Positions 1 through 64,000 of a stretch of 64,000 nucleotides of DNA are shown in pieces. The notes beneath the pieces are model-generated. The model had not been told where the DNA came from. It searched no databases and worked only from the letters and a program-made list of their open reading frames with translations. This stretch comes from Paracoccaceae bacterium (GTDB taxonomy: Bacteria > Pseudomonadota > Alphaproteobacteria > Rhodobacterales > Rhodobacteraceae): positions 1 through 64,000 of the forward strand of contig JANSXZ010000009.1 of the NCBI GenBank assembly GCA_024742705.1. Direction: 5' to 3'. Every line of letters begins with the position of its first letter. The first letter of the stretch is position 1. Both the position numbers and the translations under genes were made by a program.

Positions 1-803
1 AGGCTACCGACGGACCGGGCCCATTCCAGCGCCACCAGGTAATCCTCGACCGCCAGCATCGACGGCGTGTTGATCGTTTCGCCCCGGAAAACGCCTTCGA
101 TCAGCTTGCCGCCCTTGGTCAGGCGGAAAATCTTGGGCAGCGGCCAGGCGGGGGTGTAGCTTTCCAGCCGGGCAACAGCGCGCGGGCTGAGGATCAGCAT
201 GCCGTGCGCGGCCTCGCCGCCCAGCACCTTTTGCCAGCTGAAGGTGGTGACATCCAGCTTGTCCCAGGGCAGATCCTGGGCAAAGGCGGCGCTGGTCGCG
301 TCGCACAGCGTCAGGCCGGCGCGGTCTGCCGGGATCACATCGCCCGATGGCACCCGCACGCCCGAAGTGGTTCCGTTCCAGGTGAAACACACGTCCTTGT
401 CCCAGTCGACTGCGGCCAGATCGACGATCTCGCCGTATTCGGCGGTTTTGACTTCGGCATCGATCTTCAGCTGCTTGACCGCATCGGTCACCCAGCCGGC
501 GCCAAAGCTTTCCCACGCCAGCATTTCCGCCGGGCGCGCGCCCAGCAGGTTCCACATCGCCATTTCATAAGCGCCGGTATCCGATGCCGGCACGATCGCG
601 ATGCGGTAATCGTCGGGCACGCCGAGGATCTCGCGGGTGCCGTCGATCGCTGCAGCCAGGCGGCTTTTTCCCACGGCGGCGCGGTGCGACCGTCCGAGAG
701 GTGCGTCCGCCAGCAGGGCAAGGTTGAATGTGGGGATCTTGGCACAGGGGCCAGAAGAGAAACGCGGGTTTGCCGGCCGCGTTGCCGGGTGTTGCATAGC
801 CAT
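1..803 (-). CDS. serC: Phosphoserine aminotransferase (partial, C-terminus outside window)
   Basis: Class V PLP aminotransferase that converts 3-phosphohydroxypyruvate and glutamate to phosphoserine in serine synthesis; a cytosolic enzyme that in many bacteria also serves pyridoxal phosphate synthesis. About 267 codons are present, reading leftwards off the window edge. Visible family segments include [10 protein letters not shown] near the N-terminus, [13 protein letters not shown], the cofactor region [17 protein letters not shown], and [16 protein letters not shown] with the PLP lysine. I chose the ATG at 803 because a GGAAGG ribosome site lies about 9 nt upstream; an in-frame ATG two codons later (797) is an alternative. 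The leader can fold so that this GGAAGG lies in a hairpin loop. serA would be expected next, outside the window. Confidence 0.93.
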
Positions 804-807
804 GAAT

Positions 808-845
808 GCTATCCTTCCAGATAAGCGCCCTTCGTTGGGGAAGGG
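808..845 (-). promoter_or_regulatory. serC 5' leader with two hairpins, ribosome site in loop
   Basis: On the serC strand two inverted repeats precede the start codon. The outer one is CCCTTC (828-833) pairing with GAAGGG (840-845) around a 6-nt loop. The inner one pairs TATC (810-813) with GATA (820-823), extended by GC pairs across a bulged A, and its six-nt loop carries the GGAAGG ribosome site used by serC. A conserved 'serC' RNA element has been described in leaders of alphaproteobacterial serC operons, and this could be it. I infer the identity from position and structure only; the alignment needs checking. Confidence 0.5.
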
Positions 846-889
846 TGTCCCACCGCGGCTGATACGGCAGACGCGCGGTCTGGGCAACA

Positions 890-996
890 GGTTTTGCATG
901 GCCGATGTCGTTTTGCCCGTCGCCATTGCCGGCCCGGCCCCCGCGCGCCCCGGCGAAGCTTTGTTGACAAGTCCGCCGGCATTGGTTTTGCATGGC
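890..996. repeat. 13-bp exact direct repeat, 94-bp period
   Basis: GGTTTTGCATGGC occurs at 890-902 and again at 984-996 in the serC-glpK gap. The 94-bp spacing is close to nine helical turns, so both copies would face the same side of DNA. It may be a paired protein-binding site or chance; I know of no regulator with this site. Confidence 0.4.
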
Positions 997-1142
997 GGCT
1001 CAGGCCACGCAAGGGAGGCGGCGTGCCTGGCGGCGGCGGTCCCCCGGGCCGACGGGGGCGGCCCCGGCAAACTGCCGCGCCGCATCTCGCGCTCTCCCGC
1101 CGGGCGCGATGCGCCGTTCGCAACACACGGGGTTTCAGCGAT

Positions 1143-2630
1143 ATGACCTACATTCTTGCCATCGACCAGGGCACAACCTCGACCCGCGCGATCCTGTTCG
1201 ACAAGGCAATGAAGCACGTCGCAACCGCGCAGGAGGAATTCGCCCAGCATTTCCCGCGCTCGGGCTGGGTCGAACACGATCCCCGCGACATCTGGGGCAC
1301 GACGGCCGGCACATGCCGCGAGGTGATCGAACGGGCCAGCGTTTCGGCGGCGGATATCGCGGCCATCGGCATCACCAATCAGCGCGAAACCACCCTGGTC
1401 TGGGACAGGAACACCGGCCAGCCGGTGCACAATGCCATCGTCTGGCAAGACCGGCGCACCTCGGAATATTGCCAGAGCCTGCGGGCCGCGGGCCATGAAG
1501 ACATGGTGACCGACCGCACGGGTCTGTTGCTCGATCCCTATTTCTCCGGGACCAAGCTGAAATGGATCCTCGACGAGGTCGAAGGTGCCCGCGCCCGCGC
1601 CGAAGCGGGCGATCTGTTGTTCGGCACGGTCGATACCTACCTGATCTGGAAACTGACAGGCGGCCGGGTGCACGCCACCGATGCCACCAACGCGGCGCGC
1701 ACCATGCTCTATGACATCCGCAAGGGGCGCTGGAGCAGTTCGATCTGCGATCTGATGGGTATTCCGGCGGCAATGCTGCCCGAGGTGCGCGACAGCGCGG
1801 CCGAATTCGGCATGACCCGCAGCGATCTTTTCGGCCGCGAGATCCCAATTCGCGGCGTGGCGGGCGATCAGCAGGCGGCCACCGTCGGGCAGGCCTGTTT
1901 CCGGCCCGGCATGGCCAAGTCGACCTACGGTACGGGATGTTTCGCGTTGCTTAACACCGGGTCCGCGCCGGTGCGGTCGCGCAACCGGCTGCTGACGACC
2001 ATCGCCTACCAGATCGACGGCACGCCGACCTACGCGCTCGAGGGATCGATCTTTATCGCCGGCGCCGTCGTGCAATGGCTGCGGGACGGGCTCAGGATCA
2101 TCCGCGAGGCATCCGAAACCCAGGGGCTGGCCGAAGCGTCGGATCCCGATCAGCCGGTGGTTCTGGTGCCCGCCTTCACCGGGCTGGGCGCGCCCTACTG
2201 GAACGCCGAATGTCGGGGGGCGATCTTCGGGCTGTCGCGCAATTCGGGGCCGCAGGAACTGGCGCGGGCGGCTCTGGAAAGCGTCGGCTATCAGACGCGC
2301 GACCTGCTTGAGTCGATGCATGCCGACTGGGCCGCGCAGAGCGATGATTCGGTGCTGCGTGTCGATGGCGGGATGAGCGCATCCGCCTGGGCCATGCAGT
2401 TCCTGTCGGATATCATCGATGCGCCGGTTGACCGGCCCGAGGTGCTGGAAACCACCGCGCTGGGTGCGGCATGGCTGGCCGGTATGCAATCGGGCGTTTA
2501 CCCCCGGCAGGATGAATTCGCCGGCGCCTGGGCATTGGAACGGCGGTTCGTGCCGCAGATGGACAGCGCCCTGCGCGATGCGAAATACGCCGCGTGGAAA
2601 CGCGCTGTGGATGCCACGCTGCGGTACTGA
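1143..2630 (+). CDS. glpK: Glycerol kinase
   Basis: FGGY-family kinase that phosphorylates glycerol to glycerol 3-phosphate in the cytosol. The 495-residue length matches the family. The start [16 protein letters not shown] carries the phosphate-binding DQGTTSTR motif at residues 8-15. [16 protein letters not shown] and the FGGY signature region [20 protein letters not shown] follow, as does the adenosine-binding RVDGGMSAS. The ATG at 1143 is chosen because homology begins there, although the same frame stays open further upstream. No glp transporter or dehydrogenase lies next to it, so this is a stand-alone copy. It diverges from serC across a 339-bp gap. Confidence 0.96.
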
Positions 2631-2674
2631 AAACGCCGGCGCGGCACGCGCACGGGAAAAAGGACTCGGCGCAG

Positions 2675-2689
2675 GAACAAAACGGGAAT
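2675..2689 (+). promoter_or_regulatory. Putative LexA (SOS) box overlapping dnaE2 start region
   Basis: The sequence GAAC-AAAACGG-GAAT matches the alphaproteobacterial LexA operator GAAC-N7-GAAC at seven of eight fixed positions and ends directly before the dnaE2 start codon. LexA bound here would block both the promoter and the ribosome site. The perfect box upstream of imuB in the same window strengthens the reading. Confidence 0.55.
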
Positions 2690-2692
2690 ATG

Positions 2693-5641
2693 ATGGTGCG
2701 CATCATGTTTGCCGAATTGTCCGTCACCTCGAATTTCACGTTTCTCACCGGGGCCTCCCACCCCGAGGAATACATCGCGCGCGCCGCTGCGCTGGGCATC
2801 GGCGCGCTGGCCATAGCCGATGACAATTCGGTCGCGGGTATCGTGCGGGCGCATACCCGGGCGCGCGACATCGCCCGCCAGCTTGACGAACGCGCCGCCT
2901 GGGAAACGGCGCATGGCCCGATGGGCCCGCCGCTGCCGCCCGGGGCCGCCGAAGACGGCGCGCGCGGCCCGCTTCTCACCTGCCGCCCGCGGTTGGTGCC
3001 CGCGGCACGCCTGGTGTTTCGCGATGCGCCGCCGATCACCGTGCTGCCGGAAAACCGCACCGGCTGGGGCAACCTGTGCCGGATCCTTTCGGTGGGCCGG
3101 TTGCGTGCGCGCAAGGGCAGCTGCGATCTGGAACTGGCCGATCTTCTGGACCGTGCGGAAGGGTTGCAGCTTCTGGTGTGGCCACAAGCGCCACGGCAGA
3201 AGGACGGCGCGGGCGGATGGGTGCCGGCGGCGCGCCGGTTGACGCGCCGCTTTGCCGGCAGGCTGCACCTGCTGCTCAGCCCGCAATACGATGGCCGCGA
3301 CGCGCGGCGCTTTGCCCATCTGACCCGCCAGGCGCAGGCATTGGGGATTCCCACGCTGGCCAGCGCCGCGCCCAGCTTGCATCACGGATCGCGGCGCAAG
3401 CTGGCCGATGTGCTCACCGCGATCCGGCTGGGCCGCCGTGTCGACGATCTGGGCCGCGCGGCGCGTGCCAACGGGGAACACCGGCTGCGATCGCCCTCGG
3501 AAATGCGCCGCCTCTTTGCCGGCTTCGAGGATGCGGTCGACCGGGCCGGGGCGCTGGCCGCGCGGCTGGAATTCTCGCTCGACAGCCTGCGTTATGAATA
3601 CCCCTCGGAAGTGGCCGATGGCGAAACGCCGGGCACCCGACTGGCCCGGCTGGCGCAGGAGGGGCTGCGCTGGCGTTATCCGTCGGGGGCGCCGGACAAG
3701 GTACAGGCGATGCTGGCGCATGAACTCGCCCTGATCGCCAAGCTGCGGTACGAGCCCTACTTCCTGACCGTCCGCGACATCGTCGCCTTTGCGCGTGGCC
3801 GCGGCATCCTGTGTCAGGGGCGCGGATCTGCGGCCAATTCGGTGGTCTGCTATTGCCTGGGCATCACGTCGGTCTCGCCCGAGATCGGCACCATGGTGTT
3901 TGAACGGTTCGTGTCCGAGGCGCGCGACGAACCTCCCGATATCGATGTCGATTTCGAACACGAACGCCGCGAAGAGGTGATTCAGCACATCTACGAAACC
4001 TACGGCCGGCATCGCGCGGGGCTCTGTGCGACGGTGGTGCATTACCGGGGCAAACGGGCGATCCGCGAGGTCGGACGCGCCATGGGGCTGACCGAAGACA
4101 CGATTTCGGCGCTGTCCTCGCAGCTTTGGGGGTTCTTCTCGACCCGCGGGATCGAAGCCGAGCGGATGGCCGAAATCGGGCTGGACCCGGCCGACCGTCG
4201 GCTGCGCCAGACGCTGGCCCTGGTGCACGAGATCGACGGCTTTCCACGCCATCTTTCGCAGCATGTGGGGGGCTTCGTCATCACCGAGGGGCGGCTGGAC
4301 GAGCTGGTGCCTGTCGAAAACGCCAGCATGGAGGGCCGCACGGTCATCTGCTGGGACAAGGACGATATCGACACGCTGGGTATTCTCAAGATCGATGTGC
4401 TGAGCCTGGGCATGCTGACCTGCATCCGCAAGGCCTTTGACCTGATCGCCCAGCACCACCAGACACGTTATGCGCTGGCCACGTTGCCGCCCGAGGATCC
4501 CAGGGTTTACGACATGCTGTGCGCCGCCGACAGCATCGGCGTGTTCCAGGTGGAAAGCCGCGCGCAGATGAATTTTCTGCCACGGATGCGGCCGCGCAAT
4601 TTCTACGATCTGGTGATCGAGGTGGCGATCATCCGGCCGGGTCCGATACAGGGTGACATGGTGCACCCCTACATCCGCCGACGCAACGGCGAGGAGCGGG
4701 TGCGCTTTCCTTCGGATGCGCTGGGCGAGGTTCTGGCAAAGACGCTGGGTGTGCCGCTGTTTCAGGAGCAGGCGATGCAAATCGCCATCGTCGGCGCGGG
4801 GTTCACCCCGGATCAGGCCGATCGCCTGCGCCGGTCCCTTGCCACGTTCAAGAAACACGGAAATGTAAGCGAATTCCGATCGCTGTTCCTGCGCGGCATG
4901 GCGCGCAACGGATATGACGCGGAGTTTGCCGAACGCTGTTTTTCGCAGATCGAGGGCTTTGGCAGCTACGGGTTTCCCGAAAGTCACGCGGCCAGCTTTG
5001 CCCTGCTGGTCTATGCCTCGGCATGGTTGAAATGCCACCATCCGGGCATTTTCGCCTGTGCCTTGCTGAACAGTCAGCCGATGGGGTTCTATGCTCCGGC
5101 GCAGATCGTGCGGGATGCGCGTGCGCATGGGGTCGCGGTGCGCCCGGTCTGTGTCAACGCCAGCTTCTGGGACAATACGATGGAGCCGGACGGGCGCGGC
5201 GGCCTGGCGCTGCGGCTGGGGTTCCGCCAGATCAGGGGGCTGAAGGAAGAGGATGCCAGTTGGCTTACCGCGGCGCGGGGCAACGGGTATCTTTCGGTCA
5301 ACGAGGTCTGGCGCCGGGCCGGGCTGACGCCGGCGGTTCTGGAGCGTCTGGCCGAAGCGGATGTCTTTGCGGGGCTGGGGCTGAGCCGAAGGGCGGCGCT
5401 GTGGGAGGCCAAGGCGATCGCGCCGGGCGCCGCGCTGCCGCTGTTCGCGATGGATATGGACGGCGAGGCCATCGACGAACCCGCCGCGCATCTGCCGCAG
5501 ATGACCCGGGGCGAACAGGTGGTCGAGGATTATGTGGCGATGCGCCTGAGCCTGAAGGCGCATCCGGTCGCATTGTTGCGCGCGATACTGACACCGGAGC
5601 GTGGGGCGGGCGACGACGGCCGAGTATTTTCGGAACAATGA
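2693..5641 (+). CDS. dnaE2: Error-prone DNA polymerase DnaE2, C-terminally shortened
   Basis: C-family DNA polymerase of the SOS mutasome, acting with ImuA and ImuB in translesion synthesis. The N-terminus ([21 protein letters not shown]) is the DnaE2-type PHP domain. The palm carries [16 protein letters not shown] and PDIDVDF (about residues 415-421) with the catalytic aspartates; the [19 protein letters not shown] and LKCHHPG segments follow. The frame stops after [20 protein letters not shown] plus a dozen unrelated residues, giving 982 aa. The usual C-terminal OB-fold and tail, roughly 100-150 residues, are missing, and the 103 bp before gpmI does not encode them. The start is ATG 2693 or the adjacent ATG 2690; a near-perfect LexA box abuts it. 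The catalytic core is intact, so activity may remain, but interaction functions of the tail should be lost. Confidence 0.9.
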
Positions 5642-5744
5642 AGCCCGGTAGAGCCAGGAATGAACGCGGGTTTGCGAAAACCGGTTCACCCCCGGCGGCG
5701 GTCAGGGTAGAAAGCGGGCGAGCAGATCGAGAAAGGTGCCCAGC

Positions 5745-7268
5745 ATGACCGCACCCCGCCCCGTCGCCTTGTGCATTCTGGACGGCTGGGGCCTGTCGGA
5801 AGACCGGCAGGCCAATGCGCCGCATCTGGCGCATACCCCGAATTTCGACCGGATCATGGGGCGTTGTCCCCATGCGCGCCTGATAACGCATGGCCCCGAC
5901 GTCGGGTTGCCGCGCGGGCAGATGGGAAATTCGGAGGTGGGCCATACCAACATCGGCGCAGGCCGCGTGGTGGCGATGGATCTGGGCCAGATCGATCTGG
6001 CCATCGAGGATGGCAGTTTCGCGCGCAACGCGGCGTTGCAGGAATTCATCGCGGCGCTGCGTGCCAGCGGCGGACGGGCACATCTGATGGGGGTCGTGTC
6101 GGATGGTGGGGTGCACGGGCATCTGGCGCATGTCATCGCGGCGGCCGAAACGCTGGCCGCAGCGGGCATTGCCGTGACGGTACATGCGATCACCGACGGG
6201 CGCGATGTGGCGCCTGTGTCGGCGCAGGGATTTGTCGAGCGGCTGTGCGATGCCTTGCCGGACCAGGCCCGCATCGGCACCGTGATCGGACGGTATTTCG
6301 CGATGGACCGCGACAACAGGTGGGATCGGGTGGCGGCGGCCTTTGCGGCGATGGTTGCCGGCCGCGGCGGCGCACCGGTGGCCGGGGATGCGGCGGCAGC
6401 GGTGGCGGCGGCCCATGCGCGCGGCGAGACCGATGAATTCATCGCGCCGACGGTCGTGCGGGGATACGACGGCATGGCGCCGGGCGACGGCATGTTCTGT
6501 CTGAACTTCCGGGCGGACCGCGCGCGCGAGATCATGGCCGCGATCGGCGATCCGGATTTCGATGCCTTCGATGTGACCGAGCGGCCTGCCCTGGCGGCGC
6601 TGCTGGGTATGGTCGAATACTCCGCCGCGCACGGCGTCTACATGACCACATGCTATCCGAAGGCCGATATCGTGAACACGCTGGGGGCATGGGTTGCTGC
6701 GCATGGATTGCGGCAATTTCGCCTGGCCGAGACCGAAAAATACCCCCATGTGACGTTTTTCCTGAATGGCGGCAAGGAAACCCCCGAGGCGGGCGAAGCG
6801 CGGGCGATGCCCCGCTCGCCGCAGGTTCCGACCTATGACCTGCAACCCGAGATGTCGGCGGCGGAGGTGTCGGAGGCCTTCGTGCGGGCGATTGGCGAGG
6901 GCTATGACCTGATCGTTGTCAATTACGCCAATCCCGACATGGTTGGCCATACCGGCGATCTGGCTGCCGCCATCCGCGCCTGTGAGGCGGTGGATGCCGG
7001 GCTGGGGCAGGTACTGGCCGCACTGGAAGCGGCGGGCGGTGCGATGATCGTGACCGCCGACCACGGCAATTGCGAGGTCATGGTCGATCCTGAAACCGGG
7101 GGTCCGCATACGGCACATACGCTGAACCCGGTGCCCGTGGTTCTTGTGGGCGGGCCCGAGGGGGCGACGCTGCGCGATGGCCGTCTGGCGGATCTGGCAC
7201 CCACTGTCCTGACCCTGATGGGGCTGCCCCTGCCGCCCGAAATGACCGGCAGATGCCTGATCGCGTGA
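5745..7268 (+). CDS. gpmI: 2,3-bisphosphoglycerate-independent phosphoglycerate mutase
   Basis: Mn-dependent glycolytic/gluconeogenic enzyme that interconverts 3- and 2-phosphoglycerate. It has 507 residues, typical for the family. ILDGWG (Asp13) supplies a metal ligand, the phosphorylated serine is S63 in QMGNSEVGHTNIGAGR, and TADHGNCEVM and GGPHTAHT near the C-terminus give further metal ligands. The ATG at 5745 has AAAGG about 8 nt upstream; an in-frame GTG nine bases earlier is less likely. Its last 16 bp overlap the envC-like gene, so the two are probably translationally coupled. Confidence 0.95.
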   Translation: MTAPRPVALCILDGWGLSEDRQANAPHLAHTPNFDRIMGRCPHARLITHGPDVGLPRGQMGNSEVGHTNIGAGRVVAMDLGQIDLAIEDGSFARNAALQEFIAALRASGGRAHLMGVVSDGGVHGHLAHVIAAAETLAAAGIAVTVHAITDGRDVAPVSAQGFVERLCDALPDQARIGTVIGRYFAMDRDNRWDRVAAAFAAMVAGRGGAPVAGDAAAAVAAAHARGETDEFIAPTVVRGYDGMAPGDGMFCLNFRADRAREIMAAIGDPDFDAFDVTERPALAALLGMVEYSAAHGVYMTTCYPKADIVNTLGAWVAAHGLRQFRLAETEKYPHVTFFLNGGKETPEAGEARAMPRSPQVPTYDLQPEMSAAEVSEAFVRAIGEGYDLIVVNYANPDMVGHTGDLAAAIRACEAVDAGLGQVLAALEAAGGAMIVTADHGNCEVMVDPETGGPHTAHTLNPVPVVLVGGPEGATLRDGRLADLAPTVLTLMGLPLPPEMTGRCLIA

Positions 7269-8407
7269 CGCTGACATGGCGCGCGGCGGCCTGTGCTGCC
7301 GCGATGTTGTGGGGCGGTGGCGCCCATGCCGAAAGCGATCCGGCATCCGCGGCGCGCGCGGCGGCGGCTCAGCTGGAGGCGGCGACCCTGCAGATGGAGG
7401 CGGCGCAGGGCGCGCGCGACCGTGTCCGCGCGATGACAGGAACCGTGCAGGCCTTCGAGGCGGGGCTGACGGCGATGCGCGACGGGTTGCGCCGCGCGGC
7501 CATCCGCGAGGCCCAGCTGGCGCGGCAATTGCAGGCCCGTGAAGCCGAAATCGCACAGCTTCTGGGGGTTTTGCAGACCATCGGCAGCGCGCCGCCGCCG
7601 GTGTTGATGCTGCATCCGTCCGGCGCGCTGGGCACCGCGCGGTCGGGCATGATGCTGGCCGAGGTGACACCGGGGCTGAACGCCCGCGCCGATGCCCTGC
7701 GCCGCGATCTGACCGAGGTGCAGACGCTGCGGCTGTTGCAGCAGAACGCCGCCGGACGGCTGGAGCGCGGCCTTGCCGGGGTGCAACAGGCGCGCGCCGA
7801 ACTCAGCCAGGCCATCGCCGAGCGCACCGATTTGCCGAAACGCTTTACCGAGGATCCGGTGCGCACCGCGATCCTGATATCGTCGACGGAAACCCTGGAC
7901 GGTTTCGCGAGCGGTCTGTCCGAAATCGCCGGCGACGCCATCGCGCCGACCGGCGCCGATATCGAACCCCTGCGCGGCGCGCTGCCATTGCCGGTGCAGG
8001 GCGTGGTACTGCGGCGCGCCGGAGAACCGGACGCCGCCGGCATCACCCGCGAGGGGCTGGTTCTGGCCACGCGGCCGCGCGCCCTGGTGACGGCGCCTGC
8101 GGCGGCGACGATTCGGTATCTCGGCCCGCTTCTGGATCTGGGCAACGTGATGATCCTTGAACCCGGTGCCGACACGCTGTTTGTGTTGTCGGGGCTGGAT
8201 CAGGTGTTCGGCGAGGCGGGACAGGTGATACCCGCGGGCACGCCTGTGGGTCTGATGGGCGGCTCCGACCCGGAAATCGGCGCAATTCTGTCACTTAGCG
8301 GTGATGGGGGTGGAACCGGACGTTCGGAAACGCTCTATATAGAGGTCAGAGAAGGTGGCAACCCGGTTGATCCCGAGACCTGGTTCCGAACCGACAAGGA
8401 TGGATAA
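7253..8407 (+). CDS. EnvC-like murein hydrolase activator (degenerate M23/LytM)
   Basis: Secreted coiled-coil protein of 384 aa. An N-terminal signal peptide ending near AHA is followed by a long Ala/Glu/Arg-rich coiled coil (about residues 25-210) and a C-terminal LytM-like domain (about 250-384). The domain retains the fold pattern, for example GNVMILEPGADTLFVLSG and TLYIEVREGGNPVDPETW, but lacks the Zn-binding His and Asp of active M23 peptidases. This is the case in EnvC, which activates amidases at the division septum rather than cutting murein. It overlaps gpmI by 16 bp and precedes ctpA by 6 bp. I infer the amidase-activator role from domain layout. Confidence 0.85.
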   Translation: MPDRVTLTWRAAACAAAMLWGGGAHAESDPASAARAAAAQLEAATLQMEAAQGARDRVRAMTGTVQAFEAGLTAMRDGLRRAAIREAQLARQLQAREAEIAQLLGVLQTIGSAPPPVLMLHPSGALGTARSGMMLAEVTPGLNARADALRRDLTEVQTLRLLQQNAAGRLERGLAGVQQARAELSQAIAERTDLPKRFTEDPVRTAILISSTETLDGFASGLSEIAGDAIAPTGADIEPLRGALPLPVQGVVLRRAGEPDAAGITREGLVLATRPRALVTAPAAATIRYLGPLLDLGNVMILEPGADTLFVLSGLDQVFGEAGQVIPAGTPVGLMGGSDPEIGAILSLSGDGGGTGRSETLYIEVREGGNPVDPETWFRTDKDG

Positions 8408-8413
8408 CAAGGT

Positions 8414-9754
8414 ATGAAAAAATTTCTGATCGTCGCGCTTGCGGGAATCGTTTCCGGCACGATCGCGACCACGCAGGTCGCGGGGCCGTTGCTGGCCCAG
8501 GAATCCACCCGCAATTCCAGCGTATATGAACAGCTGGACCTGTTCGGCGACATCTTCGAACGGATCCGCGCGCAGTATGTCGAGGAGGTGGATGCCAGCG
8601 AACTGATCGAGGCGGCGATCGACGGGATGCTGACCTCGCTGGATCCGCATTCCAGCTATCTGTCGCCGAACGATGCGGCGGCGATGCGGGTGCAGACTCG
8701 CGGCGAATTCGGTGGGCTGGGCATCGAGGTCACGCAGGAAGACGGGTTCGTCAAGGTTGTATCGCCCATCGACGGCACGCCCGCAGACCAGGCCGGCATC
8801 GAGGCCGGTGATTTCATCACCCATGTGGACGGTGAAAGCGTTCTGGGCCTGACACTGGACAATGCTGTCGAACTGATGCGCGGGCCGGTCGGATCGGAAA
8901 TCATCATCACCGTCGTCCGCGAGGGCGAGGATGAGCCGTTCGACGTTTCGATCATCCGCGACACCATCAAGCTGACCGCCGTGCGGTCGCGCACCGAGGG
9001 GGATACGGTGGTTCTGCGCGTCACCACCTTCAACGATCAGACGACGCCCAACCTGGAAGCCGGGCTGAAGCAGCAGATCGAGGAAGCGGGCGGTATCGAC
9101 AATATCAACGGCATCGTTCTGGATCTTCGCAACAACCCCGGTGGCCTGTTGACGCAAGCGATCCGGGTGTCGGATGCGTTCCTCGAGTCGGGCGAGATCG
9201 TCAGCACGCGGGGCCGTTTGCCCGAAGACGGCGAACGTTTCAACGCCACCCCCGGCGACTGGGCCGAGGGCAAGCCGATGGTCGTTCTGATCAATGGAGG
9301 CTCGGCTTCGGCATCTGAAATCGTGGCGGGCGCCTTGCAGGACCATCGCCGCGCGGTGGTGATCGGCACCAAGAGCTTTGGCAAGGGATCTGTCCAGACG
9401 GTGATGCCGCTGCGCAGCGACGGCGCCATGCGGCTGACCACGGCGCGCTACTACACCCCTTCGGGCCGGTCGATCCAGGCACTCGGGGTGTCGCCGGATA
9501 TCGTTGTGGCCCAGCCGCGCCGCCGCGCCGCCACCGAGGACGAACCCGACGCGACGACCGCCGCGCGCAACCGGTCGGAAGCGGATCTGCGGGGCCGTCT
9601 GAACAACGACAGCCTGAGCGAAGACGAGGTGCGCCAGATCGAAGCCGATCGCGCCCGTGCCGAAGCCGCCGCGGAACTGCGCGAAGAAGACTATCAACTG
9701 GCCTATGCCATCGACATCCTGAAAGGGTTGTCGGCGCTGGGCCCGCGCGACTGA
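8414..9754 (+). CDS. ctpA: Carboxy-terminal processing protease (S41 family)
   Basis: Periplasmic serine protease of 446 aa that trims C-termini of envelope proteins. It has an N-terminal signal segment, a PDZ domain (about residues 95-175; GGLGIEV...GDFITHVDGESV), and the S41 catalytic core. Catalytic residues by family spacing are S299 in GGSASASE, K324 in SFGKGSVQ and Q328. A charged, Ala/Glu-rich tail follows. It sits 6 bp after the EnvC-like gene. A strong hairpin at 9770-9792 separates it from the convergent amine oxidase gene. Confidence 0.94.
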   Translation: MKKFLIVALAGIVSGTIATTQVAGPLLAQESTRNSSVYEQLDLFGDIFERIRAQYVEEVDASELIEAAIDGMLTSLDPHSSYLSPNDAAAMRVQTRGEFGGLGIEVTQEDGFVKVVSPIDGTPADQAGIEAGDFITHVDGESVLGLTLDNAVELMRGPVGSEIIITVVREGEDEPFDVSIIRDTIKLTAVRSRTEGDTVVLRVTTFNDQTTPNLEAGLKQQIEEAGGIDNINGIVLDLRNNPGGLLTQAIRVSDAFLESGEIVSTRGRLPEDGERFNATPGDWAEGKPMVVLINGGSASASEIVAGALQDHRRAVVIGTKSFGKGSVQTVMPLRSDGAMRLTTARYYTPSGRSIQALGVSPDIVVAQPRRRAATEDEPDATTAARNRSEADLRGRLNNDSLSEDEVRQIEADRARAEAAAELREEDYQLAYAIDILKGLSALGPRD

Positions 9755-9769
9755 TACCGATACGGCGTT

Positions 9770-9792
9770 GCCGGGGCCTGATCGGCCCCGGC
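9770..9792. terminator. Bidirectional hairpin between convergent genes
   Basis: A perfect 9-bp stem, GCCGGGGCC pairing with GGCCCCGGC around the loop TGATC, lies between the ctpA stop and the amine oxidase stop. There is no clear T-run on either side, so it may act as a weak or Rho-assisted terminator for both directions. Confidence 0.6.
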
Positions 9793-9802
9793 GGCCAGCG
9801 CC

Positions 9803-11056
9803 TCAGCGCGATGCCAAACCTTCCGCGATCCGCGCCGCCACGTCGCGGCCGCTTTGATAGGCGCCATGGGCGGTGGCCTGCCAATGCATGGAAAATGCCT
9901 CGCCGGCGAAAGCAAGATTGCCGGTGTCGGCGGCAATCATACGGTGACGGCTGGCGGTCTTGCCCGGCCGGGCGTGCGAATACGATCCGCGCACCCAGGG
10001 GTTATCGCTCCAGCCGGTCACGGCGATGCCGGTGATCGAGTCGTGGATGCCGGGGCCGAACGCCCGCTCCAGCCAGCCGACGACATAGGCCTGGGCACCG
10101 TCCTGGCCGTTTGCCCGACATGACCGCGCCACGTCGCCCGCCATATGCGCGATCAGCAGCGGATGCTCTGAATTCACGATCTGAAAGTTCAGCGCCCGGC
10201 CGTCGGTGTCTGTCATCATCGAAAAGCCTTTGCCGCGAAACGGCTCGGGCATCTGTTTCAACGCGACGGCAACCTTTTCATAGGCGCCGCAGGGCACATC
10301 GGCGATCAGCGGCAACAGATCGGCGGCCGGGCCGGGGCCAAAACGGATCGCCCCGGAAATCAGGACGTTCGTCGAAACGGTGACGATGGCCGCATCGGCG
10401 CGCAGGGTCTTGTCGCCGACCTGCACCGTGACGCCTTCGGCTGTCTGTTCCAGCGCGGTGACCGGGCTGTTCAGGCGGATATCGATACCTTCGGCCATCC
10501 GCGCGACAAGGGTGCCGTAACCGCCGGTCATGGCCCAATTGGTGTTGGTTTCGGCGTAATCGGTATAGGCGGCCGCGGATACGTCCTCGGGATCGTCGCC
10601 GGCCATAAGCTGCACGATGTATCGCAGGTGGGCGGCGGCGGGGTCGTCGGGATCCAGCAACTCGGATACCGCGACATCGCGCCCGGCGCCGCCTTCGATT
10701 TCGATCCGGGCAAAGCCCTTCTCGATGGCGGCAATGGCGGCATCGGTTTCGGCCGGGGTGGAGAAACGGCCATTGGCCCAGGGCACATAGGCGCCTTCGC
10801 GGTCCGAGCGGTCATAGGCCACGCCAAAGCGATCGGCCATCGCCACAAGCGGGTTCTGATCCGCGCAATGCAGCCAGTGACAGCCGTGATCCCAGGCCAC
10901 TGGCAGCCCCGCGGATGCGGTATGGGCGCGGCCGCCCACACGATCGGCCGCCTCGTAGATGGTGGCCGCGATCCCGCGTGCCTGACATTCCATCGCGGCC
11001 CCAACGCCGGCGGCGCCCGCGCCGATGATGATGACCTGTGGATCTGGCTGCTTCAT
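9803..11056 (-). CDS. Flavin-containing amine oxidase family protein
   Basis: FAD-dependent oxidoreductase of 417 aa in the amine oxidase/polyamine oxidase group. The dinucleotide-binding motif VIIIGAGAAGVGAA is at the N-terminus, followed by the GGRAHT signature of the family. A C-terminal FAD-contact region, LAFAGEAFSMHWQATAHGAYQSGRDVA, matches the family end. No signal peptide is visible. The ATG at 11056 has AGGAG about 6 nt upstream on the minus strand. It diverges from the TAXI transporter operon across about 200 bp. The substrate is unknown; an amine or a tryptophan-like compound are both possible. Confidence 0.85.
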   Translation of the reverse strand: MKQPDPQVIIIGAGAAGVGAAMECQARGIAATIYEAADRVGGRAHTASAGLPVAWDHGCHWLHCADQNPLVAMADRFGVAYDRSDREGAYVPWANGRFSTPAETDAAIAAIEKGFARIEIEGGAGRDVAVSELLDPDDPAAAHLRYIVQLMAGDDPEDVSAAAYTDYAETNTNWAMTGGYGTLVARMAEGIDIRLNSPVTALEQTAEGVTVQVGDKTLRADAAIVTVSTNVLISGAIRFGPGPAADLLPLIADVPCGAYEKVAVALKQMPEPFRGKGFSMMTDTDGRALNFQIVNSEHPLLIAHMAGDVARSCRANGQDGAQAYVVGWLERAFGPGIHDSITGIAVTGWSDNPWVRGSYSHARPGKTASRHRMIAADTGNLAFAGEAFSMHWQATAHGAYQSGRDVAARIAEGLASR

Positions 11057-11228
11057 GTTTTCTCCTGCGGGTTGGTTCGCCTGTTTATCCCGGTCGGCCG
11101 GTGCGAATGCAAGCGGTGTGCCGGGCAGGGGCACAACACCCTTTCCGGCGGCGGTGTTTCCCGTCATAGTCCCGCCGAAGCGCGTACAAAGCGCGCGGCC
11201 AGGAAACCTGGACCAGAAAGAAATACAT

Positions 11229-11261
11229 ATGAAAACAGTGTCGGGAGGAGACCACGAATGA
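11229..11261 (+). CDS. Possible 10-residue leader peptide coupled to TAXI gene
   Basis: A tiny frame, MKTVSGGDHE, begins with ATG at 11229, and its TGA overlaps the ATG of the TAXI receptor gene in an ATGA arrangement. The GGAGGAG site of the receptor gene lies inside it. Translation of the leader could expose or couple the receptor start. The upstream ribosome site for the leader is only purine-rich (AGAAAGAA), so the frame may be fortuitous. Confidence 0.3.
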   Translation: MKTVSGGDHE

Positions 11262-12214
11262 AGATATTCACACGCGCCGCCGCAATTCTGGCCGCGGCCA
11301 CGGTTGTTGCCGGGATGGCCCAGGCCGAGACCCGTGTCACCTATAAATCGGCGAAGTCGACTTCGTCGTATTACCAGATGGGCGTGCAGATCGCCGAGGC
11401 GATGAAGGCGGGAACCGGCGGCGAAATTATCGTGACTGTCGAGGAAAGCCAGGGATCGGTGCAGAACGTGATGGAAGTGCGTGCGCGGGGCGGCGACTAT
11501 GTCTTTACCACGCCTCCGGCGCTGGTGTCGCTGGCGCAGGGCGGCAAGGCGATGTTCGAAGGCAAGTCGGATCCGGCATTCGACGAAATCCGGGCGCTGT
11601 TTCCGATCCCTTCGCTGACCATGCATTTCGTGGTGTCCGAAGCATCCGGCATCGCCCGTTTCGCCGATCTGGAAGGCAAGACGATCCTTTTGGGCAAGGG
11701 ATCGTTCGGTGCGCGCGAGGGCGAGAAATACCTCGGGCTGTTCGGCCTGGAGGGCAAGGTGAAACTGGCGGAGGTCGAGCTTTCGAACGCGGTTGCGGCC
11801 CTTAAGAACGGGCAGATCGACGGTTTCGTAACCGCCGGATCCTATCCCGCGCCGAACGTGATCGAAGCCGCGGCATCGATCGGCGTGCGGGTGCTTTCTT
11901 TCGACGACGCGCAGGTGGCGGCGACCAAGCGCGCGCGCCTGGTGATCCCGGCGGGCACATACGCAGGGCAGACCGAGGACATCGTGACCACGTCGCTGCC
12001 GGTGGTGGCCTTCACCACCACCAAGATGGACGACGACACCGCCTATGAGCTGACCCGCACATTCTGGGAAGGCAAATCCGCGATGAGCGCGGGCGCACCC
12101 TGGTGGAAGGGGGTGGACCCGTCGTTGCTGAGCACGATCGGCACACGGATGCATCCCGGTGCGGTGCGTTATTACCGGGAAGCCGGTATCGCGCTGAGCG
12201 ACGCACAGATGTAA
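11258..12214 (+). CDS. TAXI-family TRAP transporter solute receptor
   Basis: Periplasmic substrate-binding protein of 318 aa for a tripartite ATP-independent periplasmic transporter. The first 23 residues form a signal peptide ending in AQA. Mature segments VTYKSAKSTSSYYQMGVQ, EESQGSVQNVMEVRARGGDYVF and YREAGI near the end are typical of the TAXI branch. The start has a strong GGAGGAG ribosome site 8 nt upstream. The fused permease gene follows after 133 bp containing a terminator-like repeat. The ligand cannot be told from sequence; glutamate/aromatic-like acids are known for relatives. Confidence 0.9.
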   Translation: MKIFTRAAAILAAATVVAGMAQAETRVTYKSAKSTSSYYQMGVQIAEAMKAGTGGEIIVTVEESQGSVQNVMEVRARGGDYVFTTPPALVSLAQGGKAMFEGKSDPAFDEIRALFPIPSLTMHFVVSEASGIARFADLEGKTILLGKGSFGAREGEKYLGLFGLEGKVKLAEVELSNAVAALKNGQIDGFVTAGSYPAPNVIEAAASIGVRVLSFDDAQVAATKRARLVIPAGTYAGQTEDIVTTSLPVVAFTTTKMDDDTAYELTRTFWEGKSAMSAGAPWWKGVDPSLLSTIGTRMHPGAVRYYREAGIALSDAQM

Positions 12215-12296
12215 TACCGGCATCGCGCGCCATCGGTTGTTCCTTTGGCGCGCGTGTCGTGCAGGGGGCTGTCCGCAGCGCGGGTGGCGGAATGAG

Positions 12297-12332
12297 GGAG
12301 CCTCCGGCGGGAGTTTTTCTGGCAAGATGAAG
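12297..12332 (+). terminator. Terminator-like intergenic repeat, copy A (inside TRAP operon)
   Basis: The element begins GGAGCCTCCGGCGGGAG and ends in GGCAAGATGAAG. CTCC (12302-12305) pairs with GGAG (12310-12313) and is followed by TTTTTCT, a small intrinsic-terminator form. It lies between the receptor and permease genes, so it could reduce permease expression relative to receptor. The same element recurs six more times in the window. Confidence 0.6.
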
Positions 12333-12347
12333 TACGGGGACAGCGAT

Positions 12348-14123
12348 ATGCCGGCGGGCCGGATGTGGGTGATGCTGGCGGCGCTGGTCGTGGTGTTTCA
12401 CATCGGGCTGGTGTTTTCCGGGCTGGTGCCCAATCTGGTAAGCCGGCCGCTGCACCTGGCACTGGTGCTGCCGTGGATCTTCGTGTTCGGAGCACCGGCG
12501 GGGGCGCCGCGGATCAGTGGCGTGGTTCTGACGCTTGCGGGGGTCGGAGCCTGTGTCTGGGTGGCGTGGAACCATGACGCGCTGGGCGATCAGTACGGGT
12601 TTCTGGAGGGCAGCGGGCAGATTGCCCTGGCCTGTGTCTTGCTGGCGGTCGTTCTGGAAGCGGCGCGGCGGGCCATCGGATGGCCATTGCCCCTGGTTGC
12701 TGCGGCGGCGCTTGCCTATGCGTTGCTGGGACAGCATGTTCCGGGAGAATTCGGCCATTCGGGTACGCCGTTGCGCAGTTTCCTGGGCACCATGACAATC
12801 GCCGAGGGCGGCATATGGGGCAGTCTGACCGGCGTTTCCGTCGGGGTGGTGGCGATTTTCGTGATTTTCGGCGCCGTGTTGAATGCGGGCGAGGCGGGCC
12901 AGGGGTTCATGAATGTCGCCTCGGCGGCGGCGGGGCGTCTGAAAGGCGGGGCGGCGAAAGTTTCGGTGATCTCTTCGGCGCTGTTCGGGTCGATCTCGGG
13001 GTCGGCTTCGGCGAATGTGGCATCGACGGGTGCGATCACCATGCCGGCGATGGTGCGGCTGGGCTATCCGCGTCGTCTTGCCGCCGCGACCGAGGCTGTC
13101 GCGTCGTCCGGGGGGCAGATCATGCCGCCGCTGATGGGTGCGGGCGCGTTCGTGATGGTCGAGCTTACGGGCGTTCCTTATGCGGCGATCATGGCGGCGG
13201 CGCTGCTGCCGGCCTTGCTGTATTTCTACGCCGTCTGGATCGGGATCGATGCCTTTGCCAGCCGGACGGTTCTGCGGGGCATCGATCCGGCGGACCGGCC
13301 GGGGCTGCGCGATGTTGCGGTGACGTCGGTGTTCTTTCTGATACCCTTCGGTGTCCTGATGTGGGGAATGTTCGGGTTGCGGGTGACGCCGCAATACGCC
13401 GCATGTCTTGCCATCTTTGCCGGCGCGGTGCTGTTGCTGACCGACAGGAACCTGGAGGTGCGGCCGCGCGACGTGGCGGCGCGGATGGCGCAGGCGCTGG
13501 TGAGCGCGGCGCGGCAGGTTGCGCTGATCGCTTCGATCATCGTTTGTGCGTCGATCATCGTGGGGGTCTTGTCGATCACCGGTCTGGGAATCAAGATCAC
13601 TTCGCTGATCCTCGGGGTGTCGGGCGGTATGCTCTGGCCGTCGCTGCTGCTGACGGCGTTGGCCTGCCTGGTGCTCGGCATGGAGGTGCCGACCACCGCC
13701 GCCTATGTGATCTGCGTTTCGGTGGCCGGGCCGGCGTTGATCCAATTGGGGCTGGAGCCCTTGCAGGCGCATCTGTTCGTCTTCTGGTTTGCCCTGTTGT
13801 CGACGATCACGCCACCGGTTTGCGGGGCGGTGTTCATCGCCGCCGGAATGGTCGGGGAAAACTGGCTGAAGGTGGCGGTGACGGCGATGGCGCTGGGGGT
13901 GGGGCTGTATGTGATCCCTCTGGGCATGATTGCCAATCCCGGTCTGTTGCGGCTGTCCGAGGCGCCGGCCGAAGCGGCGGCGGCGCTGTTGCGGATGGCG
14001 CTGGGGCTTGGCGCGATTTCATTCGGCCTGATCGGTGCGCGGCGGGTATGGGTACGGGCCGGGATGTTGGTGTTGGGCGGCCTTGTGGTGTTTTGGCCTG
14101 TTGGCTGGGGCCCATTCGCGTAG
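12348..14123 (+). CDS. TRAP transporter permease, fused small and large subunits (TAXI type)
   Basis: Inner-membrane permease of 591 aa with many hydrophobic helices along its length. The N-terminal roughly 150 residues correspond to the four-helix DctQ-like part, and the rest to the DctM large subunit, with signature stretches such as FGSISGSASANVASTGAITMP and GGQIMPPLMGAGAF. It works with the receptor encoded just upstream, driven by an ion gradient. I place the start at ATG 12348, with GGGGA 8 nt upstream. The ATG at 12327 in the same frame belongs to the terminator-like repeat and is less likely. Confidence 0.9.
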   Translation: MPAGRMWVMLAALVVVFHIGLVFSGLVPNLVSRPLHLALVLPWIFVFGAPAGAPRISGVVLTLAGVGACVWVAWNHDALGDQYGFLEGSGQIALACVLLAVVLEAARRAIGWPLPLVAAAALAYALLGQHVPGEFGHSGTPLRSFLGTMTIAEGGIWGSLTGVSVGVVAIFVIFGAVLNAGEAGQGFMNVASAAAGRLKGGAAKVSVISSALFGSISGSASANVASTGAITMPAMVRLGYPRRLAAATEAVASSGGQIMPPLMGAGAFVMVELTGVPYAAIMAAALLPALLYFYAVWIGIDAFASRTVLRGIDPADRPGLRDVAVTSVFFLIPFGVLMWGMFGLRVTPQYAACLAIFAGAVLLLTDRNLEVRPRDVAARMAQALVSAARQVALIASIIVCASIIVGVLSITGLGIKITSLILGVSGGMLWPSLLLTALACLVLGMEVPTTAAYVICVSVAGPALIQLGLEPLQAHLFVFWFALLSTITPPVCGAVFIAAGMVGENWLKVAVTAMALGVGLYVIPLGMIANPGLLRLSEAPAEAAAALLRMALGLGAISFGLIGARRVWVRAGMLVLGGLVVFWPVGWGPFA

Positions 14124-14159
14124 AATGGCGCCGGGCGCGACAAGGCGAAAGGGCACAGC

Positions 14160-15062
14160 ATGACGGTTCTCGTGGCGGATGTGGGTGGCACCAACACCCG
14201 GCTTGCGCTGGCGCTGGATGGTGTGGTGGATCCGGCGTCGATCCGGCGGTTTGCCAATGATGCGCATGCCGGTTTCCTGCCGGTGGTCCAGAGCTTTCTG
14301 GCCGATGCGGGTGTGTCGCGTGTGGACGGCGCGGCGATCGCGGTGGCCGGGCCGACATCGGCGCGCGGCGGGCGGCTGACCAACCGTGACTGGAGCCTGG
14401 ATGTGCCGATGATCCGCGGCTTTACCGATGGTCCTGTGCGATATCTCAACGATCTCAAGGCGATGGCCTATGCCGTGCCAGGGCTGAGCGCGGCCGCGGC
14501 GGTGGCGATCGTACCCGAAACCGGCCAGCCGCCGGACAATGGCCAGGGCCTGGTGGTGGGCATCGGGACGGGGTTCAACGTCAGCCCGCTGGTGCGGACG
14601 GACAACGGGTTTGTGGCGACGGACGCCGAATTCGGCCATACCGCGATGCCCTCGTCGGTGGCGCGGCGGATGGTCGACAGTCTGGGCGCGGCCGCGGCGG
14701 CGCGGTTCGCCACGGTTGAGAGCTGTTTCTCGGGGCGGGGCCATGCGGCGGCCCGCGCTTTGCTGACGGATGGTGCCGACTTTGAGCAGACCTATGCCGC
14801 GTGGATCGGTGATCTGACCCGCGAACTGATTCTGACGTTCATGCCTCTGGGCGGCGTCCATTTCGCCGGCGGCGTGGCGCGGGCGGTTCTGACCGGGCCG
14901 GGCCGCGCGGCATTCGTGGACCGGCTGACCCGGCCCTATGCGCTGAACGGCGATCTGGCGGCGGTGCCGGTTCGCCTGATCACCGATGATTACGCCCCGT
15001 TGACCGGATGTGCCCGGTTCCTGACTCAAGTTCAGCCTGCGTCCGCGTCGGGGTCGCAGTGA
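14160..15062 (+). CDS. glk: Glucokinase
   Basis: Cytosolic kinase of 300 aa that phosphorylates glucose to glucose 6-phosphate. The N-terminal VADVGGTNTRLALA is the ATP-binding phosphate 1 loop. YLNDLKAMAYAVPGL carries the catalytic-type Asp, VGIGTGFNVS is the second phosphate loop, and GGVHFAGGVARAVL matches the C-terminal glucokinase segment. AAAGGG precedes the ATG. It starts 36 bp after the TRAP permease and may share its transcript. Its 3' end overlaps, tail to tail, the convergent gene at 15032 by 31 bp. Confidence 0.9.
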   Translation: MTVLVADVGGTNTRLALALDGVVDPASIRRFANDAHAGFLPVVQSFLADAGVSRVDGAAIAVAGPTSARGGRLTNRDWSLDVPMIRGFTDGPVRYLNDLKAMAYAVPGLSAAAAVAIVPETGQPPDNGQGLVVGIGTGFNVSPLVRTDNGFVATDAEFGHTAMPSSVARRMVDSLGAAAAARFATVESCFSGRGHAAARALLTDGADFEQTYAAWIGDLTRELILTFMPLGGVHFAGGVARAVLTGPGRAAFVDRLTRPYALNGDLAAVPVRLITDDYAPLTGCARFLTQVQPASASGSQ

Positions 15063-15412
15063 CGGCGAAAGGCGCGTTTCAGCAGATCGAGTTCGGCACG
15101 CAGCAGTGCGACGTCGCCCTGCAGGTCGGTGTGGGGCGGGGTGCCGGCCACCACTGTGATCTGGCCCAGCCGGCGGTCGGTTGCGGCGTCTCTCGCGGTG
15201 AGCGTATGGGCACCGTCCGATAGCATCCGCACCGGCACGTCGACTTCCATGCGCCAGCCGCCCTGCCGCCTGGTCAGGCGCACGTCCTCGATGGGATCGG
15301 GCCCAAGGCGGACCACGAGGGCAGGCGGGCCGCTGTCGGTAGGTGTTCCGCTGACAGTGGCCTGCCAGACGCCGTTCGTCAGATGGCTGTCGGTGAGCAT
15401 CAGTTCGGGCAT
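15032..15412 (-). CDS. Conserved hypothetical protein, last gene of lipoprotein-DUF6478 operon
   Basis: A 126-aa protein starting MPELMLTDSHLTNGVWQA. I do not recognise a domain. It looks like a beta-rich module (residues 1-90: alternating hydrophobic strands such as TVSGTPTD, ALVVRLGP, GGWRMEVDVPV) followed by a short helical tail (DVALLRAELDLLKRAFRRH). There is no signal peptide. The ATG overlaps the stop of the DUF6478 gene as TGATG, so the two are translationally coupled. Its last 31 bp overlap the 3' end of glk on the other strand. Confidence 0.7.
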   Translation of the reverse strand: MPELMLTDSHLTNGVWQATVSGTPTDSGPPALVVRLGPDPIEDVRLTRRQGGWRMEVDVPVRMLSDGAHTLTARDAATDRRLGQITVVAGTPPHTDLQGDVALLRAELDLLKRAFRRHCDPDADAG

Positions 15413-16032
15413 CACAACGCGGCCCTCACCCGACGCGACAGACAAACATCGCCGATTTCGATCCGGTTCATGGCGGGCGCGTCAAGGATCAGGTCCAGCC
15501 ACCCTTGCGTCACCCGGCCAACTTGCAGCGGCACCTGGCTCAGATCGAACTGAACCCGGTGCCGGCCCGGCCCGCGCGGCAGTTCAAGCAGGATCTGTTC
15601 GACGTTCGGGCCGCTGCGGATGTTGAGCCGGGCAAAGATCTCGATCGGTTTCTCCATCTCCAGAACGACGTCGAGCGCGATGACGTGATGGGGGGCAAGG
15701 GCGGTGAGGGCTGCATCGGGCAGATCGAAGGCGAGCGACAGGAAACCGCCCTGAAACGCAAAGACTTCGCAGACCAGAAGGTGCGGCGGGCCTTCGGCCA
15801 GAGACCGCAGGGCGATCTCTGCCAGCGGGCAATCGTGAAACAGCGTGGCGCCGGGGGCCAGTTCGGTCTTGTCGGCGATGCCCACCCACCCGGCGTCGGG
15901 CTGCCGTTCCGACCACAGCGGCGAGCGCCACATCCAGTCGGTTCCATGCGGCAGGTCCGGCGCCGGAAGCGGTGGCGCCGGTTCTGCGCGCGATGCGAAA
16001 AGACCGCGCCAAACGGGCATCAGGGGCCTCAC
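15412..16032 (-). CDS. DUF6478 family protein
   Basis: A 206-aa protein of a family I know from Rhodobacteraceae with no assigned function. Family stretches visible are GTDWMWRSPLW, TLFHDCPLAEI, GGFLSLAFDLPDAAL, EKPIEIFARLNIRSGPN and a final strand-rich part with DVCLSRRVRAAL. The pattern suggests a beta-sandwich, without signal peptide or membrane helix. The start is GTG at 16032, overlapping the stop of the upstream lipoprotein gene (GTGA). This copy appears shorter at the N-terminus than relatives I remember. Co-expression with a lipoprotein hints at an envelope or surface-polysaccharide role, which is inference. Confidence 0.75.
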   Translation of the reverse strand: MRPLMPVWRGLFASRAEPAPPLPAPDLPHGTDWMWRSPLWSERQPDAGWVGIADKTELAPGATLFHDCPLAEIALRSLAEGPPHLLVCEVFAFQGGFLSLAFDLPDAALTALAPHHVIALDVVLEMEKPIEIFARLNIRSGPNVEQILLELPRGPGRHRVQFDLSQVPLQVGRVTQGWLDLILDAPAMNRIEIGDVCLSRRVRAAL

Positions 16033-16790
16033 TGTTTCTGTTCCGTGGACAGTGTAACCTGATTGTTTCGTTTTAACAGACGTGCCAGCCGGCCCAGCGG
16101 CGATTCCGCCGACATGTCTTCGGTGGCGGGGGGCGCGGGATCTGTCCGGGTCTTTTCCGGGTCGGTTTCAGTATCCGGGCCGGCATCTGGCCGGAGACTG
16201 GCCTCCAGGGTACGGTCGGCCGTCGCGCTCAGAAGGGCCGCGCCGCGATTTCCCAGCGCGCGGCTGTCGGGCGGGGCGTAAAGGCTCAGCCCGACGACGT
16301 GGCCGTTGACCACGAAGGCCCCGCGCCAGAAACTGGCGCTGAGTCCGGCGATCACCGGGGTTTCGCGGCTGAGCCGGACCAGCGTCAGCGGCGCGCCCCT
16401 GGCACGCCGGTCAAGCGTGGCGGTCGCGCCGGCGCTTGCGGTCAGGGCCTCGGCGCTGGGCGCGGCATCGCCGGCATTGGGCAATGGGGCCACCGATACC
16501 GAGATCAGAGCCAGATCCCTGCCGCGCGGCGCCGCAGCCCCCAGCGTGTCGCAGCGCGCGAGCAGCGCGAAGCCAGGCGCATCCAGCGATTGCGGATCGA
16601 TGCAATACCCGTCGGGGGCACGCAGTTGCACCGCGCCACCGGCCAGCGGCGCCTGCGTCATGCCCGCCCGTGCGGGGGCGGGCGTTTCGGTTTGTGGTGG
16701 CGCAAAGGCCAGCCCGGCGCCGCCCTCGCACCCGGCAAGCGCCAGCGGTGCGAACAGCAGAACCCCGGTTCTAGAGATCCATGTAAACAT
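16029..16790 (-). CDS. Predicted outer-membrane or periplasmic lipoprotein of unknown function
   Basis: A 253-aa protein whose N-terminus is a lipoprotein signal: hydrophobic stretch TGVLLFAPLALAGC, with the lipobox LAGC. The mature part has a Pro/Thr/Ala-rich linker, a globular middle (GYCIDPQSLDAPGFALLARCDTL through NGHVVGLSLYAPP) with a possible disulfide pair, and a low-complexity Asp/Pro/Thr/Glu-rich tail before a basic end (LGRLARLLKRNNQ). The start ATG at 16790 lies inside the 3' end of ilvD (20-bp overlap), and the stop overlaps the DUF6478 start. I recognise no domain. Confidence 0.75.
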   Translation of the reverse strand: MFTWISRTGVLLFAPLALAGCEGGAGLAFAPPQTETPAPARAGMTQAPLAGGAVQLRAPDGYCIDPQSLDAPGFALLARCDTLGAAAPRGRDLALISVSVAPLPNAGDAAPSAEALTASAGATATLDRRARGAPLTLVRLSRETPVIAGLSASFWRGAFVVNGHVVGLSLYAPPDSRALGNRGAALLSATADRTLEASLRPDAGPDTETDPEKTRTDPAPPATEDMSAESPLGRLARLLKRNNQVTLSTEQKQ

Positions 16791-18504
16791 GCTTCTCGGC
16801 CTTGCCGCCGGGATGCGTGACCGCGCCTTTGTAGGTTTCCCCGACAAGCTGGGCGTATTTCCACAGCGCCCCCGAGGCATAGATCGTATCGCGCGGACCG
16901 GCCCATTCGGATTTGCGCGCGGCCAGGGTTTCCTCGTCCAGATCCACCGACAATTCGCCTGTCCGGGCGTTGATGGTGATCACGTCGCCGTCGCGCAGCA
17001 TGGCGATCGGGCCGCCGTGGGCCGCTTCGGGGCCCACATGGCCCACGCAGAACCCGCGGGTTGCGCCCGAGAACCGCCCGTCGGTGATCAGGGCCACCTT
17101 CTTGCCCATGCCCTGCCCCGACAGCGCCGCCGTGGTGGCCAGCATCTCGCGCATGCCGGGGCCGCCCGCGGGGCCTTCGTTGCGGATCACCAGAACCTCG
17201 CCTTCCTTGTAGGTGCGCGCCTTGACCGCCTCAAAGGCGTCTTCCTCGCATTCGAACACCCGCGCGGGGCCGGTAAACACCTGTTCCTCTTCGCTCATGC
17301 CGGCGACCTTGACGATGGCGCCCGCCGGGGCCAGGTTGCCCTTCAGCCCGACAACCCCGCCGGATTTGGTGATCGGATTGCTGACCGGGTGGATCACCTT
17401 GCCATCCGCCTCGCGTTCGACCTTGTCGATTTCTTCGCCGATGGAATAGCCGGTGACGGTCATGCAATCCTCGTGGATCAGGCCGGCCTTGCGCAATTCA
17501 CGCATCACGACGGGCACACCACCGGCCTCGTACATGTCCTTGGCGACGTAGTCGCCGCCGGGCTTTAGGTTCACGAAATAGGGCGTGTCGCGGAAGATTT
17601 CGCACACGTCATCAAGAAAGAAATCGATCCCGGCCTCATGCGCCATTGCCGGCAGATGCAGGCCCGCGTTGGTCGAACCGCCGGTGCAGGCGACGATTCG
17701 CGCCGCGTTTTCAAGCGATTTGCGGGTGACGATGTCACGGGCGCGGATGTTCTTTTCAAGCAGGTTCATGACGGCCTCGCCCGATGCGGTGGCATAGGCG
17801 TCGCGGCTTTCGTAAGGCGCGGGCGCCCCGGCCGAATTGGGCAACGCGAGGCCGATCGCTTCCGACACGCAGGCCATCGTGTTGGCGGTGAACTGGCCGC
17901 CGCAGGCCCCGGCCGAAGGACATGCGACACGTTCCAGCGCCGCAAGCTCGGCGTCGGAATTGGCGCCGGCCTGATGCCGGCCCACCGCTTCGAACACGTC
18001 CTGAACTGTCACGTCGCGGCCATTGTGGCGCCCCGGCATGATTGATCCGCCATAGATGAACACCGACGGCACGTTCAGGCGGATCATCGCCATCATCATG
18101 CCGGGCAGGGATTTGTCGCAGCCGGCCAGCCCGACGATGGCATCATAGCAATGGCCGCGCATCGTCAGTTCGACGGTATCGGCGATCGCCTCGCGCGATG
18201 CCAGCGACGACCGCATGCCCTCGTGCCCCATGGCGATGCCGTCGGTCACGGTGATGGTGGTGAATTCGCGCGGCGTGCCATCTGCGGCCTTGACGCCCAG
18301 CTTGACCGCCTGTGCCTGGCGGTTCAGGGCGATGTTGCAGGGGGCCGCCTCGTTCCAGCAGGTCGCGACACCCACCAGTGGCTGGTGGATTTCGTCTTCG
18401 GTCAGCCCCATCGCGTAATAGTACGACCGGTGCGGCGCGCGGGCCGGCCCTTCTGTGACATGGCGGCTGGGCAGATTGGTCTTGTCGAACTTGCGCTTGA
18501 GCAT
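16771..18504 (-). CDS. ilvD: Dihydroxy-acid dehydratase
   Basis: Fe-S dehydratase of 577 aa in branched-chain amino acid (and pantothenate precursor) synthesis, turning dihydroxy-isovalerate into ketoisovalerate. The cluster cysteines sit in VATCWNEAAPCN, VGLAGCDKSLPGM and IVACTGGSTNA. SAGACGGQFTANTM and DGRFSGATRGFCVGH are further family signatures. The ATG at 18504 has GGAGGG about 8 nt upstream. The gene shares its last 20 bp with the lipoprotein gene and so probably heads that operon. It diverges from the ABC-like gene across 184 bp. Confidence 0.96.
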   Translation of the reverse strand: MLKRKFDKTNLPSRHVTEGPARAPHRSYYYAMGLTEDEIHQPLVGVATCWNEAAPCNIALNRQAQAVKLGVKAADGTPREFTTITVTDGIAMGHEGMRSSLASREAIADTVELTMRGHCYDAIVGLAGCDKSLPGMMMAMIRLNVPSVFIYGGSIMPGRHNGRDVTVQDVFEAVGRHQAGANSDAELAALERVACPSAGACGGQFTANTMACVSEAIGLALPNSAGAPAPYESRDAYATASGEAVMNLLEKNIRARDIVTRKSLENAARIVACTGGSTNAGLHLPAMAHEAGIDFFLDDVCEIFRDTPYFVNLKPGGDYVAKDMYEAGGVPVVMRELRKAGLIHEDCMTVTGYSIGEEIDKVEREADGKVIHPVSNPITKSGGVVGLKGNLAPAGAIVKVAGMSEEEQVFTGPARVFECEEDAFEAVKARTYKEGEVLVIRNEGPAGGPGMREMLATTAALSGQGMGKKVALITDGRFSGATRGFCVGHVGPEAAHGGPIAMLRDGDVITINARTGELSVDLDEETLAARKSEWAGPRDTIYASGALWKYAQLVGETYKGAVTHPGGKAEKHVYMDL

Positions 18505-18688
18505 GGCGGGCCCTCCCTGAAATATCCTGACCAACGGCATACCGGCGCACCCCTGCCCGCACAAGACCGAACGGAACCTGTGCGGTGGCGTGGCTTGAAT
18601 TCGCGCGGGGCGGTGCTTACCCTCCTCAACCTGTTGAATGCGGATACGGCGGATCACGGCCGTGCCTGCCCGGTCAGAGGTCGAAGGC

Positions 18689-21600
18689 ATGGAAAGATCG
18701 CTGTTTGCGTTCATCTGGAAACACTCGAAGCGTCAGCAACTGGTCCTGCTGGGGCTGACGCTGATCTCGTTTCCATTCCTCTATGCGTCGCTCGAATTGC
18801 CCAAGCGGATCATCAACGATGCCATCGGTGCCGAACGCGACACGATCGATGTGGCCGGCGTGAGCATCGGCCAGGTGCAGTTCCTGATGGTGCTGTGTTT
18901 CCTGTTTCTGGCGGCGGTGCTGGTCAGCGGTCTGATGAAGATGCGGATCAACACGATGAAGGGCATCGTGGCCGAACGGCTGCTGCGGCGGTTCCGGTAC
19001 ACGCTGATCAATCGCATGATGCGGTTCCCCCAGCCTTATTTCCGCGCCACCAGCCAGGGCGAGATCGTTTCGATGGTCACATCCGAGGCCGAACCGATGG
19101 GCGGGCTGATGGGCGACGCGGTTGCGCAGCCGGTGTTCCAGGCGGGCCAGATGCTGACGATCGTCACCTTCCTGTTCATGCAGAGCGTGTGGTTTGGCCT
19201 GGCTTCGGTGGCGTTGATCCCCTTGCAGGCGTGGCTGATCCCGATGCTGCAACGCCAGATCAACCAGTTGAACAAGAAGCGGGTGATCGAAGTGCGCGCG
19301 CTGGCGTCGGAGATCGGCGAAACCGCCGCGGGCATGGCCGATCTGCGCATCAACGGCGGCTGGCGGTTCCGTCTGGCCGAGTTCACCGCGCGGCTGGGGC
19401 GGCTGTTCGACATCCGCTTCCAGATCTACCAGAAGAAATTCTTCATGAAGTTTCTCAACAACTTCATAACCCAGTTGACGCCCTTCTTCTTTTACTCGGT
19501 CGGCGGCTATCTGGCGATCCGGGGGGATATCACGGTGGGCGCACTGGTGGCGGCGCTGGCCGCCTACAAGGATCTTTCCAGCCCGTGGAAAGAGCTTCTG
19601 ACCTATTACAACCAGGTGCAGGACATGTCGCTGCGCTGGCAGATCGTCACCGAACGCTTTGCGCCGGCGAACATGATCGCGCCCGAACTCTTCGAAGGTG
19701 AACCGGCGACGATACCGCGCCTGAACGGGGCCATCGAAATCCGCGACGTGACGCTGCGCGATGCCAACGGCAACACCATTCTCGAGGATATCAACCTGGA
19801 TATTCCTGCCGGTGCGCGGGTGGCGATCCAGAGCACCAGCGCCACCGAAAGGGCCGCCTTCGCCGATCTGATGACCCGCGAGGCATTGCCGATGCGCGGT
19901 TCGGTTACGATGGCCGGGCACCCGCTGAACGAATTGCATCAATCGGTTCTGGCCGCGCGCATCGGCTATGCACATTCGCGGCCCTATTTCTTTGACGGCA
20001 CGCTGGGCCAGAACCTGACGATGGCCTTGCGCGCCCGGCCGCTGACGGTGAAATGGGATCCCGGCCACCGCGACCGCATGTTCAACGAGGCGCGGCGCGC
20101 CGGCAACAGCCTCGATCCGCTCGATGTCGAGTGGCTGGATCCGGATCTGGCCGGGCTGACCCGCGACGAAGATGTTCAGGACTGGTGGTTCAAGCTGGTG
20201 CAGGCGATGGGCACCGACGAAGCGATGTTCCGCCGCACCCTGCGGTCGACCTTCGATCCGGCGCTGCACCGCGATCTGGCCCGCGCCATCGTCGATCTGC
20301 GCCCGGTGGTTCTGGAACGGCTGCGCGCCGCCGGGCTGGACGATGCGGTATACCGGTTCGACCCCAACCAGTTCAATCCGGCGGTGCCTCTGGGCGGCAA
20401 CCTTCTGTTCGCGGTGCCGACGCGGTCGATCACCCAGGAGCAACTGGCCAAAAGCCACGACTTCATCGACCTTCTACGCGAAAACGGCATCGCGCCGCAG
20501 GCCATGGAGATTGCTCTGGGGATCCTGCAGACCCTGCGGCAGACCTTTGGCAGCGACGGCACCGATCATCCGCTGTTCCGGCGTCTGAATTTCGATGCCG
20601 ACACCTATATCCGACTGTCGGCCATCGCCCAGAGACGCCAGGACAAGGGCCCGGCCGCGCTGACATCGGACGAAGAGGCGCTGTTGCTGACGATGCCGTT
20701 TCTTCTGACCGCCGAACAGATCGGCCCGGAATTCAGCGAGGCCTACAAGGAGCGTATCCTGACCATGCGCCTTGCCAAGGCGGATGTGCTGCGCAAGGCC
20801 GTGGGCGACCTGTTCACGCCGGTGGCGCCGGATGTCTATCTGGCCCGGTTGTCGCCGCTGGAAAACGCGATCTACGGGCGGGTTTCGATGATGGCCGGCG
20901 CCCGGTTCGAACTGATCGAGAACCTTGTCGCCGAGGTGCTGGCCGAAAACGGCCTGCGCCAGGCGATGGCGGCGGTGATCTTCGACATGCCCAGCGGTCT
21001 TGGCGGCGCCAGCCTGCCCACTGCCATCCAGGAGCGCGCCGCGTTCAGCCGCGCGGGCATCAAGCGCCCCGATATCCTGATCCTCGACAAGGCGCTGGCC
21101 AGTCACGACGCCAAAAGCAGGTCGCAGGCGCGCAGCCGCCTGCGCGAACTGATGCCCGACACCACGATGGTGTTCATGGAGGACAAGTTCGAACACCCCG
21201 AGGCCTACGATCTGTTCGTCGAAATCCGCGACGGCCGCATCGGCGACATGTCCCTTGTCGGTGACCGGGCCGCCGGCGGAACCGGCGCGAACGATCTGCG
21301 CCGCAAACAGCGGCTTCTGGCGGAAACAGAACTGTTCGGCGGGCTGGATGCGCGCAACCAGAGACTGCTGGCCTTCACGGCGCAATGGTACAAGGCACCG
21401 GCCGGCCATGTGATCTTTGCCGAAGGACAACCGGCCGACGCGGTCTATCTGTGCCTCGAGGGCAATGCCGAACTGCGCTGGCACGGCGCGGCAGAAGGCT
21501 CGCGGCCGGTGGCGACGGTACAGCCAGGCCGGCTGATCGGCGATCTGACGGTGATCCTGGGCGAAAACCGCCAGATGGATCTGGTGGCCATGACGGATGT

Positions 21601-21790
21601 GAAATTCCTGCGCATCGGCGCCGAGGAATTCCGCGCCGTCATGGAAAACGATACGGAGGTGGCGATGAACCTTGTGCGGACCGTTGCACGCAACCTGTCG
21701 GGCGCGGCCGAGTTGTTGCGCACCGCGCGCATCGACATTCCCGAATTTCAGGGCCCCGACCGCTTTCCCTATGTCAATTCGCTGAACTGA
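18689..21790 (+). CDS. ABC exporter-like fusion with degenerate ATPase and C-terminal cNMP-binding domain
   Basis: A 1033-aa inner-membrane protein. Residues 1-310 resemble a type 1 ABC exporter membrane domain. The nucleotide-binding domain starts near 347 but has no P-loop: the position of GxxGxGKS reads AIQSTSATERAAF (about 379-391). A 260-residue insertion (about 450-715) precedes the signature region SGLGGAS (769-775) and a Walker B DILILDK (795-801) with Lys instead of the catalytic Glu. Three Q-loop-like segments recur: DGTLGQNLT, VPLGGNLLF and LSPLENAIYG. Residues about 875-1010 form a cyclic-nucleotide-binding domain (GHVIFAEGQPADAVYLCLEG...GRLIGDLTVI). ATP hydrolysis is unlikely, so it may be a sensor or scaffold. 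A CPBP protease gene follows after 2 bp. The substrate is unknown. Confidence 0.85.
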   Translation: MERSLFAFIWKHSKRQQLVLLGLTLISFPFLYASLELPKRIINDAIGAERDTIDVAGVSIGQVQFLMVLCFLFLAAVLVSGLMKMRINTMKGIVAERLLRRFRYTLINRMMRFPQPYFRATSQGEIVSMVTSEAEPMGGLMGDAVAQPVFQAGQMLTIVTFLFMQSVWFGLASVALIPLQAWLIPMLQRQINQLNKKRVIEVRALASEIGETAAGMADLRINGGWRFRLAEFTARLGRLFDIRFQIYQKKFFMKFLNNFITQLTPFFFYSVGGYLAIRGDITVGALVAALAAYKDLSSPWKELLTYYNQVQDMSLRWQIVTERFAPANMIAPELFEGEPATIPRLNGAIEIRDVTLRDANGNTILEDINLDIPAGARVAIQSTSATERAAFADLMTREALPMRGSVTMAGHPLNELHQSVLAARIGYAHSRPYFFDGTLGQNLTMALRARPLTVKWDPGHRDRMFNEARRAGNSLDPLDVEWLDPDLAGLTRDEDVQDWWFKLVQAMGTDEAMFRRTLRSTFDPALHRDLARAIVDLRPVVLERLRAAGLDDAVYRFDPNQFNPAVPLGGNLLFAVPTRSITQEQLAKSHDFIDLLRENGIAPQAMEIALGILQTLRQTFGSDGTDHPLFRRLNFDADTYIRLSAIAQRRQDKGPAALTSDEEALLLTMPFLLTAEQIGPEFSEAYKERILTMRLAKADVLRKAVGDLFTPVAPDVYLARLSPLENAIYGRVSMMAGARFELIENLVAEVLAENGLRQAMAAVIFDMPSGLGGASLPTAIQERAAFSRAGIKRPDILILDKALASHDAKSRSQARSRLRELMPDTTMVFMEDKFEHPEAYDLFVEIRDGRIGDMSLVGDRAAGGTGANDLRRKQRLLAETELFGGLDARNQRLLAFTAQWYKAPAGHVIFAEGQPADAVYLCLEGNAELRWHGAAEGSRPVATVQPGRLIGDLTVILGENRQMDLVAMTDVKFLRIGAEEFRAVMENDTEVAMNLVRTVARNLSGAAELLRTARIDIPEFQGPDRFPYVNSLN

Positions 21791-21792
21791 CG

Positions 21793-22686
21793 GTGACCTT
21801 GCGCAACGTATATCAGGCGCAGGCGCGTCAGGTGGCGGCGCTGCGATCCACCGCACAGCCGTGGCGCCTGCTGGCTGGTGCCGCTCTGGTCCTTGCGACG
21901 GTCTTCGCCCTGAACCTGGCGATCATGCAGACCCTGCGCAGCCTGGCGCCCGGCTTTGCGCGCGACATTGCCCTGGCGAACGGCGGCACGCCGGGCTCGC
22001 TTCTGGTTCTGCTGACGACCTTCGCCTGCATCACCCTGGCGGTGGCGCTTACGGTCCGGCTGCTGCACCGGCGCGGGCTGGCATCGGTGATCGGGCCGGC
22101 GCCGCGGGCGTTGCGCGATTTCCTGCGCGTTCTGGGGGCGTTGGCCTTGCTGGGGGTGGTTCTGTGGGTGCTGCCGCCCTGGGGCACGGGGCTGACGCTG
22201 ACACCGAACCTGGCGCCAGGGCTGTGGCTGATGCTGTTGCCGCTGTCGCTGGCCGCGGTGCTGATCCAGACCAGCGCCGAAGAGATCCTGTTTCGCGGCT
22301 ACCTGCAACAGCAACTGGCGGCGCGTTTCGCGAACCCGCTGATCTGGATGGTGCTGCCGTCGGTTCTGTTTGCGCTGGGGCACTACCTGCCGGCGCAGGC
22401 CGGGCCGAACGCATGGATGATCGCGGCCTGGTCGGGGATGTTCGGGCTGTTGATGGCCGACCTGACCGCGCGCGCCGGCAATCTTGGTCCGGCCGTCGCG
22501 GTGCATTTTGCCAACAACCTGTCGTCGTTGCTGATCGTGTCGCTGCCCGATGCGATGAACGGGCTGTCTCTCTATACCGTCGGGTTCCGGATGGACGACC
22601 CGGATGCGATCGGCCGCTGGCTGCCGGTTGAATTCGCCACGATGATCGTCGGCTGGCTGGCAGCGCGGCTGGCGATCCGGCGCTGA
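21793..22686 (+). CDS. CPBP family intramembrane metalloprotease
   Basis: Polytopic membrane protein of 297 aa with a CAAX protease/bacteriocin-processing (Abi) domain. The catalytic motifs are present: EEILFRGYLQQ (EExxxR), LFALGHYLP with the metal-binding His, and VHFANN (HxxxN). The start is GTG at 21793, only 2 bp after the ABC-like gene stop. The same frame is open upstream within that gene but shows no homology there. Tight spacing suggests the two proteins act together, perhaps with the protease acting on a substrate gated by the cNMP-responsive partner; that is inference. Confidence 0.87.
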   Translation: MTLRNVYQAQARQVAALRSTAQPWRLLAGAALVLATVFALNLAIMQTLRSLAPGFARDIALANGGTPGSLLVLLTTFACITLAVALTVRLLHRRGLASVIGPAPRALRDFLRVLGALALLGVVLWVLPPWGTGLTLTPNLAPGLWLMLLPLSLAAVLIQTSAEEILFRGYLQQQLAARFANPLIWMVLPSVLFALGHYLPAQAGPNAWMIAAWSGMFGLLMADLTARAGNLGPAVAVHFANNLSSLLIVSLPDAMNGLSLYTVGFRMDDPDAIGRWLPVEFATMIVGWLAARLAIRR

Positions 22687-22746
22687 TTGCATTCCCGCCC
22701 GCTTGGTCTTATCTGAACGGCAGGCACGCCAAACAAAGGCACGGCA

Positions 22747-23700
22747 ATGAACTGGATCAGCAACTACGTCCGGCCCCGGATCAATTCGATCTTCTCGCGC
22801 CGCGAGACGCCCGAGAACCTGTGGCACAAGTGCGACGAATGCGGCACGATGCTGTTTCACCGCGAACTCAGCGACAATCAGAACGTCTGTACAAGCTGCG
22901 GGCATCACATGCACATCACGCCGCGCGCGCGCTTTCAGGCGCTGTTCGACGCCGGTGTGTTCGCCGAGGTGCCGGTGCCCGAGCCGAAGGCCGATCCGTT
23001 GGCGTTCCGCGATCAGAAGCGATATCCCGACCGCCTGAAGGCAGCCCAGCGTGAAACCGGCGAACGCGAGGCGATGCTGGTTGCCACCGGCGACATGGGG
23101 CGCACGCCGGTTGTCGCGGCGGCGCAGGATTTTTCGTTCATGGCCGGTTCGATGGGCATGTATGTGGGCAACGCGATCGTCGCCGCCGCTCAGGAGGCGG
23201 TCAAGCTGGGCCGCCCGCTGATCCTGTTTTCCGCCGCCGGTGGCGCGCGGATGCAGGAGGGGATCCTGTCGCTGATGCAGATGCCGCGCACCACGGTGGC
23301 GGTGCAGATGCTGAAGGAAGCGGGCCTGCCCTATATCGTCGTTCTGACCCATCCAACGACCGGCGGCGTGACTGCATCCTACGCGATGCTGGGCGATGTG
23401 CACATCGCCGAACCCAACGCGCTGATCTGCTTCGCCGGGCCGCGGGTGATCGAACAGACCATTCGCGAAAAGCTGCCCGAAGGCTTTCAGCGCGCCGAAT
23501 ACCTTCTGGAGCACGGGATGCTGGACCGGGTGACGCCGCGCACCCAGATGAAGGACGAACTGGTTTCGATCACGCGGATGCTGATGGGGATGCCGCCGCC
23601 GGTGAAGGGCGATCTGCCGCCACCACCCCCGGCGCCCGAGACCGCCACGCCCGATCCCGAACCGGCACCCATGCCCGAAGGCGGCAAGACCACGCCATGA
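22747..23700 (+). CDS. accD: Acetyl-CoA carboxylase, carboxyltransferase subunit beta
   Basis: A 317-aa subunit of the cytosolic carboxylase that makes malonyl-CoA, the committed step of fatty acid synthesis. The N-terminal zinc ribbon uses C29, C32, C48 and C51 (WHKCDECGT...VCTSCGHH). The carboxyltransferase core includes [33 protein letters not shown] and [17 protein letters not shown] Pro-rich tail ends the protein. The stop overlaps folC as ATGA, the common accD-folC arrangement. Confidence 0.96.
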
Positions 23701-24983
23701 CCGGCGCCGCATCCGACGCCATCCTCCAGCGGATGATGGCGCTGCACCCGAAGGTCATAGATCTGACGCTGGACCGGGTGTGGCGCCTGTTGGCGGCGCT
23801 GGGCGATCCGCAGAAGGCGCTGCCGCCGGTCGTGCATATCGCCGGCACGAATGGCAAGGGATCGACCCTGGCGATGATCCGTGCCGGCATCGAAGGCGCG
23901 GGCCTTGTGGCACATGCCTATACCTCTCCACATCTGGCGCGGTTTCACGAACGGATCCGCGTGGCCGGCACGCTGATATCCGAACCGCGGCTGACGGCTG
24001 TTCTGGACGAATGCTATGCCGCGAACGATGGCGACACGATCACCTACTTCGAAATCACCACCTGTGCCGCGCTTCTGGCGTTTGCCCGCAGCCCCGCCGA
24101 TTACACCCTTCTCGAGGTCGGGCTGGGCGGTCGGCTGGACGCCACCAACGTCGTGGACCGTCCGGCGCTGACAGTCATCACCCCGGTTTCCATCGACCAT
24201 CAGCAGTTTCTGGGCGATACGTTGCCGCAGATCGCGGGCGAAAAGGCGGGTATCCTGAAACGCGGCGTGCCCTGCATCGTGGGGCCGCAGGAACCCGATG
24301 CGCTGGAGGTGATCGAAGACCGCGCCGCGCGTGTCGGTGCGCCGCTGCTGGCCTTCGGACAGCACTGGCATGTGGGCGAGGAACACGGCCGGCTGATCTA
24401 TCAGGATGAAACCGGGCTGTGCGACCTGCCGCTGCCCAAACTGCCGGGCCCGCATCAGGTGATGAACGCGGGAACCGCCCTGGCCGCGCTGCGGCATCTG
24501 CAATTGCCCCGGCCGGATGCGGCCGCCGAGGCGGCGATCACGCGCGCCGACTGGCCGGCCCGGATGCAGCGCCTGACGCAGGGGCGGCTGGCGGCCATGT
24601 TGCCCGACGGCGAGCTGTGGCTGGACGGCGGGCACAATGCCTCGGCGGGGCTGGCCGTGGCCGCGGCGATCGGCCGGCTGCCGCCGCGCCGCACCTACCT
24701 GATCTGCGGCATGCTGAACACCAAGGACGTCACCGGGTATCTGGCGCCGCTGGCCCCGGTCACGCAGGGGCTGATCGCTTTGTCGATACCCGGCGAGACC
24801 AACACCTTGCCCGCCGAAACCACGGCAGACGCGGCGCGGACGGTGGGGATGACGGCGCAGATCGCCGCCGACGCGGGCGCGGCACTGCGCAGCATCGCGG
24901 CCAGCGATCCCGGCGCGCGCGTGCTGATCTGCGGATCGCTTTATCTGGCGGGCGCGGTGTTGCGCGAAAACGCCGAAGCCTGA
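23697..24983 (+). CDS. folC: Bifunctional folylpolyglutamate synthase/dihydrofolate synthase
   Basis: Mur-ligase-like enzyme of 428 aa that adds glutamate to dihydropteroate and folates. [14 protein letters not shown] is the P-loop. [31 protein letters not shown] and [25 protein letters not shown] are FolC signatures. [10 protein letters not shown] lies in the C-terminal domain. Translation is coupled to accD by a 4-bp overlap. It ends 9 bp from the convergent zapE gene, with no visible terminator between them. Confidence 0.95.
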
Positions 24984-24992
24984 CCCCGGCGC

Positions 24993-26051
24993 CTATCGGG
25001 TCCAGTCGTCCGACTGCATTTCGCGCAGGCGGCTGGCGGTGCGTTCGAATTCGAAGGTGCCTTCGCCTTCCAGGTACAGCATCTCGGGCTCGGCCGCCGC
25101 CGAACAGATCAGCCGGACCTTCGCCTCATAGAGCGCGTCGATCAGCATGACAAAGCGGCGCGCTTCGTTGAAGTTGGCGCGCGAGAGGGTCGGGATGTCT
25201 TCGACGATCAGAACCCGAACCGCATCCGCGATCGCCAGATAGTCCGCCGGTCCAAGGGGTTTGCCGCACAGATCGAAGAACCCGATGCGCGCGATGCCAT
25301 TGCGCGCCTGTGGCAGGACCACGTCGCGGCCCTTCACCCGCAGCGTCAGCGGTGCGCCCGCGCCCTTGGTCAGATCCGCCCAGATGGCATCGATTTCGGC
25401 ACGCGCCCGCGCGCCGTTCGGGGTGAAGTAGACCCGGCTGCCTTCCAGCCGGTCCTGCCGGTAGTCTGTCGGGCTGACCAGTTCATGCACCACCATCCGA
25501 TCCTTGATCAGCGCGATGAACGGCAGGAAAACCTGCCGGTTCAACCCGTTCTTGTACAGATCGTCGGGCACCCGGTTCGAGGTGGTCACAACCACCACGC
25601 CGGCGGCGAACAGCGCCTCGAACAGCCGGCCGACGATCATCGCATCGGTGATATCGGTGATCTGCATTTCGTCGAAGGCCAGCAGCCGGACCGATGCGGC
25701 GATATCGGCGGCAACCGGGGCGATCGCATCCTCGACGCCGCGTTGCCGGGCGGCATGCATGGCCGCATGCACTTCCTGCATGAAGCCGTGAAAATGCACC
25801 CGCCGCACCGCGATATCGTCGAGCGATTCCACAAAGAGATCCATCAGCATGGATTTGCCGCGCCCGACGCCGCCCCACAGGTAGAGCCCGCGCACCGGTT
25901 CGGGCGCCTTGCGGAACAGCCCGCGCTTGACCGGGCGCGCCATCGCCGCGCGAATCCGCTCGAATTCGGGCAGAACCGCCTGCTGCGCGGGATCCTGCTG
26001 CAGGTGGCCTTCGGCGATGCGCCGGGCATAGAGTGTGGTGACCGCGTTCAT
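24993..26051 (-). CDS. zapE: Cell division protein ZapE (AFG1-like ATPase)
   Basis: AAA-type ATPase of 352 aa associated with the Z-ring during late constriction in Gammaproteobacteria; the mitochondrial relative is AFG1. LWGGVGRGKSMLMDLF is Walker A and RLLAFDEMQITDI Walker B. VVTTSNRVPDDLYKNGLNR is the sensor-like family segment. I start at ATG 26051 (MNAVTTLYARR), with AGGG upstream; ATG 26063, four codons earlier, is possible. It follows the cyclodeaminase-like gene by 38 bp on the same strand. Confidence 0.92.
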   Translation of the reverse strand: MNAVTTLYARRIAEGHLQQDPAQQAVLPEFERIRAAMARPVKRGLFRKAPEPVRGLYLWGGVGRGKSMLMDLFVESLDDIAVRRVHFHGFMQEVHAAMHAARQRGVEDAIAPVAADIAASVRLLAFDEMQITDITDAMIVGRLFEALFAAGVVVVTTSNRVPDDLYKNGLNRQVFLPFIALIKDRMVVHELVSPTDYRQDRLEGSRVYFTPNGARARAEIDAIWADLTKGAGAPLTLRVKGRDVVLPQARNGIARIGFFDLCGKPLGPADYLAIADAVRVLIVEDIPTLSRANFNEARRFVMLIDALYEAKVRLICSAAAEPEMLYLEGEGTFEFERTASRLREMQSDDWTR

Positions 26052-26089
26052 GGCGCCCTGCATACCCCGCGCGCCCGGCGGTGCCAAGT

Positions 26090-27007
26090 TCAGCGCGCGC
26101 GCCAGCGGTCCAGAATGTAGCGGCTGGTCATCAGGTCGAGATGGGCGCCGCCGCCGTTCTTGAACACGGTGATATCCGCATCGGTCGTGCGCGCGAATTC
26201 CGGCAGGTTGTAGAAGTCGGCCAGCAGATCGTCGCGGGCGATCACGCCGCGCGACAACGGGATCTCGATTTCGCCGATGTGGCCGATGGTCGTGTCGAAG
26301 CTGTCGACATAGATCCGCGCGCGCTGCATCGCCATGTCGTCGATTTCGCGCATGTCCGGGCGATAGGCGCCGATAAGGTTCAGGTGCTGGCCCGGTTGCA
26401 GCCAGGCGCCCGCGATCAGCGGTTCGCGGGACATGGTGGCGCACAGGATGATATCGGCCGCCCGCACGGCGGATTCCAGATCCTGCACCGCGCGCACCCT
26501 GTCGTGACCTTGGGCGAGACGCTGCGCGTTCGCCGCCGTGCGGCTCCAGACCGCGAAGCGCGCGTCGGGAAACCCCGCCGAAAATGCATCGATCAGCGAC
26601 GCGGCGACCGTGCCCGCGCCGACGATCAGGATCTCGCGCGATCCGGCCCGTGCCAGGTGCAGCGCCGCCAGCAGGCTGTCGCCGGCGGTTTTCCATTTCG
26701 TGACCAGGTGAAAATCGATCAGCGCCTCAAGCGTGCCGTCGCGATCCGAAAACAGCGTGACCGCGCCGTTGATCGAGGGCATCCCGTGTCGGGCATTGCC
26801 GGGAAAAACGGTGGCCGATTTGACGGCCAGGCCCATCCCGTCGATCCAGGCCGACCGCGACAACAGCGTGTCGGGGTCGCGGTAGAGGAACGTATCGCCG
26901 ATGCTGGCCTTGGGCAGATCGTGCCCGGCGGTCAGGGCGCGGGTCAGGCCCAGCCAGTTCAGCGTGGCCTCGCCCTGTGCGAAGGGGATGATCGGCAGAT
27001 CGGTCAT
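26090..27007 (-). CDS. Ornithine cyclodeaminase/mu-crystallin family protein
   Basis: NAD(P)-dependent protein of 305 aa. The N-terminal half has the family's substrate part (FLYRDPDT, VKSATVFPGNARHGMPSINGAVTLFS). The Rossmann motif ILIVGAGTVAASLIDAF is near residue 130, and ADIILCATMSREPLI and LNLIGAYRPDMREID follow. Relatives include ornithine cyclodeaminase, alanine dehydrogenase of archaeal type and imine reductases, so the substrate is uncertain. Its ATG overlaps the stop of the HAD gene as ATGA. Confidence 0.87.
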   Translation of the reverse strand: MTDLPIIPFAQGEATLNWLGLTRALTAGHDLPKASIGDTFLYRDPDTLLSRSAWIDGMGLAVKSATVFPGNARHGMPSINGAVTLFSDRDGTLEALIDFHLVTKWKTAGDSLLAALHLARAGSREILIVGAGTVAASLIDAFSAGFPDARFAVWSRTAANAQRLAQGHDRVRAVQDLESAVRAADIILCATMSREPLIAGAWLQPGQHLNLIGAYRPDMREIDDMAMQRARIYVDSFDTTIGHIGEIEIPLSRGVIARDDLLADFYNLPEFARTTDADITVFKNGGGAHLDLMTSRYILDRWRAR

Positions 27008-27627
27008 TGCGCCGCCTCGGATGTCAGAAGGCCCCGCGCCACCAGCTGCGCGGCCCAGCCTTCGGCGCCTTCGAACAGGTGGGTCTGCCACCCGCGCGCG
27101 GCGGCGGCGGCGATGTTGTCGGGGCGGTCGTCGGTGAACAGCAGGTTTTCGGGGGCGATGCCGCTGTCGGATTCGAGCATCTCGAAGATCCGCGCGTCGG
27201 GCTTTGTCACGCCCATGTGCCCCGACACATAGCGCCGGTCGAAATCCGCCAGGAACGGATACTCGGCTTCGGCGATGGCGAAGCTTTCGATGCCGAAGTT
27301 CGTCAGCGCAAAGACCGGAATTCCGGCGTCGCGCAGCGCATGTTGCAACCGCACCGAACGGGGGATCGCGGGCGAGGCCATTTCGATCCAGCGATCGTGC
27401 CACATGCGGATTTCGTCGCGCCACGGGGGATTGGCATCGGCGGTTGCATAGATCGTTTCAGTGAACGGATGGCCCATGTCGACGCGGTCGTTCATGCTAT
27501 GCAGATCGACCTGATCGAACATCTTCCGGCGCCTTTCGGGGCCGATCACGGCGTCGTAGAACCGTTCCGGTTGCCATTCGATCAAAACATTGCCGATGTC
27601 GAGAACGACGGCCATTGTGCGGGTCAC
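27004..27627 (-). CDS. HAD-family hydrolase (2-haloacid dehalogenase-like phosphatase)
   Basis: Cytosolic HAD hydrolase of 207 aa, subfamily IA. LDIGNVLIEW is motif I, where the usual DxDxT aspartates are replaced by D-x-G-N as in the YihX/Epoxide-hydrolase N-terminal-like group. FALTNFGIESF is motif II, VTKPDARIF supplies the Lys, and LLFTDDRPDNI motif IV. I choose GTG 27627 because AGGAGG lies 8 nt upstream; ATG 27615 has no site at useful distance. Its stop overlaps the next gene, and it heads a HAD-cyclodeaminase-zapE run. The substrate is unknown. Confidence 0.87.
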   Translation of the reverse strand: MTRTMAVVLDIGNVLIEWQPERFYDAVIGPERRRKMFDQVDLHSMNDRVDMGHPFTETIYATADANPPWRDEIRMWHDRWIEMASPAIPRSVRLQHALRDAGIPVFALTNFGIESFAIAEAEYPFLADFDRRYVSGHMGVTKPDARIFEMLESDSGIAPENLLFTDDRPDNIAAAAARGWQTHLFEGAEGWAAQLVARGLLTSEAAQ

Positions 27628-27691
27628 TATCGGTTCCTCCTTTTCGGGCCTCGTGGCGTGGCGCCGGGCCTGTCGTGTGCGGGGCGCGCTG

Positions 27692-28147
27692 TCAGGCACT
27701 GCGCGCGGCGCGCAACTCGCGCTCGAGCGCGTCCAGAAAGCGCGAGCGGTCGGATTTTGTAAACCCTTTGCCGCCGCCGCCGGTGGCCAGCGGGTTGGCG
27801 GCGCGCACATCCGCCATCAGATCGCGCAGCGCCAGTTGCTGGCCGATGTTGGCGGGTGTGAAGATTTCACCGTTGTGGCGCAACACCCGCGCGCCGGCCG
27901 CGATGCAGCGCGCGGCCAGCGGAACGTCGGCGGTGATCACCACATCGCCGGTGCCGCACCGGTCGGCGATCCATTTGTCCGCAACATCGGCGCCTTGATC
28001 CACGACCACCGTCCGCACCAGCGGATTGGCCGGCGGACGCAGCCCGCCGTTCGACACCAGGAAGAGCGGCACCCCGTGGCGTGTCGCGACGCGCTCGGCC
28101 TCGGACTTGACCGGGCAGGCATCGGCATCGACGTAGACCGATGTCAT
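27692..28147 (-). CDS. YaiI/YqxD family protein (DUF188)
   Basis: A 151-aa cytosolic protein of a widely conserved PIN-like family of unknown function. The family start [18 protein letters not shown] and the segments [27 protein letters not shown] and [15 protein letters not shown] are present. Conserved acidic residues suggest metal-dependent nuclease ancestry. The ATG overlaps the fghA stop as ATGA, so it is read with fghA. Confidence 0.9.
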
Positions 28148-28974
28148 TCGTAAAGCGCTTCGGCATGAAAGGCGACGTGCTCTTCCATGAAGCTGGAGAT
28201 GAAGAAGTAGCTGTGATCATAGCCCGGTTGCAGGCGCATGACCGCCTGCTGGCGGCGCGCCGCGATGGCTTCGGCCAGGGCTTCGGGCATCAGCAGGTCG
28301 ATGAACTGGTCTGCTGTGCCGGTGTCGATCAGCATCGGGCCGTCAAAGCCGGTGGCGCGCATCGCAAGGGTGGCGTCGTGCGGCGCCCAGCCCGATTCGT
28401 CGGGCCCGAGATAGGCCGCCAGCTGCTTGCGGCCCCAATCGCCGGCGGTGGGGTGGCAGATCGGTGCGAAGGCCGACACCGCGCGGTAGCGACCGGGATG
28501 CGCCATCGCCAGGGTCAGCGCGCCGTGCCCGCCCATGGAATGGCCGCTGATGGACTGCCTGTCGGGATCGATGGGGAACTCGTCGGCCAGAAGTGCGGGC
28601 AGTTCGGTGGCCACATAGTCCCACATGCGGTAGTGCGGCGCCCAGGGGGCCTGGGTGGCATTTACATAAAAGCCGGCACCCTGCCCGAGATCGTAGGCGG
28701 CGTCGTCGGCCACGCCCTCGCCGCGGGGGGACGTGTCGGGAAAGACCAGGGCGATGCCGTGTTCGGCGGCCCATTGCTGGGCCCCGGCCTTGACCATGGC
28801 GTTTTCATGGGTGCAGGTGAGACCGGCCAGAAACCACATCACCGGCACGGGCCCGTCGCGTGCCTCGCGCGGGAGAAACAGCCCGAAGGTCATGTCGCAG
28901 TCGCAGGCCTTGGATGTGTGGCTGTAGACGCCCTGCGTGCCGTCGAAGGCGCGGTTTTCCGATATCGTCTTCAT
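28144..28974 (-). CDS. fghA: S-formylglutathione hydrolase
   Basis: Cytosolic esterase D-type serine hydrolase of 276 aa that releases formate and glutathione from S-formylglutathione, the second step of formaldehyde detoxification. The triad is S146 in [14 protein letters not shown]221 in DTGTADQF and H253 in [19 protein letters not shown] and DTSPRGEGV are family signatures. Its partner, class III alcohol dehydrogenase, is about 4 kb away at 33134-34264 rather than adjacent as in some relatives. Confidence 0.95.
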
Positions 28975-29035
28975 GATCTGTCCTTTCGGAAGGGGCGCGC
29001 GCCGGATTGGCCCGCGGCATTGGATTGCGCCGCCG

Positions 29036-29073
29036 GGAGCCTCCGGCGGGGATATTTAAGGCAAAAGGAAAGC
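29036..29073 (+). repeat. Terminator-like intergenic repeat, copy B
   Basis: GGAGCCTCCGGCGGGGAT followed by ATTTAAGGCAAAAGGAAAGC, plus orientation. It lies between the AEC transporter stop and the fghA start, both minus-strand genes. It is the one copy not placed downstream of a gene reading in its own terminator direction. Confidence 0.6.
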
Positions 29074-29077
29074 CCGT

Positions 29078-30001
29078 TCATGTCATCCAGCCGATCACCA
29101 GCGATACGGTGACGATGGAGATGGCGGTGGACAGCAGGATGGCGGCCGAGGCGCGTTGCGGGGCGACGTTGTAGTGCTGGGCCAGCATGTAGACGTTGCC
29201 GGCCACGGGCAAGGCGGCGGCGGATACGGTGACGGCGGCGGAAAAGCTGTCGGTTGGGAACAGGACGAGCACACCGATGGCGACGAAGATCGGGTGCAGG
29301 GCCAGTTTGCAGAAGGTCAGCCAGCCGGCGATCTGAAGCCGTTCGGCGGATTTGGTGGCCAGCGAGGCGCCGATGGCGAAGAGTGCGCCGGGTGTGGCGG
29401 CGCCGCCGAGGATGGCGAGGAAATCGTTCATCGGGCGCGGTATGGGCAGTTTCAGCCCCGACCATGCCAGCCCGAGCACGATGGCCACGATCATCGGGTT
29501 GCGCAGCAGCCCCAGACCGACGGTGCGCAGCAGGCCGAGTGACATTCGGCCGTCGCGGGCGCCCACGATCAGGATCACGATCAGGCTGGAGAAGACGATC
29601 AGATCGGCGGCGAGGATCAGCATGACCGGGCCGACGGCCGCGTCACCGAAGATAAGCACCAGCATGGGAATGCCGAGAAAGCCGACATTGCCGATCACCG
29701 CGCATTGCGCCTCGATCGCGGCGGTGGGTACGTCGAGGTTGCGCAGGAAGGCTATTCCGGTGGCGATGCCGTAGACGAAGGCGGTGCCCCAGAGGTATCC
29801 CGCGATCAGGTTGCCATCGAAGATGTCGGCCATGCTGAGGTTTGCCGAGAAGCGGAACAGCATTGCCGAAAGCGCGAAGTAGAAGACGAACTTGGTGAGG
29901 TAGGCGGTGGCCTCGGCAGAGAAGAAACGGCTGCGCCCGGCCCAGTACCCCAGCCCGATCAAGGCGAAAAACGGCAAGGTGCGCAGGAACACTTCGATCA
30001 T
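29078..30001 (-). CDS. AEC family transporter (auxin efflux carrier-like)
   Basis: Inner-membrane carrier of 307 aa with about ten hydrophobic segments arranged as two inverted halves. Family stretches include FFALIGLGYWAGR, TKFVFYFALSAMLFRF, NVGFLGIPMLVLIFG and LPVAGNVYMLAQHY. Bacterial relatives move malate, malonate or other small acids. It is not tightly coupled to a neighbour: 68 bp separate it from the upstream mbfA stop. The substrate is unknown. Confidence 0.88.
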   Translation of the reverse strand: MIEVFLRTLPFFALIGLGYWAGRSRFFSAEATAYLTKFVFYFALSAMLFRFSANLSMADIFDGNLIAGYLWGTAFVYGIATGIAFLRNLDVPTAAIEAQCAVIGNVGFLGIPMLVLIFGDAAVGPVMLILAADLIVFSSLIVILIVGARDGRMSLGLLRTVGLGLLRNPMIVAIVLGLAWSGLKLPIPRPMNDFLAILGGAATPGALFAIGASLATKSAERLQIAGWLTFCKLALHPIFVAIGVLVLFPTDSFSAAVTVSAAALPVAGNVYMLAQHYNVAPQRASAAILLSTAISIVTVSLVIGWMT

Positions 30002-30069
30002 GGCAGAGGGTTAGCCTGTGGCGGGGTGCGGGGCAAGGGCGCGTGGGCGCCGGGGCGTGAAACCCGGTG

Positions 30070-31044
30070 CTAACCGGTGCCGATCAGCACGCCCGCGGCG
30101 AGGACCAGTCCGCCACCGAGCACCACCTGGAACACCGCGCGGAAAAACGGCGTTTCCATGTAGCGGTTCTGAATCCATGCGATGGCCCAGAGTTCGACGA
30201 ACACCACCGCGATGGCAAGGATCGTCGCGGTCCAGAAATCTGTGATCAGGTAGGGCAGCGCATGTCCGAGCCCGCCGATCGTTGTCATCACGCCGGAAGC
30301 GATGCCCCGTTTGACGGGCGATCCGCGGCCCGAGAGTTCGCCATCGTCGGAAGCGGCTTCGGTAAAGCCCATGGAGATGCCCGCGCCGACCGACGCGGCG
30401 ACGCCGACCAGGAAGGTTGTCCAGGTGTCCTGGGTGGCGAAGGCGGTTGCGAAGATCGGCGCCAGGGTCGAGACCGAACCGTCCATCAGACCGGCAAGGC
30501 CCGGCTGGACCCATGTCAGGATGAACTGGCGTTTGGCGGCATTGTCTTCGTCGTCGCGCACGTCGCTGTCGAGATGGGTCTGTTCGAGATCGCCAGCGGT
30601 GGCCTGGTGCCCGGCCTCGGCGGCGGCCAGATCGCCCAGCAACTTGCGCGTCGCCGCGTCGGAGGTGTGGCGCGCGGCGTTCAGGTAGAAACGTTCGGCG
30701 TCATGCTCCATCGCGGCGGCTTCGGCGCGAATCCGTTCGAGGCCCAGATTTTCGACCAGCCATACTGGGCGCCGGGTGTAGTAGCCGGCGACGTGTTCGC
30801 GCCGGATCAAAGGGATCACCGGGCCAAACCGGGCCTGATGCAGGTCGATCAGCCGGGTGCGATGCTGATCTTCTTCGGCGGCCATGCCGTCGAAGACGCG
30901 CGCCGAGGCCGGAAAATCGGCGCGCAGGGCTTCGGCATAACCGCGATAGATCCGCGCGTCGTCTTCTTCGGAGGAGATCGCGAGGGCGATGATTTCCTGT
31001 TCGGTCAGGTCGGAGAAACGTTTTCGCTGATTGAGGAAGCGCAT
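30070..31044 (-). CDS. mbfA: Membrane-bound ferritin-like iron exporter
   Basis: A 324-aa fusion of an N-terminal rubrerythrin/ferritin-like diiron domain (about residues 15-150) and a C-terminal VIT1/CCC1-like membrane domain (about 180-324). Likely metal residues lie in SSEEDDARIYRGY, AAEEDQHRTRL (ExxH) and AAAEAGHQ (ExxH). Homologues in Rhizobiales export iron and protect against peroxide. A near-consensus Irr box sits just upstream of the start, fitting Irr control. The gene diverges from a TetR gene. Confidence 0.92.
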   Translation of the reverse strand: MRFLNQRKRFSDLTEQEIIALAISSEEDDARIYRGYAEALRADFPASARVFDGMAAEEDQHRTRLIDLHQARFGPVIPLIRREHVAGYYTRRPVWLVENLGLERIRAEAAAMEHDAERFYLNAARHTSDAATRKLLGDLAAAEAGHQATAGDLEQTHLDSDVRDDEDNAAKRQFILTWVQPGLAGLMDGSVSTLAPIFATAFATQDTWTTFLVGVAASVGAGISMGFTEAASDDGELSGRGSPVKRGIASGVMTTIGGLGHALPYLITDFWTATILAIAVVFVELWAIAWIQNRYMETPFFRAVFQVVLGGGLVLAAGVLIGTG

Positions 31045-31055
31045 GGGATACCCGT

Positions 31056-31072
31056 GTTAGAACGATTCCAAA
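31056..31072 (-). promoter_or_regulatory. Irr-type iron control element upstream of mbfA
   Basis: GTTAGAACGATTCCAAA agrees at 15 of 17 positions with the Irr (ICE) consensus TTTAGAAYNRTTCTAAA. It ends 12 bp before the mbfA start codon, a place where bound Irr would repress. Irr control of mbfA is established in Bradyrhizobium and Agrobacterium. Confidence 0.7.
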
Positions 31073-31119
31073 ACTAACCGTCGATGCGCAAATGTCCAGC
31101 GAAGCCATCGGGATTGCAG

Positions 31120-31148
31120 TTGATAGTGAACCGCGCGGTTCATATATT
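31120..31148 (+). promoter_or_regulatory. Sigma-70 promoter with palindromic operator as spacer (tetR)
   Basis: TTGATA (31120-31125) and TATATT (31143-31148) are exactly 17 bp apart. The spacer holds a perfect 16-bp palindrome, TGAACCGCGCGGTTCA (31127-31142). The TetR gene starts 28 bp further on. The layout is that of a self-repressing TetR promoter. Confidence 0.75.
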
Positions 31149-31176
31149 CGTGAAACCGGTCAGGGCAGGAGGAACC

Positions 31177-31794
31177 ATGGGCGATCTGGCGGACATCGTA
31201 CGCACCGGGCGAAAATTCGAACAGGTGGTCGAGGGTGCGCGCAAGGTTTTCATGACCGATGGGTTCCAGGGTGCGAGCGTGGACGACATCGCGCGCGCGG
31301 CGGGGGTGTCGAAGGCGACGCTGTACAGCTATTTTCCCGACAAGCGCTTGCTGTTCATGGAGGTCGCGCGGCTGGAATGCGCGCGCCAGGCGGGTGAAAC
31401 CGCCGCTCTGATCGACAGTTCGGCGCCGCCGGCGCAGGTGCTGCGGTTTGCCGCGTCCCGGCTGCTGGGGTTTTTGCTGTCGGATATCGGGCAGCGGGTG
31501 TTTCGCATTTGCGTGGCCGAAGCCGACCGTTTTCCCGAGCTTGGCCAGCATTTCTATGAAAGCGGCCCGCTTGTGGTGCGCACGCGGCTGAAGGCTTATA
31601 TGGCCGAGGCCGAGGCGCGTGGTGAACTGAAGATCGACGATTTCGACCTGGCCGCGGATCAGTTCGCCGAATTGTGCAAGGCGGACCTGTTTCCGCGGAT
31701 CGTGTTCAATATCGATGCGACGTTTGCGCCGGCCGAGATCAATCGGGTCATCGATGGGGCCGTGGCCACCTTCCTGGCGCGCTATGGCGCCTGA
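31177..31794 (+). CDS. TetR family transcriptional regulator
   Basis: A 205-aa DNA-binding regulator. The helix-turn-helix lies at about residues 25-60 (FMTDGFQGASVDDIARAAGVSKATLYSYFPDKRLLF), and the C-terminal ligand domain includes SDIGQRVFRICVAEADRFPELGQHFYE, seen in AcrR-like regulators. The GGAGGAACC ribosome site sets the start at 31177. A promoter with the palindrome TGAACCGCGCGGTTCA in its spacer lies just upstream, which suggests autorepression. Its targets may include the divergent mbfA or distant genes; the ligand is unknown. Confidence 0.9.
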   Translation: MGDLADIVRTGRKFEQVVEGARKVFMTDGFQGASVDDIARAAGVSKATLYSYFPDKRLLFMEVARLECARQAGETAALIDSSAPPAQVLRFAASRLLGFLLSDIGQRVFRICVAEADRFPELGQHFYESGPLVVRTRLKAYMAEAEARGELKIDDFDLAADQFAELCKADLFPRIVFNIDATFAPAEINRVIDGAVATFLARYGA

Positions 31795-31876
31795 GGCGGG
31801 CGCCCGACGCCGGTAGTGCGAAGCGCGGGCTGCGGACGGGCCGCGTGATACCCGCGCTTGCCAAGGGCAAGCACGG

Positions 31877-31913
31877 GTGCCTCCGGCGGGGATATTTATG
31901 GCAAAAGGAAAGC
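31877..31913 (+). repeat. Terminator-like intergenic repeat, copy C
   Basis: GTGCCTCCGGCGGGGAT followed by ATTTATGGCAAAAGGAAAGC, plus orientation. It lies between the convergent TetR and NYN genes, where it could end the TetR transcript. Confidence 0.65.
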
Positions 31914-31919
31914 CGCGGT

Positions 31920-32639
31920 TCAGTCGATGCGGCGCACGAGGGTCTGGTTGCCGCTGCCCTTCTTCATCTCGAAGAGCTTCAGCGTGGCGAGCAGATCGCT
32001 GAGTTTGCGGGCGCCGTAGGTGCGGGTATCGAATTCTGGGTTGGCTGCGCTGATGAACTGGCCGATCTGGCCAAGGGTGAACCACTCGTCGTCCTGATTG
32101 ATGGCGTCCATGGCGCGGATCACCAGTTTGGTTGGATCCTCGGCATCCGAGGGGGCGGGTTTGGGTGTCGGTTTGCTGTTGTCGGCGGCCGGGGGCGACT
32201 GGACCAGGTTTTCGACATAGATGAAGCGTTTGCAGGCCTTGACGAAGGCGGCGGGGGTCTTTCGCATGCCCATGCCGAAGACGTCGAGGCCCTGTTCGCG
32301 GATCCGGCTGGCGAGGCGGGTGAAGTCGCTGTCGGAGGAGATCAGGACGAACCCGTCGAAGCGGCCCGAATGAAGGATGTCCATGGCATCGATGACCAAT
32401 GCGATGTCCGAGGCGTTCTTGCCGGTCGTGTTGGCGAATTGCTGGTGCGGGACGATGGCGAGGTTGGCCAGCTTGTCCTTGGTCCAGCCCTGCGGGCCGC
32501 CACCGGCGAAGTCGCCGTAGATCCGGCGGATGCTGGCTTCGCCGAGCGAGGCGATTTCCTCGAACATCGCCTCGGCGAACTTGGCGGAGATGTTGTCGGC
32601 GTCGATCAGGACGGCCAGCAACCGGGTGTCCGTGGCCAT
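31920..32639 (-). CDS. NYN domain protein with C-terminal OST-HTH/LOTUS domain
   Basis: A 239-aa protein. The N-terminal NYN (PIN-like nuclease) domain spans about residues 5-145, with LIDADN at 12-16 and SSDSDFTRLA near residue 100 supplying the acidic cluster. After a Pro-rich linker (about 150-170) comes a small helical domain (TLGQIGQFISAANPEFDTRTYGARKLSDLLATL) typical of LOTUS/OST-HTH RNA-binding modules. Such proteins are presumed RNases; the target is unknown. It ends beside repeat copy C and follows the GNAT gene by 12 bp. Confidence 0.88.
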   Translation of the reverse strand: MATDTRLLAVLIDADNISAKFAEAMFEEIASLGEASIRRIYGDFAGGGPQGWTKDKLANLAIVPHQQFANTTGKNASDIALVIDAMDILHSGRFDGFVLISSDSDFTRLASRIREQGLDVFGMGMRKTPAAFVKACKRFIYVENLVQSPPAADNSKPTPKPAPSDAEDPTKLVIRAMDAINQDDEWFTLGQIGQFISAANPEFDTRTYGARKLSDLLATLKLFEMKKGSGNQTLVRRID

Positions 32640-32651
32640 TGCGGGCCTCCT

Positions 32652-33137
32652 TTACAGGGATTTCATCATCACCAGGGCATCGACGCGGCCGAGATCGGGG
32701 TGGTCGAAGGCGGCGGGCAGGCGGCCCACCGTATCGAACCCGGCATTTTGCCAGATGGCGATGGCGCGCGTGTTTGTCGAGACGACGAAGTTGAATTGCA
32801 TGGCCGCATACCCGGCGGCGCGGGCAGCGTCCAGCGCATGGTTGAGCATGGCGCGGGCGATGCCGCGGCCACGCGCGGCGGGTGCCGTTGCGAAACCGCA
32901 GTTGCAGACGTGCGCGCCGCCGCCGCCCTGGTTGCGGCGCAGGTAGTAGGTGCCGATCGCCGCGCCGTCTTCGGACAGGGCGACCGTGGTGATCGCGGGC
33001 GGATCGCACCAATAGGCCAGCGCATCGTCCCGCGAGATGTCACGATCGATGGCATAGGTGTCGCCCGCCCGGAAGATCGGTTCGAGAATCCGCCAGATCG
33101 CCGGTCGGTCGGCGTTCTGGGCGGCGCGGAATTTCAA
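32652..33137 (-). CDS. GNAT family N-acetyltransferase
   Basis: A 161-aa acetyltransferase. The acetyl-CoA loop is [17 protein letters not shown], preceded by CNCGFAT and followed by [20 protein letters not shown], a layout seen in L-amino acid N-acyltransferase-like members. Its ATG overlaps the adhC stop as ATGA, so it is probably translated with the formaldehyde dehydrogenase. The substrate is unknown. Confidence 0.88.
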
Positions 33138-34264
33138 TAGAGCACCACCGACCGGATCGATTCGCCGGCATGCATCAGGTCGAAGGCCTTGTTGATGTCA
33201 TCCAGCGGCATCGTGTGGGTGATCATCGGATCGATCTGGATCTTGCCGTCCATGTACCAATCGACGAACTTCGGCACATCGGTGCGGCCCTTGGCGCCGC
33301 CGAAAGCGGTGCCTTTCCAGACCCGCCCGGTGACCAGCTGGAACGGGCGGGTGCCGATCTCGGCGCCGGCGGGGGCGACACCGATGATCACCGACACGCC
33401 CCATCCGCGGTGGGAACATTCCAGCGCGTCGCGCATCACCTGGACGTTGCCGGTGGCGTCGAAACTGTAATCGACGCCGCCGATCTGATCGAATTCGGTT
33501 TGTGTGAGGCGGACGATCTCCTGCACGACCGAACCTTCGATCCGCGAGGGATTGACGAAATGCGTCATCCCGAACTTGCGGGCCATTTCTTCCTTGGCAT
33601 CGTTCAGATCGACGCCGATGATCTTGTCGGCGCCGGCCATCGCCAGGCCCTGGATCACGTTCAGGCCGATGCCGCCCAGCCCGAAGACCGCCGCTGTCGA
33701 TCCGATTTCGACGCCGGCGGTGTTGATCACCGATCCGATCCCCGTGGTGACGCCGCAGCCGATATAGCAGATCTTGTCGAAGGGTGCGTCGGGGCGCACC
33801 TTGGCCAGGGCGATTTCGGGCATCACCGTGTGGTTGGCGAAGGTCGAACAACCCATGTAGTGATAGATCGGGGTGCCATCCAGCATGGAAAACCGGCTGG
33901 TGCCATCGGGCATCAGGCCCTGGCCCTGGGTGCCCCGGATGGCGGTGCAGAGGTTCGTCTTGCCCGACAGGCACGAATAGCACTGGCGGCATTCGGGGGT
34001 GTAGAGCGGGATCACATGATCGCCGGGCTTCAGGGTGGTGACACCTTCGCCGACCTCAAGAACGACGCCCGCGCCCTCATGGCCCAGAATGGACGGAAAC
34101 AGGCCTTCGGGATCGGCGCCGGACAGGGTGAATTCATCGGTATGGCAGATGCCGGTGGCCTTTATCTCCACCAGAACCTCGCCGGCCTTCGGACCTTCGA
34201 GGTTGACCTCCATGATTTCGAGGGGTTTGCCGGCTTGCAAAGCCACGGCGGCACGGGTGCGCAT
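33134..34264 (-). CDS. adhC: S-(hydroxymethyl)glutathione dehydrogenase/class III alcohol dehydrogenase
   Basis: Zinc- and NAD-dependent enzyme of 376 aa that oxidises the formaldehyde-glutathione adduct to S-formylglutathione. The catalytic zinc uses the Cys of [10 protein letters not shown] and the His of [10 protein letters not shown]. The structural zinc uses four cysteines in [19 protein letters not shown]. The coenzyme loop is [15 protein letters not shown]. The ATG at 34264 has GGGAGA upstream and starts [15 protein letters not shown], as in relatives. A GNAT gene overlaps its stop. It works with fghA, 4 kb away. Confidence 0.96.
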
Positions 34265-34444
34265 GATGGGTCTCCCTGATCCTGTTTCGGCGAAGCCTGT
34301 GGCATGGGGGCGGCTATTGCAACACGTCTGCGCCGGTCGCCGGCAAAAAAAGCATTGGGCACGGGGTGGCGCGGCAGGGACGAGGATGGGGACGCCGGTG
34401 CGGCGGCGGACTCGACTCAAGGGTGGGATCGTTCTAATTGAGTG

Positions 34445-34459
34445 GAACATAACATGAAC
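34445..34459 (+). promoter_or_regulatory. LexA (SOS) box upstream of imuB
   Basis: GAAC-ATAACAT-GAAC is an exact match to the alphaproteobacterial LexA operator GAAC-N7-GAAC. It ends 15 bp before the imuB ATG at 34475. A further GTTC at 34431-34434 lies nearby. Confidence 0.82.
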
Positions 34460-34474
34460 AAATGATCGCTGCCC

Positions 34475-36130
34475 ATGCCCAACCGTCGCATTCTGTCGCT
34501 GTGGTTTCCCCGGCTTGCCGCCGAACGGGCGATGCGGCTTGGCGCCGGGCCGGCGTGCGGGCCGCTGGCCATCGTCGGCGAGACGGGCAACATGCAGGTC
34601 GTTGCATCGCTGAACGCCGCGGCCCAGGCGGCGGGGGTGCACAGGGGGCAACCGATGCGTGACGCCCATGCCATGTGCGCGGGGCTGATCACACGGGCGC
34701 AGGATCCGCTGGCCGAGGCGGCGTTTCTGACCGCGCTGCGGCGCTGGGCGGGGAAGTTTTCACCCTGGGTCGCGCAGGAGGTGCCCGATGGTCTGATCGT
34801 CGATCTGACCGGATGCGCGCATCTGTTCGGGGGCGAGGCGGCGCTTGTCGAGGTGGTGCGGACCGATTGCGCCGATCTGGGGCTGACGGTGCAGGCCGGT
34901 GTGGCCGATACGCTGGGCGCGGCATGGGCGTTGGCGCGGTTCGCCGGCACCGAGGCCGGGCCGGACCGCAACGGCGATGCGATAGACCAGGAGGCGCGGG
35001 CGACGCGGTCACGGGCGGGAAAGCGGCGCCACTGGACCCGGGGCGGTGCCGCGCCCGCCCTGGCGGTGACCGCCCCGGCGGGGCGGCGCATCGCCCCGCC
35101 GGGGCAGGGGTATACCGCGCTCAGCCCCTTGCCGGTGGCGGCGCTGCGGTTGCCTCCGGATATGGTGTCGCAACTGGGGCGGCTGGGCCTGCGCCGGGTG
35201 GGCGATCTGCTGGGCCAGCCGCGCGCGGCGCTGGCGCGCCGGTTCGGGCGGGGGCTGGTTCTGCGGCTGGACCAGGCGATGGGCAGCGCCCCGGAACCGG
35301 TGGCGCCGGCGCGCGCGCCGGACCATTTCGCGGTGCGGATGAGCTTTCCCGATCCGATCGGGCTGGAAGAGGATATTCTGGCGGGGCTGGACCGGATGTT
35401 GCCACGGTTTTGCGCGCAGCTGGCGGCGCGGGGCCAGGGCGTGCGCGCGCTGCGGCTGGAGGCGTGGCGCAGCGATCAGAACCGGCAGGTGGTGCGAATC
35501 GGGCTGGCGCGGCCTGCCCGCGACGCCGACCGTATCCGCCCGTTGCTGGCGATGAAGCTGGAGCGGATCGATCCGGGGTTCGGGATCGACACCCTGCGGT
35601 TGGTGGCGGAAGCCACCGAACCCCTGCACGACCGTCAGCCGGTGGGCCATCGCGAGGCCGGGGACGCGGTTGCCCGGCGTCTGGCCGGCCACACGGTGCT
35701 GGACGATCTGATCGGCCGGCTGGGCGCGCGGGTGGGGCTGGAGGCGATCACGCGGCTGCACCCGGCATCGAGCCATATCCCCGAAAAGACCGCCAAGGTG
35801 CTGGCCGCCGCCTGGTCCGATCCGGCCGGGGACTGGCCGGCGCCGCCGCTGCCGCGCCCGCTGTTGTTGTGGCGCCCCGAGCCGGTGCAGGCGCCGGATG
35901 TGCCGATGCTGCCGGCCGGATTCCGATGGCGCGGGCGGGTGTGGGAACTGGGGCAGGGCACCGGGCCGGAGCGGATCGCGCCGGAATGGTGGCTGGATGA
36001 TGCGGCGTGGCGCAGCGGTGTGCGCGATTACTGGGTGGTGACCACGGCCTGCGGCGACCGGCTGTGGCTGTTTTACGCACATGGCGCGGCGATGTCGTCG
36101 GGTTGGTTCTGCCAGGGGCGCTTTGCCTGA
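34475..36130 (+). CDS. imuB: ImuB, Y-family polymerase-like mutasome subunit
   Basis: A 551-aa DinB/UmuC-like protein. The N-terminal region [16 protein letters not shown] replaces the catalytic Asp motif of active Y-family enzymes, and [16 protein letters not shown] lacks the SIDE-type acidic pair, as in ImuB, which scaffolds DnaE2 rather than polymerising. The little-finger part and a C-terminal DUF6504-like segment ([25 protein letters not shown]...[17 protein letters not shown]) complete it. A perfect LexA box lies 15 bp upstream. ImuA, usually encoded directly upstream, is absent from the window, and the partner dnaE2 is about 29 kb away and shortened. Confidence 0.9.
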
Positions 36131-36181
36131 TCGTCGGTGCCTTTGGCGGGCCGGGCATGGGGGGCGCTGCCCCCCGGCCGT

Positions 36182-36216
36182 GGGCCTCCCCCCGGGATAT
36201 TTATGGCGAAAGGAAG
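36182..36216 (+). repeat. Terminator-like intergenic repeat, copy D
   Basis: GGGCCTCCCCCCGGGATA followed by TTTATGGCGAAAGGAAG, plus orientation. It is a diverged copy between the convergent imuB and CAP-domain genes, where it could end the imuB transcript. Confidence 0.55.
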
Positions 36217-36223
36217 TGGGCGG

Positions 36224-36688
36224 TCAGCGCGCGCGGCCGCTGATCCCGGTCCAGTGGAGGCCGCCATCGGATCCCCGGGCCAGGCCGACGCCCAGTTCGC
36301 GCACCTTGCTTGACAGGATGTTGGCGCGGTGGCCGGCGGAATTCATCCACCAGTTGACCGCGCCGCCGGGTGCACGGAACTTGCCGACGTTTTCGTTTGC
36401 GGCGCGGAACCGGTAGCCGGCACGTTTCAGCCGGGGGCCGAGGCGTGCGCCGTCGGCGCCGGTGTGCAGGATCGTGTTGCGCGCGGCGTTCACGCAGGAT
36501 TGCTGTTGTGCGACCTGAGAGAGGGTGGGCGAGATCCGCAGCGCGGGCAGGCCGGCGGCGCGGCGCTGGGCGTTCCAGCCCTGTGCCAGTTCCGATTTCA
36601 GGGCCGCGGCATTGGGCGGGCTCTGACAGGCCAGCGCGGGCAGGCCGCAGACGATCGCGAGCGTGGCGAGAAGCAGGGTGAAACGCAT
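36224..36688 (-). CDS. CAP (SCP-like) domain protein, secreted
   Basis: A 154-aa exported protein. Residues 1-20 form a signal peptide (FTLLLATLAIVCGLPALA). The rest is a cysteine-rich secretory/SCP-like domain with NAQRRAAGLPALRISPTLSQVAQQQ, ILHTGADG, AGYRFRAANENVG and WWMNSAGHRANILSS, the last two being the CAP signatures with conserved Glu and His. Bacterial CAP proteins act in the envelope, but the activity of most is unknown. Confidence 0.88.
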   Translation of the reverse strand: MRFTLLLATLAIVCGLPALACQSPPNAAALKSELAQGWNAQRRAAGLPALRISPTLSQVAQQQSCVNAARNTILHTGADGARLGPRLKRAGYRFRAANENVGKFRAPGGAVNWWMNSAGHRANILSSKVRELGVGLARGSDGGLHWTGISGRAR

Positions 36689-36762
36689 GGAAGCCTCCGG
36701 TTTTGCGGGTATCCTGACGGCTGCGGCGGCAAAATCAAGAGGCGCGGTCGGCGCCTGACAGA

Positions 36763-37332
36763 TCAGAGCGCGGCCAGCCCGCCACAGACGAATTCGGCGG
36801 CGAGGCGGGCATAGGCGGCGCGGCTGAGCCCCTTGCCGGGGCGGTGCCACATGTAGAACCAGTTGAGAATGCCGAAGACCGTCATGGTGGCCGCGCGCAG
36901 GCGATCGGCGCCGAGGTCGGGGCGTTCCGCGGCGAGTGCGTCGGACATGGCGCGCACCAGCCGCCGTTGCAGCGCGATCAGTGGCGCCTGCAAGGGCGCT
37001 GGCAGTGTCGAAAGCGCGTCGAGTTGCAGTTTGTGTTCGGCATCGGCGTTTTCATAGGCCGCCAGCGTTGCTTCCAGCAGGCCGGGAATGCCATCGGGCC
37101 GGGCGGCTTCGACGCGGGTGACCAGATCGGTCAGATGCGCTTCGAGTATGTCGTGCAGGAGCGCCTGCTTGCTGGGATAGTAGTGATAGATCAGCGCCTT
37201 GGACACGCCGCAGGATCTGGCCGCGCCGGTCATCGAGGCCCTGTCGAACCCCTGGGCGGCAAAATACGCCGCCGCCCCCTTGCGCAGGGCGGCGCGTTTC
37301 GCGTCGTGATCGCGTGCGACGCCGCGGGGCAT
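36763..37332 (-). CDS. TetR family regulator of the phenylacetate gene cluster (probable)
   Basis: A 189-aa regulator with an N-terminal helix-turn-helix (GFDRASMTGAARSCGVSKALIYHYYPSKQALL) and a C-terminal domain with FGILNWFYMWHRPGKGLSRAAYARLAAEFV, common in TetR proteins linked to acyl-CoA catabolism. Its ATG overlaps the paaK stop as TGATG, so it is the last gene of paaI-thiolase-paaK-tetR. The palindrome at 40316-40327 in the divergent promoter region is a candidate operator. The effector is probably a CoA thioester, by inference. Confidence 0.85.
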   Translation of the reverse strand: MPRGVARDHDAKRAALRKGAAAYFAAQGFDRASMTGAARSCGVSKALIYHYYPSKQALLHDILEAHLTDLVTRVEAARPDGIPGLLEATLAAYENADAEHKLQLDALSTLPAPLQAPLIALQRRLVRAMSDALAAERPDLGADRLRAATMTVFGILNWFYMWHRPGKGLSRAAYARLAAEFVCGGLAAL

Positions 37333-38642
37333 CAGGCCTTGGGGCGGGTGTCGAGGATGCGCACCGCCTTGCCCTGCGATCTGGCGACGCCGCCGGGGTC
37401 GGCCACGGCGACCCGCACCGAGATGCCGACGCTGGCCTTGATCTTGCCGGCAAGATCGGCAGCGGCGGCGCGGCGGGCTTCGGCGCTGGCGGCGGCGGGG
37501 ATCGCTTCGGTGAGGACCGCCATCTCGTCCATCCGGTCGGGGCGGCTGAGCTGGATCTGGAAGTGCGGCGCCAGGCCGGCCACCGTCATCAGCTGTTCCT
37601 CGATCTGGGTCGGGAAGACGTTTACGCCGCGGAGGATGATCATGTCGTCGCTGCGCCCGGTGATCTTTTCCATCCGGCGCATGGTGCGCGCGGTGCCGGG
37701 CAACAGCCGGGTCAGATCGCGGGTGCGGTAGCGGATGATTGGAAAGGCCTCCTTGGTCAGCGAGGTAAAGACCAGTTCGCCGGGTTCACCGTCGGCAACC
37801 GGCATGCCCGAGACCGGGTCGATGACCTCGGGATAGAAATGATCCTCCCAGATGTGCAGACCGTCCTTGGTTTCGACGCATTCGTTGGCGACGCCGGGGC
37901 CCATCACTTCGGACAGGCCATAGATATCGACGGCGTGCATGTCGAAGGCGCGTTCGATTTCGGCGCGCATCGCGTTGGTCCAGGGTTCGGCGCCGAAAAT
38001 GCCCACCTGAAGGCTGCTTTCGCGCGGGTCGAGCCCCTGCTCGGCGTATTCGTCCAGAATCGACAGCGCATAGGACGGGGTCACGGTGATGCCCTTGGGG
38101 GCGAAGTCGTGGATCAGGCGGACCTGGCGCTGGGTCATGCCCCCCGAGATCGGCACCGTGGTCAGGCCCAGGTGATCGGCGCCCAGGTGGATGCCCAGCC
38201 CGCCGGTGAACAGCCCGTAGCCATAGGCATTGTGCAGCAGGTCGCCGGGCCGCAGGCCCGCGGCGCGCAGCGACCGCGCCACGACCGATCCCCAGACGTC
38301 GAGATCGGCCTTGGTATAGCCCACGACCGTCGGCTGGCCGGTGGTGCCCGACGATGCATGGATGCGGGCCACCCGGTCGCGTGGCACGGCGAACATGCCA
38401 AACGGGTAATTGGCCCGCAGGTCGGCCTTGGCGGTAAAGGGAAACCGCGCCAGATCGCCCAGCGACCGCAGGTCGTCGGGGTGTGCGCCGGCGGCGTCGA
38501 AGCTGGCCCGGTAGTGGGCCACGTTGTCATAGGCGTGCCGAAGCGACCATTTCAGCCGGTCCAGTTGCAGCGCCTCGATTTCGTCGCGGCTGGCGATTTC
38601 GATCGGGTCGAGGTCGGCTCGCGCCGGGGTCAGATCCTGCAT
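37332..38642 (-). CDS. paaK: Phenylacetate-CoA ligase
   Basis: Adenylate-forming enzyme of 436 aa that activates phenylacetate to phenylacetyl-CoA, the entry step of the aerobic hybrid pathway. IHASSGTTGQPTVVGYT is the ATP-phosphate loop, VDIYGLSEVMGPGVA the second core motif, and RSDDMIILRGVNVFPTQIE the hinge. The ATG at 38642 overlaps the thiolase stop (TGATG). Downstream coupling to the TetR gene is equally tight. Confidence 0.95.
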   Translation of the reverse strand: MQDLTPARADLDPIEIASRDEIEALQLDRLKWSLRHAYDNVAHYRASFDAAGAHPDDLRSLGDLARFPFTAKADLRANYPFGMFAVPRDRVARIHASSGTTGQPTVVGYTKADLDVWGSVVARSLRAAGLRPGDLLHNAYGYGLFTGGLGIHLGADHLGLTTVPISGGMTQRQVRLIHDFAPKGITVTPSYALSILDEYAEQGLDPRESSLQVGIFGAEPWTNAMRAEIERAFDMHAVDIYGLSEVMGPGVANECVETKDGLHIWEDHFYPEVIDPVSGMPVADGEPGELVFTSLTKEAFPIIRYRTRDLTRLLPGTARTMRRMEKITGRSDDMIILRGVNVFPTQIEEQLMTVAGLAPHFQIQLSRPDRMDEMAVLTEAIPAAASAEARRAAAADLAGKIKASVGISVRVAVADPGGVARSQGKAVRILDTRPKA

Positions 38643-39835
38643 CACGGCTTCTCCAGCAGCAGGGCGATGCCCTGTCCGACGCCGATGCACATGGTGCAGA
38701 TCGCCCGCTGAAGCCCGTCGTTTACCATGCTTTGCGCCGCGGTATGCGCCAGCCGTGTGCCAGACATGCCCAGCGGATGGCCCAGCGCGATGGCGCCGCC
38801 GTGCGGATTGACATGATCGGCATCGTCGGCCAGCCCCAGTTGCCGCATCACCGCCAGGCCCTGGGCGGCAAACGCCTCGTTCAGTTCGATCAGGTCGATG
38901 TCGCCGATGCCCAGCCCCGCGCGGGCCAACAGCTTTTCGGTGGCCGGGGCCGGGCCGATTCCCATGATCCGCGGCGGAACGCCCGCGGTGGCCATGCCGG
39001 TGATCCGCGCGCGCGGTGTCAGCCCGTATTTCGCAACGGCCGCCTCCGAGGCGACAATCACCGCCGCGGCGCCGTCGTTCACGCCGGAGGCGTTGCCGGC
39101 CGTCACGGTTCCGCCCTGCCGGAAGGGCGTGGGCAGCGCGCCCAGTTTCTCGAGGGTGGTGTCGCGCGGATGTTCGTCGGTGTCGACGATCCGGGGATCG
39201 CCCTTGCGCTGCGGGATCTCGATCGGGGTGATTTCCTGCGCCATACGTCCGCTGGCGATGGCGGCCAGCGCGCGCTGTTGCGAGCGCAGCGCGAAGGCGT
39301 CCTGATCGGCGCGGCCGACGTTGAAGTCCGAAGCGACGTTCTCGGCGGTTTCCGGCATCGAATCGGTGCCATAGTGGCGGTGCATCTGCTTGTTGACAAA
39401 GCGCCAGCCGATGGTCGTGTCATAGATTTCGGCGCGGCGCGAAAAGGCCGCGTCGGGCTTTGGCTGCACCAGCGGTGCGCGCGACATCGATTCGACGCCG
39501 CAGGCCACGATCACATCCGCTTCGCCCGCGCGGATCGCGCGCGCCGCTGTGCCCACCGCATCCAGCCCGGAACCGCAGAGCCGGTTGACGGTGTTGCCCG
39601 GCACGGTATCCGCCATGCCGGCCAGCAGTACGGCCATCCGCGCAACGTTGCGGTTGTCTTCGCCGGCCTGGTTGGCGCAACCGGCGAACACGTCGTCCAC
39701 GTCCATGCCGGGATGTGCAGCCATCAGCCGGGCCAGAACATGGGCCAGCATGTCGTCGGGGCGTACCGACGACAGCGCGCCGCCAAAGCGTCCGATGGGC
39801 GTGCGCAGCCCGTCACAGAGATAAGCGTGGGTCAT
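38642..39835 (-). CDS. paaJ: 3-oxoadipyl-CoA thiolase
   Basis: Thiolase of 397 aa that splits 3-oxoadipyl-CoA (and the dehydrosuberyl analogue) into acetyl-CoA and succinyl-CoA at the end of the phenylacetate and beta-ketoadipate pathways. The nucleophile is C87 in VNRLCGSGLDA. ELNEAFAAQGLAVMRQL, HGGAIALGHPLGMSGTR and the second Cys in TMCIGVGQG complete the active site. The start ATG follows the paaI stop without a gap. The pcaF name would be equally valid; the paa neighbourhood favours paaJ. Confidence 0.93.
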   Translation of the reverse strand: MTHAYLCDGLRTPIGRFGGALSSVRPDDMLAHVLARLMAAHPGMDVDDVFAGCANQAGEDNRNVARMAVLLAGMADTVPGNTVNRLCGSGLDAVGTAARAIRAGEADVIVACGVESMSRAPLVQPKPDAAFSRRAEIYDTTIGWRFVNKQMHRHYGTDSMPETAENVASDFNVGRADQDAFALRSQQRALAAIASGRMAQEITPIEIPQRKGDPRIVDTDEHPRDTTLEKLGALPTPFRQGGTVTAGNASGVNDGAAAVIVASEAAVAKYGLTPRARITGMATAGVPPRIMGIGPAPATEKLLARAGLGIGDIDLIELNEAFAAQGLAVMRQLGLADDADHVNPHGGAIALGHPLGMSGTRLAHTAAQSMVNDGLQRAICTMCIGVGQGIALLLEKP

Positions 39836-40264
39836 TCAGGTCTCCTTGAAATGTGCGCCGCGGATCTGCCGTGACAGGCCGCGAAACACCGCCACCTTGC
39901 GCCCGTCGGCGCCGGTCACGGTGACATCGTAGACACCCGACCTGCCGGTGCGGGCGGTCTCGGTGGCGGTGGCGGTCAGGCGTTCGCCCGGCTGTCCGGG
40001 GCTGAGATAGGTGATGCTGTTTTCCTGCGCCACGACCAGCGTGTTGTAGCTGTTGCAGGCAAAGGCAAAGGCGCTGTCGGCGAGTGTAAAGATGTATCCG
40101 CCGTGACAGATCGCATGGCCATTCAGGTGATGCGGCCCCACCTCGAACGACATGACCGCGTGGCCTGGCGCGATGGCGTCCAGCGTCATGCCCAGCCATT
40201 TCGATGCGGCATCCTCGGCCCACATCGCGGCGGCGCTGCGTTCTGCACGCTCCTGCGGTGTCAT
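39836..40264 (-). CDS. paaI: Hydroxyphenylacetyl-CoA thioesterase
   Basis: Hotdog-fold thioesterase of 142 aa that hydrolyses stalled (hydroxy)phenylacetyl-CoA species in the phenylacetate pathway. The family stretch LNGHAICHGGYIFTLADSAFAFACNSYN carries the catalytic Asp, and ITYLSPGQPGERLTATATE follows. It is the first gene of the minus-strand paa run and diverges from paaZ across 134 bp. Confidence 0.93.
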   Translation of the reverse strand: MTPQERAERSAAAMWAEDAASKWLGMTLDAIAPGHAVMSFEVGPHHLNGHAICHGGYIFTLADSAFAFACNSYNTLVVAQENSITYLSPGQPGERLTATATETARTGRSGVYDVTVTGADGRKVAVFRGLSRQIRGAHFKET

Positions 40265-40315
40265 GCGCGCGGTCTCCCCCCCACGGTCCGTCGGTCTCGC
40301 GGACAATGCACAAAG

Positions 40316-40327
40316 CCGACCGGTCGG
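40316..40327. promoter_or_regulatory. Candidate TetR-type operator in paaI-paaZ promoter region
   Basis: CCGACCGGTCGG is a perfect 12-bp palindrome in the 134-bp gap between divergent paaI and paaZ. Such sites suit TetR dimers, and a TetR gene ends the adjacent operon. The PaaX-family repressor encoded after paaZ is the alternative ligand. Confidence 0.5.
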
Positions 40328-40398
40328 TCAAGAGTGTTGATTTCGCCGGCGCCACGGGCCATTGTCCCGACGAATATATCGGGGAAGAGGGGAACATC

Positions 40399-42426
40399 AT
40401 GCTGAGACCTGCAAGTTATGCGATGGCGCAATGGATCGGGCCGGGCGAGGACGCGCGCACCGTGATCGGCCCGGTGCGGGCCGAACCCGTGGCGCAGGCG
40501 GGTGGTGCGCGGCTGGATGTGCAGGGTATGCTGGACTGGGCGCGCGGCACCGGTGGCCCGACGCTGCGCGCCATGACGTTCCATGACCGCGCGCGGATGC
40601 TGAAGGCCGTCGCGCTGCACCTGCAATCGCGCAAGGACGAGCTTTACGCGCTGAACACGCTGACCGGCGCCACCAGGCGCGACGGTGCCGTCGACATCGA
40701 AGGCGGCATAGGCACGATGCTGGTCATCGCCTCGAAAGGCCGGCGCGACATGCCCGATGGTCATGTCTATGTGGATGGCGAAACCGAGACCCTTTCGCGC
40801 GGCGGCAGCTTTGTGGGCCAGCATGTCTCGGTGCCGCTTCAGGGCGTCGCGGTGCATATCAACGCTTTCAATTTCCCGGTCTGGGGCATGTTGGAAAAGC
40901 TGGCGCCGACGCTTCTGGCCGGCGTGCCGGCGATCGTCAAACCCGCCACCCAGACCTGTTACCTGACCGAAGCCTGCTTTCGCATGATCGTCGAATCGGG
41001 CCTGCTGCCCGAGGGGGCCGTGCAACTGGTCATCGGCGGGGTCGGTGACATGCTCGACCGTCTCGGCGCGCAGGATGCCGTGGCCTTTACCGGATCTGCC
41101 GATACCGCGCTGCGGCTGCGCATGAACCGCAACCTGGTGGCCAATTCGGTGCGGTTTCACGCCGAACAGGACAGTCTGAACGCCACCGTCCTGGGCCCGG
41201 ACGTGGCGCCGGGCAGCGCGGCCTTCGATCACTTCATCAAGGAGGCGGGCAACGAGATCACGGTAAAGGCCGGGCAGAAGTGTACCGCCATCCGCAGGAT
41301 CATCGTGCCCGAGCGGCACATGGATGCGGTGGCCGAGGCGCTGACCGCGCGGCTGGCCCAGATCACGGTGGGCGATCCGGGCGACGCATCGGTGCGCATG
41401 GGCGCGCTGGCGTCGCTGGAACAGAAGGCCGATGTGCTGGCGCAGCTGAGCGCCCTGTCTGGCGAAACCCGGCGCCTGACAGGCAACCCTGAAACGCCGG
41501 CGCTGATCGGCGCCGCGCCGCGGGGTGCGTTTCTGGCGCCGACGCTGCTGTGCTGCGACGATCCCGATGCGGCCCGCGCGGTGCATTCGGTCGAAGCTTT
41601 CGGCCCGGTTTCCACGCTGATGCCCTACCGCGACCTGGACCACGCCTGTGCGCTGACCAATCGCGGCGGCGGATCGCTGGTCGCGTCGCTGGTGACGGAC
41701 GATCCGCAGGTGGCCCGGCAGGTGGCGCTGGCCACGGCGGCCTGGCACGGGCGGCTTTACGTCACAGGTGCCGGCAGCGCCGGCGAAAGCACCGGCCACG
41801 GCGCGCCGCTTCCGCACATGATCCACGGCGGCCCCGGCCGCGCCGGCGGCGGCGAAGAACTGGGCGGTGTGCGCGGCGTGCTGCACTACATGCAGCGCAC
41901 CGCAATCCAGGGGAGCCCGGATGTGATCGCGGCGATCACCGGCCAGTGGCTGCCGGGCGCCGCCGAAACGGCTCCGCCGCAGCATCCGTTCCAGCGTACG
42001 TTTCACGAGATCCGGATCGGCGAAACGATCCACACCGACGCGCGCGAGGTGACGCTGGAGGACATCGAACACTTCGCCCGCTTCACCGGCGATACCTTCT
42101 ATGCGCATATGGACGAGGAGGCCGCCCGAGCGAACCCGTTCTTTCCGGGCCGTGTGGCACATGGCTACCTTTTGCTGAGCTTTGCGGCCGGGCTGTTCGT
42201 GCAACCAGATCCGGGGCCGGTGCTGGCGAACACCGGGCTGACAGGGCTGAGTTTTCGCAAACCCGTTTCGCCGGGCGACAGCATCCGCGTGCGCCTGACC
42301 GCCAAACGCAAGACCGGCAGGACCGACACCTATGGCGAAGTGGCCTGGAACGTGACGTTGCGCAATCACGACGATGAGGAGGTCGCCGAATACGAGCTTT
42401 TGACGATGGTCGCCTATTCGCGCTAA
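40399..42426 (+). CDS. paaZ: Bifunctional oxepin-CoA hydrolase/3-oxo-5,6-dehydrosuberyl-CoA semialdehyde dehydrogenase
   Basis: A 675-aa ring-opening enzyme of phenylacetate breakdown. Residues 1-520 are an aldehyde dehydrogenase with E256 ([11 protein letters not shown]) and the nucleophile C295 ([11 protein letters not shown]). The C-terminal part is a MaoC-like hydratase ([30 protein letters not shown]). The length and both active sites are complete. The ATG at 40399 follows GGAAC; the same frame stays open upstream without homology. paaX follows by 9 bp. The paaABCDE epoxidase that makes its substrate is not in the window. Confidence 0.96.
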
Positions 42427-42435
42427 GCCGAGAAC

Positions 42436-43221
42436 ATGGACCCGCTTGCCCCCCTGATCGATGCACTCCATGCCGAAGGCCGGCTGCGCGTCTGGTCGTT
42501 GGTGATAAGCCTCTTCGGCGACCTGGTGCAACATCGTGGCGGGGCGATGCCGACGGACCGGCTGGGCCTGCTGACCGGACGGATCGGCGTGGAACCCGGT
42601 GCGCTGCGCACCGCATTGTCGCGCCTGTCGCGGGACGGCTGGGTGAAGAGCCAGCGACAGGGGCGGCTGAGCGTCTATCGCCTGACGGCGCAGGGCCTGG
42701 ATCAGTTCGGCCCGGCCACGTCGCGCATCTTTGCGCCGCCGCGCCGGGCGCCGCCGGACCGCTGGGCCATGGCGGTAGGGCAGGATGGGGCCGTGCGCCT
42801 TTGCCCGGCGGATGCCGTGCCGCAAACGGCCGATTGCGTGGTCGTGGGGACGCTGGAGCGGATCGGCGGGGCATTTCGCGAGGCGCTGCTGAGCCCGTCG
42901 CACCGCGCGGCCCTGGCGGCGCTGGCGGCGGATCTGGAGAGCCTTGCGGCGCCCTGCCTTGAACCGCTGGACGCGGCGGCGGCGCGTATGCTGCTGATCC
43001 ACCGCTGGCGCCGCATCGCGCTGCGGTTTCCCGACATCGCACCCGAGATCATGCCCGAAAGCGCGCCGCTGCGCGACCCGCGCGATGCGGTGGCCCGGAT
43101 CTATGCGCGGCTTTCGCCGCGGGCCGAGGCCTGGCTGGACAGCGATGCCGGCGCGCTGCGGCCGATGCCACCGGCGACGGCGGCTTTCGCGGGGCGCTTC
43201 CGCAACGGTCTGGAGGGTTGA
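42436..43221 (+). CDS. paaX: PaaX family transcriptional repressor
   Basis: A 261-aa GntR-like winged-helix repressor. The DNA-binding part is VWSLVISLFGDLVQHRGGAMPTDRLGLLTGRIGVEPGALRTALSRLSRDGWVKSQRQGRLSVYRLT (residues about 18-82), and LLIHRWRRIALRFPDIAPEIMPE is the family's C-terminal signature. PaaX releases DNA on binding phenylacetyl-CoA. It sits 9 bp after paaZ. With the TetR gene, this cluster has two regulators of different families. Confidence 0.92.
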   Translation: MDPLAPLIDALHAEGRLRVWSLVISLFGDLVQHRGGAMPTDRLGLLTGRIGVEPGALRTALSRLSRDGWVKSQRQGRLSVYRLTAQGLDQFGPATSRIFAPPRRAPPDRWAMAVGQDGAVRLCPADAVPQTADCVVVGTLERIGGAFREALLSPSHRAALAALAADLESLAAPCLEPLDAAAARMLLIHRWRRIALRFPDIAPEIMPESAPLRDPRDAVARIYARLSPRAEAWLDSDAGALRPMPPATAAFAGRFRNGLEG

Positions 43222-43251
43222 TTTGCGCGGGGATTGGCGCAACTGTGCGGT

Positions 43252-43593
43252 ATGAGTTTGCAAGACGCCACGGGATTTTCCCGCATTCCGCCCGCGCAGA
43301 TCGCCTTTGACCGGCGCGAACTGTCCGACATCCTTTCGCTTTACGGGCGGATGGTGGCCGCCGGCGAATGGCGTGACTATGGCATTTCCTGCCTGCGGGA
43401 CGTCGCGGTTTTCTCGGTGTTCCGGCGCACCGCCGAAAACCCTCTCTACCGGATCGAAAAGCGGCCGCGGCTGCGGATGCGGCAGGGGCAATACGCGGTT
43501 CTGGGGATGGACGGGCAGGTTCTGAAGCGCGGGCACGAGTTGAAGACCGTCTTGCGGGTTCTCGAGCGCAAGCTGATCCGGGTTGTGGAATAG
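43252..43593 (+). CDS. DUF2794 domain-containing protein
   Basis: A 113-aa cytosolic protein of an alphaproteobacterial family with no known function. The family core is FSRIPPAQIAFDRRELSDILSLYGRMVAAGEWRDYGIS, then DVAVFSVFRRTAENPLYRIEKRP and VLRVLERKLIRVVE. The start MSLQDATG at 43252 is where homology begins; GTGCGG precedes it. It follows paaX by 30 bp but is probably unrelated to phenylacetate, since the family is far wider. Confidence 0.88.
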   Translation: MSLQDATGFSRIPPAQIAFDRRELSDILSLYGRMVAAGEWRDYGISCLRDVAVFSVFRRTAENPLYRIEKRPRLRMRQGQYAVLGMDGQVLKRGHELKTVLRVLERKLIRVVE

Positions 43594-43620
43594 GCGCGGG
43601 ACGCGCGGATTGCGGCCGTG

Positions 43621-43656
43621 GGAGCCTCCGGCGGGAGTTTTTCTGGCAAGATGAAG
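43621..43656 (+). terminator. Terminator-like intergenic repeat, copy E
   Basis: Nearly identical to copy A. CTCC (43626-43629) pairs with GGAG (43634-43637) and is followed by TTTTTCT. It lies between the convergent DUF2794 and NlpC/P60 genes, with polarity to end the DUF2794 transcript. Confidence 0.68.
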
Positions 43657-43663
43657 CTGGCGT

Positions 43664-44485
43664 TCAGAGCCGGCGGTGCGCGATCATCGGGCCGCCGCCT
43701 GCGGCCGCGATGCGGGCGACGGCGCCTGCGATCGGTTCGCTGACGACGGCCATGTGATGGGCGTTTGCGTGGATCATCCGGTGCGGTCCCTGGGCGATGG
43801 CGACGTGGCCTTTCCAGAACAACAGGTCGCCGCGACGAATTGCTGTGCCGAGCCGGTTGTGCCCCAATGCCTGCTGCATGTCGCTGTCGCCGGGGCATGG
43901 CAAATGCGCGGCGTGCAGGGCCGCCTGTACCAGTCCTGAGCAGTCGATGCCCCAGGCGCTGTTGCCACCCCAGAGATAGGGGGTTCCGAGAAAGCGGCCG
44001 GCGGTGCGCAGGGGGTCGCGGTGTGCGACATCGGTTCGCGCGAGGTGCCGGGCGGGCAGGTAGCCCAGAGCGGTCTGGTGGAAACCGTTTTCGTGGCCGG
44101 TGACATGCAGGCGGCTGCCGAAGGCGAGGCTGAGCCTGTCGGGGGATTTCATGTCGGGTTCGGCATAGGCGTGGGTGGCGCGCACCGCGACCCAATGGCT
44201 GACCGGGCGGGGCGGGCCCAGGTCGCTTCGGCGCAGGTAGCCGACATAGCCATCGGCGCCGCCAAGAACGAAGCAATCGCCGTTGCGGTCCTCGAGCAGT
44301 TGCACATCGGCGCCCAGCAGCCATTGCCTGTCGCGCGGGCCGCCGGGCGCGCGGCGCAGATCGGCCACCGGCACCGCGATCTGCATTGGCTGGCCTTGTA
44401 CCGGCGTCAGGCCGGGATGGTCAGCGGCGCTGTCGGCATGCACCACGCGCGCGTTGGCCGGGGTCAGCCGGGAATCGCCGGTCAT
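43664..44485 (-). CDS. NlpC/P60 family peptidase with N-terminal SH3 modules
   Basis: A 273-aa C40-family peptidase, probably cutting murein peptides. The N-terminal half holds SH3b-like modules (VPVADLRRAPGGPRDRQWLLGADVQLL; WVAVRATHAYAEPDMKSP). The catalytic domain begins at FLGTPYLWGGNSAWGIDCSGLVQAAL with the nucleophilic Cys; the His is in RRGDLLFWKGHVAIAQG and a third polar residue in MIHANAHHMAVV. No signal peptide is seen. Its ATG overlaps the leucyl aminopeptidase stop (ATGA), an arrangement suggesting joint use in peptide or murein recycling. Confidence 0.9.
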   Translation of the reverse strand: MTGDSRLTPANARVVHADSAADHPGLTPVQGQPMQIAVPVADLRRAPGGPRDRQWLLGADVQLLEDRNGDCFVLGGADGYVGYLRRSDLGPPRPVSHWVAVRATHAYAEPDMKSPDRLSLAFGSRLHVTGHENGFHQTALGYLPARHLARTDVAHRDPLRTAGRFLGTPYLWGGNSAWGIDCSGLVQAALHAAHLPCPGDSDMQQALGHNRLGTAIRRGDLLFWKGHVAIAQGPHRMIHANAHHMAVVSEPIAGAVARIAAAGGGPMIAHRRL

Positions 44486-45870
44486 GCGGCGGGCAGAAGG
44501 CCGGGCAGGGCGGCCAGCAGGGCGCGGATGCCCTGGCCTGCGCCGCCCTTGGGCCGGCCGGGCGCGGCGACCGGCTGCCAGCCGTAGATGTCGAAGTGCA
44601 TGTAACGCGGCGAGGCCTCGACGAACCGGCGCAGGAACAGGGCTGCGGTGATCGATCCGGCGAAGCCGCCGGAGGGGGCGTTGTCGAGATCGGCGATGCC
44701 CGGTTCTATCATCGCCTCGTAGGGCGCGTGGAAGGGCATGCGCCAGACCGGATCGGCGACGCCGGCAGCCGCGGTTGCCAGCGCGGCGGCGTCGCTGTCG
44801 TGGTCGGTGTAGAACGGTGCGAGGTCTGGCCCCACGGCGACGCGGGCGGCCCCTGTGAGCGTTGCCATCGAGACGATCAGGTCGGGGGATTCCTCATCGG
44901 CGAGCGCGAGCGCGTCGGCCAGCACCAGCCGGCCTTCGGCATCGGTGTTGTTGATTTCGACGGTCAGCCCCTTGCGCGAGGTCAGGATGTCCTGCGGCCG
45001 GAATGCATTGCCCGACACCGCGTTTTCCACCGCCGGGATCAGCACGCGCAGTTGCACCGGCAGTTTCAGCGCCATGATCATCTGGGCCAGGCCCAGCACG
45101 TTCGCGGCGCCGCCCATGTCTTTTTTCATCAATCCCATCGAACCGCCCGGCTTCAGGTTGAGGCCGCCGGTATCGAAGCACACCCCCTTGCCCACGAGGG
45201 TAAGGCGTGGCCCGCTGCCGCCCCAGCGCATGTCGATCAGGCGCGGTGGCACGGCTGCCGCCCGCCCGACCGCGTGGATCATCGGGAAGTTCTGCGTCAG
45301 CAGGTCATCGCCCACGATCGATTGAAAATCCGCGCCGTGGCGTTCGGCCAGGGCAAAGGCCGCGGCTTCCAGCGCGTCGGGCCCCATGTCGCTGGCCGGG
45401 GTGTTGATCAGGTCGCGGGTGAGCGCTTCGGCCGCGGCCATCGCTTCGACGCGCGCCACGTCTATGCCACGAGGGGCGATCAGGGCGCGCGCGGCGCGGT
45501 CGTCGCCGCGGTAGCGATCGAAGCGGTAGTTCGACAGCAGCCAGCCGAGGGTTTCGGCCTCGGCGGTGTCTTCTGGCAGGCCGCCGGCGATGCGGTAGGT
45601 GCCGGCTGGAAGGTTCTGGGCGGCGGCGGCCAGCGGGAACCGGACGCGCGCGCGCTGGGCTGCACTGCCGCGCCCGGCCACGGCCAGCGCCGGCGCACCA
45701 TCGGGGCCGGGCACAAGAAGCGCCTGGCCGATCCCCGCGCGAAAGCCCTGCGCCTCGAGCCACCGCACTTCGGCATCCGGGCGGCTGCCGCGCCAGTCGT
45801 CCAGATCGGCGCTGTCGATCAGATGCAGGTCGATGGCGGTGCCATCGTCGTCGGCAAAGCTCAGTGTCAT
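44482..45870 (-). CDS. Leucyl aminopeptidase family protein (M17)
   Basis: Two-metal cytosolic aminopeptidase of 462 aa. Metal and catalytic residues lie in TLVGKGVCFDTGGLNLKP, MKKDMGGAANVLG and the signature NTDAEGRLVLADALALA. The N-terminal domain (LHLIDSADL...LLSNYRFDRY) is the usual macro-like part. It is distinct in length and start from classic PepA, so I leave the symbol empty. It is translationally coupled to the NlpC/P60 gene downstream. Confidence 0.92.
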   Translation of the reverse strand: MTLSFADDDGTAIDLHLIDSADLDDWRGSRPDAEVRWLEAQGFRAGIGQALLVPGPDGAPALAVAGRGSAAQRARVRFPLAAAAQNLPAGTYRIAGGLPEDTAEAETLGWLLSNYRFDRYRGDDRAARALIAPRGIDVARVEAMAAAEALTRDLINTPASDMGPDALEAAAFALAERHGADFQSIVGDDLLTQNFPMIHAVGRAAAVPPRLIDMRWGGSGPRLTLVGKGVCFDTGGLNLKPGGSMGLMKKDMGGAANVLGLAQMIMALKLPVQLRVLIPAVENAVSGNAFRPQDILTSRKGLTVEINNTDAEGRLVLADALALADEESPDLIVSMATLTGAARVAVGPDLAPFYTDHDSDAAALATAAAGVADPVWRMPFHAPYEAMIEPGIADLDNAPSGGFAGSITAALFLRRFVEASPRYMHFDIYGWQPVAAPGRPKGGAGQGIRALLAALPGLLPAA

Positions 45871-45936
45871 GCGGGCGGCCCTTTCAAATGGGTGTTGCCC
45901 GGCAAACCTATCGTGCCTGCGCGCGCCTGCAAGCGT

Positions 45937-46353
45937 TCAGATCGAAAGGTGCTGTGCGTCCCAGACCGCCGTCAGCGAGCGTTCGCCCACATGCATCAGT
46001 CGCGAAAGGGTGGCCGCGGTGGCGGGATCGTCGCCGGCGTCTATGGTGGCGGTCACGTCCCGTGCCACCTGCGCCAGCTGGCACATGCCGATCTGGTCGG
46101 CGATCGCCACCAGCGACCGCGCGCTTTTGCGCAGCGGTGCGATATCGCCGGCGCACCACAGCCTGCCGCAATGGCTGAGCCTCACGGCCAGTTCCTCTAT
46201 GGCCCGGCATACCACGTCTTCCGCGTTTGCCTCGCCCAATTGTGCATAAAGCGCGTCAAGCGCGCCCAAGTCGAGACGGACAGGCTCGGCCTGCCTGCGT
46301 GCAATGATCTGTTCCACCACGGTTCTCACCCGATTGTCGCGCCCCCACGGCAT
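45937..46353 (-). CDS. Conserved hypothetical helical protein
   Basis: A 138-aa all-helical protein of a small family I recall from Rhodobacteraceae. It contains EDVVCRAIEELAVRLSHC, LRKSARSLVAIADQIGMCQLAQVARDVTATIDAGD and GERSLTAVWDAQHLSI. The middle resembles an Hpt (histidine phosphotransfer) four-helix bundle, but the expected phospho-accepting His motif HxxKG is replaced by LRKSARSL, so phosphotransfer is doubtful. I chose ATG 46353; a TTG two codons earlier is possible. It diverges from the carbonic anhydrase gene. Confidence 0.65.
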   Translation of the reverse strand: MPWGRDNRVRTVVEQIIARRQAEPVRLDLGALDALYAQLGEANAEDVVCRAIEELAVRLSHCGRLWCAGDIAPLRKSARSLVAIADQIGMCQLAQVARDVTATIDAGDDPATAATLSRLMHVGERSLTAVWDAQHLSI

Positions 46354-46376
46354 GGGCAAAGCTGCTGCAAAGGTGT

Positions 46377-46406
46377 TTGCAAAAGGTTTCCGCCCATGTG
46401 CTTAAT
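46377..46406 (+). promoter_or_regulatory. Possible sigma-70 promoter for carbonic anhydrase
   Basis: TTGCAA (46377-46382) and CTTAAT (46401-46406) are 18 bp apart in a locally AT-richer gap, 64 bp before the carbonic anhydrase ATG. Confidence 0.35.
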
Positions 46407-46469
46407 TGCTCGAATTCGCCATCAAATGCGGGTATCCCGCCAGATGATCCGACCAAAGCGAGCGTTCCG

Positions 46470-47120
46470 ATGAAATTTGCCAAACCCCTGCCCGGCTATC
46501 TGTTGCAACGGTACCAGGGCTGGAAGGCCACCTCATACAGCGAAAACCGGGCCTGGTACCGCCGGTTGGCCACCGAAGGCCAGCGACCGCGGGCCATGGT
46601 GATCTCGTGCTGTGACAGCCGTGTGCATGTCACGTCGATCTTTGGCGCGGACCAGGGCGAGTTCTTCATCCACCGCAACGTTGCCAACCTGGTGCCGCCC
46701 TACGAACCGGATGGCGACCACCACGGCACCAGCGCGGCGGTGGAATACGCGGTGAACTATCTCAAGGTCACGCATCTGATCGTGCTGGGCCATTCCAGCT
46801 GCGGCGGCGTGCAGGGCTGTGTCGACATGTGCGAAGGCCGCGCGCCGGATCTGGAAGCCGAGACGAGTTTTGTCGGCCGGTGGATGGATATCCTGCGCCC
46901 GCGCTACAGCCAGGTCGCCGATGTCGCCGATCCGGCGGCCAAGGCGCGTCAGCTGGAACATCTGGCGGTGCTGACATCGCTGGACAACCTGATGACATTT
47001 CCATTCATCGCCGATGCCGTGAAGACCGGCGAGATCAGTCTGCACGGTCTGTGGACCGACATCGGCGAAGGCGGTCTGGAGTTCTTCGATCCGGTCGCCG
47101 AGCGGTTCAAACCCGTTTGA
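46470..47120 (+). CDS. Beta-class carbonic anhydrase
   Basis: Zinc enzyme of 216 aa that interconverts CO2 and bicarbonate. Zinc ligands are C47, H108 and C111 (VISCCDSRV; VLGHSSCGGVQ), and the D49-R51 dyad is intact. FIHRNVANLVPPY is the family signature. The start MKFAKPLPGYLL is chosen by homology; frame extension upstream is not conserved. It may supply bicarbonate for carboxylases such as AccABCD. Confidence 0.94.
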   Translation: MKFAKPLPGYLLQRYQGWKATSYSENRAWYRRLATEGQRPRAMVISCCDSRVHVTSIFGADQGEFFIHRNVANLVPPYEPDGDHHGTSAAVEYAVNYLKVTHLIVLGHSSCGGVQGCVDMCEGRAPDLEAETSFVGRWMDILRPRYSQVADVADPAAKARQLEHLAVLTSLDNLMTFPFIADAVKTGEISLHGLWTDIGEGGLEFFDPVAERFKPV

Positions 47121-47123
47121 AAT

Positions 47124-47141
47124 AGGCCCCCGCAGGCCTTT
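47124..47141 (+). terminator. Weak hairpin after carbonic anhydrase
   Basis: AGGCC (47124-47128) pairs with GGCCT (47135-47139) around a 6-nt loop, followed by TTT. It lies 4 bp after the stop. Confidence 0.35.
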
Positions 47142-47202
47142 CCCTCGTGGCCGGTTCGGGATATGAGCCACCCGACGTATCCGCGTATCTGGAGAATTGA
47201 AA

Positions 47203-48225
47203 ATGGGTTACCGCGTCGTTGTCGCTGGCGCCACGGGCAATGTGGGCCGCGAAATGCTGAACATCCTGGCCGAGCGCCAGTTCCCCGTCGACGAAATCGC
47301 CGCCCTGGCGAGCCGCAAGTCGCTGGGCACCGAGGTCAGCTTTGGCGACAAGACCCTCAAGACACGCGACCTGGACACTTTCGACTTTACCGGCTGGGAT
47401 ATCGCCCTGTTCGCGGTCGGATCCGGCCCCACGAAGCAATACGCCCCGAAGGCGGCGCGCGCGGGCTGTGTGGTCATCGACAACAGTTCGCTCTATCGCT
47501 ACGACCCCGATGTGCCGCTGATCGTGCCCGAAGTGAACGCCGATGCGATCGTCGGCTATTCCCGCAAGAACATCATCGCCAATCCCAACTGCTCGACCGC
47601 GCAGATGGTTGTCGCGCTCAAGCCGCTGCACGACCGCGCACGGATCAAGCGGGTTGTGGTCTCAACGTATCAATCGGTTTCCGGTGCGGGCAAGGAAGGC
47701 ATCGATGAACTTTGGGATCAGACGAAATCCATCTACAATCCGGTCGATGACAAGCCGGCGAAGAAGTTCACCAAGCATATCGCCTTCTACGTGATTCCAC
47801 ACATCGATGTCTTCATGGAAGACGGTTCCACCAAGGAAGAATGGAAGATGGTGGTAGAAACCAAGAAGATCATCGACCCCTCGATCAAGGTCACGGCCAC
47901 CTGCGTGCGCGTGCCGGTCTTCGTCGGCCACTCCGAGGCGATCAACATCGAATTCGAGGATTTCCTCGACGAGGACGAGGCCCGCGATATCCTGCGCGAG
48001 GCGCCCGGCGTCATGGTCATCGACAAACGCGAGGACGGCGGCTATGTTACGCCGGTGGAATGCGTCGGCGATTTCGCCACTTTCATCAGCCGGATTCGCC
48101 AGGACAGCACCATCGACAACGGTCTGAACCTGTGGTGCGTGTCCGACAACCTGCGCAAGGGCGCAGCGCTGAACGCGGTCCAGATCGCCGAAACGCTTGG
48201 CACCCGGGTTCTGCAAAAGGGCTGA
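47203..48225 (+). CDS. asd: Aspartate-semialdehyde dehydrogenase
   Basis: NADPH-dependent enzyme of 340 aa that reduces aspartyl phosphate in the lysine, threonine and methionine branch. VVVAGATGNVGREML is the Rossmann motif, C130 in ANPNCSTAQ is the nucleophile, and HIAFYVIPHIDVF and the VPVFVGHSEAINIEFE segment bind substrate. The ATG at 47203 has GGAG 9 nt upstream; a TTG two codons earlier is unlikely. A hairpin at 48255-48271 follows. Confidence 0.96.
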   Translation: MGYRVVVAGATGNVGREMLNILAERQFPVDEIAALASRKSLGTEVSFGDKTLKTRDLDTFDFTGWDIALFAVGSGPTKQYAPKAARAGCVVIDNSSLYRYDPDVPLIVPEVNADAIVGYSRKNIIANPNCSTAQMVVALKPLHDRARIKRVVVSTYQSVSGAGKEGIDELWDQTKSIYNPVDDKPAKKFTKHIAFYVIPHIDVFMEDGSTKEEWKMVVETKKIIDPSIKVTATCVRVPVFVGHSEAINIEFEDFLDEDEARDILREAPGVMVIDKREDGGYVTPVECVGDFATFISRIRQDSTIDNGLNLWCVSDNLRKGAALNAVQIAETLGTRVLQKG

Positions 48226-48254
48226 TCCGCCATCGGTGCGGCGCGATGCGGGCA

Positions 48255-48271
48255 GGGCGGTCGATCCGCCC
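48255..48271 (+). terminator. Hairpin after asd
   Basis: GGGCGG (48255-48260) pairs with CCGCCC (48266-48271) around TCGAT, 30 bp after the asd stop. It has no T-run. Confidence 0.45.
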
Positions 48272-48327
48272 CGCCCTCTCCGGGGCAAACCTCTCCCGGT
48301 ACGTCCCGTTCCGATCCGGAGAACCCG

Positions 48328-49467
48328 ATGGCCCCGCGCGACACTTACGACAGTTTCCCCAGGTTCGATTCGTTCACCGATGCGATGGATCAGGATCGCC
48401 AGACCGCGTTGCCCGACAACTGGTGGGTCGGCGTCGCCGATATCGTCGGCTCCACGGGGCTGATCGCCGAAGGCCGCTACAAGACCGTCAACATGGTCGG
48501 CGCCGCGGTCATCTCGGCGGTGCGCAACGCGCTTTCGGGGCAGGCGTTTCCCTTCGTTTTCGGCGGCGACGGCGCGGGGTTCGCCGTGCCTCCCGAGGCC
48601 CGTGCGCAGGCCGTCGCAGCGCTGGCGGCGGTTCGGCGCTGGGCCGCGGAGGAGTTCGGCATCGACATGCGCGCCGCCTGCGTGCCGCTCCAGGCCATTC
48701 ACGCTGCGGGCCGCCGCGTGACCGTTGCGCGCTACCGTGTCGGCCCCGGCGCCGATTACGCGATGTTCGGCGGTGGCGGCCTGCTCTGGGCCGACCGGCA
48801 GATGAAGGCCGGGCACTTCGCGGTGCCGCCGGCCGCGCCTGGCACCGCGCCCGACCTCACCGGCCTGTCTTGCCGCTGGTCGCATGTGGCTGCGCGCAAC
48901 GGGGCGATCGTGTCGGTGGTGGTCGAACCGATGCCCGACACACCGCCTCAGGCCTTTGCCATGGCACTCAGGTCACTGGTCGCGCTGCTTCATAAACTCG
49001 ATCGCGGCGGGCATCCGATACCCGCAGCCGGGCCGGGCGCGGATTGGCCCCCCGCCGGCGCTGCTCTCGAGGCCCACGCGGCGCGGCGCGGCAAATCGCT
49101 GCTGGCTGCGCGGCTGCGGGTGCTCGCGGCCAGCTTGCTGGCCGCCTTCCTGATCCGCACGGGCATCCGCGTGGCGGGCTTCGATGCGCGCCGCTATGCC
49201 CGCGTGGTCGGTGAAAATGCCGATTTCCGCAAATGCGACGACGGTCTCAAGATGACACTCGACTGCGACGACACAACCCGCGCCGCGCTCGAGAACCTGC
49301 TGGCCACCGAAGCGCGCGCCGGCGTGTTGCGCTATGGCATCGCAGTACAGTCACAGGCGATGATGACCTGCATCGTGCCTTCGCCGCTCACCGACGATCA
49401 CATCCATTTCGTCGATGGTGCCGAAGGCGGCTACACCCTCGCGGCCAGCCGGATGAAATCGGGCTGA
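48328..49467 (+). CDS. DUF3095 family protein (nucleotide cyclase-like)
   Basis: A 379-aa protein of a poorly studied family. The N-terminal half resembles class III cyclases: VGVADIVGSTGLIAEGRYKTVN (Asp38 at a metal-like position) and FPFVFGGDGAGFAVP, which parallels the GGD loop of GGDEF/cyclase folds. A Trp-rich middle (LSCRWSHVAARNGAIVSVVVEP) and a C-terminal part with paired cysteines (FRKCDDGLKMTLDCDD) follow. Whether it makes a cyclic nucleotide is unknown. It is interesting that a cNMP-binding ABC-like protein is encoded elsewhere in the window. Repeat copy F lies just after it. Confidence 0.82.
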   Translation: MAPRDTYDSFPRFDSFTDAMDQDRQTALPDNWWVGVADIVGSTGLIAEGRYKTVNMVGAAVISAVRNALSGQAFPFVFGGDGAGFAVPPEARAQAVAALAAVRRWAAEEFGIDMRAACVPLQAIHAAGRRVTVARYRVGPGADYAMFGGGGLLWADRQMKAGHFAVPPAAPGTAPDLTGLSCRWSHVAARNGAIVSVVVEPMPDTPPQAFAMALRSLVALLHKLDRGGHPIPAAGPGADWPPAGAALEAHAARRGKSLLAARLRVLAASLLAAFLIRTGIRVAGFDARRYARVVGENADFRKCDDGLKMTLDCDDTTRAALENLLATEARAGVLRYGIAVQSQAMMTCIVPSPLTDDHIHFVDGAEGGYTLAASRMKSG

Positions 49468-49474
49468 ACCGCCG

Positions 49475-49511
49475 CTTCCTTTCGCGACAAATATCCCCGC
49501 CGGAGGCATCC
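49475..49511 (-). repeat. Terminator-like intergenic repeat, copy F
   Basis: On the minus strand it reads GGATGCCTCCGGCGGGGA followed by TATTTGTCGCGAAAGGAAG. It lies just after the aldolase stop, oriented to end the aldolase transcript. Confidence 0.62.
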
Positions 49512-49529
49512 GCCGTCGGCAGCCCGTGC

Positions 49530-50300
49530 TCAGCCCTGCTTCCAGCGCGCTGCCAGATCCCGCGCCGCGCGCACCAGGATCAGAACATCCATCCCCACCG
49601 CAAGGAATTGTGCGCCCATGTCGCGATAGCCTTGCGTCGCGGTGTCGTTGGTTCCCAGGATGCCCGATGCCTTGCCGGCGGCGCCGATCCGCGCGATCGC
49701 GTCGGCGATGGTGGCCTGCACCTCGGGCGCTTCCGATGCGCCGCCGAACCCCATGTCGGCGGCCAGGTCGGCCGGCCCGATGAACACCCCGTCGACGCCC
49801 TCGACCGTCAGGATTTCGTCCAGCGCGGCGATGCCGGCCCGGGTTTCCACCTGCACCAGCAGCGCGATCTGGTCGCCGGCCGTGGCAAAATAGTCCGGGA
49901 TGGATGAAAACCGCGTCGCGCGGGCGCCGGCTCCGCCAACACCGCGGGTGCCTTCGGGCGGGTACCTGCAGGCGCGCACCAGCGCCCGCGCCTGTGCGGC
50001 GCTTTCGACCAGCGGCACCAGAACCGTCTGCGCCCCGGCGTCGAGAACCTGCTTGATGATCCAGGTCTCGCCGACGGGCACCCGCACGACCGGATGCGTC
50101 GGGCCGGGCGCCAGCGCGATCAGCTGGTCGCGGATCGACCGTATGTCGTTGGGCGCGTGTTCGCCGTCGATCACGACCCAGTCAAAACCGGCGGTTCCCA
50201 TCATTTCGGCCGCGCCGGCGTCCGCCATCGCCAGCCAGCAACCGATCTGCAGCTTGCCGTCCTTCAGCGCCTTCTTGAACTCGTTTACCGGTGCGGGCAT
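49530..50300 (-). CDS. HpcH/HpaI aldolase family protein
   Basis: Class II metal-dependent aldolase of 256 aa, related to 4-hydroxy-2-oxoheptanedioate aldolase. Family stretches are GCWLAMADAGAAEMMGTAGFDWVVIDGEHAPND, VRVPVGETWIIKQVLDAGAQTVLVPLVES, VQVETRAGIAALDEI (metal Glu) and GVFIGPADLAADMG (metal Asp). It diverges from a MarR gene of the HpaR type, which supports a role near homoprotocatechuate or related ring-cleavage catabolism, though no other hpa gene is present. Confidence 0.9.
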   Translation of the reverse strand: MPAPVNEFKKALKDGKLQIGCWLAMADAGAAEMMGTAGFDWVVIDGEHAPNDIRSIRDQLIALAPGPTHPVVRVPVGETWIIKQVLDAGAQTVLVPLVESAAQARALVRACRYPPEGTRGVGGAGARATRFSSIPDYFATAGDQIALLVQVETRAGIAALDEILTVEGVDGVFIGPADLAADMGFGGASEAPEVQATIADAIARIGAAGKASGILGTNDTATQGYRDMGAQFLAVGMDVLILVRAARDLAARWKQG

Positions 50301-50515
50301 GTGTTGACCTTTCGCATTGCGTTCCTCTCTCCCTGCGGGCGGGCGGTGTTGCCGCGCCCGTCTCCTCTCCGCGCACAGGCATAGCCCCCCCGACCCGGCC
50401 ACGCCAGCGCCGCGTTGGCGCAATTTGGCGGCGTTTTGGCCCTGCGCAAAGCGCTGCCCTGCCACACGGGCCAATCGCGCATTGCATCGCGCGCGGTGCG
50501 GTTGCAACATCAGGC

Positions 50516-50971
50516 ATGACCTCTGACGGCCCGATCCCGCCGACTTCGCGCTCCTTGCCGATTGCCCTGCTTCGCGCGCGCGAAAGGGTGATGGGGCCGA
50601 TTCGCGGCATGCTTGTCGATGTGGGCGTCACCGAACAGCAATGGCGCGTTCTGCGGGTGCTGCACGAAGCCGGCGCGCTGGACCCAACGCGCATCGCGGA
50701 ACGGGCCTGTCTTCTGCTGCCCAGCCTCACCCGGATCCTGCAAAAGCTCGAGGAAAAGGGCCTTATCGCACGGGCTCCGGATCCCGGTGACCGTCGCCGG
50801 CAATCCATCCGCGTGACCCAGGCCGGTGCCCGCCTGATCGAGGCGAACCTTGCCACCAGCCAGGCGCTGACCCGCCAGATCCGCGCGCGGCTTGGCCATG
50901 AAAAATACGAGGCGCTTCTTGAACTTCTGCACGAGCTGGACGCCACCGATCTGAACGCGCCCGACCGCTGA
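50516..50971 (+). CDS. MarR family regulator, HpaR-like
   Basis: A 151-aa winged-helix regulator resembling HpaR, the repressor of homoprotocatechuate degradation. It starts SRSLPIALLRARERVMGPIRGML, then VTEQQWRVLRVLHEAGALDPTRIAERACLLLPSLTRILQKLEEKGLIARAPDPGDRRRQ, the DNA-binding part. It diverges from the HpaI-type aldolase across 215 bp, so control of that gene is likely. No clear operator stands out in the gap. Confidence 0.87.
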   Translation: MTSDGPIPPTSRSLPIALLRARERVMGPIRGMLVDVGVTEQQWRVLRVLHEAGALDPTRIAERACLLLPSLTRILQKLEEKGLIARAPDPGDRRRQSIRVTQAGARLIEANLATSQALTRQIRARLGHEKYEALLELLHELDATDLNAPDR

Positions 50972-50978
50972 TCCCGAA

Positions 50979-51015
50979 ACGCCTTAAGATTAGGCGATAC
51001 GCCTTGAATTTAGGC
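50979..51015. promoter_or_regulatory. Tandem inverted-repeat pair upstream of Anbu operon
   Basis: ACGCCTTAAGATTAGGC (50979-50995) and ACGCCTTGAATTTAGGC (50999-51015) match at 14 of 17 positions and start 20 bp apart, two helical turns. Each has CGCCT/AGGC(G) arms around an AT-rich centre. This looks like a double operator or activator site for the operon starting at 51120. I know of no regulator with this motif. Confidence 0.5.
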
Positions 51016-51119
51016 TGTGTTCGGCCATGCGGGGCGTCATACAGCGGTTTTCGGGCGCCAGATCCGGCGCAAAGCGGGCGGGTTTTGCACAGGGTCATGA
51101 AAGTGCTAAACATTCATGC

Positions 51120-52547
51120 ATGACTGAAGCGCCCAAATACTTTGATGAAATGTTTTGGCCCGACGGCACCGCAAGGGTGCCCTATGCCGAATACTCGGAC
51201 TGGTTCGGAACAGAGGACGTTCGCCGGCTCAAGCGGAAATCGGCGCAGGCCGAGGCGCTGTTCCGGCTGACCGGCATCACCTTCAACGTCTATGGCGCCG
51301 AGGAGGCGGGCGAACGGTTGATCCCGTTCGACCTGGTGCCGCGCATCATCACGGCACAGGAATGGACGATCCTGTCGCGCGGGATCGATCAGAGGGTGCG
51401 GGCAATCAATTCGTTCCTGCACGACATCTATCACCGCCAGGAAATCGTGCGCGCCGGGCGTCTGCCGGCGGAAATGATCGCCCAGAACGCCGCCTTCCTG
51501 CCGCAGATGATCGGGGTCGCTCCGCCAGGCAACATCTATACCCATATCGTCGGCACCGATCTGGTGCGCACCGGTGAAAACGAATTCTTCGTGCTCGAGG
51601 ACAATGCGCGCACCCCGTCCGGCGTATCTTACATGCTGGAAAACCGCGAAACCATGCTGCACATGTTCCCCGAACTGTTCAGCAAGGTGAAGGTGCGCGG
51701 CGTGAGCCAATACCCCCGCAGCCTGCGCCGTGCCCTGTCGGCCAGCGTGCCGCCGAAATGCGAGGGGCCGCCCACGGTCGCGGTGCTGACACCGGGGATC
51801 TACAATTCGGCCTATTACGAGCACGCCTTTCTCGCCGATCAGATGGGTGTCGAACTGGTCGAGGGGCACGATCTGCGTGTCGTCGACGGCCGCGTCGCCA
51901 TGCGCACCACCCAGGGCTACAAGGCGATCGACGTTCTCTACCGCCGGGTCGACGACGAATTCCTCGACCCGATGACGTTCAGCCCCGACAGCATGCTGGG
52001 CGTTCCGGGCATCATGGACGTTTATCGCGCCGGTGCGATCACAATCGCCAATGCGCCGGGAACCGGAATTGCGGATGACAAGGCGATATATTCCTACATG
52101 CCCGATATCGTCGAGTTCTACACCGGCGAACAGGCAATCCTGAAAAACGTGCCCACGCATCGCTGTTCGGAACCCGATGCGCTAGCGTATGTTCTGGACA
52201 ACCTCGCCGATCTGGTGGTCAAGGAGGTGCATGGGTCGGGTGGCTACGGCATGCTGGTCGGCCCCGCCGCCAGCAAGAAGGAGCTGGCCGCCTTCCGCGC
52301 CAAGCTGATGGCGGCACCGGAAAACTACATCGCCCAGCCGACACTGGCCCTGTCCACGGTGCCGATCCTGACGAACGCGGGCCTTGCGCCGCGCCATGTC
52401 GATCTGCGGCCCTTCGCGCTGGCTTCGCCCGGCGGAGTCGAGATCATTCCCGGCGGCCTGACGCGCGTGGCGCTGAAGAAGGGATCATTGGTGGTCAATT
52501 CCAGCCAGGGCGGCGGCACCAAGGACACCTGGGTACTGGAGGACTGA
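51120..52547 (+). CDS. Circularly permuted ATP-grasp protein (type 2), Anbu operon
   Basis: A 475-aa ATP-grasp enzyme related to glutathionylspermidine/peptide-bond-forming ligases. It begins FDEMFWPDGTARVPYAEY and includes ITFNVYGAEEAGERLIPFDLVPRII, FFVLEDNARTPSGVSYMLENRE, LVVKEVHGSGGYGMLVGP (nucleotide-binding glycine loop) and VVNSSQGGGTKDTWVLED at its end. The length and motifs are complete. The family is proposed to ligate amino acids or peptides. Three genes follow with 4-bp gaps or short spacing: alpha-E, transglutaminase and Anbu. The ATG at 51120 is chosen by homology; an out-of-frame ATG lies 4 bp earlier. Confidence 0.93.
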   Translation: MTEAPKYFDEMFWPDGTARVPYAEYSDWFGTEDVRRLKRKSAQAEALFRLTGITFNVYGAEEAGERLIPFDLVPRIITAQEWTILSRGIDQRVRAINSFLHDIYHRQEIVRAGRLPAEMIAQNAAFLPQMIGVAPPGNIYTHIVGTDLVRTGENEFFVLEDNARTPSGVSYMLENRETMLHMFPELFSKVKVRGVSQYPRSLRRALSASVPPKCEGPPTVAVLTPGIYNSAYYEHAFLADQMGVELVEGHDLRVVDGRVAMRTTQGYKAIDVLYRRVDDEFLDPMTFSPDSMLGVPGIMDVYRAGAITIANAPGTGIADDKAIYSYMPDIVEFYTGEQAILKNVPTHRCSEPDALAYVLDNLADLVVKEVHGSGGYGMLVGPAASKKELAAFRAKLMAAPENYIAQPTLALSTVPILTNAGLAPRHVDLRPFALASPGGVEIIPGGLTRVALKKGSLVVNSSQGGGTKDTWVLED

Positions 52548-52551
52548 GGTC

Positions 52552-53493
52552 ATGCTGGGCAAAACCGCAGGCGGCGTCTTCTGGATGCTGCGTTACATGG
52601 AGCGTACGGAAAACACCGCGCGGATGATCGACGCGGCCCTGCGCATTTCCCTGACCCGTTCCAGCGCGGCCGAAAGCGAATGGACATCGCTGCTGACCAC
52701 CACCGGCATGCTGGGCGCCTATTACGACCGGCACAGCGCGGTAGACGGCCACAAGGTGATCAATTTCCTTCTGCGCGACCCGACGAACGCCGGCAGCGTC
52801 ATGTCGGGCGTCGAACTGGCCCGCACCAATGCCCGGATGGTGCGCACGGCGCTCACCCGCGAGGTCTGGGAGGCGGTGAACGAATGCTGGATGGTCCTCA
52901 AGGACATGCTGGCGCGGCCGGTGCGCGAACAGGATCTGCCCGAAATCCTGCAAACCATTCGCCAGCGCAGCGCCTTCGTGCGCGGATCGCTGCACGGCAC
53001 GATGGTGCGCAACGACATCTACGATTTCGCCCGCATGGGCACGTTCTTTGAACGCGCCGACAACGTGGCGCGGGTGCTGGACGTGAAATACTATATCCTG
53101 CTTCCGTCGATCATGCATGTCGGCAGCGCATCGGACAACGTGCAATGGGAGACGATCCTGCGCGCCACCTCGTCCACCCGCGCCTACCAGACCCTGCACG
53201 AAGGCGAATTCGATTCCCGCAAGATCGCGCGTTTCCTGATTCTCGACAAAAGATTGCCGCGCAGTCTCGCGTTCTGTTATGGAAAAATCGCCGACAATCT
53301 GGGCTATCTCGCGGAAGACTATGGCGAAAGGCTGGAATGTCACACGATGGTCGATCAGATCTGCAACCGTTTCAACACCACCAGCATCGATCAGATCTTT
53401 GAATACGGCCTGCACGAATTCATCACCGAGTTCCTGATCGACAGCCAGCGGTTGGGCCAGCAGATCGAACAGGACTACCGGTTTATCGAATGA
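52552..53493 (+). CDS. Alpha-E domain protein (DUF403), Anbu operon
   Basis: A 313-aa all-helical protein that almost always accompanies a circularly permuted ATP-grasp. It starts MLGKTAGGVFWMLRYMERTENTARMIDA and includes NAGSVMSGVELARTNARMVRTALTREVWEAVNE, RNDIYDFARMGTFFERADNVARVLDVKYYIL and RLPRSLAFCYGKI. Many conserved Glu, Arg and Asn residues suggest an enzyme partner rather than a structural protein. It starts 4 bp after the ATP-grasp stop. Confidence 0.93.
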   Translation: MLGKTAGGVFWMLRYMERTENTARMIDAALRISLTRSSAAESEWTSLLTTTGMLGAYYDRHSAVDGHKVINFLLRDPTNAGSVMSGVELARTNARMVRTALTREVWEAVNECWMVLKDMLARPVREQDLPEILQTIRQRSAFVRGSLHGTMVRNDIYDFARMGTFFERADNVARVLDVKYYILLPSIMHVGSASDNVQWETILRATSSTRAYQTLHEGEFDSRKIARFLILDKRLPRSLAFCYGKIADNLGYLAEDYGERLECHTMVDQICNRFNTTSIDQIFEYGLHEFITEFLIDSQRLGQQIEQDYRFIE

Positions 53494-53497
53494 TCCC

Positions 53498-54298
53498 ATG
53501 CATCTGAAAATTTCCCATACCACGGTCTATGACTACAGCGAACCGGTGCCCTACGCGCTGCAACAACTGCGGCTGCGGCCCAAATCCCGGGCCCAGCAGA
53601 ACGTCTTGTCTTGGAAGGTCGAAATCGAAGGTGGCAAGCTGCAGGCCTCGTTCGAGGATGAACACGCCAATTCGGTCGATCTGATCAGCTTCGATCCAGG
53701 TGTGCGCCAGATCCGCGTCGTATCGGTGGGCGAGGTCGAGGTCCGCGACACCGGGGGCGTCGTCGGGCGCCATACCGGTTTCGTGCCGCTCTGGCTGTTT
53801 CAACGCCACACACCGCTGACGCGCCCGGGCAAGGGCGTGCGCGATCTGGTCGCCGCCCTGGACCACACGCTTGCCGGGCTGGATGCGCTGCACGCCCTGT
53901 CGCGCAGCATCGCCGAAGCGGTGCCCTATTCCACCGAACAGACAAGCGCCGAACTCAGCGCCGAAGACGCCATCGCGGCGGGGCACGGCGTATGTCAGGA
54001 TCACGCGCATATCTTCATCTCGGCGGCGCGTCTGATGGGCACGCCCGCGCGCTACGTCAGCGGCTACCTGATGATGAACGACCGAATCGCCCAGACCGCC
54101 AGCCACGCCTGGGCCGAGGCCCATGTGGAAGGCCTGGGATGGGTCGGCTTCGATGTCTCGAACGGCATCTCACCCGATGCCAGATATGTCCGGGTGGCCA
54201 CAGGTCTGGATTATCTGGGCGCAGCACCGATATCTGGTATGAGATTTGGCAAAGGCGCGGAAAATATGCTGGTCAAACTCCACGTCGAACAGCAATAG
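53498..54298 (+). CDS. Transglutaminase-like cysteine protease, Anbu operon
   Basis: A 266-aa protein with an N-terminal beta domain (HLKISHTTVYDYSEPVPYALQQLRLRPKS, the Bact_transglu_N type) and a papain-like transglutaminase core. The triad C166 (GVCQDHAHIF), H203 (ASHAWAEAHV) and D219 (GFDVSNG) is intact. No signal peptide is seen, so it acts in the cytosol. It begins 4 bp after the alpha-E gene and is probably a peptidase or amidase that undoes or processes the ligase product. Confidence 0.93.
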   Translation: MHLKISHTTVYDYSEPVPYALQQLRLRPKSRAQQNVLSWKVEIEGGKLQASFEDEHANSVDLISFDPGVRQIRVVSVGEVEVRDTGGVVGRHTGFVPLWLFQRHTPLTRPGKGVRDLVAALDHTLAGLDALHALSRSIAEAVPYSTEQTSAELSAEDAIAAGHGVCQDHAHIFISAARLMGTPARYVSGYLMMNDRIAQTASHAWAEAHVEGLGWVGFDVSNGISPDARYVRVATGLDYLGAAPISGMRFGKGAENMLVKLHVEQQ

Positions 54299-54378
54299 TC
54301 GCGGGGTCGATCCCTTGAACCGTATCTCAGCACATTCATGCGACAGCTTCGGGCAGGAACACAAACAGGCAACCCACT

Positions 54379-55122
54379 ATGACATATTGCGTCGGTATGC
54401 GCCTCGAGCGCGGTTTGGTGTTCATGTCGGACACCCGCACGAACGCCGGTCTCGATAACATCGCGACCGCCCGGAAGATGCACACCTGGCAAACCCCCGG
54501 CGAACGTGTGATCACCATGATGACCGCCGGAAACCTCGCCACCACCCAGGCGGTGGTCGGCATTCTCGATGAACGCACCAAGGCCCCGGCCGACCGCGCG
54601 CCTTCCATCCTCGAGGCTCCGTCGATGTTTCAGGTCGCCCGCGAGGTCGGGCGCACCCTGCGCGAGGTCATCAACGACAACGTTACCGCCGGGCCCGAAG
54701 CGGCCGCCGCCTTCGGCGCCACCATGATCGTGGGTGGCCAGATCGCCGGCAGCCCGCCGCGCCTGTTCCTGATTTACCCCGAAGGCAATTTCATCGAAGC
54801 CTCCGACGATAACCCCTTCTTCCAGATCGGCGAAACCAAGTACGGCAAGCCTATCCTCGTGCGCGCCTACGATCCGCAGATGTCGTTCGAACAGGCGATC
54901 AAGCTGCTCCTCGTCAGTTTCGATTCAACCATCAAGTCCAACCTCTCCGTGGGCCTGCCGATCGATTATGTCATCTACCAGAACGACAGTTTCGTCTGGG
55001 GCAAACAGGCCCGCATCCGCGATGGCGATCCGTACTATTCCACCGTGTCCAGCGGCTGGGGCGAAGCCCTGCAAAGCGCCTTCGCGCAGCTGCCCGATTT
55101 TCGCTTCGACGACGAACCCTGA
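54379..55122 (+). CDS. Anbu proteasome-type protease
   Basis: A 247-aa proteasome beta-subunit homologue (Anbu/BPH). The start MTYCVGMRLERGLVFMSDTRTNAGLDN has Thr2 as the expected N-terminal nucleophile after Met removal, with Asp and Lys of the fold following (SDTRTNAG; ARKMHTW). Structures of relatives form open helical rings rather than closed barrels. The gene lies 80 bp after the transglutaminase and may have its own leader. No unfoldase gene is nearby. Function with the amidoligase partners is not established. Confidence 0.93.
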   Translation: MTYCVGMRLERGLVFMSDTRTNAGLDNIATARKMHTWQTPGERVITMMTAGNLATTQAVVGILDERTKAPADRAPSILEAPSMFQVAREVGRTLREVINDNVTAGPEAAAAFGATMIVGGQIAGSPPRLFLIYPEGNFIEASDDNPFFQIGETKYGKPILVRAYDPQMSFEQAIKLLLVSFDSTIKSNLSVGLPIDYVIYQNDSFVWGKQARIRDGDPYYSTVSSGWGEALQSAFAQLPDFRFDDEP

Positions 55123-55132
55123 CCGCAACGCC

Positions 55133-55171
55133 GGCTTTCCTTTTGCCATAAATATCCCCGCCGGAGGCTCC
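55133..55171 (-). repeat. Terminator-like intergenic repeat, copy G
   Basis: On the minus strand it reads AGGAGCCTCCGGCGGGGA followed by TATTTATGGCAAAAGGAAAG. It lies between the convergent Anbu and LysR genes, oriented to end the LysR transcript. Confidence 0.65.
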
Positions 55172-55195
55172 TGCCCCCGTCGCCCGCGCGCACCT

Positions 55196-56119
55196 TCAAG
55201 CGGTTGCGCCACCCCCGGCCGCCAGGGCGGCGCGGCACCGCGCGATCATCTGTTCCGCGAAAACCTGCACCTTTGGGTCGCGATGCTTGCGGCTGGGCGT
55301 CAGGCAGGCCAGCTGCGTGGGCACGGGCGGTGTCGCCGCCGCCACCTCGCACAGCGCCCCGGATGCCAGATGCGCGGCCACCTCGAACCTGGGTTTCATC
55401 ACGATGCCGCAACCGTCCAGCGCCCAACCGGTCAGAACGTCCCCGTCATCGCTTTCCAGCGGGCCGGAAATGTCGAACCGGCGCGGCCCCTGCGCGGTCT
55501 GCAGCGTCCATTGAAACTCGGGGGCGCCGGGAAACCGCAGGTTCAGGCAGTCGTGCCCGTCGCGCAACAGGTCGGCGCCGGTCCGGGGTGCGCCCCGGCG
55601 CGCGATATAGGCCGGCGCGGCACAGAGCACGCGCGGGCAATCGGCGATCTTGCGGATCTTCATGTCGCTGTCGGCCAGCGGGCCCAGATGAAACGCCAGG
55701 TCCAGCCCCTCGCCGGTGACATCCACCAACCGGTCGGAAAGCCGCAGCCGGATGTCGATATCGGGGAATGCGGCCTTGAACGCGGGGATCGCCGGCGCCA
55801 GCACACGCCGGCCCAACCCCAGCGGCGCCGCCACGAACACCGTCCCGCGCGGAGCCTGCGTGGCGCGCGCCACCTGGGCCTCGGCGGCGTCGATCGCCTC
55901 GAGAACCTTGCGCGCGCCGTCATAGAACAACCGGCCGTGTTCCGTCGCGCTCAGCGCGCGGGTGGTCCTGTTGAACAGGCGTACGCCCAGATGTCGTTCC
56001 AGTTCGGCAATCCGCGACGATGCCACCGCCGGCGATGCGCGCTGATCGCGGGCCGCGGCGCTCATGCTGCCCAATTCATAGACGCGCACGAACATTTTCA
56101 GATTGGTCACATAGGCCAT
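55196..56119 (-). CDS. LysR family transcriptional regulator
   Basis: A 307-aa regulator. The winged helix is at residues about 1-60 (LKMFVRVYELGSMSAAARDQRASPAVASSRIAELERHLGVRLFNRTTR). The effector domain follows (FVAAPLGLGRRVLAPAIPAFKAAFPDIDIRLRLSD), of the DmlR/YafC-like subgroup. It diverges from puuD across 105 bp, so control of urate oxidation is plausible but unproven. Confidence 0.9.
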   Translation of the reverse strand: MAYVTNLKMFVRVYELGSMSAAARDQRASPAVASSRIAELERHLGVRLFNRTTRALSATEHGRLFYDGARKVLEAIDAAEAQVARATQAPRGTVFVAAPLGLGRRVLAPAIPAFKAAFPDIDIRLRLSDRLVDVTGEGLDLAFHLGPLADSDMKIRKIADCPRVLCAAPAYIARRGAPRTGADLLRDGHDCLNLRFPGAPEFQWTLQTAQGPRRFDISGPLESDDGDVLTGWALDGCGIVMKPRFEVAAHLASGALCEVAAATPPVPTQLACLTPSRKHRDPKVQVFAEQMIARCRAALAAGGGATA

Positions 56120-56224
56120 CGGACTTTTCGACTTTCATTGAAACTGCTCTGACGATTTGAAGGATTAACAGGACAGTGGCCAGCGGTATAGCCTTGGCCC
56201 GGCAAGGCACCCAGGAGCATTGGC

Positions 56225-57445
56225 ATGTATGATTTGGCAGCCTTCGGGGCATGGATCGAATTCGCGGTGCGGTGGCTGCATGTGATCACCGCGATTGCCT
56301 GGATCGGATCGTCGTTCTATTTCATCGCCCTCGACCTGGGGCTGCACCGCGACAGGGCGTTGGCCTCGGGCGCGGATGGCGAGGAATGGCAGGTCCATGG
56401 CGGTGGTTTCTATCACATACAGAAATACCTTGTCGCGCCGGACCGGATGCCCGGCGATCTGGTCTGGTTCAAATGGGAGAGCTATGCGACGTGGCTTTCG
56501 GGTTTCGCGCTGCTTGTGCTGGTTTACTACCTGGGCGCCGAATTCTATCTGATCGATCCCGCCGTCGCCGATATTGCCGCATGGCAGGCCGTTGCGATTT
56601 CGCTGGTGTCGCTGGCGGCGGGTTGGGCGGTATACAACGCCCTGTGCCGGGTCTTTGTCGATGCCGATCAGACGGTTCTGATGGTGGCGCTGTTCGGCGT
56701 GCTGGTGGCGATGTCGTATTTCTACGCCAGCGTCTTTTCCGGGCGGGCGGCGTTGTTGCACCTGGGTGCCTTCACCGCCACGATCATGAGCGCGAATGTC
56801 TTCAGGATCATCATACCGAACCAGAAAATCGTGGTGGCCGACCTGATCGCCGGCCGCGCCCCCGATCCGAAGTATGGCAAGATCGCCAAGCAGCGCAGCA
56901 CGCACAACAACTATCTGACGCTGCCAGTGATCTTCCTGATGCTCAGCAACCATTATCCGCTGTCCTTCGCATCGGAATACAACTGGATCATCGCCGCGCT
57001 GGTGTTCTTGATGGGCGTCACGATCCGCCATTATTTCAATTCGCTTCATGCCCGCGCGGGAAATCCCACCTGGACCTGGCTTGCGACAGCGGTGCTGTTC
57101 ATGCTGATCGTCTGGCTCAGCACCGCGCCGCTGTCGCGCGACGCCACAGAGACGGCGCAGGGCCCGGCGATGCGCTTTGCCGAAGCCGAGGGTTTCGATA
57201 CCGTGCACGAGATTGTCCTGGGCCGCTGTTCGATGTGCCACGCGGCCGAACCCGTCTGGCAAGGGCTGTTGTGGCCGCCCAAGGGCGTGAAGCTGGAAAC
57301 CGAGGCGCAAGTCGCCCGCCACGCGCGCGCGATCTACCTTCAGGCGGGGTTGAGCCACGCGATGCCGCCGGCGAACCTGAGCTGGATGGAGCCTGCCGAA
57401 CGCGCCGCCATCGTGGCCTGGTACCGCGCCGCACAGGGCGGATGA
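56225..57445 (+). CDS. puuD: Membrane-bound urate hydroxylase
   Basis: A 406-aa integral membrane urate oxidase with about eight helices and a C-terminal cytochrome c domain. The N-terminus (FAVRWLHVITAIAWIGSSFYFIALDLGLHRDRAL) and GFYHIQKYLVAPDRMPGDLVWFKWESYATWLSG are PuuD signatures. The haem motif is CSMCH at 335-339, and a distal Met (HAMPPANLSWM) follows. It turns urate into 5-hydroxyisourate, passing electrons to the respiratory chain. No other purine gene is adjacent here. A terminator-like hairpin follows at 57468. Confidence 0.93.
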   Translation: MYDLAAFGAWIEFAVRWLHVITAIAWIGSSFYFIALDLGLHRDRALASGADGEEWQVHGGGFYHIQKYLVAPDRMPGDLVWFKWESYATWLSGFALLVLVYYLGAEFYLIDPAVADIAAWQAVAISLVSLAAGWAVYNALCRVFVDADQTVLMVALFGVLVAMSYFYASVFSGRAALLHLGAFTATIMSANVFRIIIPNQKIVVADLIAGRAPDPKYGKIAKQRSTHNNYLTLPVIFLMLSNHYPLSFASEYNWIIAALVFLMGVTIRHYFNSLHARAGNPTWTWLATAVLFMLIVWLSTAPLSRDATETAQGPAMRFAEAEGFDTVHEIVLGRCSMCHAAEPVWQGLLWPPKGVKLETEAQVARHARAIYLQAGLSHAMPPANLSWMEPAERAAIVAWYRAAQGG

Positions 57446-57467
57446 ACCGGCGGTGCTGTCAAAAGGA

Positions 57468-57485
57468 AGCCCGCCGGGGCGGGCT
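57468..57485 (+). terminator. Hairpin terminator after puuD
   Basis: AGCCCGC (57468-57474) pairs with GCGGGCT (57479-57485) around CGGG, preceded by AAAAGGA and followed by GTTACATCTTTG. It lies 22 bp after the stop. Confidence 0.55.
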
Positions 57486-57586
57486 GTTACATCTTTGCGC
57501 GCGCCTTGCGGCGCGGGCCCATTGGCGGGCCGGACAGCGAAATGTCATCTGGCGGATCTGTGGCCATTCGTGCTAGGGATAGCGGT

Positions 57587-59440
57587 ATGTCACGCGCAAA
57601 CCCCTATATCGGCGACGCTCAGCCGATCATCCGGCAACTGGATGAAACCGCGATCAACCGGATCGCGGCGGGTGAAGTTGTCGAGCGGCCGGCCTCTGCG
57701 GTCAAGGAGCTGATCGAGAACGCGCTGGATGCCGGCGCCACGCGCATTTCCATCGACATCGCCGATGGCGGCAAGACGTTGATCCGCGTGACCGATGACG
57801 GTTGCGGGATCGCGCCAGGCGATCTGACGCTGGCGTTGTCGCGCCACGCCACTTCGAAGATTGACGGTTCGGATCTTCTCGATATCCGGTCGTTCGGGTT
57901 TCGGGGCGAGGCGCTGCCGTCGCTGGGCGCGGTCGGGCGGCAGACGATCACCACCCCCGCCGCCCGCCAAGACGCCGCCGAGATCCCCGTGACCGGCGGT
58001 GTGCAGACGCCGGTGCGCCCCGCCGCGCTGAAGGCTGGTACGGTCGTCGAATTGCGCGATCTGTTTCATGCCACCCCGGCGCGGCTGAAATTCATGCGCT
58101 CGGATCGGGCCGAGGTGCAGGCGATCGGGGATGCGGTGCGGCGCCTCGCGATGGCCGAGCCCGGTGTCGGTTTCGTTCTGCGCGATGTTTCGGGCGACGG
58201 GGCGCCACGTATCACCTTTCGCGCGGATGCGGAAACCGGGGATCTGTTTGCCGCGCTTCGAGGTCGGCTGGAGCGTATTCTGGGCCGCGACTTCTGTGAC
58301 AACGCGGTGGTCGTGGATGCCGAACGCGAGGGGCTGCGCCTGACAGGCTATGCCGCCTTGCCGACCTATTCGCGCGGCGCGGCGGTGGCGCAGTATCTGT
58401 TCGTGAACGGCCGCCCGGTGCGCGACCGGATGCTTGTGGGGGCGTTGCGCGGGGCCTACGCCGATTTTCTCAGCCGCGACCGGCATCCCGCGGCGGCCCT
58501 GTTCGTGGATTGCGACCCGCAACTGGTGGATGTGAACGTACACCCGGCCAAGTCCGAGGTGCGGTTCCGTGCGCCCGGCGTTGCCCGCGGGCTGATCGTT
58601 TCGGCGGTGCGGCATGCGCTGGCCGAGGCCGGGCATCGCGCCTCGACCACGGTTTCGGCGGCCACGCTGGGTGCGATGCGGCCCGAACAGCCGCCGGCGG
58701 GCCGTGTCTATCAGATGGACCGGCCTTCGGGCTTTGCCCGTGGCGTCGCCTATGCCAGCCAGGCACCTGCGTTTTCCGAAGCGGCGCCCGGCTTTGAAGG
58801 CATGGAAAGGCCGCAGGCCCGCCCGTCCGAGCCTGCCGCGGAAACGCCAGAGCAGGTTTCCCGGCCGCTGGGCGCCGCGCGCGGCCAGGTGCATGAGAAC
58901 TATATCATTGCCCAGACCGAAACCGGCATGGTGATCGTCGATCAGCACGCTGCGCACGAGCGTCTGGTCTATGAGCGGCTGAAACGTCAGATGGCCGCGC
59001 AGGGGGTTGCTGCGCAGGCGCTGTTGATCCCTGAAATCGTTTCGCTGTCACCTGACGATTGCGCGGCGCTTCTGGCAGTGGCGCCGGATCTTGCGCGGCT
59101 GGGTCTCAGCATCGAACCCTTCGGCGGCGGCGCGGTGGCCGTGCGCGAGACGCCGGCGATCCTGGGCGAAGTGGATGCCGCCGCCATGGTGCGCGACATT
59201 CTGGACGAGCTGGCCGATCAGGACCACAGCCAGAGCCTGCAAACGCGGATTGATGCGATCCTCAGCCGGGTAGCCTGCCACGGTTCGGTCCGGTCCGGGC
59301 GCCGGATGCGACCCGAAGAAATGGATGCGCTGTTGCGCGAGATGGAGGCGACGCCCCACTCTGGCCAATGCAACCACGGCCGGCCCACCTATGTGGAGCT
59401 GCGGCTGGCCGACATCGAGCGGCTGTTCGGCCGCACATGA
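57587..59440 (+). CDS. mutL: DNA mismatch repair protein MutL
   Basis: GHKL ATPase of 617 aa linking MutS mismatch recognition to strand removal. N-terminal motifs are [36 protein letters not shown] and [11 protein letters not shown]. The C-terminal domain has the metal-dependent endonuclease motif [12 protein letters not shown], as expected in bacteria without MutH, and [11 protein letters not shown] and [13 protein letters not shown] complete it. The ATG at 57587 is chosen by homology. The stop overlaps rmuC as ATGA. Confidence 0.96.
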
Positions 59441-60597
59441 TCCAGCTGGGCGACGTGACGCTGGCGCCGGACGATCCGTTGCTCTGGGCCCTGGCGGCGG
59501 GTCTGGCGGTGGTGGTGGTGATGGTGGCCGTTACCTGGCGCGCCGCCCGGCAGACCGCCGCGATGGCGCAACATCTGCGGTATCTGGCCGAAGGGCAGGC
59601 GCAACTGCGCGGCGGGCTGCAAACCGTATCCGACACCCATGCGCACGGGCAGGCGCTGACCATTGAAACGATGGATGCGCGCATCGCCGCGCTGAATCAG
59701 CAGATGAACGACAGGCTTGCCGAAAATGCCGCCCGGTCGGCGCGCGCCCTGTCGGACATGCAGGAGCGGATGCAGGCATCGCTGCACGGGTCGGCCACCC
59801 AGACCACCGCATCGCTGACGCAGTTGCAGGAACGGCTGGTCACCATCGACAAGGCGCAGGACACCATCACCCGGCTGAGCGGCGACGTTCTGGGATTGCA
59901 GGACATCCTGAGCAACAAGCAGACGCGCGGTGCCTTCGGCGAGATCCAGTTGCACGATATCCTGGCCAAGGCACTGCCCCGTGACGCCTATGGCTGGCAG
60001 GTGACACTGGGCAATGGCAAGCGCGCCGATTGCCTGGTGCATCTGCCGTTGCCGCCTGGGCCGATCGTCATCGACAGCAAGTTCCCGCTGGAAGCCTACG
60101 AAGCGCTGCGCGCCGCCAGATCCGATGCCGAAACCCGCGCGGCGCGGCAGGCGATGCGGGTCGCCGTGCGCAAGCATATCCGCGACATCGCCGAGAAATA
60201 CATCGTGGAGGGGGAAACCGCCGATGGAGCGCTGATGTTCGTGCCGTCCGAGGCGGTCTATGCGGAAATGCACGGGGGGTTTCCGGATCTTGTCCGCGAA
60301 GGCTTTGCCGCCCGTGTCTGGATCGTTTCGCCGACGACATGCATGGCAACCCTGAACACCATGCGCGCGATCCTCAAGGATGCGCGGATGCGTGCGCAGG
60401 CCGATGCGATCCGCAAGGCGCTGCGATTGTTGCACCGCGATGTCGAATTGATCGTGGCGCGTACCGCAAAGCTGAACCTGCATGTAGGGCAGATGCGCGG
60501 CGATCTGGAAGGGCTCGGCGCGGCGGCGGAACGCGCGGGGCGCCGTGCCGCGCGCATAGACGAGGTGGATTTCGAGGACGATCCCGGCAGCCCGTGA
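59437..60597 (+). CDS. rmuC: DNA recombination protein RmuC homologue
   Basis: A 386-aa protein with an N-terminal membrane anchor ([20 protein letters not shown]), a long coiled coil (about residues 40-165), and the RmuC nuclease-like domain ([72 protein letters not shown]). The fold is a PD-(D/E)XK type; DSKFP and its acidic surroundings are the likely site. RmuC limits inversions at short repeats. It overlaps mutL by 4 bp, an apt repair operon. Confidence 0.94.
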
Positions 60598-60617
60598 TCG
60601 CGCCAGCGCCGGTGCGA

Positions 60618-61295
60618 TCAGATGCGAAGGAAGGGCTGGGCGATCTTCGGGATCAGTGCGCGGAACTTCAGCGGTGCGTCGGTCACGGCAAGGCAGATGC
60701 AGTCTTCGCTGACATCGGCGACCGGGGTATGATGCAGGTGCTGGTCGGCGATTTCGACGTCGCCGCGACCGAAGCGTTCGCCGTCGTCGATGAACGCCCC
60801 CTTGAGCACCATTGTCATCTCGCGCCCCTTGTGGCCGTGATCGGGCATCGCCGCGCCGGCCGGTATGAACAACAGCCGCGCATTGGCTTCGGCGCTTGTG
60901 GGCAATATCGCCTGCTTCACGCCCATGCCGACGGGCCGCCAGTGAATGTCGTCCAGATCGCCGCCAACGTAATCGCGCAGCGGGCCGGGCAGAACGCCCG
61001 ACGGGCCATTGCGGCGGGTTTCGGCGGGCGTGTCGGATTGTGCCGGTGCCACGCTGCCACCTGCGATCAGGGCCAGCGTTGCGGCCAGCGCATCCTCGTC
61101 AAGTGCCGCGACATCGTCGTTTCCGGTTTCCAGAACGGCGCCGCCCAGCGCATCGAATGCACCCGCCTGCGCGCGGCACGCGTCGCACAGCGACAGGTGC
61201 GTGGCGACCAGCAGGTTGAACGCCTCGGGCAGTGTTCCGGCCGAATAGGCCATCAGCACGTCGTCGCCGAGATGGTGTCGTATGGAATGGGTCAT
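60618..61295 (-). CDS. chrR: ChrR-type anti-sigma factor
   Basis: Zinc anti-sigma factor of 225 aa that sequesters RpoE and releases it on singlet oxygen. The N-terminal domain carries the zinc ligands H8, H33, C37 and C40 (RHHLGDD; ATHLSLCDAC), offset by two from the Rhodobacter protein. The C-terminal half is a cupin (ARLLFIPAGAAMPDHGHKGREMTMVLKGAF...DCICLAVTDAPLKF). The ATG at 61295 matches the homologue start; a GTG at 61307, overlapping the rpoE stop, is an alternative. It is encoded downstream of rpoE. Confidence 0.95.
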   Translation of the reverse strand: MTHSIRHHLGDDVLMAYSAGTLPEAFNLLVATHLSLCDACRAQAGAFDALGGAVLETGNDDVAALDEDALAATLALIAGGSVAPAQSDTPAETRRNGPSGVLPGPLRDYVGGDLDDIHWRPVGMGVKQAILPTSAEANARLLFIPAGAAMPDHGHKGREMTMVLKGAFIDDGERFGRGDVEIADQHLHHTPVADVSEDCICLAVTDAPLKFRALIPKIAQPFLRI

Positions 61296-61303
61296 TGTTT
61301 CGT

Positions 61304-61846
61304 TCACTTCATTTCGTGGCGCAGCCTGTCCAGCGCCAAACGTATCCTCGATTTGATCGTACCCAGCGGCAGCCCGGTTTCGGCTGCGATCTCGCTGTGC
61401 GACAGGTCACCGAAGTAGGCCCTGTTGATCAGTTTGCGCTGCGCGTCGGGCAGGTCCGCGATGGCGCGGCGCAGATTCTCGCTTTCCTGTTGCAAGGCCA
61501 GGACATCTTCCTGGTCGGGTTCGGCTTCGGGGCCCCAGGTCAGCTCTTCCGGCTCGGGGCGTCTTTGCTTGCGCAGAACGTCGATCTTGCGGTTCCGTGC
61601 AATCGTGAAGATCCAAGTCGCGACGGAAGCCCGCGCCGGATCGAACATATGTGCCTTGTGCCACAGCGTGGCCATCACCTCCTGGGCGCATTCTTCCGCC
61701 AGTGTCGCATCGGCCCCCGATTTCATCAGGAACCCCTTCACGCGCGGGGCGAAATGGCGAAACAGTTCGCCAAACGCAACCTGGTCCTGGTTGTCACGGA
61801 TGCGCACGATGTGGCCCACCCATTCCTGGCGCTTGTCGCCTTGCAT
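61304..61846 (-). CDS. rpoE: RNA polymerase ECF sigma factor RpoE (singlet-oxygen response)
   Basis: ECF sigma factor of 180 aa. Region 2 spans FGELFRHFAPRVKGFLMKSG and TWIFTIARNRKIDVLRKQRRPEPEEL; region 4 spans AIADLPDAQRKLINRAYFGDLSHSEIAAETGLPLGTIKSRIRLALDRLR. It closely resembles the Rhodobacter sphaeroides protein, whose regulon answers singlet oxygen. I start at ATG 61846 (MQGDKRQEW); a GTG at 61855 is possible and has GGA 4 nt upstream. chrR follows, and a candidate self-recognised promoter lies at 61956-61985. Confidence 0.94.
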   Translation of the reverse strand: MQGDKRQEWVGHIVRIRDNQDQVAFGELFRHFAPRVKGFLMKSGADATLAEECAQEVMATLWHKAHMFDPARASVATWIFTIARNRKIDVLRKQRRPEPEELTWGPEAEPDQEDVLALQQESENLRRAIADLPDAQRKLINRAYFGDLSHSEIAAETGLPLGTIKSRIRLALDRLRHEMK

Positions 61847-61955
61847 TTCATTCACGTTTTCCGGTCCCAAAACCTTTGGGCTGGCGCGCAGCGCCTGCCC
61901 GGATCTAAGCGCCGGGTGCGCCTGAATTTCAGGTTCGGTTCCAACCAACATGACC

Positions 61956-61985
61956 GAGATACGCGACCTGCCCGGGATCGGATCA
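61956..61985 (-). promoter_or_regulatory. Candidate sigma-E promoter of rpoE-chrR
   Basis: On the minus strand TGATCC (61985-61980) is followed after exactly 18 bp by TATCTC (61961-61956). TGATCC with 18-bp spacing is the -35 and spacer form known for Rhodobacter sphaeroides RpoE promoters; the -10 match is partial. This fits autoregulation of rpoE. Confidence 0.5.
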
Positions 61986-62070
61986 AAAAATCCATGATTA
62001 TTCTTTTGCATCCATTTCGTTCAACTCAGCGTACCCTTGTTAGCACTGACACAAGCGGAGCAAAACGAGT

Positions 62071-63372
62071 ATGCCTTTCGAAGCGGGTGCGCCAGCGCCC
62101 AGAACAATCGCCGTAATCGGAGCCGGGATCTCGGGCATGGGCGCGGCACACATGCTGGCCGACACCGACCGGGTCACCCTGTTCGAGGCCGCACCGCGGC
62201 TGGGCGGGCACGCGCGCACCGTCATGGCCGGACGCAACGGCGATCAGCCCGTCGATACGGGGTTCATCGTTTTCAACTACGCGAATTATCCGCATCTGGC
62301 GGCGCTGTTCGAACAACTCGACGTGCCGGTGACCAAAAGCAGCATGAGCTTTGGCGTGTCTGTCGATGGCGGGCGGATGGAATACGCGTTGCATTCCGTG
62401 GATGCGATTTTTGCCCAGCGCGCCAATGCGCTGTCGCCGGGGTTCTTGCGGATGCTCCGTGACATCCTGCGGTTCAATGCGCGCGGTCTGGCGCTGGCGC
62501 GCAGCGACAAATCGCTGACCACGGGCGCGTTTCTCGACAAACTGGGCATGGGGGAGTGGTTCCGTAAGTATTACATCGCTCCGTTGTCGGGCGCGATCTG
62601 GTCGACACCGACGCGTCAGGTGATGGATTTTCCCGCCCATGCCATGATGCAGTTCTTCGAAAACCATGCGCTTCTGGGGTATGCCGGGCAGCATCAGTGG
62701 TACACCGTCGATGGCGGGTCGATAGAGTATGTGCGGCGGCTTGAGACGTCGATGCGCAAAAAGGGCGTGGATATCCGCCTGTCGGCCGCTGTTCAGGGCG
62801 TGCGGCGCAACGCGCTGGGTGTCGAGGTGCGGTGCGCCGGGGGCGAATGGGAAGCCTTCGACGAGGTTGTGTTTGCCACCCATTCCGACGACAGCCTCGC
62901 CATGCTCAGCGATCCCACTGCGCCCGAACGGGCCGCTCTGGGCGCTGTCGCCTACCAACCCAACGATATCGTGCTGCACGCGGATACCGCGATCATGCCG
63001 CGCCGGCGCAAGACCTGGGCCAGCTGGGTCTACACCGAAGACCGCAATGCGGTGTCCGACCGGATCGACCTGACCTACTGGATGAATTCGCTGCAACCGA
63101 TCCCGCACGACGACCCGATGTTCGTAACCCTGAACACCAAGCGCACGATCCGCGATGAGCTGATCTATGACACCGTCACCCTGCGGCACCCGGTCTATGA
63201 CCTTGGCGCGCTGCTGGCACAGGATGCGGTGCGGGCGTTCAACGGCACCGGACACACATGGTTCTGCGGCGCATGGATGAAGCACGGATTTCACGAAGAC
63301 GGCCTGGCGAGCGCGGTCGACGTGGTCGAGGGGCTGCGCCGCGCCGCGACGCTGACGGTCGCCGCCGAATGA
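62071..63372 (+). CDS. FAD-dependent oxidoreductase of the RpoE regulon (furan fatty acid desaturase-like)
   Basis: A 433-aa NAD(P)/FAD-binding amine-oxidase-fold protein. TIAVIGAGISGMGAAHML is the dinucleotide loop, RLGGHARTV the flavin signature, and GTGHTWFCGAWMKHGFHEDGLASAVDV the C-terminal FAD contact. It resembles the flavoprotein encoded by RSP1091 of Rhodobacter sphaeroides, part of the singlet-oxygen regulon and implicated in furan fatty acid formation. It diverges from rpoE-chrR and overlaps the DUF1365 gene (ATGA), the same partnership as in Rhodobacter. The reaction is inferred from that homologue. Confidence 0.85.
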   Translation: MPFEAGAPAPRTIAVIGAGISGMGAAHMLADTDRVTLFEAAPRLGGHARTVMAGRNGDQPVDTGFIVFNYANYPHLAALFEQLDVPVTKSSMSFGVSVDGGRMEYALHSVDAIFAQRANALSPGFLRMLRDILRFNARGLALARSDKSLTTGAFLDKLGMGEWFRKYYIAPLSGAIWSTPTRQVMDFPAHAMMQFFENHALLGYAGQHQWYTVDGGSIEYVRRLETSMRKKGVDIRLSAAVQGVRRNALGVEVRCAGGEWEAFDEVVFATHSDDSLAMLSDPTAPERAALGAVAYQPNDIVLHADTAIMPRRRKTWASWVYTEDRNAVSDRIDLTYWMNSLQPIPHDDPMFVTLNTKRTIRDELIYDTVTLRHPVYDLGALLAQDAVRAFNGTGHTWFCGAWMKHGFHEDGLASAVDVVEGLRRAATLTVAAE

Positions 63373-64000
63373 CGCAGCGTGTCGATCATATCGCCGGGCA
63401 GACGTTCCACGGCCGAAAGGGTGCTGTGGCGAATGCGTTCCGGTACTCTATCGACTACGTCATGCTGGACGCCGAAGCGCAGGTGCGCGGCCCCGGTCTG
63501 TTCCGCCGCAACGCCGGCGCGGTCTGCAGCGTCCACGACAGCGATCACGGCGGCCCGCCGGGGCAGGGGCGCGGCGCGGCCTGGGTGCGCGACGTTCTGG
63601 CGGCGCATCAGTTGCCACAGCCCGCGCGCATCATGCTGCTGGCACAGCCGCGCATGTTTGGCCATGTCTTCAACCCGGTCAGCTTCTGGCTGTGCCAGAA
63701 CGACGACGGCGGCCTGATTTCTGTGATCAGCGAGGTGACGAACACTTTCGGTGAACGCCATTCCTACCTGTGCCACCGCGCGGACAACGCCCCGATCGAA
63801 GCCCAGGACCGCCTGACCGCCAACAAGATCTTCTATGTCTCGCCGTTTCAGCCGGTCGAGGGTGGCTATGAGTTCCGCTTTGACATCCGCGACGACAAGA
63901 TCGGCATCTGGATCGACTACAGCCAGGGCGCCGGCGGGCTGATTGCCACCCTGACGGGCGCGCGGGTCGCCCTTGGCAACGGCGGCATCCTGCGTGCGGC
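63369..64000 (+). CDS. DUF1365 family protein (partial, runs off window)
   Basis: The first about 210 residues are present. The start MTQRVDHIAGQTFHGRKGA and the segments FRYSIDYVMLD, HQLPQPARIMLLAQPRMFGHVFNPVSFWLC and SEVTNTFGERHSYLC are DUF1365 signatures, followed by KIFYVSPFQPVEGGYEFRF. The family always accompanies the flavoprotein above and is linked to cyclopropane/furan fatty acid modification and the RpoE response. It overlaps the upstream gene by 4 bp. More genes of the operon probably lie beyond the edge. Confidence 0.88.
   Translation, partial: MTQRVDHIAGQTFHGRKGAVANAFRYSIDYVMLDAEAQVRGPGLFRRNAGAVCSVHDSDHGGPPGQGRGAAWVRDVLAAHQLPQPARIMLLAQPRMFGHVFNPVSFWLCQNDDGGLISVISEVTNTFGERHSYLCHRADNAPIEAQDRLTANKIFYVSPFQPVEGGYEFRFDIRDDKIGIWIDYSQGAGGLIATLTGARVALGNGGILRA

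Follow-up and report, generated by a model that had tools for sequence, protein, structure and literature searches.

The gene at positions 18,689–21,790, on the forward strand of the window (the whole 64,000-nucleotide stretch of DNA that was analyzed), raises the question of what a protein built like an ABC exporter might do when it lacks the motifs of a working ATP site. Its product, P0001, has 1033 residues encoded by an open frame, and has homologues across nearly its full length. The N-terminal transmembrane domain of the ABC-exporter type (residues 1–320; 18,689–19,648) was assigned from a Pfam match to ABC_membrane (residues 42–290, 64.9 bits), from AlphaFold2 helices and from conservation, and it is followed by an ABC ATPase fold, which is the domain order of type IV ABC exporters. 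In a search of the sequences of solved structures, exporters such as MsbA and TM288 matched in two pieces flanking an insertion, the MsbA match covering residues 59–447 and 754–859. The first structure prediction took in 59 of the 80 Rhodobacterales loci introduced below (60 rows), and AlphaFold2 returned an exporter fold with a pLDDT of 80.4 and a pTM of 0.65. The model aligned best with heterodimeric and peptidase-type exporters, with TM287/288 (Z 24.0, rmsd 5.0, 408 residues aligned), PCAT1 (Z 23.8, rmsd 5.0, 423 aligned) and TmrAB (Z 23.8, rmsd 8.5, 426 aligned) effectively tied, and SUR2 was also among its fold matches. P0001 thus has the membrane domain, the ATPase fold and the domain order in common with type IV ABC exporters (MsbA, TM287/288, TmrAB, PCAT1). 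However, it differs from them in being without the Walker A Gly-Lys, the Walker B Glu and the LSGGQ signature, and in having a 270-residue insertion with a repeated Q-loop segment and a C-terminal cNMP domain.

To assess how constant these differences are, we used an alignment of 81 Rhodobacterales rows, comprising the window copy and relatives from 80 loci, which were the best 80 of the 407 places in genome contigs at which relatives of P0001 were encoded. The relatives at these loci were 59–70% identical to P0001 across nearly its full length. Pfam recognized the ATPase only as a sub-threshold ABC_tran fragment (residues 365–456, 17.5 bits against a cut-off of 25), and the fold is divided into a degenerate first half (residues 345–445; 19,721–20,023, forward strand) and a degenerate second half with an altered signature (residues 716–860; 20,834–21,268, forward strand). 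The Walker A region, residues 379–391, reads AIQSTSATERAAF. The sequence-only reading had described this motif as lacking its Gly-Lys, and the alignment bore this out, as these two positions were Glu-Arg (E387-R388) in 81 of 81 rows and the pattern GxxGxGK[ST] was not found. The Walker B motif reads ILILDKALASHD, and its Asp (D800) was retained in 74 of the 81 rows. The catalytic Glu expected at position 801, which the same reading had correctly reported as replaced by Lys in the window copy, was present in none of the rows, being Lys in 47, Thr in 13, Gln in 9, Arg in 7, Asn in 3 and His in 2. The LSGGQ signature was likewise absent from all 81 rows and from all 116 rows of the wider set described below. 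At the H-loop column (832), whose register is uncertain, His was found in 22 of the 116 wider-set rows and Asp in 67 of the 81 Rhodobacterales rows, with His in the next column in 33 of 81.

The positions of the former P-loop (383–386) varied considerably among the 81 rows (1.7–2.75 bits of entropy), while A379, E387, R388 and A390 were invariant (zero entropy). Variable positions set between invariant residues are what would be expected if phosphate binding at this site were gone. By contrast with its motifs, the protein itself is maintained: five pairs gave dN/dS values of 0.22 to 0.44 (with dS of 0.70–1.04, and hence partly saturated), and the membrane domain was the best-conserved part of P0001, with a mean entropy of 0.53 bits versus 0.91–1.33 bits elsewhere. 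Together, the dN/dS values and the conservation, set against the loss of motifs, support the view that the ATP site of this exporter scaffold was lost while purifying selection on the protein persisted. P0001 may still bind ATP or ADP without hydrolyzing it, since R388 is basic and many relatives retain GSGK-like loops.

The halves of the ATPase had been described as standing about 260 residues apart, and this agrees well with an insertion of approximately 270 residues (446–715; 20,024–20,833, forward strand), which has a profile of its own and which varied only from 267 to 272 residues in the 81 rows, being exactly 270 in 74 of them. Three Q-loop-like segments had been proposed in this region, and profile comparison placed them at residues 424–446 (segment 1; 19,958–20,026), 554–577 (segment 2; 20,348–20,419) and 709–733 (segment 3; 20,813–20,887), all on the forward strand. 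The profiles of the segments matched one another, with probabilities of 98% for segments 2 and 3, 91% for segments 1 and 2, and 90% for segments 1 and 3. In addition, when P0001 was tiled into 100-residue profile windows and the 153 non-overlapping pairs were compared, each of the ten best pairs (scores from 84 to 32; median of all pairs, 11) joined two different Q-loop-like segments. The profile search therefore upheld the repeats as related sequences, but the name fits segment 1 less well, as the Q-loop Gln itself is missing there (GYAHSRPYFF).

The likely source of the repeats was indicated by comparison with an ordinary exporter ATPase from the same genome, a single sequence, as one of six local exporters passed the motif filter. 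Its alignment with segment 1 ran up to the Q-loop and the start of the next helix, whereas that with segment 3 began at the Q-loop and helix start and continued through the signature and Walker B; segment 2 had no match to this one exporter. One stretch of ABC ATPase thus appears, from these profiles, to be present at least twice and probably three times in P0001, and the insertion probably arose through its repetition. In the AlphaFold2 predictions segments 2 and 3 had similar strand-helix-strand patterns, and the insertion predicted alone had a pLDDT of 79.6 (8 rows). Searches of solved structures with the insertion fold gave no match with Foldseek at E ≤ 0.001 and none with VIA-align at Z ≥ 5 (785 chains aligned), neither of which is proof of a new fold. 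A search for a DNA-level tandem repeat as the source of the three segments returned, at a low score threshold, just two arrays of 9-base units, and so the repeats are visible only in protein profiles.

The sequence-only reading rested on a single gene, and P0001 proved to be one clade within a larger family. We searched for this family with a 13-row profile (A2) built solely from the insertion, which found it in 98 of the 289 genomes of a class sample and in 31 of the 398 genomes of a phylum sample, whose share of out-of-class genomes is not stated. All 31 were labelled as the window's own, its family or its class; within the phylum sample the family is found only in the window's class, which named relatives indicate to be the Alphaproteobacteria. 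A tblastn search with the window's own insertion matched 263 of 72,556 plasmid records, for which the ten commonest organism names were alphaproteobacterial genera and three further names were not given. Viral or phage relatives were considered and rejected, as a scan of viral contigs confirmed none and none of the 52 matching phage records covered 80% of the query.

Members outside the window's family are mostly about 900 residues long by open-frame length and have no fused domain. In a wider set of 116 rows, a chosen mix from which rows under 800 residues were left out, the Walker A Lys was present in 46 rows, followed by Asp or Glu in 33 of these and by Ser or Thr in 5, and the Walker B Asp-Glu was present in 7. 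Only four rows (L138, L111, L113 and L114) had GK[ST] and the Walker B Asp-Glu jointly. The rows with a fused cNMP domain formed one clade of 32 with 98% local support; row L130, which was counted as fused outside this clade, ends in a C-terminal tail other than a cNMP domain. L111, L113 and L114, which retain GKS and Asp-Glu, lie inside the fused clade. On a FastTree tree of the membrane domain, which has long outgroup branches, the state of the Walker A Lys changed at least 19 times and that of the Glu at least 15 times, these counts being parsimony minima in which gain and loss are indistinct. Judged by their motifs, the ATP sites of the relatives vary from near-intact to dead. As a few members still hold GK[ST] together with Asp-Glu, the loss of the ATP site looks derived, repeated and gradual, and we infer its direction from the ancestral status of these motifs among ABC ATPases.

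The fusion of a cNMP-binding domain to the C-terminus, also part of the initial description, was confirmed by Pfam (cNMP_binding, PF00027, residues 903–988, 56.1 bits against a cut-off of 27.5), and we place the domain at residues 880–1005 (21,326–21,703, forward strand), with an altered phosphate cassette at residues 948–967 identified by the cassette count. Matches of P0001 in the defence-system search (PADLOC) all fell on this domain, and filing the protein as a defence system was rejected for that reason. In canonical cNMP domains the phosphate cassette has the form Gly-Glu ... Arg-[Ser/Thr]-Ala, with Ser or Thr usual after the Arg. The domain of P0001 belongs to the same family as CRP/FNR-type domains and shares the Gly, the acidic residue and the Arg of their cassette, and in the window clade Gly951, Asp952 and Arg961 were invariant in 81 of 81 rows. 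The clade nevertheless differs from the CRP/FNR type in having Asp for Glu, and mostly Gln for Ser/Thr past the Arg (65 of 81 rows), and the canonical cassette was not found in it. Control of P0001 by cAMP or cGMP consequently cannot be assumed, and its ligand is uncertain.

To determine how regularly the cNMP domain accompanies the family, we studied 60 loci chosen from the members found in the phylum and class samples. A cNMP domain was present at all 60: it was fused in 7 and encoded by a separate gene no more than 2 kb downstream in 53, one of which (L172) overlaps heavily with the core frame and is perhaps a fusion or a frame break. The canonical cassette was identified in 52 of these 60 fused and separate domains by a pattern, which may have landed in the wrong place in a few of the 8 rows classed as non-canonical. 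L111, L113 and L114 also have the canonical cassette in their fused domains, and in a second Rhodobacterales clade, discussed below, Gly-Glu and the Arg were found in 26 of 26 rows, followed by Ala in 25. These observations support a tie between a nucleotide-binding-type module and the exporter-fold protein across the family, as read from gene and domain arrangement. A single class III cyclase family match in the window's genome counts in favour of the reading preferred below, and one Mesorhizobium copy has seven cyclases annotated around it. When five of the cyclases from the Mesorhizobium locus were used as queries, one matched 5 of the 60 loci and four matched none; cyclase linkage is therefore not general, and we rejected it as a feature of the family.

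Genes neighbouring the family members suggested a link to the cell envelope. A gene for an Rce1/CPBP-type (CAAX-type) membrane protease (21,793–22,686, forward strand; Pfam PF02517) begins with a GTG start two bases past the stop of the P0001 gene, and the two are probably co-transcribed, given this spacing; no promoter or terminator scored above shuffled sequences. The same protease neighbour is annotated in Ruegeria, and a gene cluster occupies this position in 66 of the 81 loci and was taken as the protease by its position. The conserved setting of the window copy has ilvD and a DUF6478 gene upstream, and the protease, accD and folC downstream. Many other members have their ABC and cNMP genes next to genes for glycosyltransferases (GT28-like and GT4), a histidine phosphatase and a small methyltransferase, names that come from Pfam matches at one locus and one gene of another. 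A further neighbour is annotated as a polysaccharide deacetylase and received no Pfam or NCBIfam name in the scanned locus. Defining a glycan-type cluster as at least two of GT4, GT28-like, histidine phosphatase and deacetylase-like genes, with neighbour profiles built from 20 of the 60 loci and eight plasmid loci, we found such a cluster near 43 of the 60 family loci, and near 30 of the 40 that were outside profile building. It was found in 1 of 20 control stretches, which were 17 kb long and taken at arbitrary positions from 20 genomes having the family. The cluster was absent from all 80 Rhodobacterales loci (stretches up to 15 kb) and from the 7 fused loci among the 60, and the profiles found none of its genes in the whole window, so that a glycan role for the window copy rests on its relatives. 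On two Sulfitobacter plasmids, however, a fused copy and a cluster of this type occur together.

Based on these results, the reading that we prefer, with confidence that stops somewhat short of even, is that P0001 no longer burns ATP and is an exporter scaffold in which the nucleotide-binding-type domain, together with partners, governs the membrane domain. P0001 would dimerize in the manner of exporters, possibly with a paralogue encoded elsewhere in the genome. The C-terminal domain would set the state of the membrane domain, as would partner contacts of the expanded helical region, in place of ATP hydrolysis, and the protein would gate or regulate a process of the cell envelope, probably one involving surface glycan. 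The proposal in the sequence-only reading that a transporter scaffold had become a nucleotide-controlled sensor or regulator is plausible in this light: the lost ATP site and the tie to a cNMP module speak for it, while its nucleotide control in the sense of cAMP or cGMP is put in doubt by the altered cassette.

CFTR and SUR are ABC exporter scaffolds turned into a channel or a regulator, and both still bind ATP or ADP at Walker A. They resemble the role proposed for P0001 in being repurposed ABC scaffolds, a likeness that we compared at the level of the ABC fold only. More speculatively, and with clearly less confidence than we place in the reading for P0001 itself, the family as a whole may have been converted repeatedly and independently from ATP pumps to nucleotide-ligand-controlled gates or regulators of envelope glycan pathways. 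It would then be a bacterial counterpart of the animal ABC proteins CFTR and SUR, with a newly built, repeat-derived helical ATPase module and a dedicated cNMP-type partner. If the family does work without ATP hydrolysis, its members, whose ATP sites run from near-intact to fully dead, form a natural series for studying the conversion of a pump, and the recurrent ties to the cNMP module and the glycan-type cluster provide concrete hypotheses on how it is controlled and which process it serves.

An alternative that we consider unlikely, but the strongest of those weighed, is that P0001 is the dead half of a heterodimeric ATP-driven exporter similar to TM287/288, with the active half encoded at another place in the genome. 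The best fold matches do include heterodimeric exporters that have one degenerate site, and the genome has nine further exporter-like matches, one of which (L085) has an intact P-loop and LSGGQ. The genome also holds a second copy of the family, 54% identical to P0001. The A2 profile found the family in 30 of the 149 genomes of a Rhodobacteraceae sample, of which 21 were assigned both paralogue clades and 4 the second clade only; in 3 the copy branched outside both, and the remaining 2 had just a short-form copy. In this table nine first-clade members were placed by score alone and the second-clade copy of one genome (G083) sits on a long branch, and the co-occurrence figures ignore shared ancestry, which may explain them. 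However, R388 was also found in 26 of 26 rows of the second clade, including the copy from the window's own genome; with the Walker A Lys absent from both paralogues, the two together would not form even one canonical site. Known degenerate exporter halves usually retain the Walker A Lys, which also counts against a heterodimer, as does the lack of any ABC half-transporter listed beside the gene at four annotated Rhodobacterales plasmid loci, whose gene table is incomplete.

It is likewise unlikely, and slightly more so, that P0001 has kept neither transport nor ligand sensing and serves as a structural scaffold for enzymes of the envelope, for instance the CAAX-type protease encoded next to it. 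Such a role would accord with the altered cassette of the window clade and with the tightly coupled protease gene and its recurrence by position. Against it, the key residues of the cassette are kept throughout the window clade (G951, D952 and R961) and the second clade (Gly-Glu and Arg), which argues for a bound ligand, and no other part of the protein is as conserved as the membrane domain. We regard as improbable an exporter with an unusual ATP site, in which Arg388 or residues of the insertion replace the P-loop. E387 and R388 are invariant, and the prevalence of Asp or Glu after the Lys in relatives that retain it suggests that some parts of the family may have a nucleotide site of an unusual kind, but in the window clade Walker A, the Walker B Glu and the signature were all lost together and the loop is unconstrained. 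Lastly, a decaying pseudogene, as the lost catalytic motifs might suggest, was rejected as hardly credible, given the open frame, the near-constant length of the insertion, the purifying dN/dS values and the near-full-length homologues at 80 loci.

With regard to the ligand of the preferred reading, in which the nucleotide-binding-type domain governs the exporter scaffold, a report on HetC of Nostoc describes an ABC exporter with a fused cNMP-type domain that is needed in vivo, and which was reported to bind ppGpp in vitro (PMC10986499). HetC is a precedent for an exporter-borne cNMP-type domain binding a ligand other than cAMP. Unlike P0001, HetC carries its cNMP domain N-terminally, has a C39 peptidase domain as well, and includes an ATPase residue that is essential (PMC10986499); a Pfam scan of P0001 (E up to 1, three families listed) found neither an N-terminal cNMP domain nor a C39 peptidase domain. 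The ABC exporter fold, the cNMP domain and the cNMP-fused exporter are each already known. In our literature search we recognized no paper on this exporter-fold/cNMP family and found no description of a repeat-built insertion combined with recurrently changing ATP motifs and a constant cNMP partner, and the available part of a paper on Sinorhizobium Clr showed no link to the family. Public records call the family's genes ABC transporters or cNMP-domain proteins, names that hide both its series of motif changes and its ties to other genes.

On a Mesorhizobium plasmid (locus L094, 5027-45001), the 45-kb stretch around the family copy was found to hold seven genes annotated as adenylate/guanylate cyclases, together with a DUF3095 gene. 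The presence of these genes suggests cyclic-nucleotide signalling in the immediate surroundings of the ABC/cNMP pair at this locus.

Other neighbours recurred at loci with family members. The cluster containing the DUF6478 protein gene of the window (15412-16032, minus strand) had members at 75 of 81 loci, these being the window's own and the best 80 of 407 matches. A small Methyltransf_17 (PF12692) enzyme is encoded near the cNMP gene at L165 (7584-8069) and similar loci, and the profile of its cluster matched 25 of the 60 chosen family loci. The window's own genome carries a second family copy (L082, G000:C28:20465-23467), upstream of which lies a divergent DUF3307 gene; a DUF3307 neighbour is likewise annotated in Ruegeria sp. 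TM1040 (L092).

Four loci (L118, L119, L121, and L122) formed a strongly divergent family lineage on a long branch of the tree. In this lineage the signature region was scrambled, and Walker A had retained glycines but not the Lys.

At the Sinorhizobium meliloti locus L089, the family gene (5962-8711) is broken into two frames with a four-base overlap, the longer of which had no gene entry in the annotation table. The L089 piece had a 99.9% identical match in each of the first eight records among the matches listed, including strain 1021.
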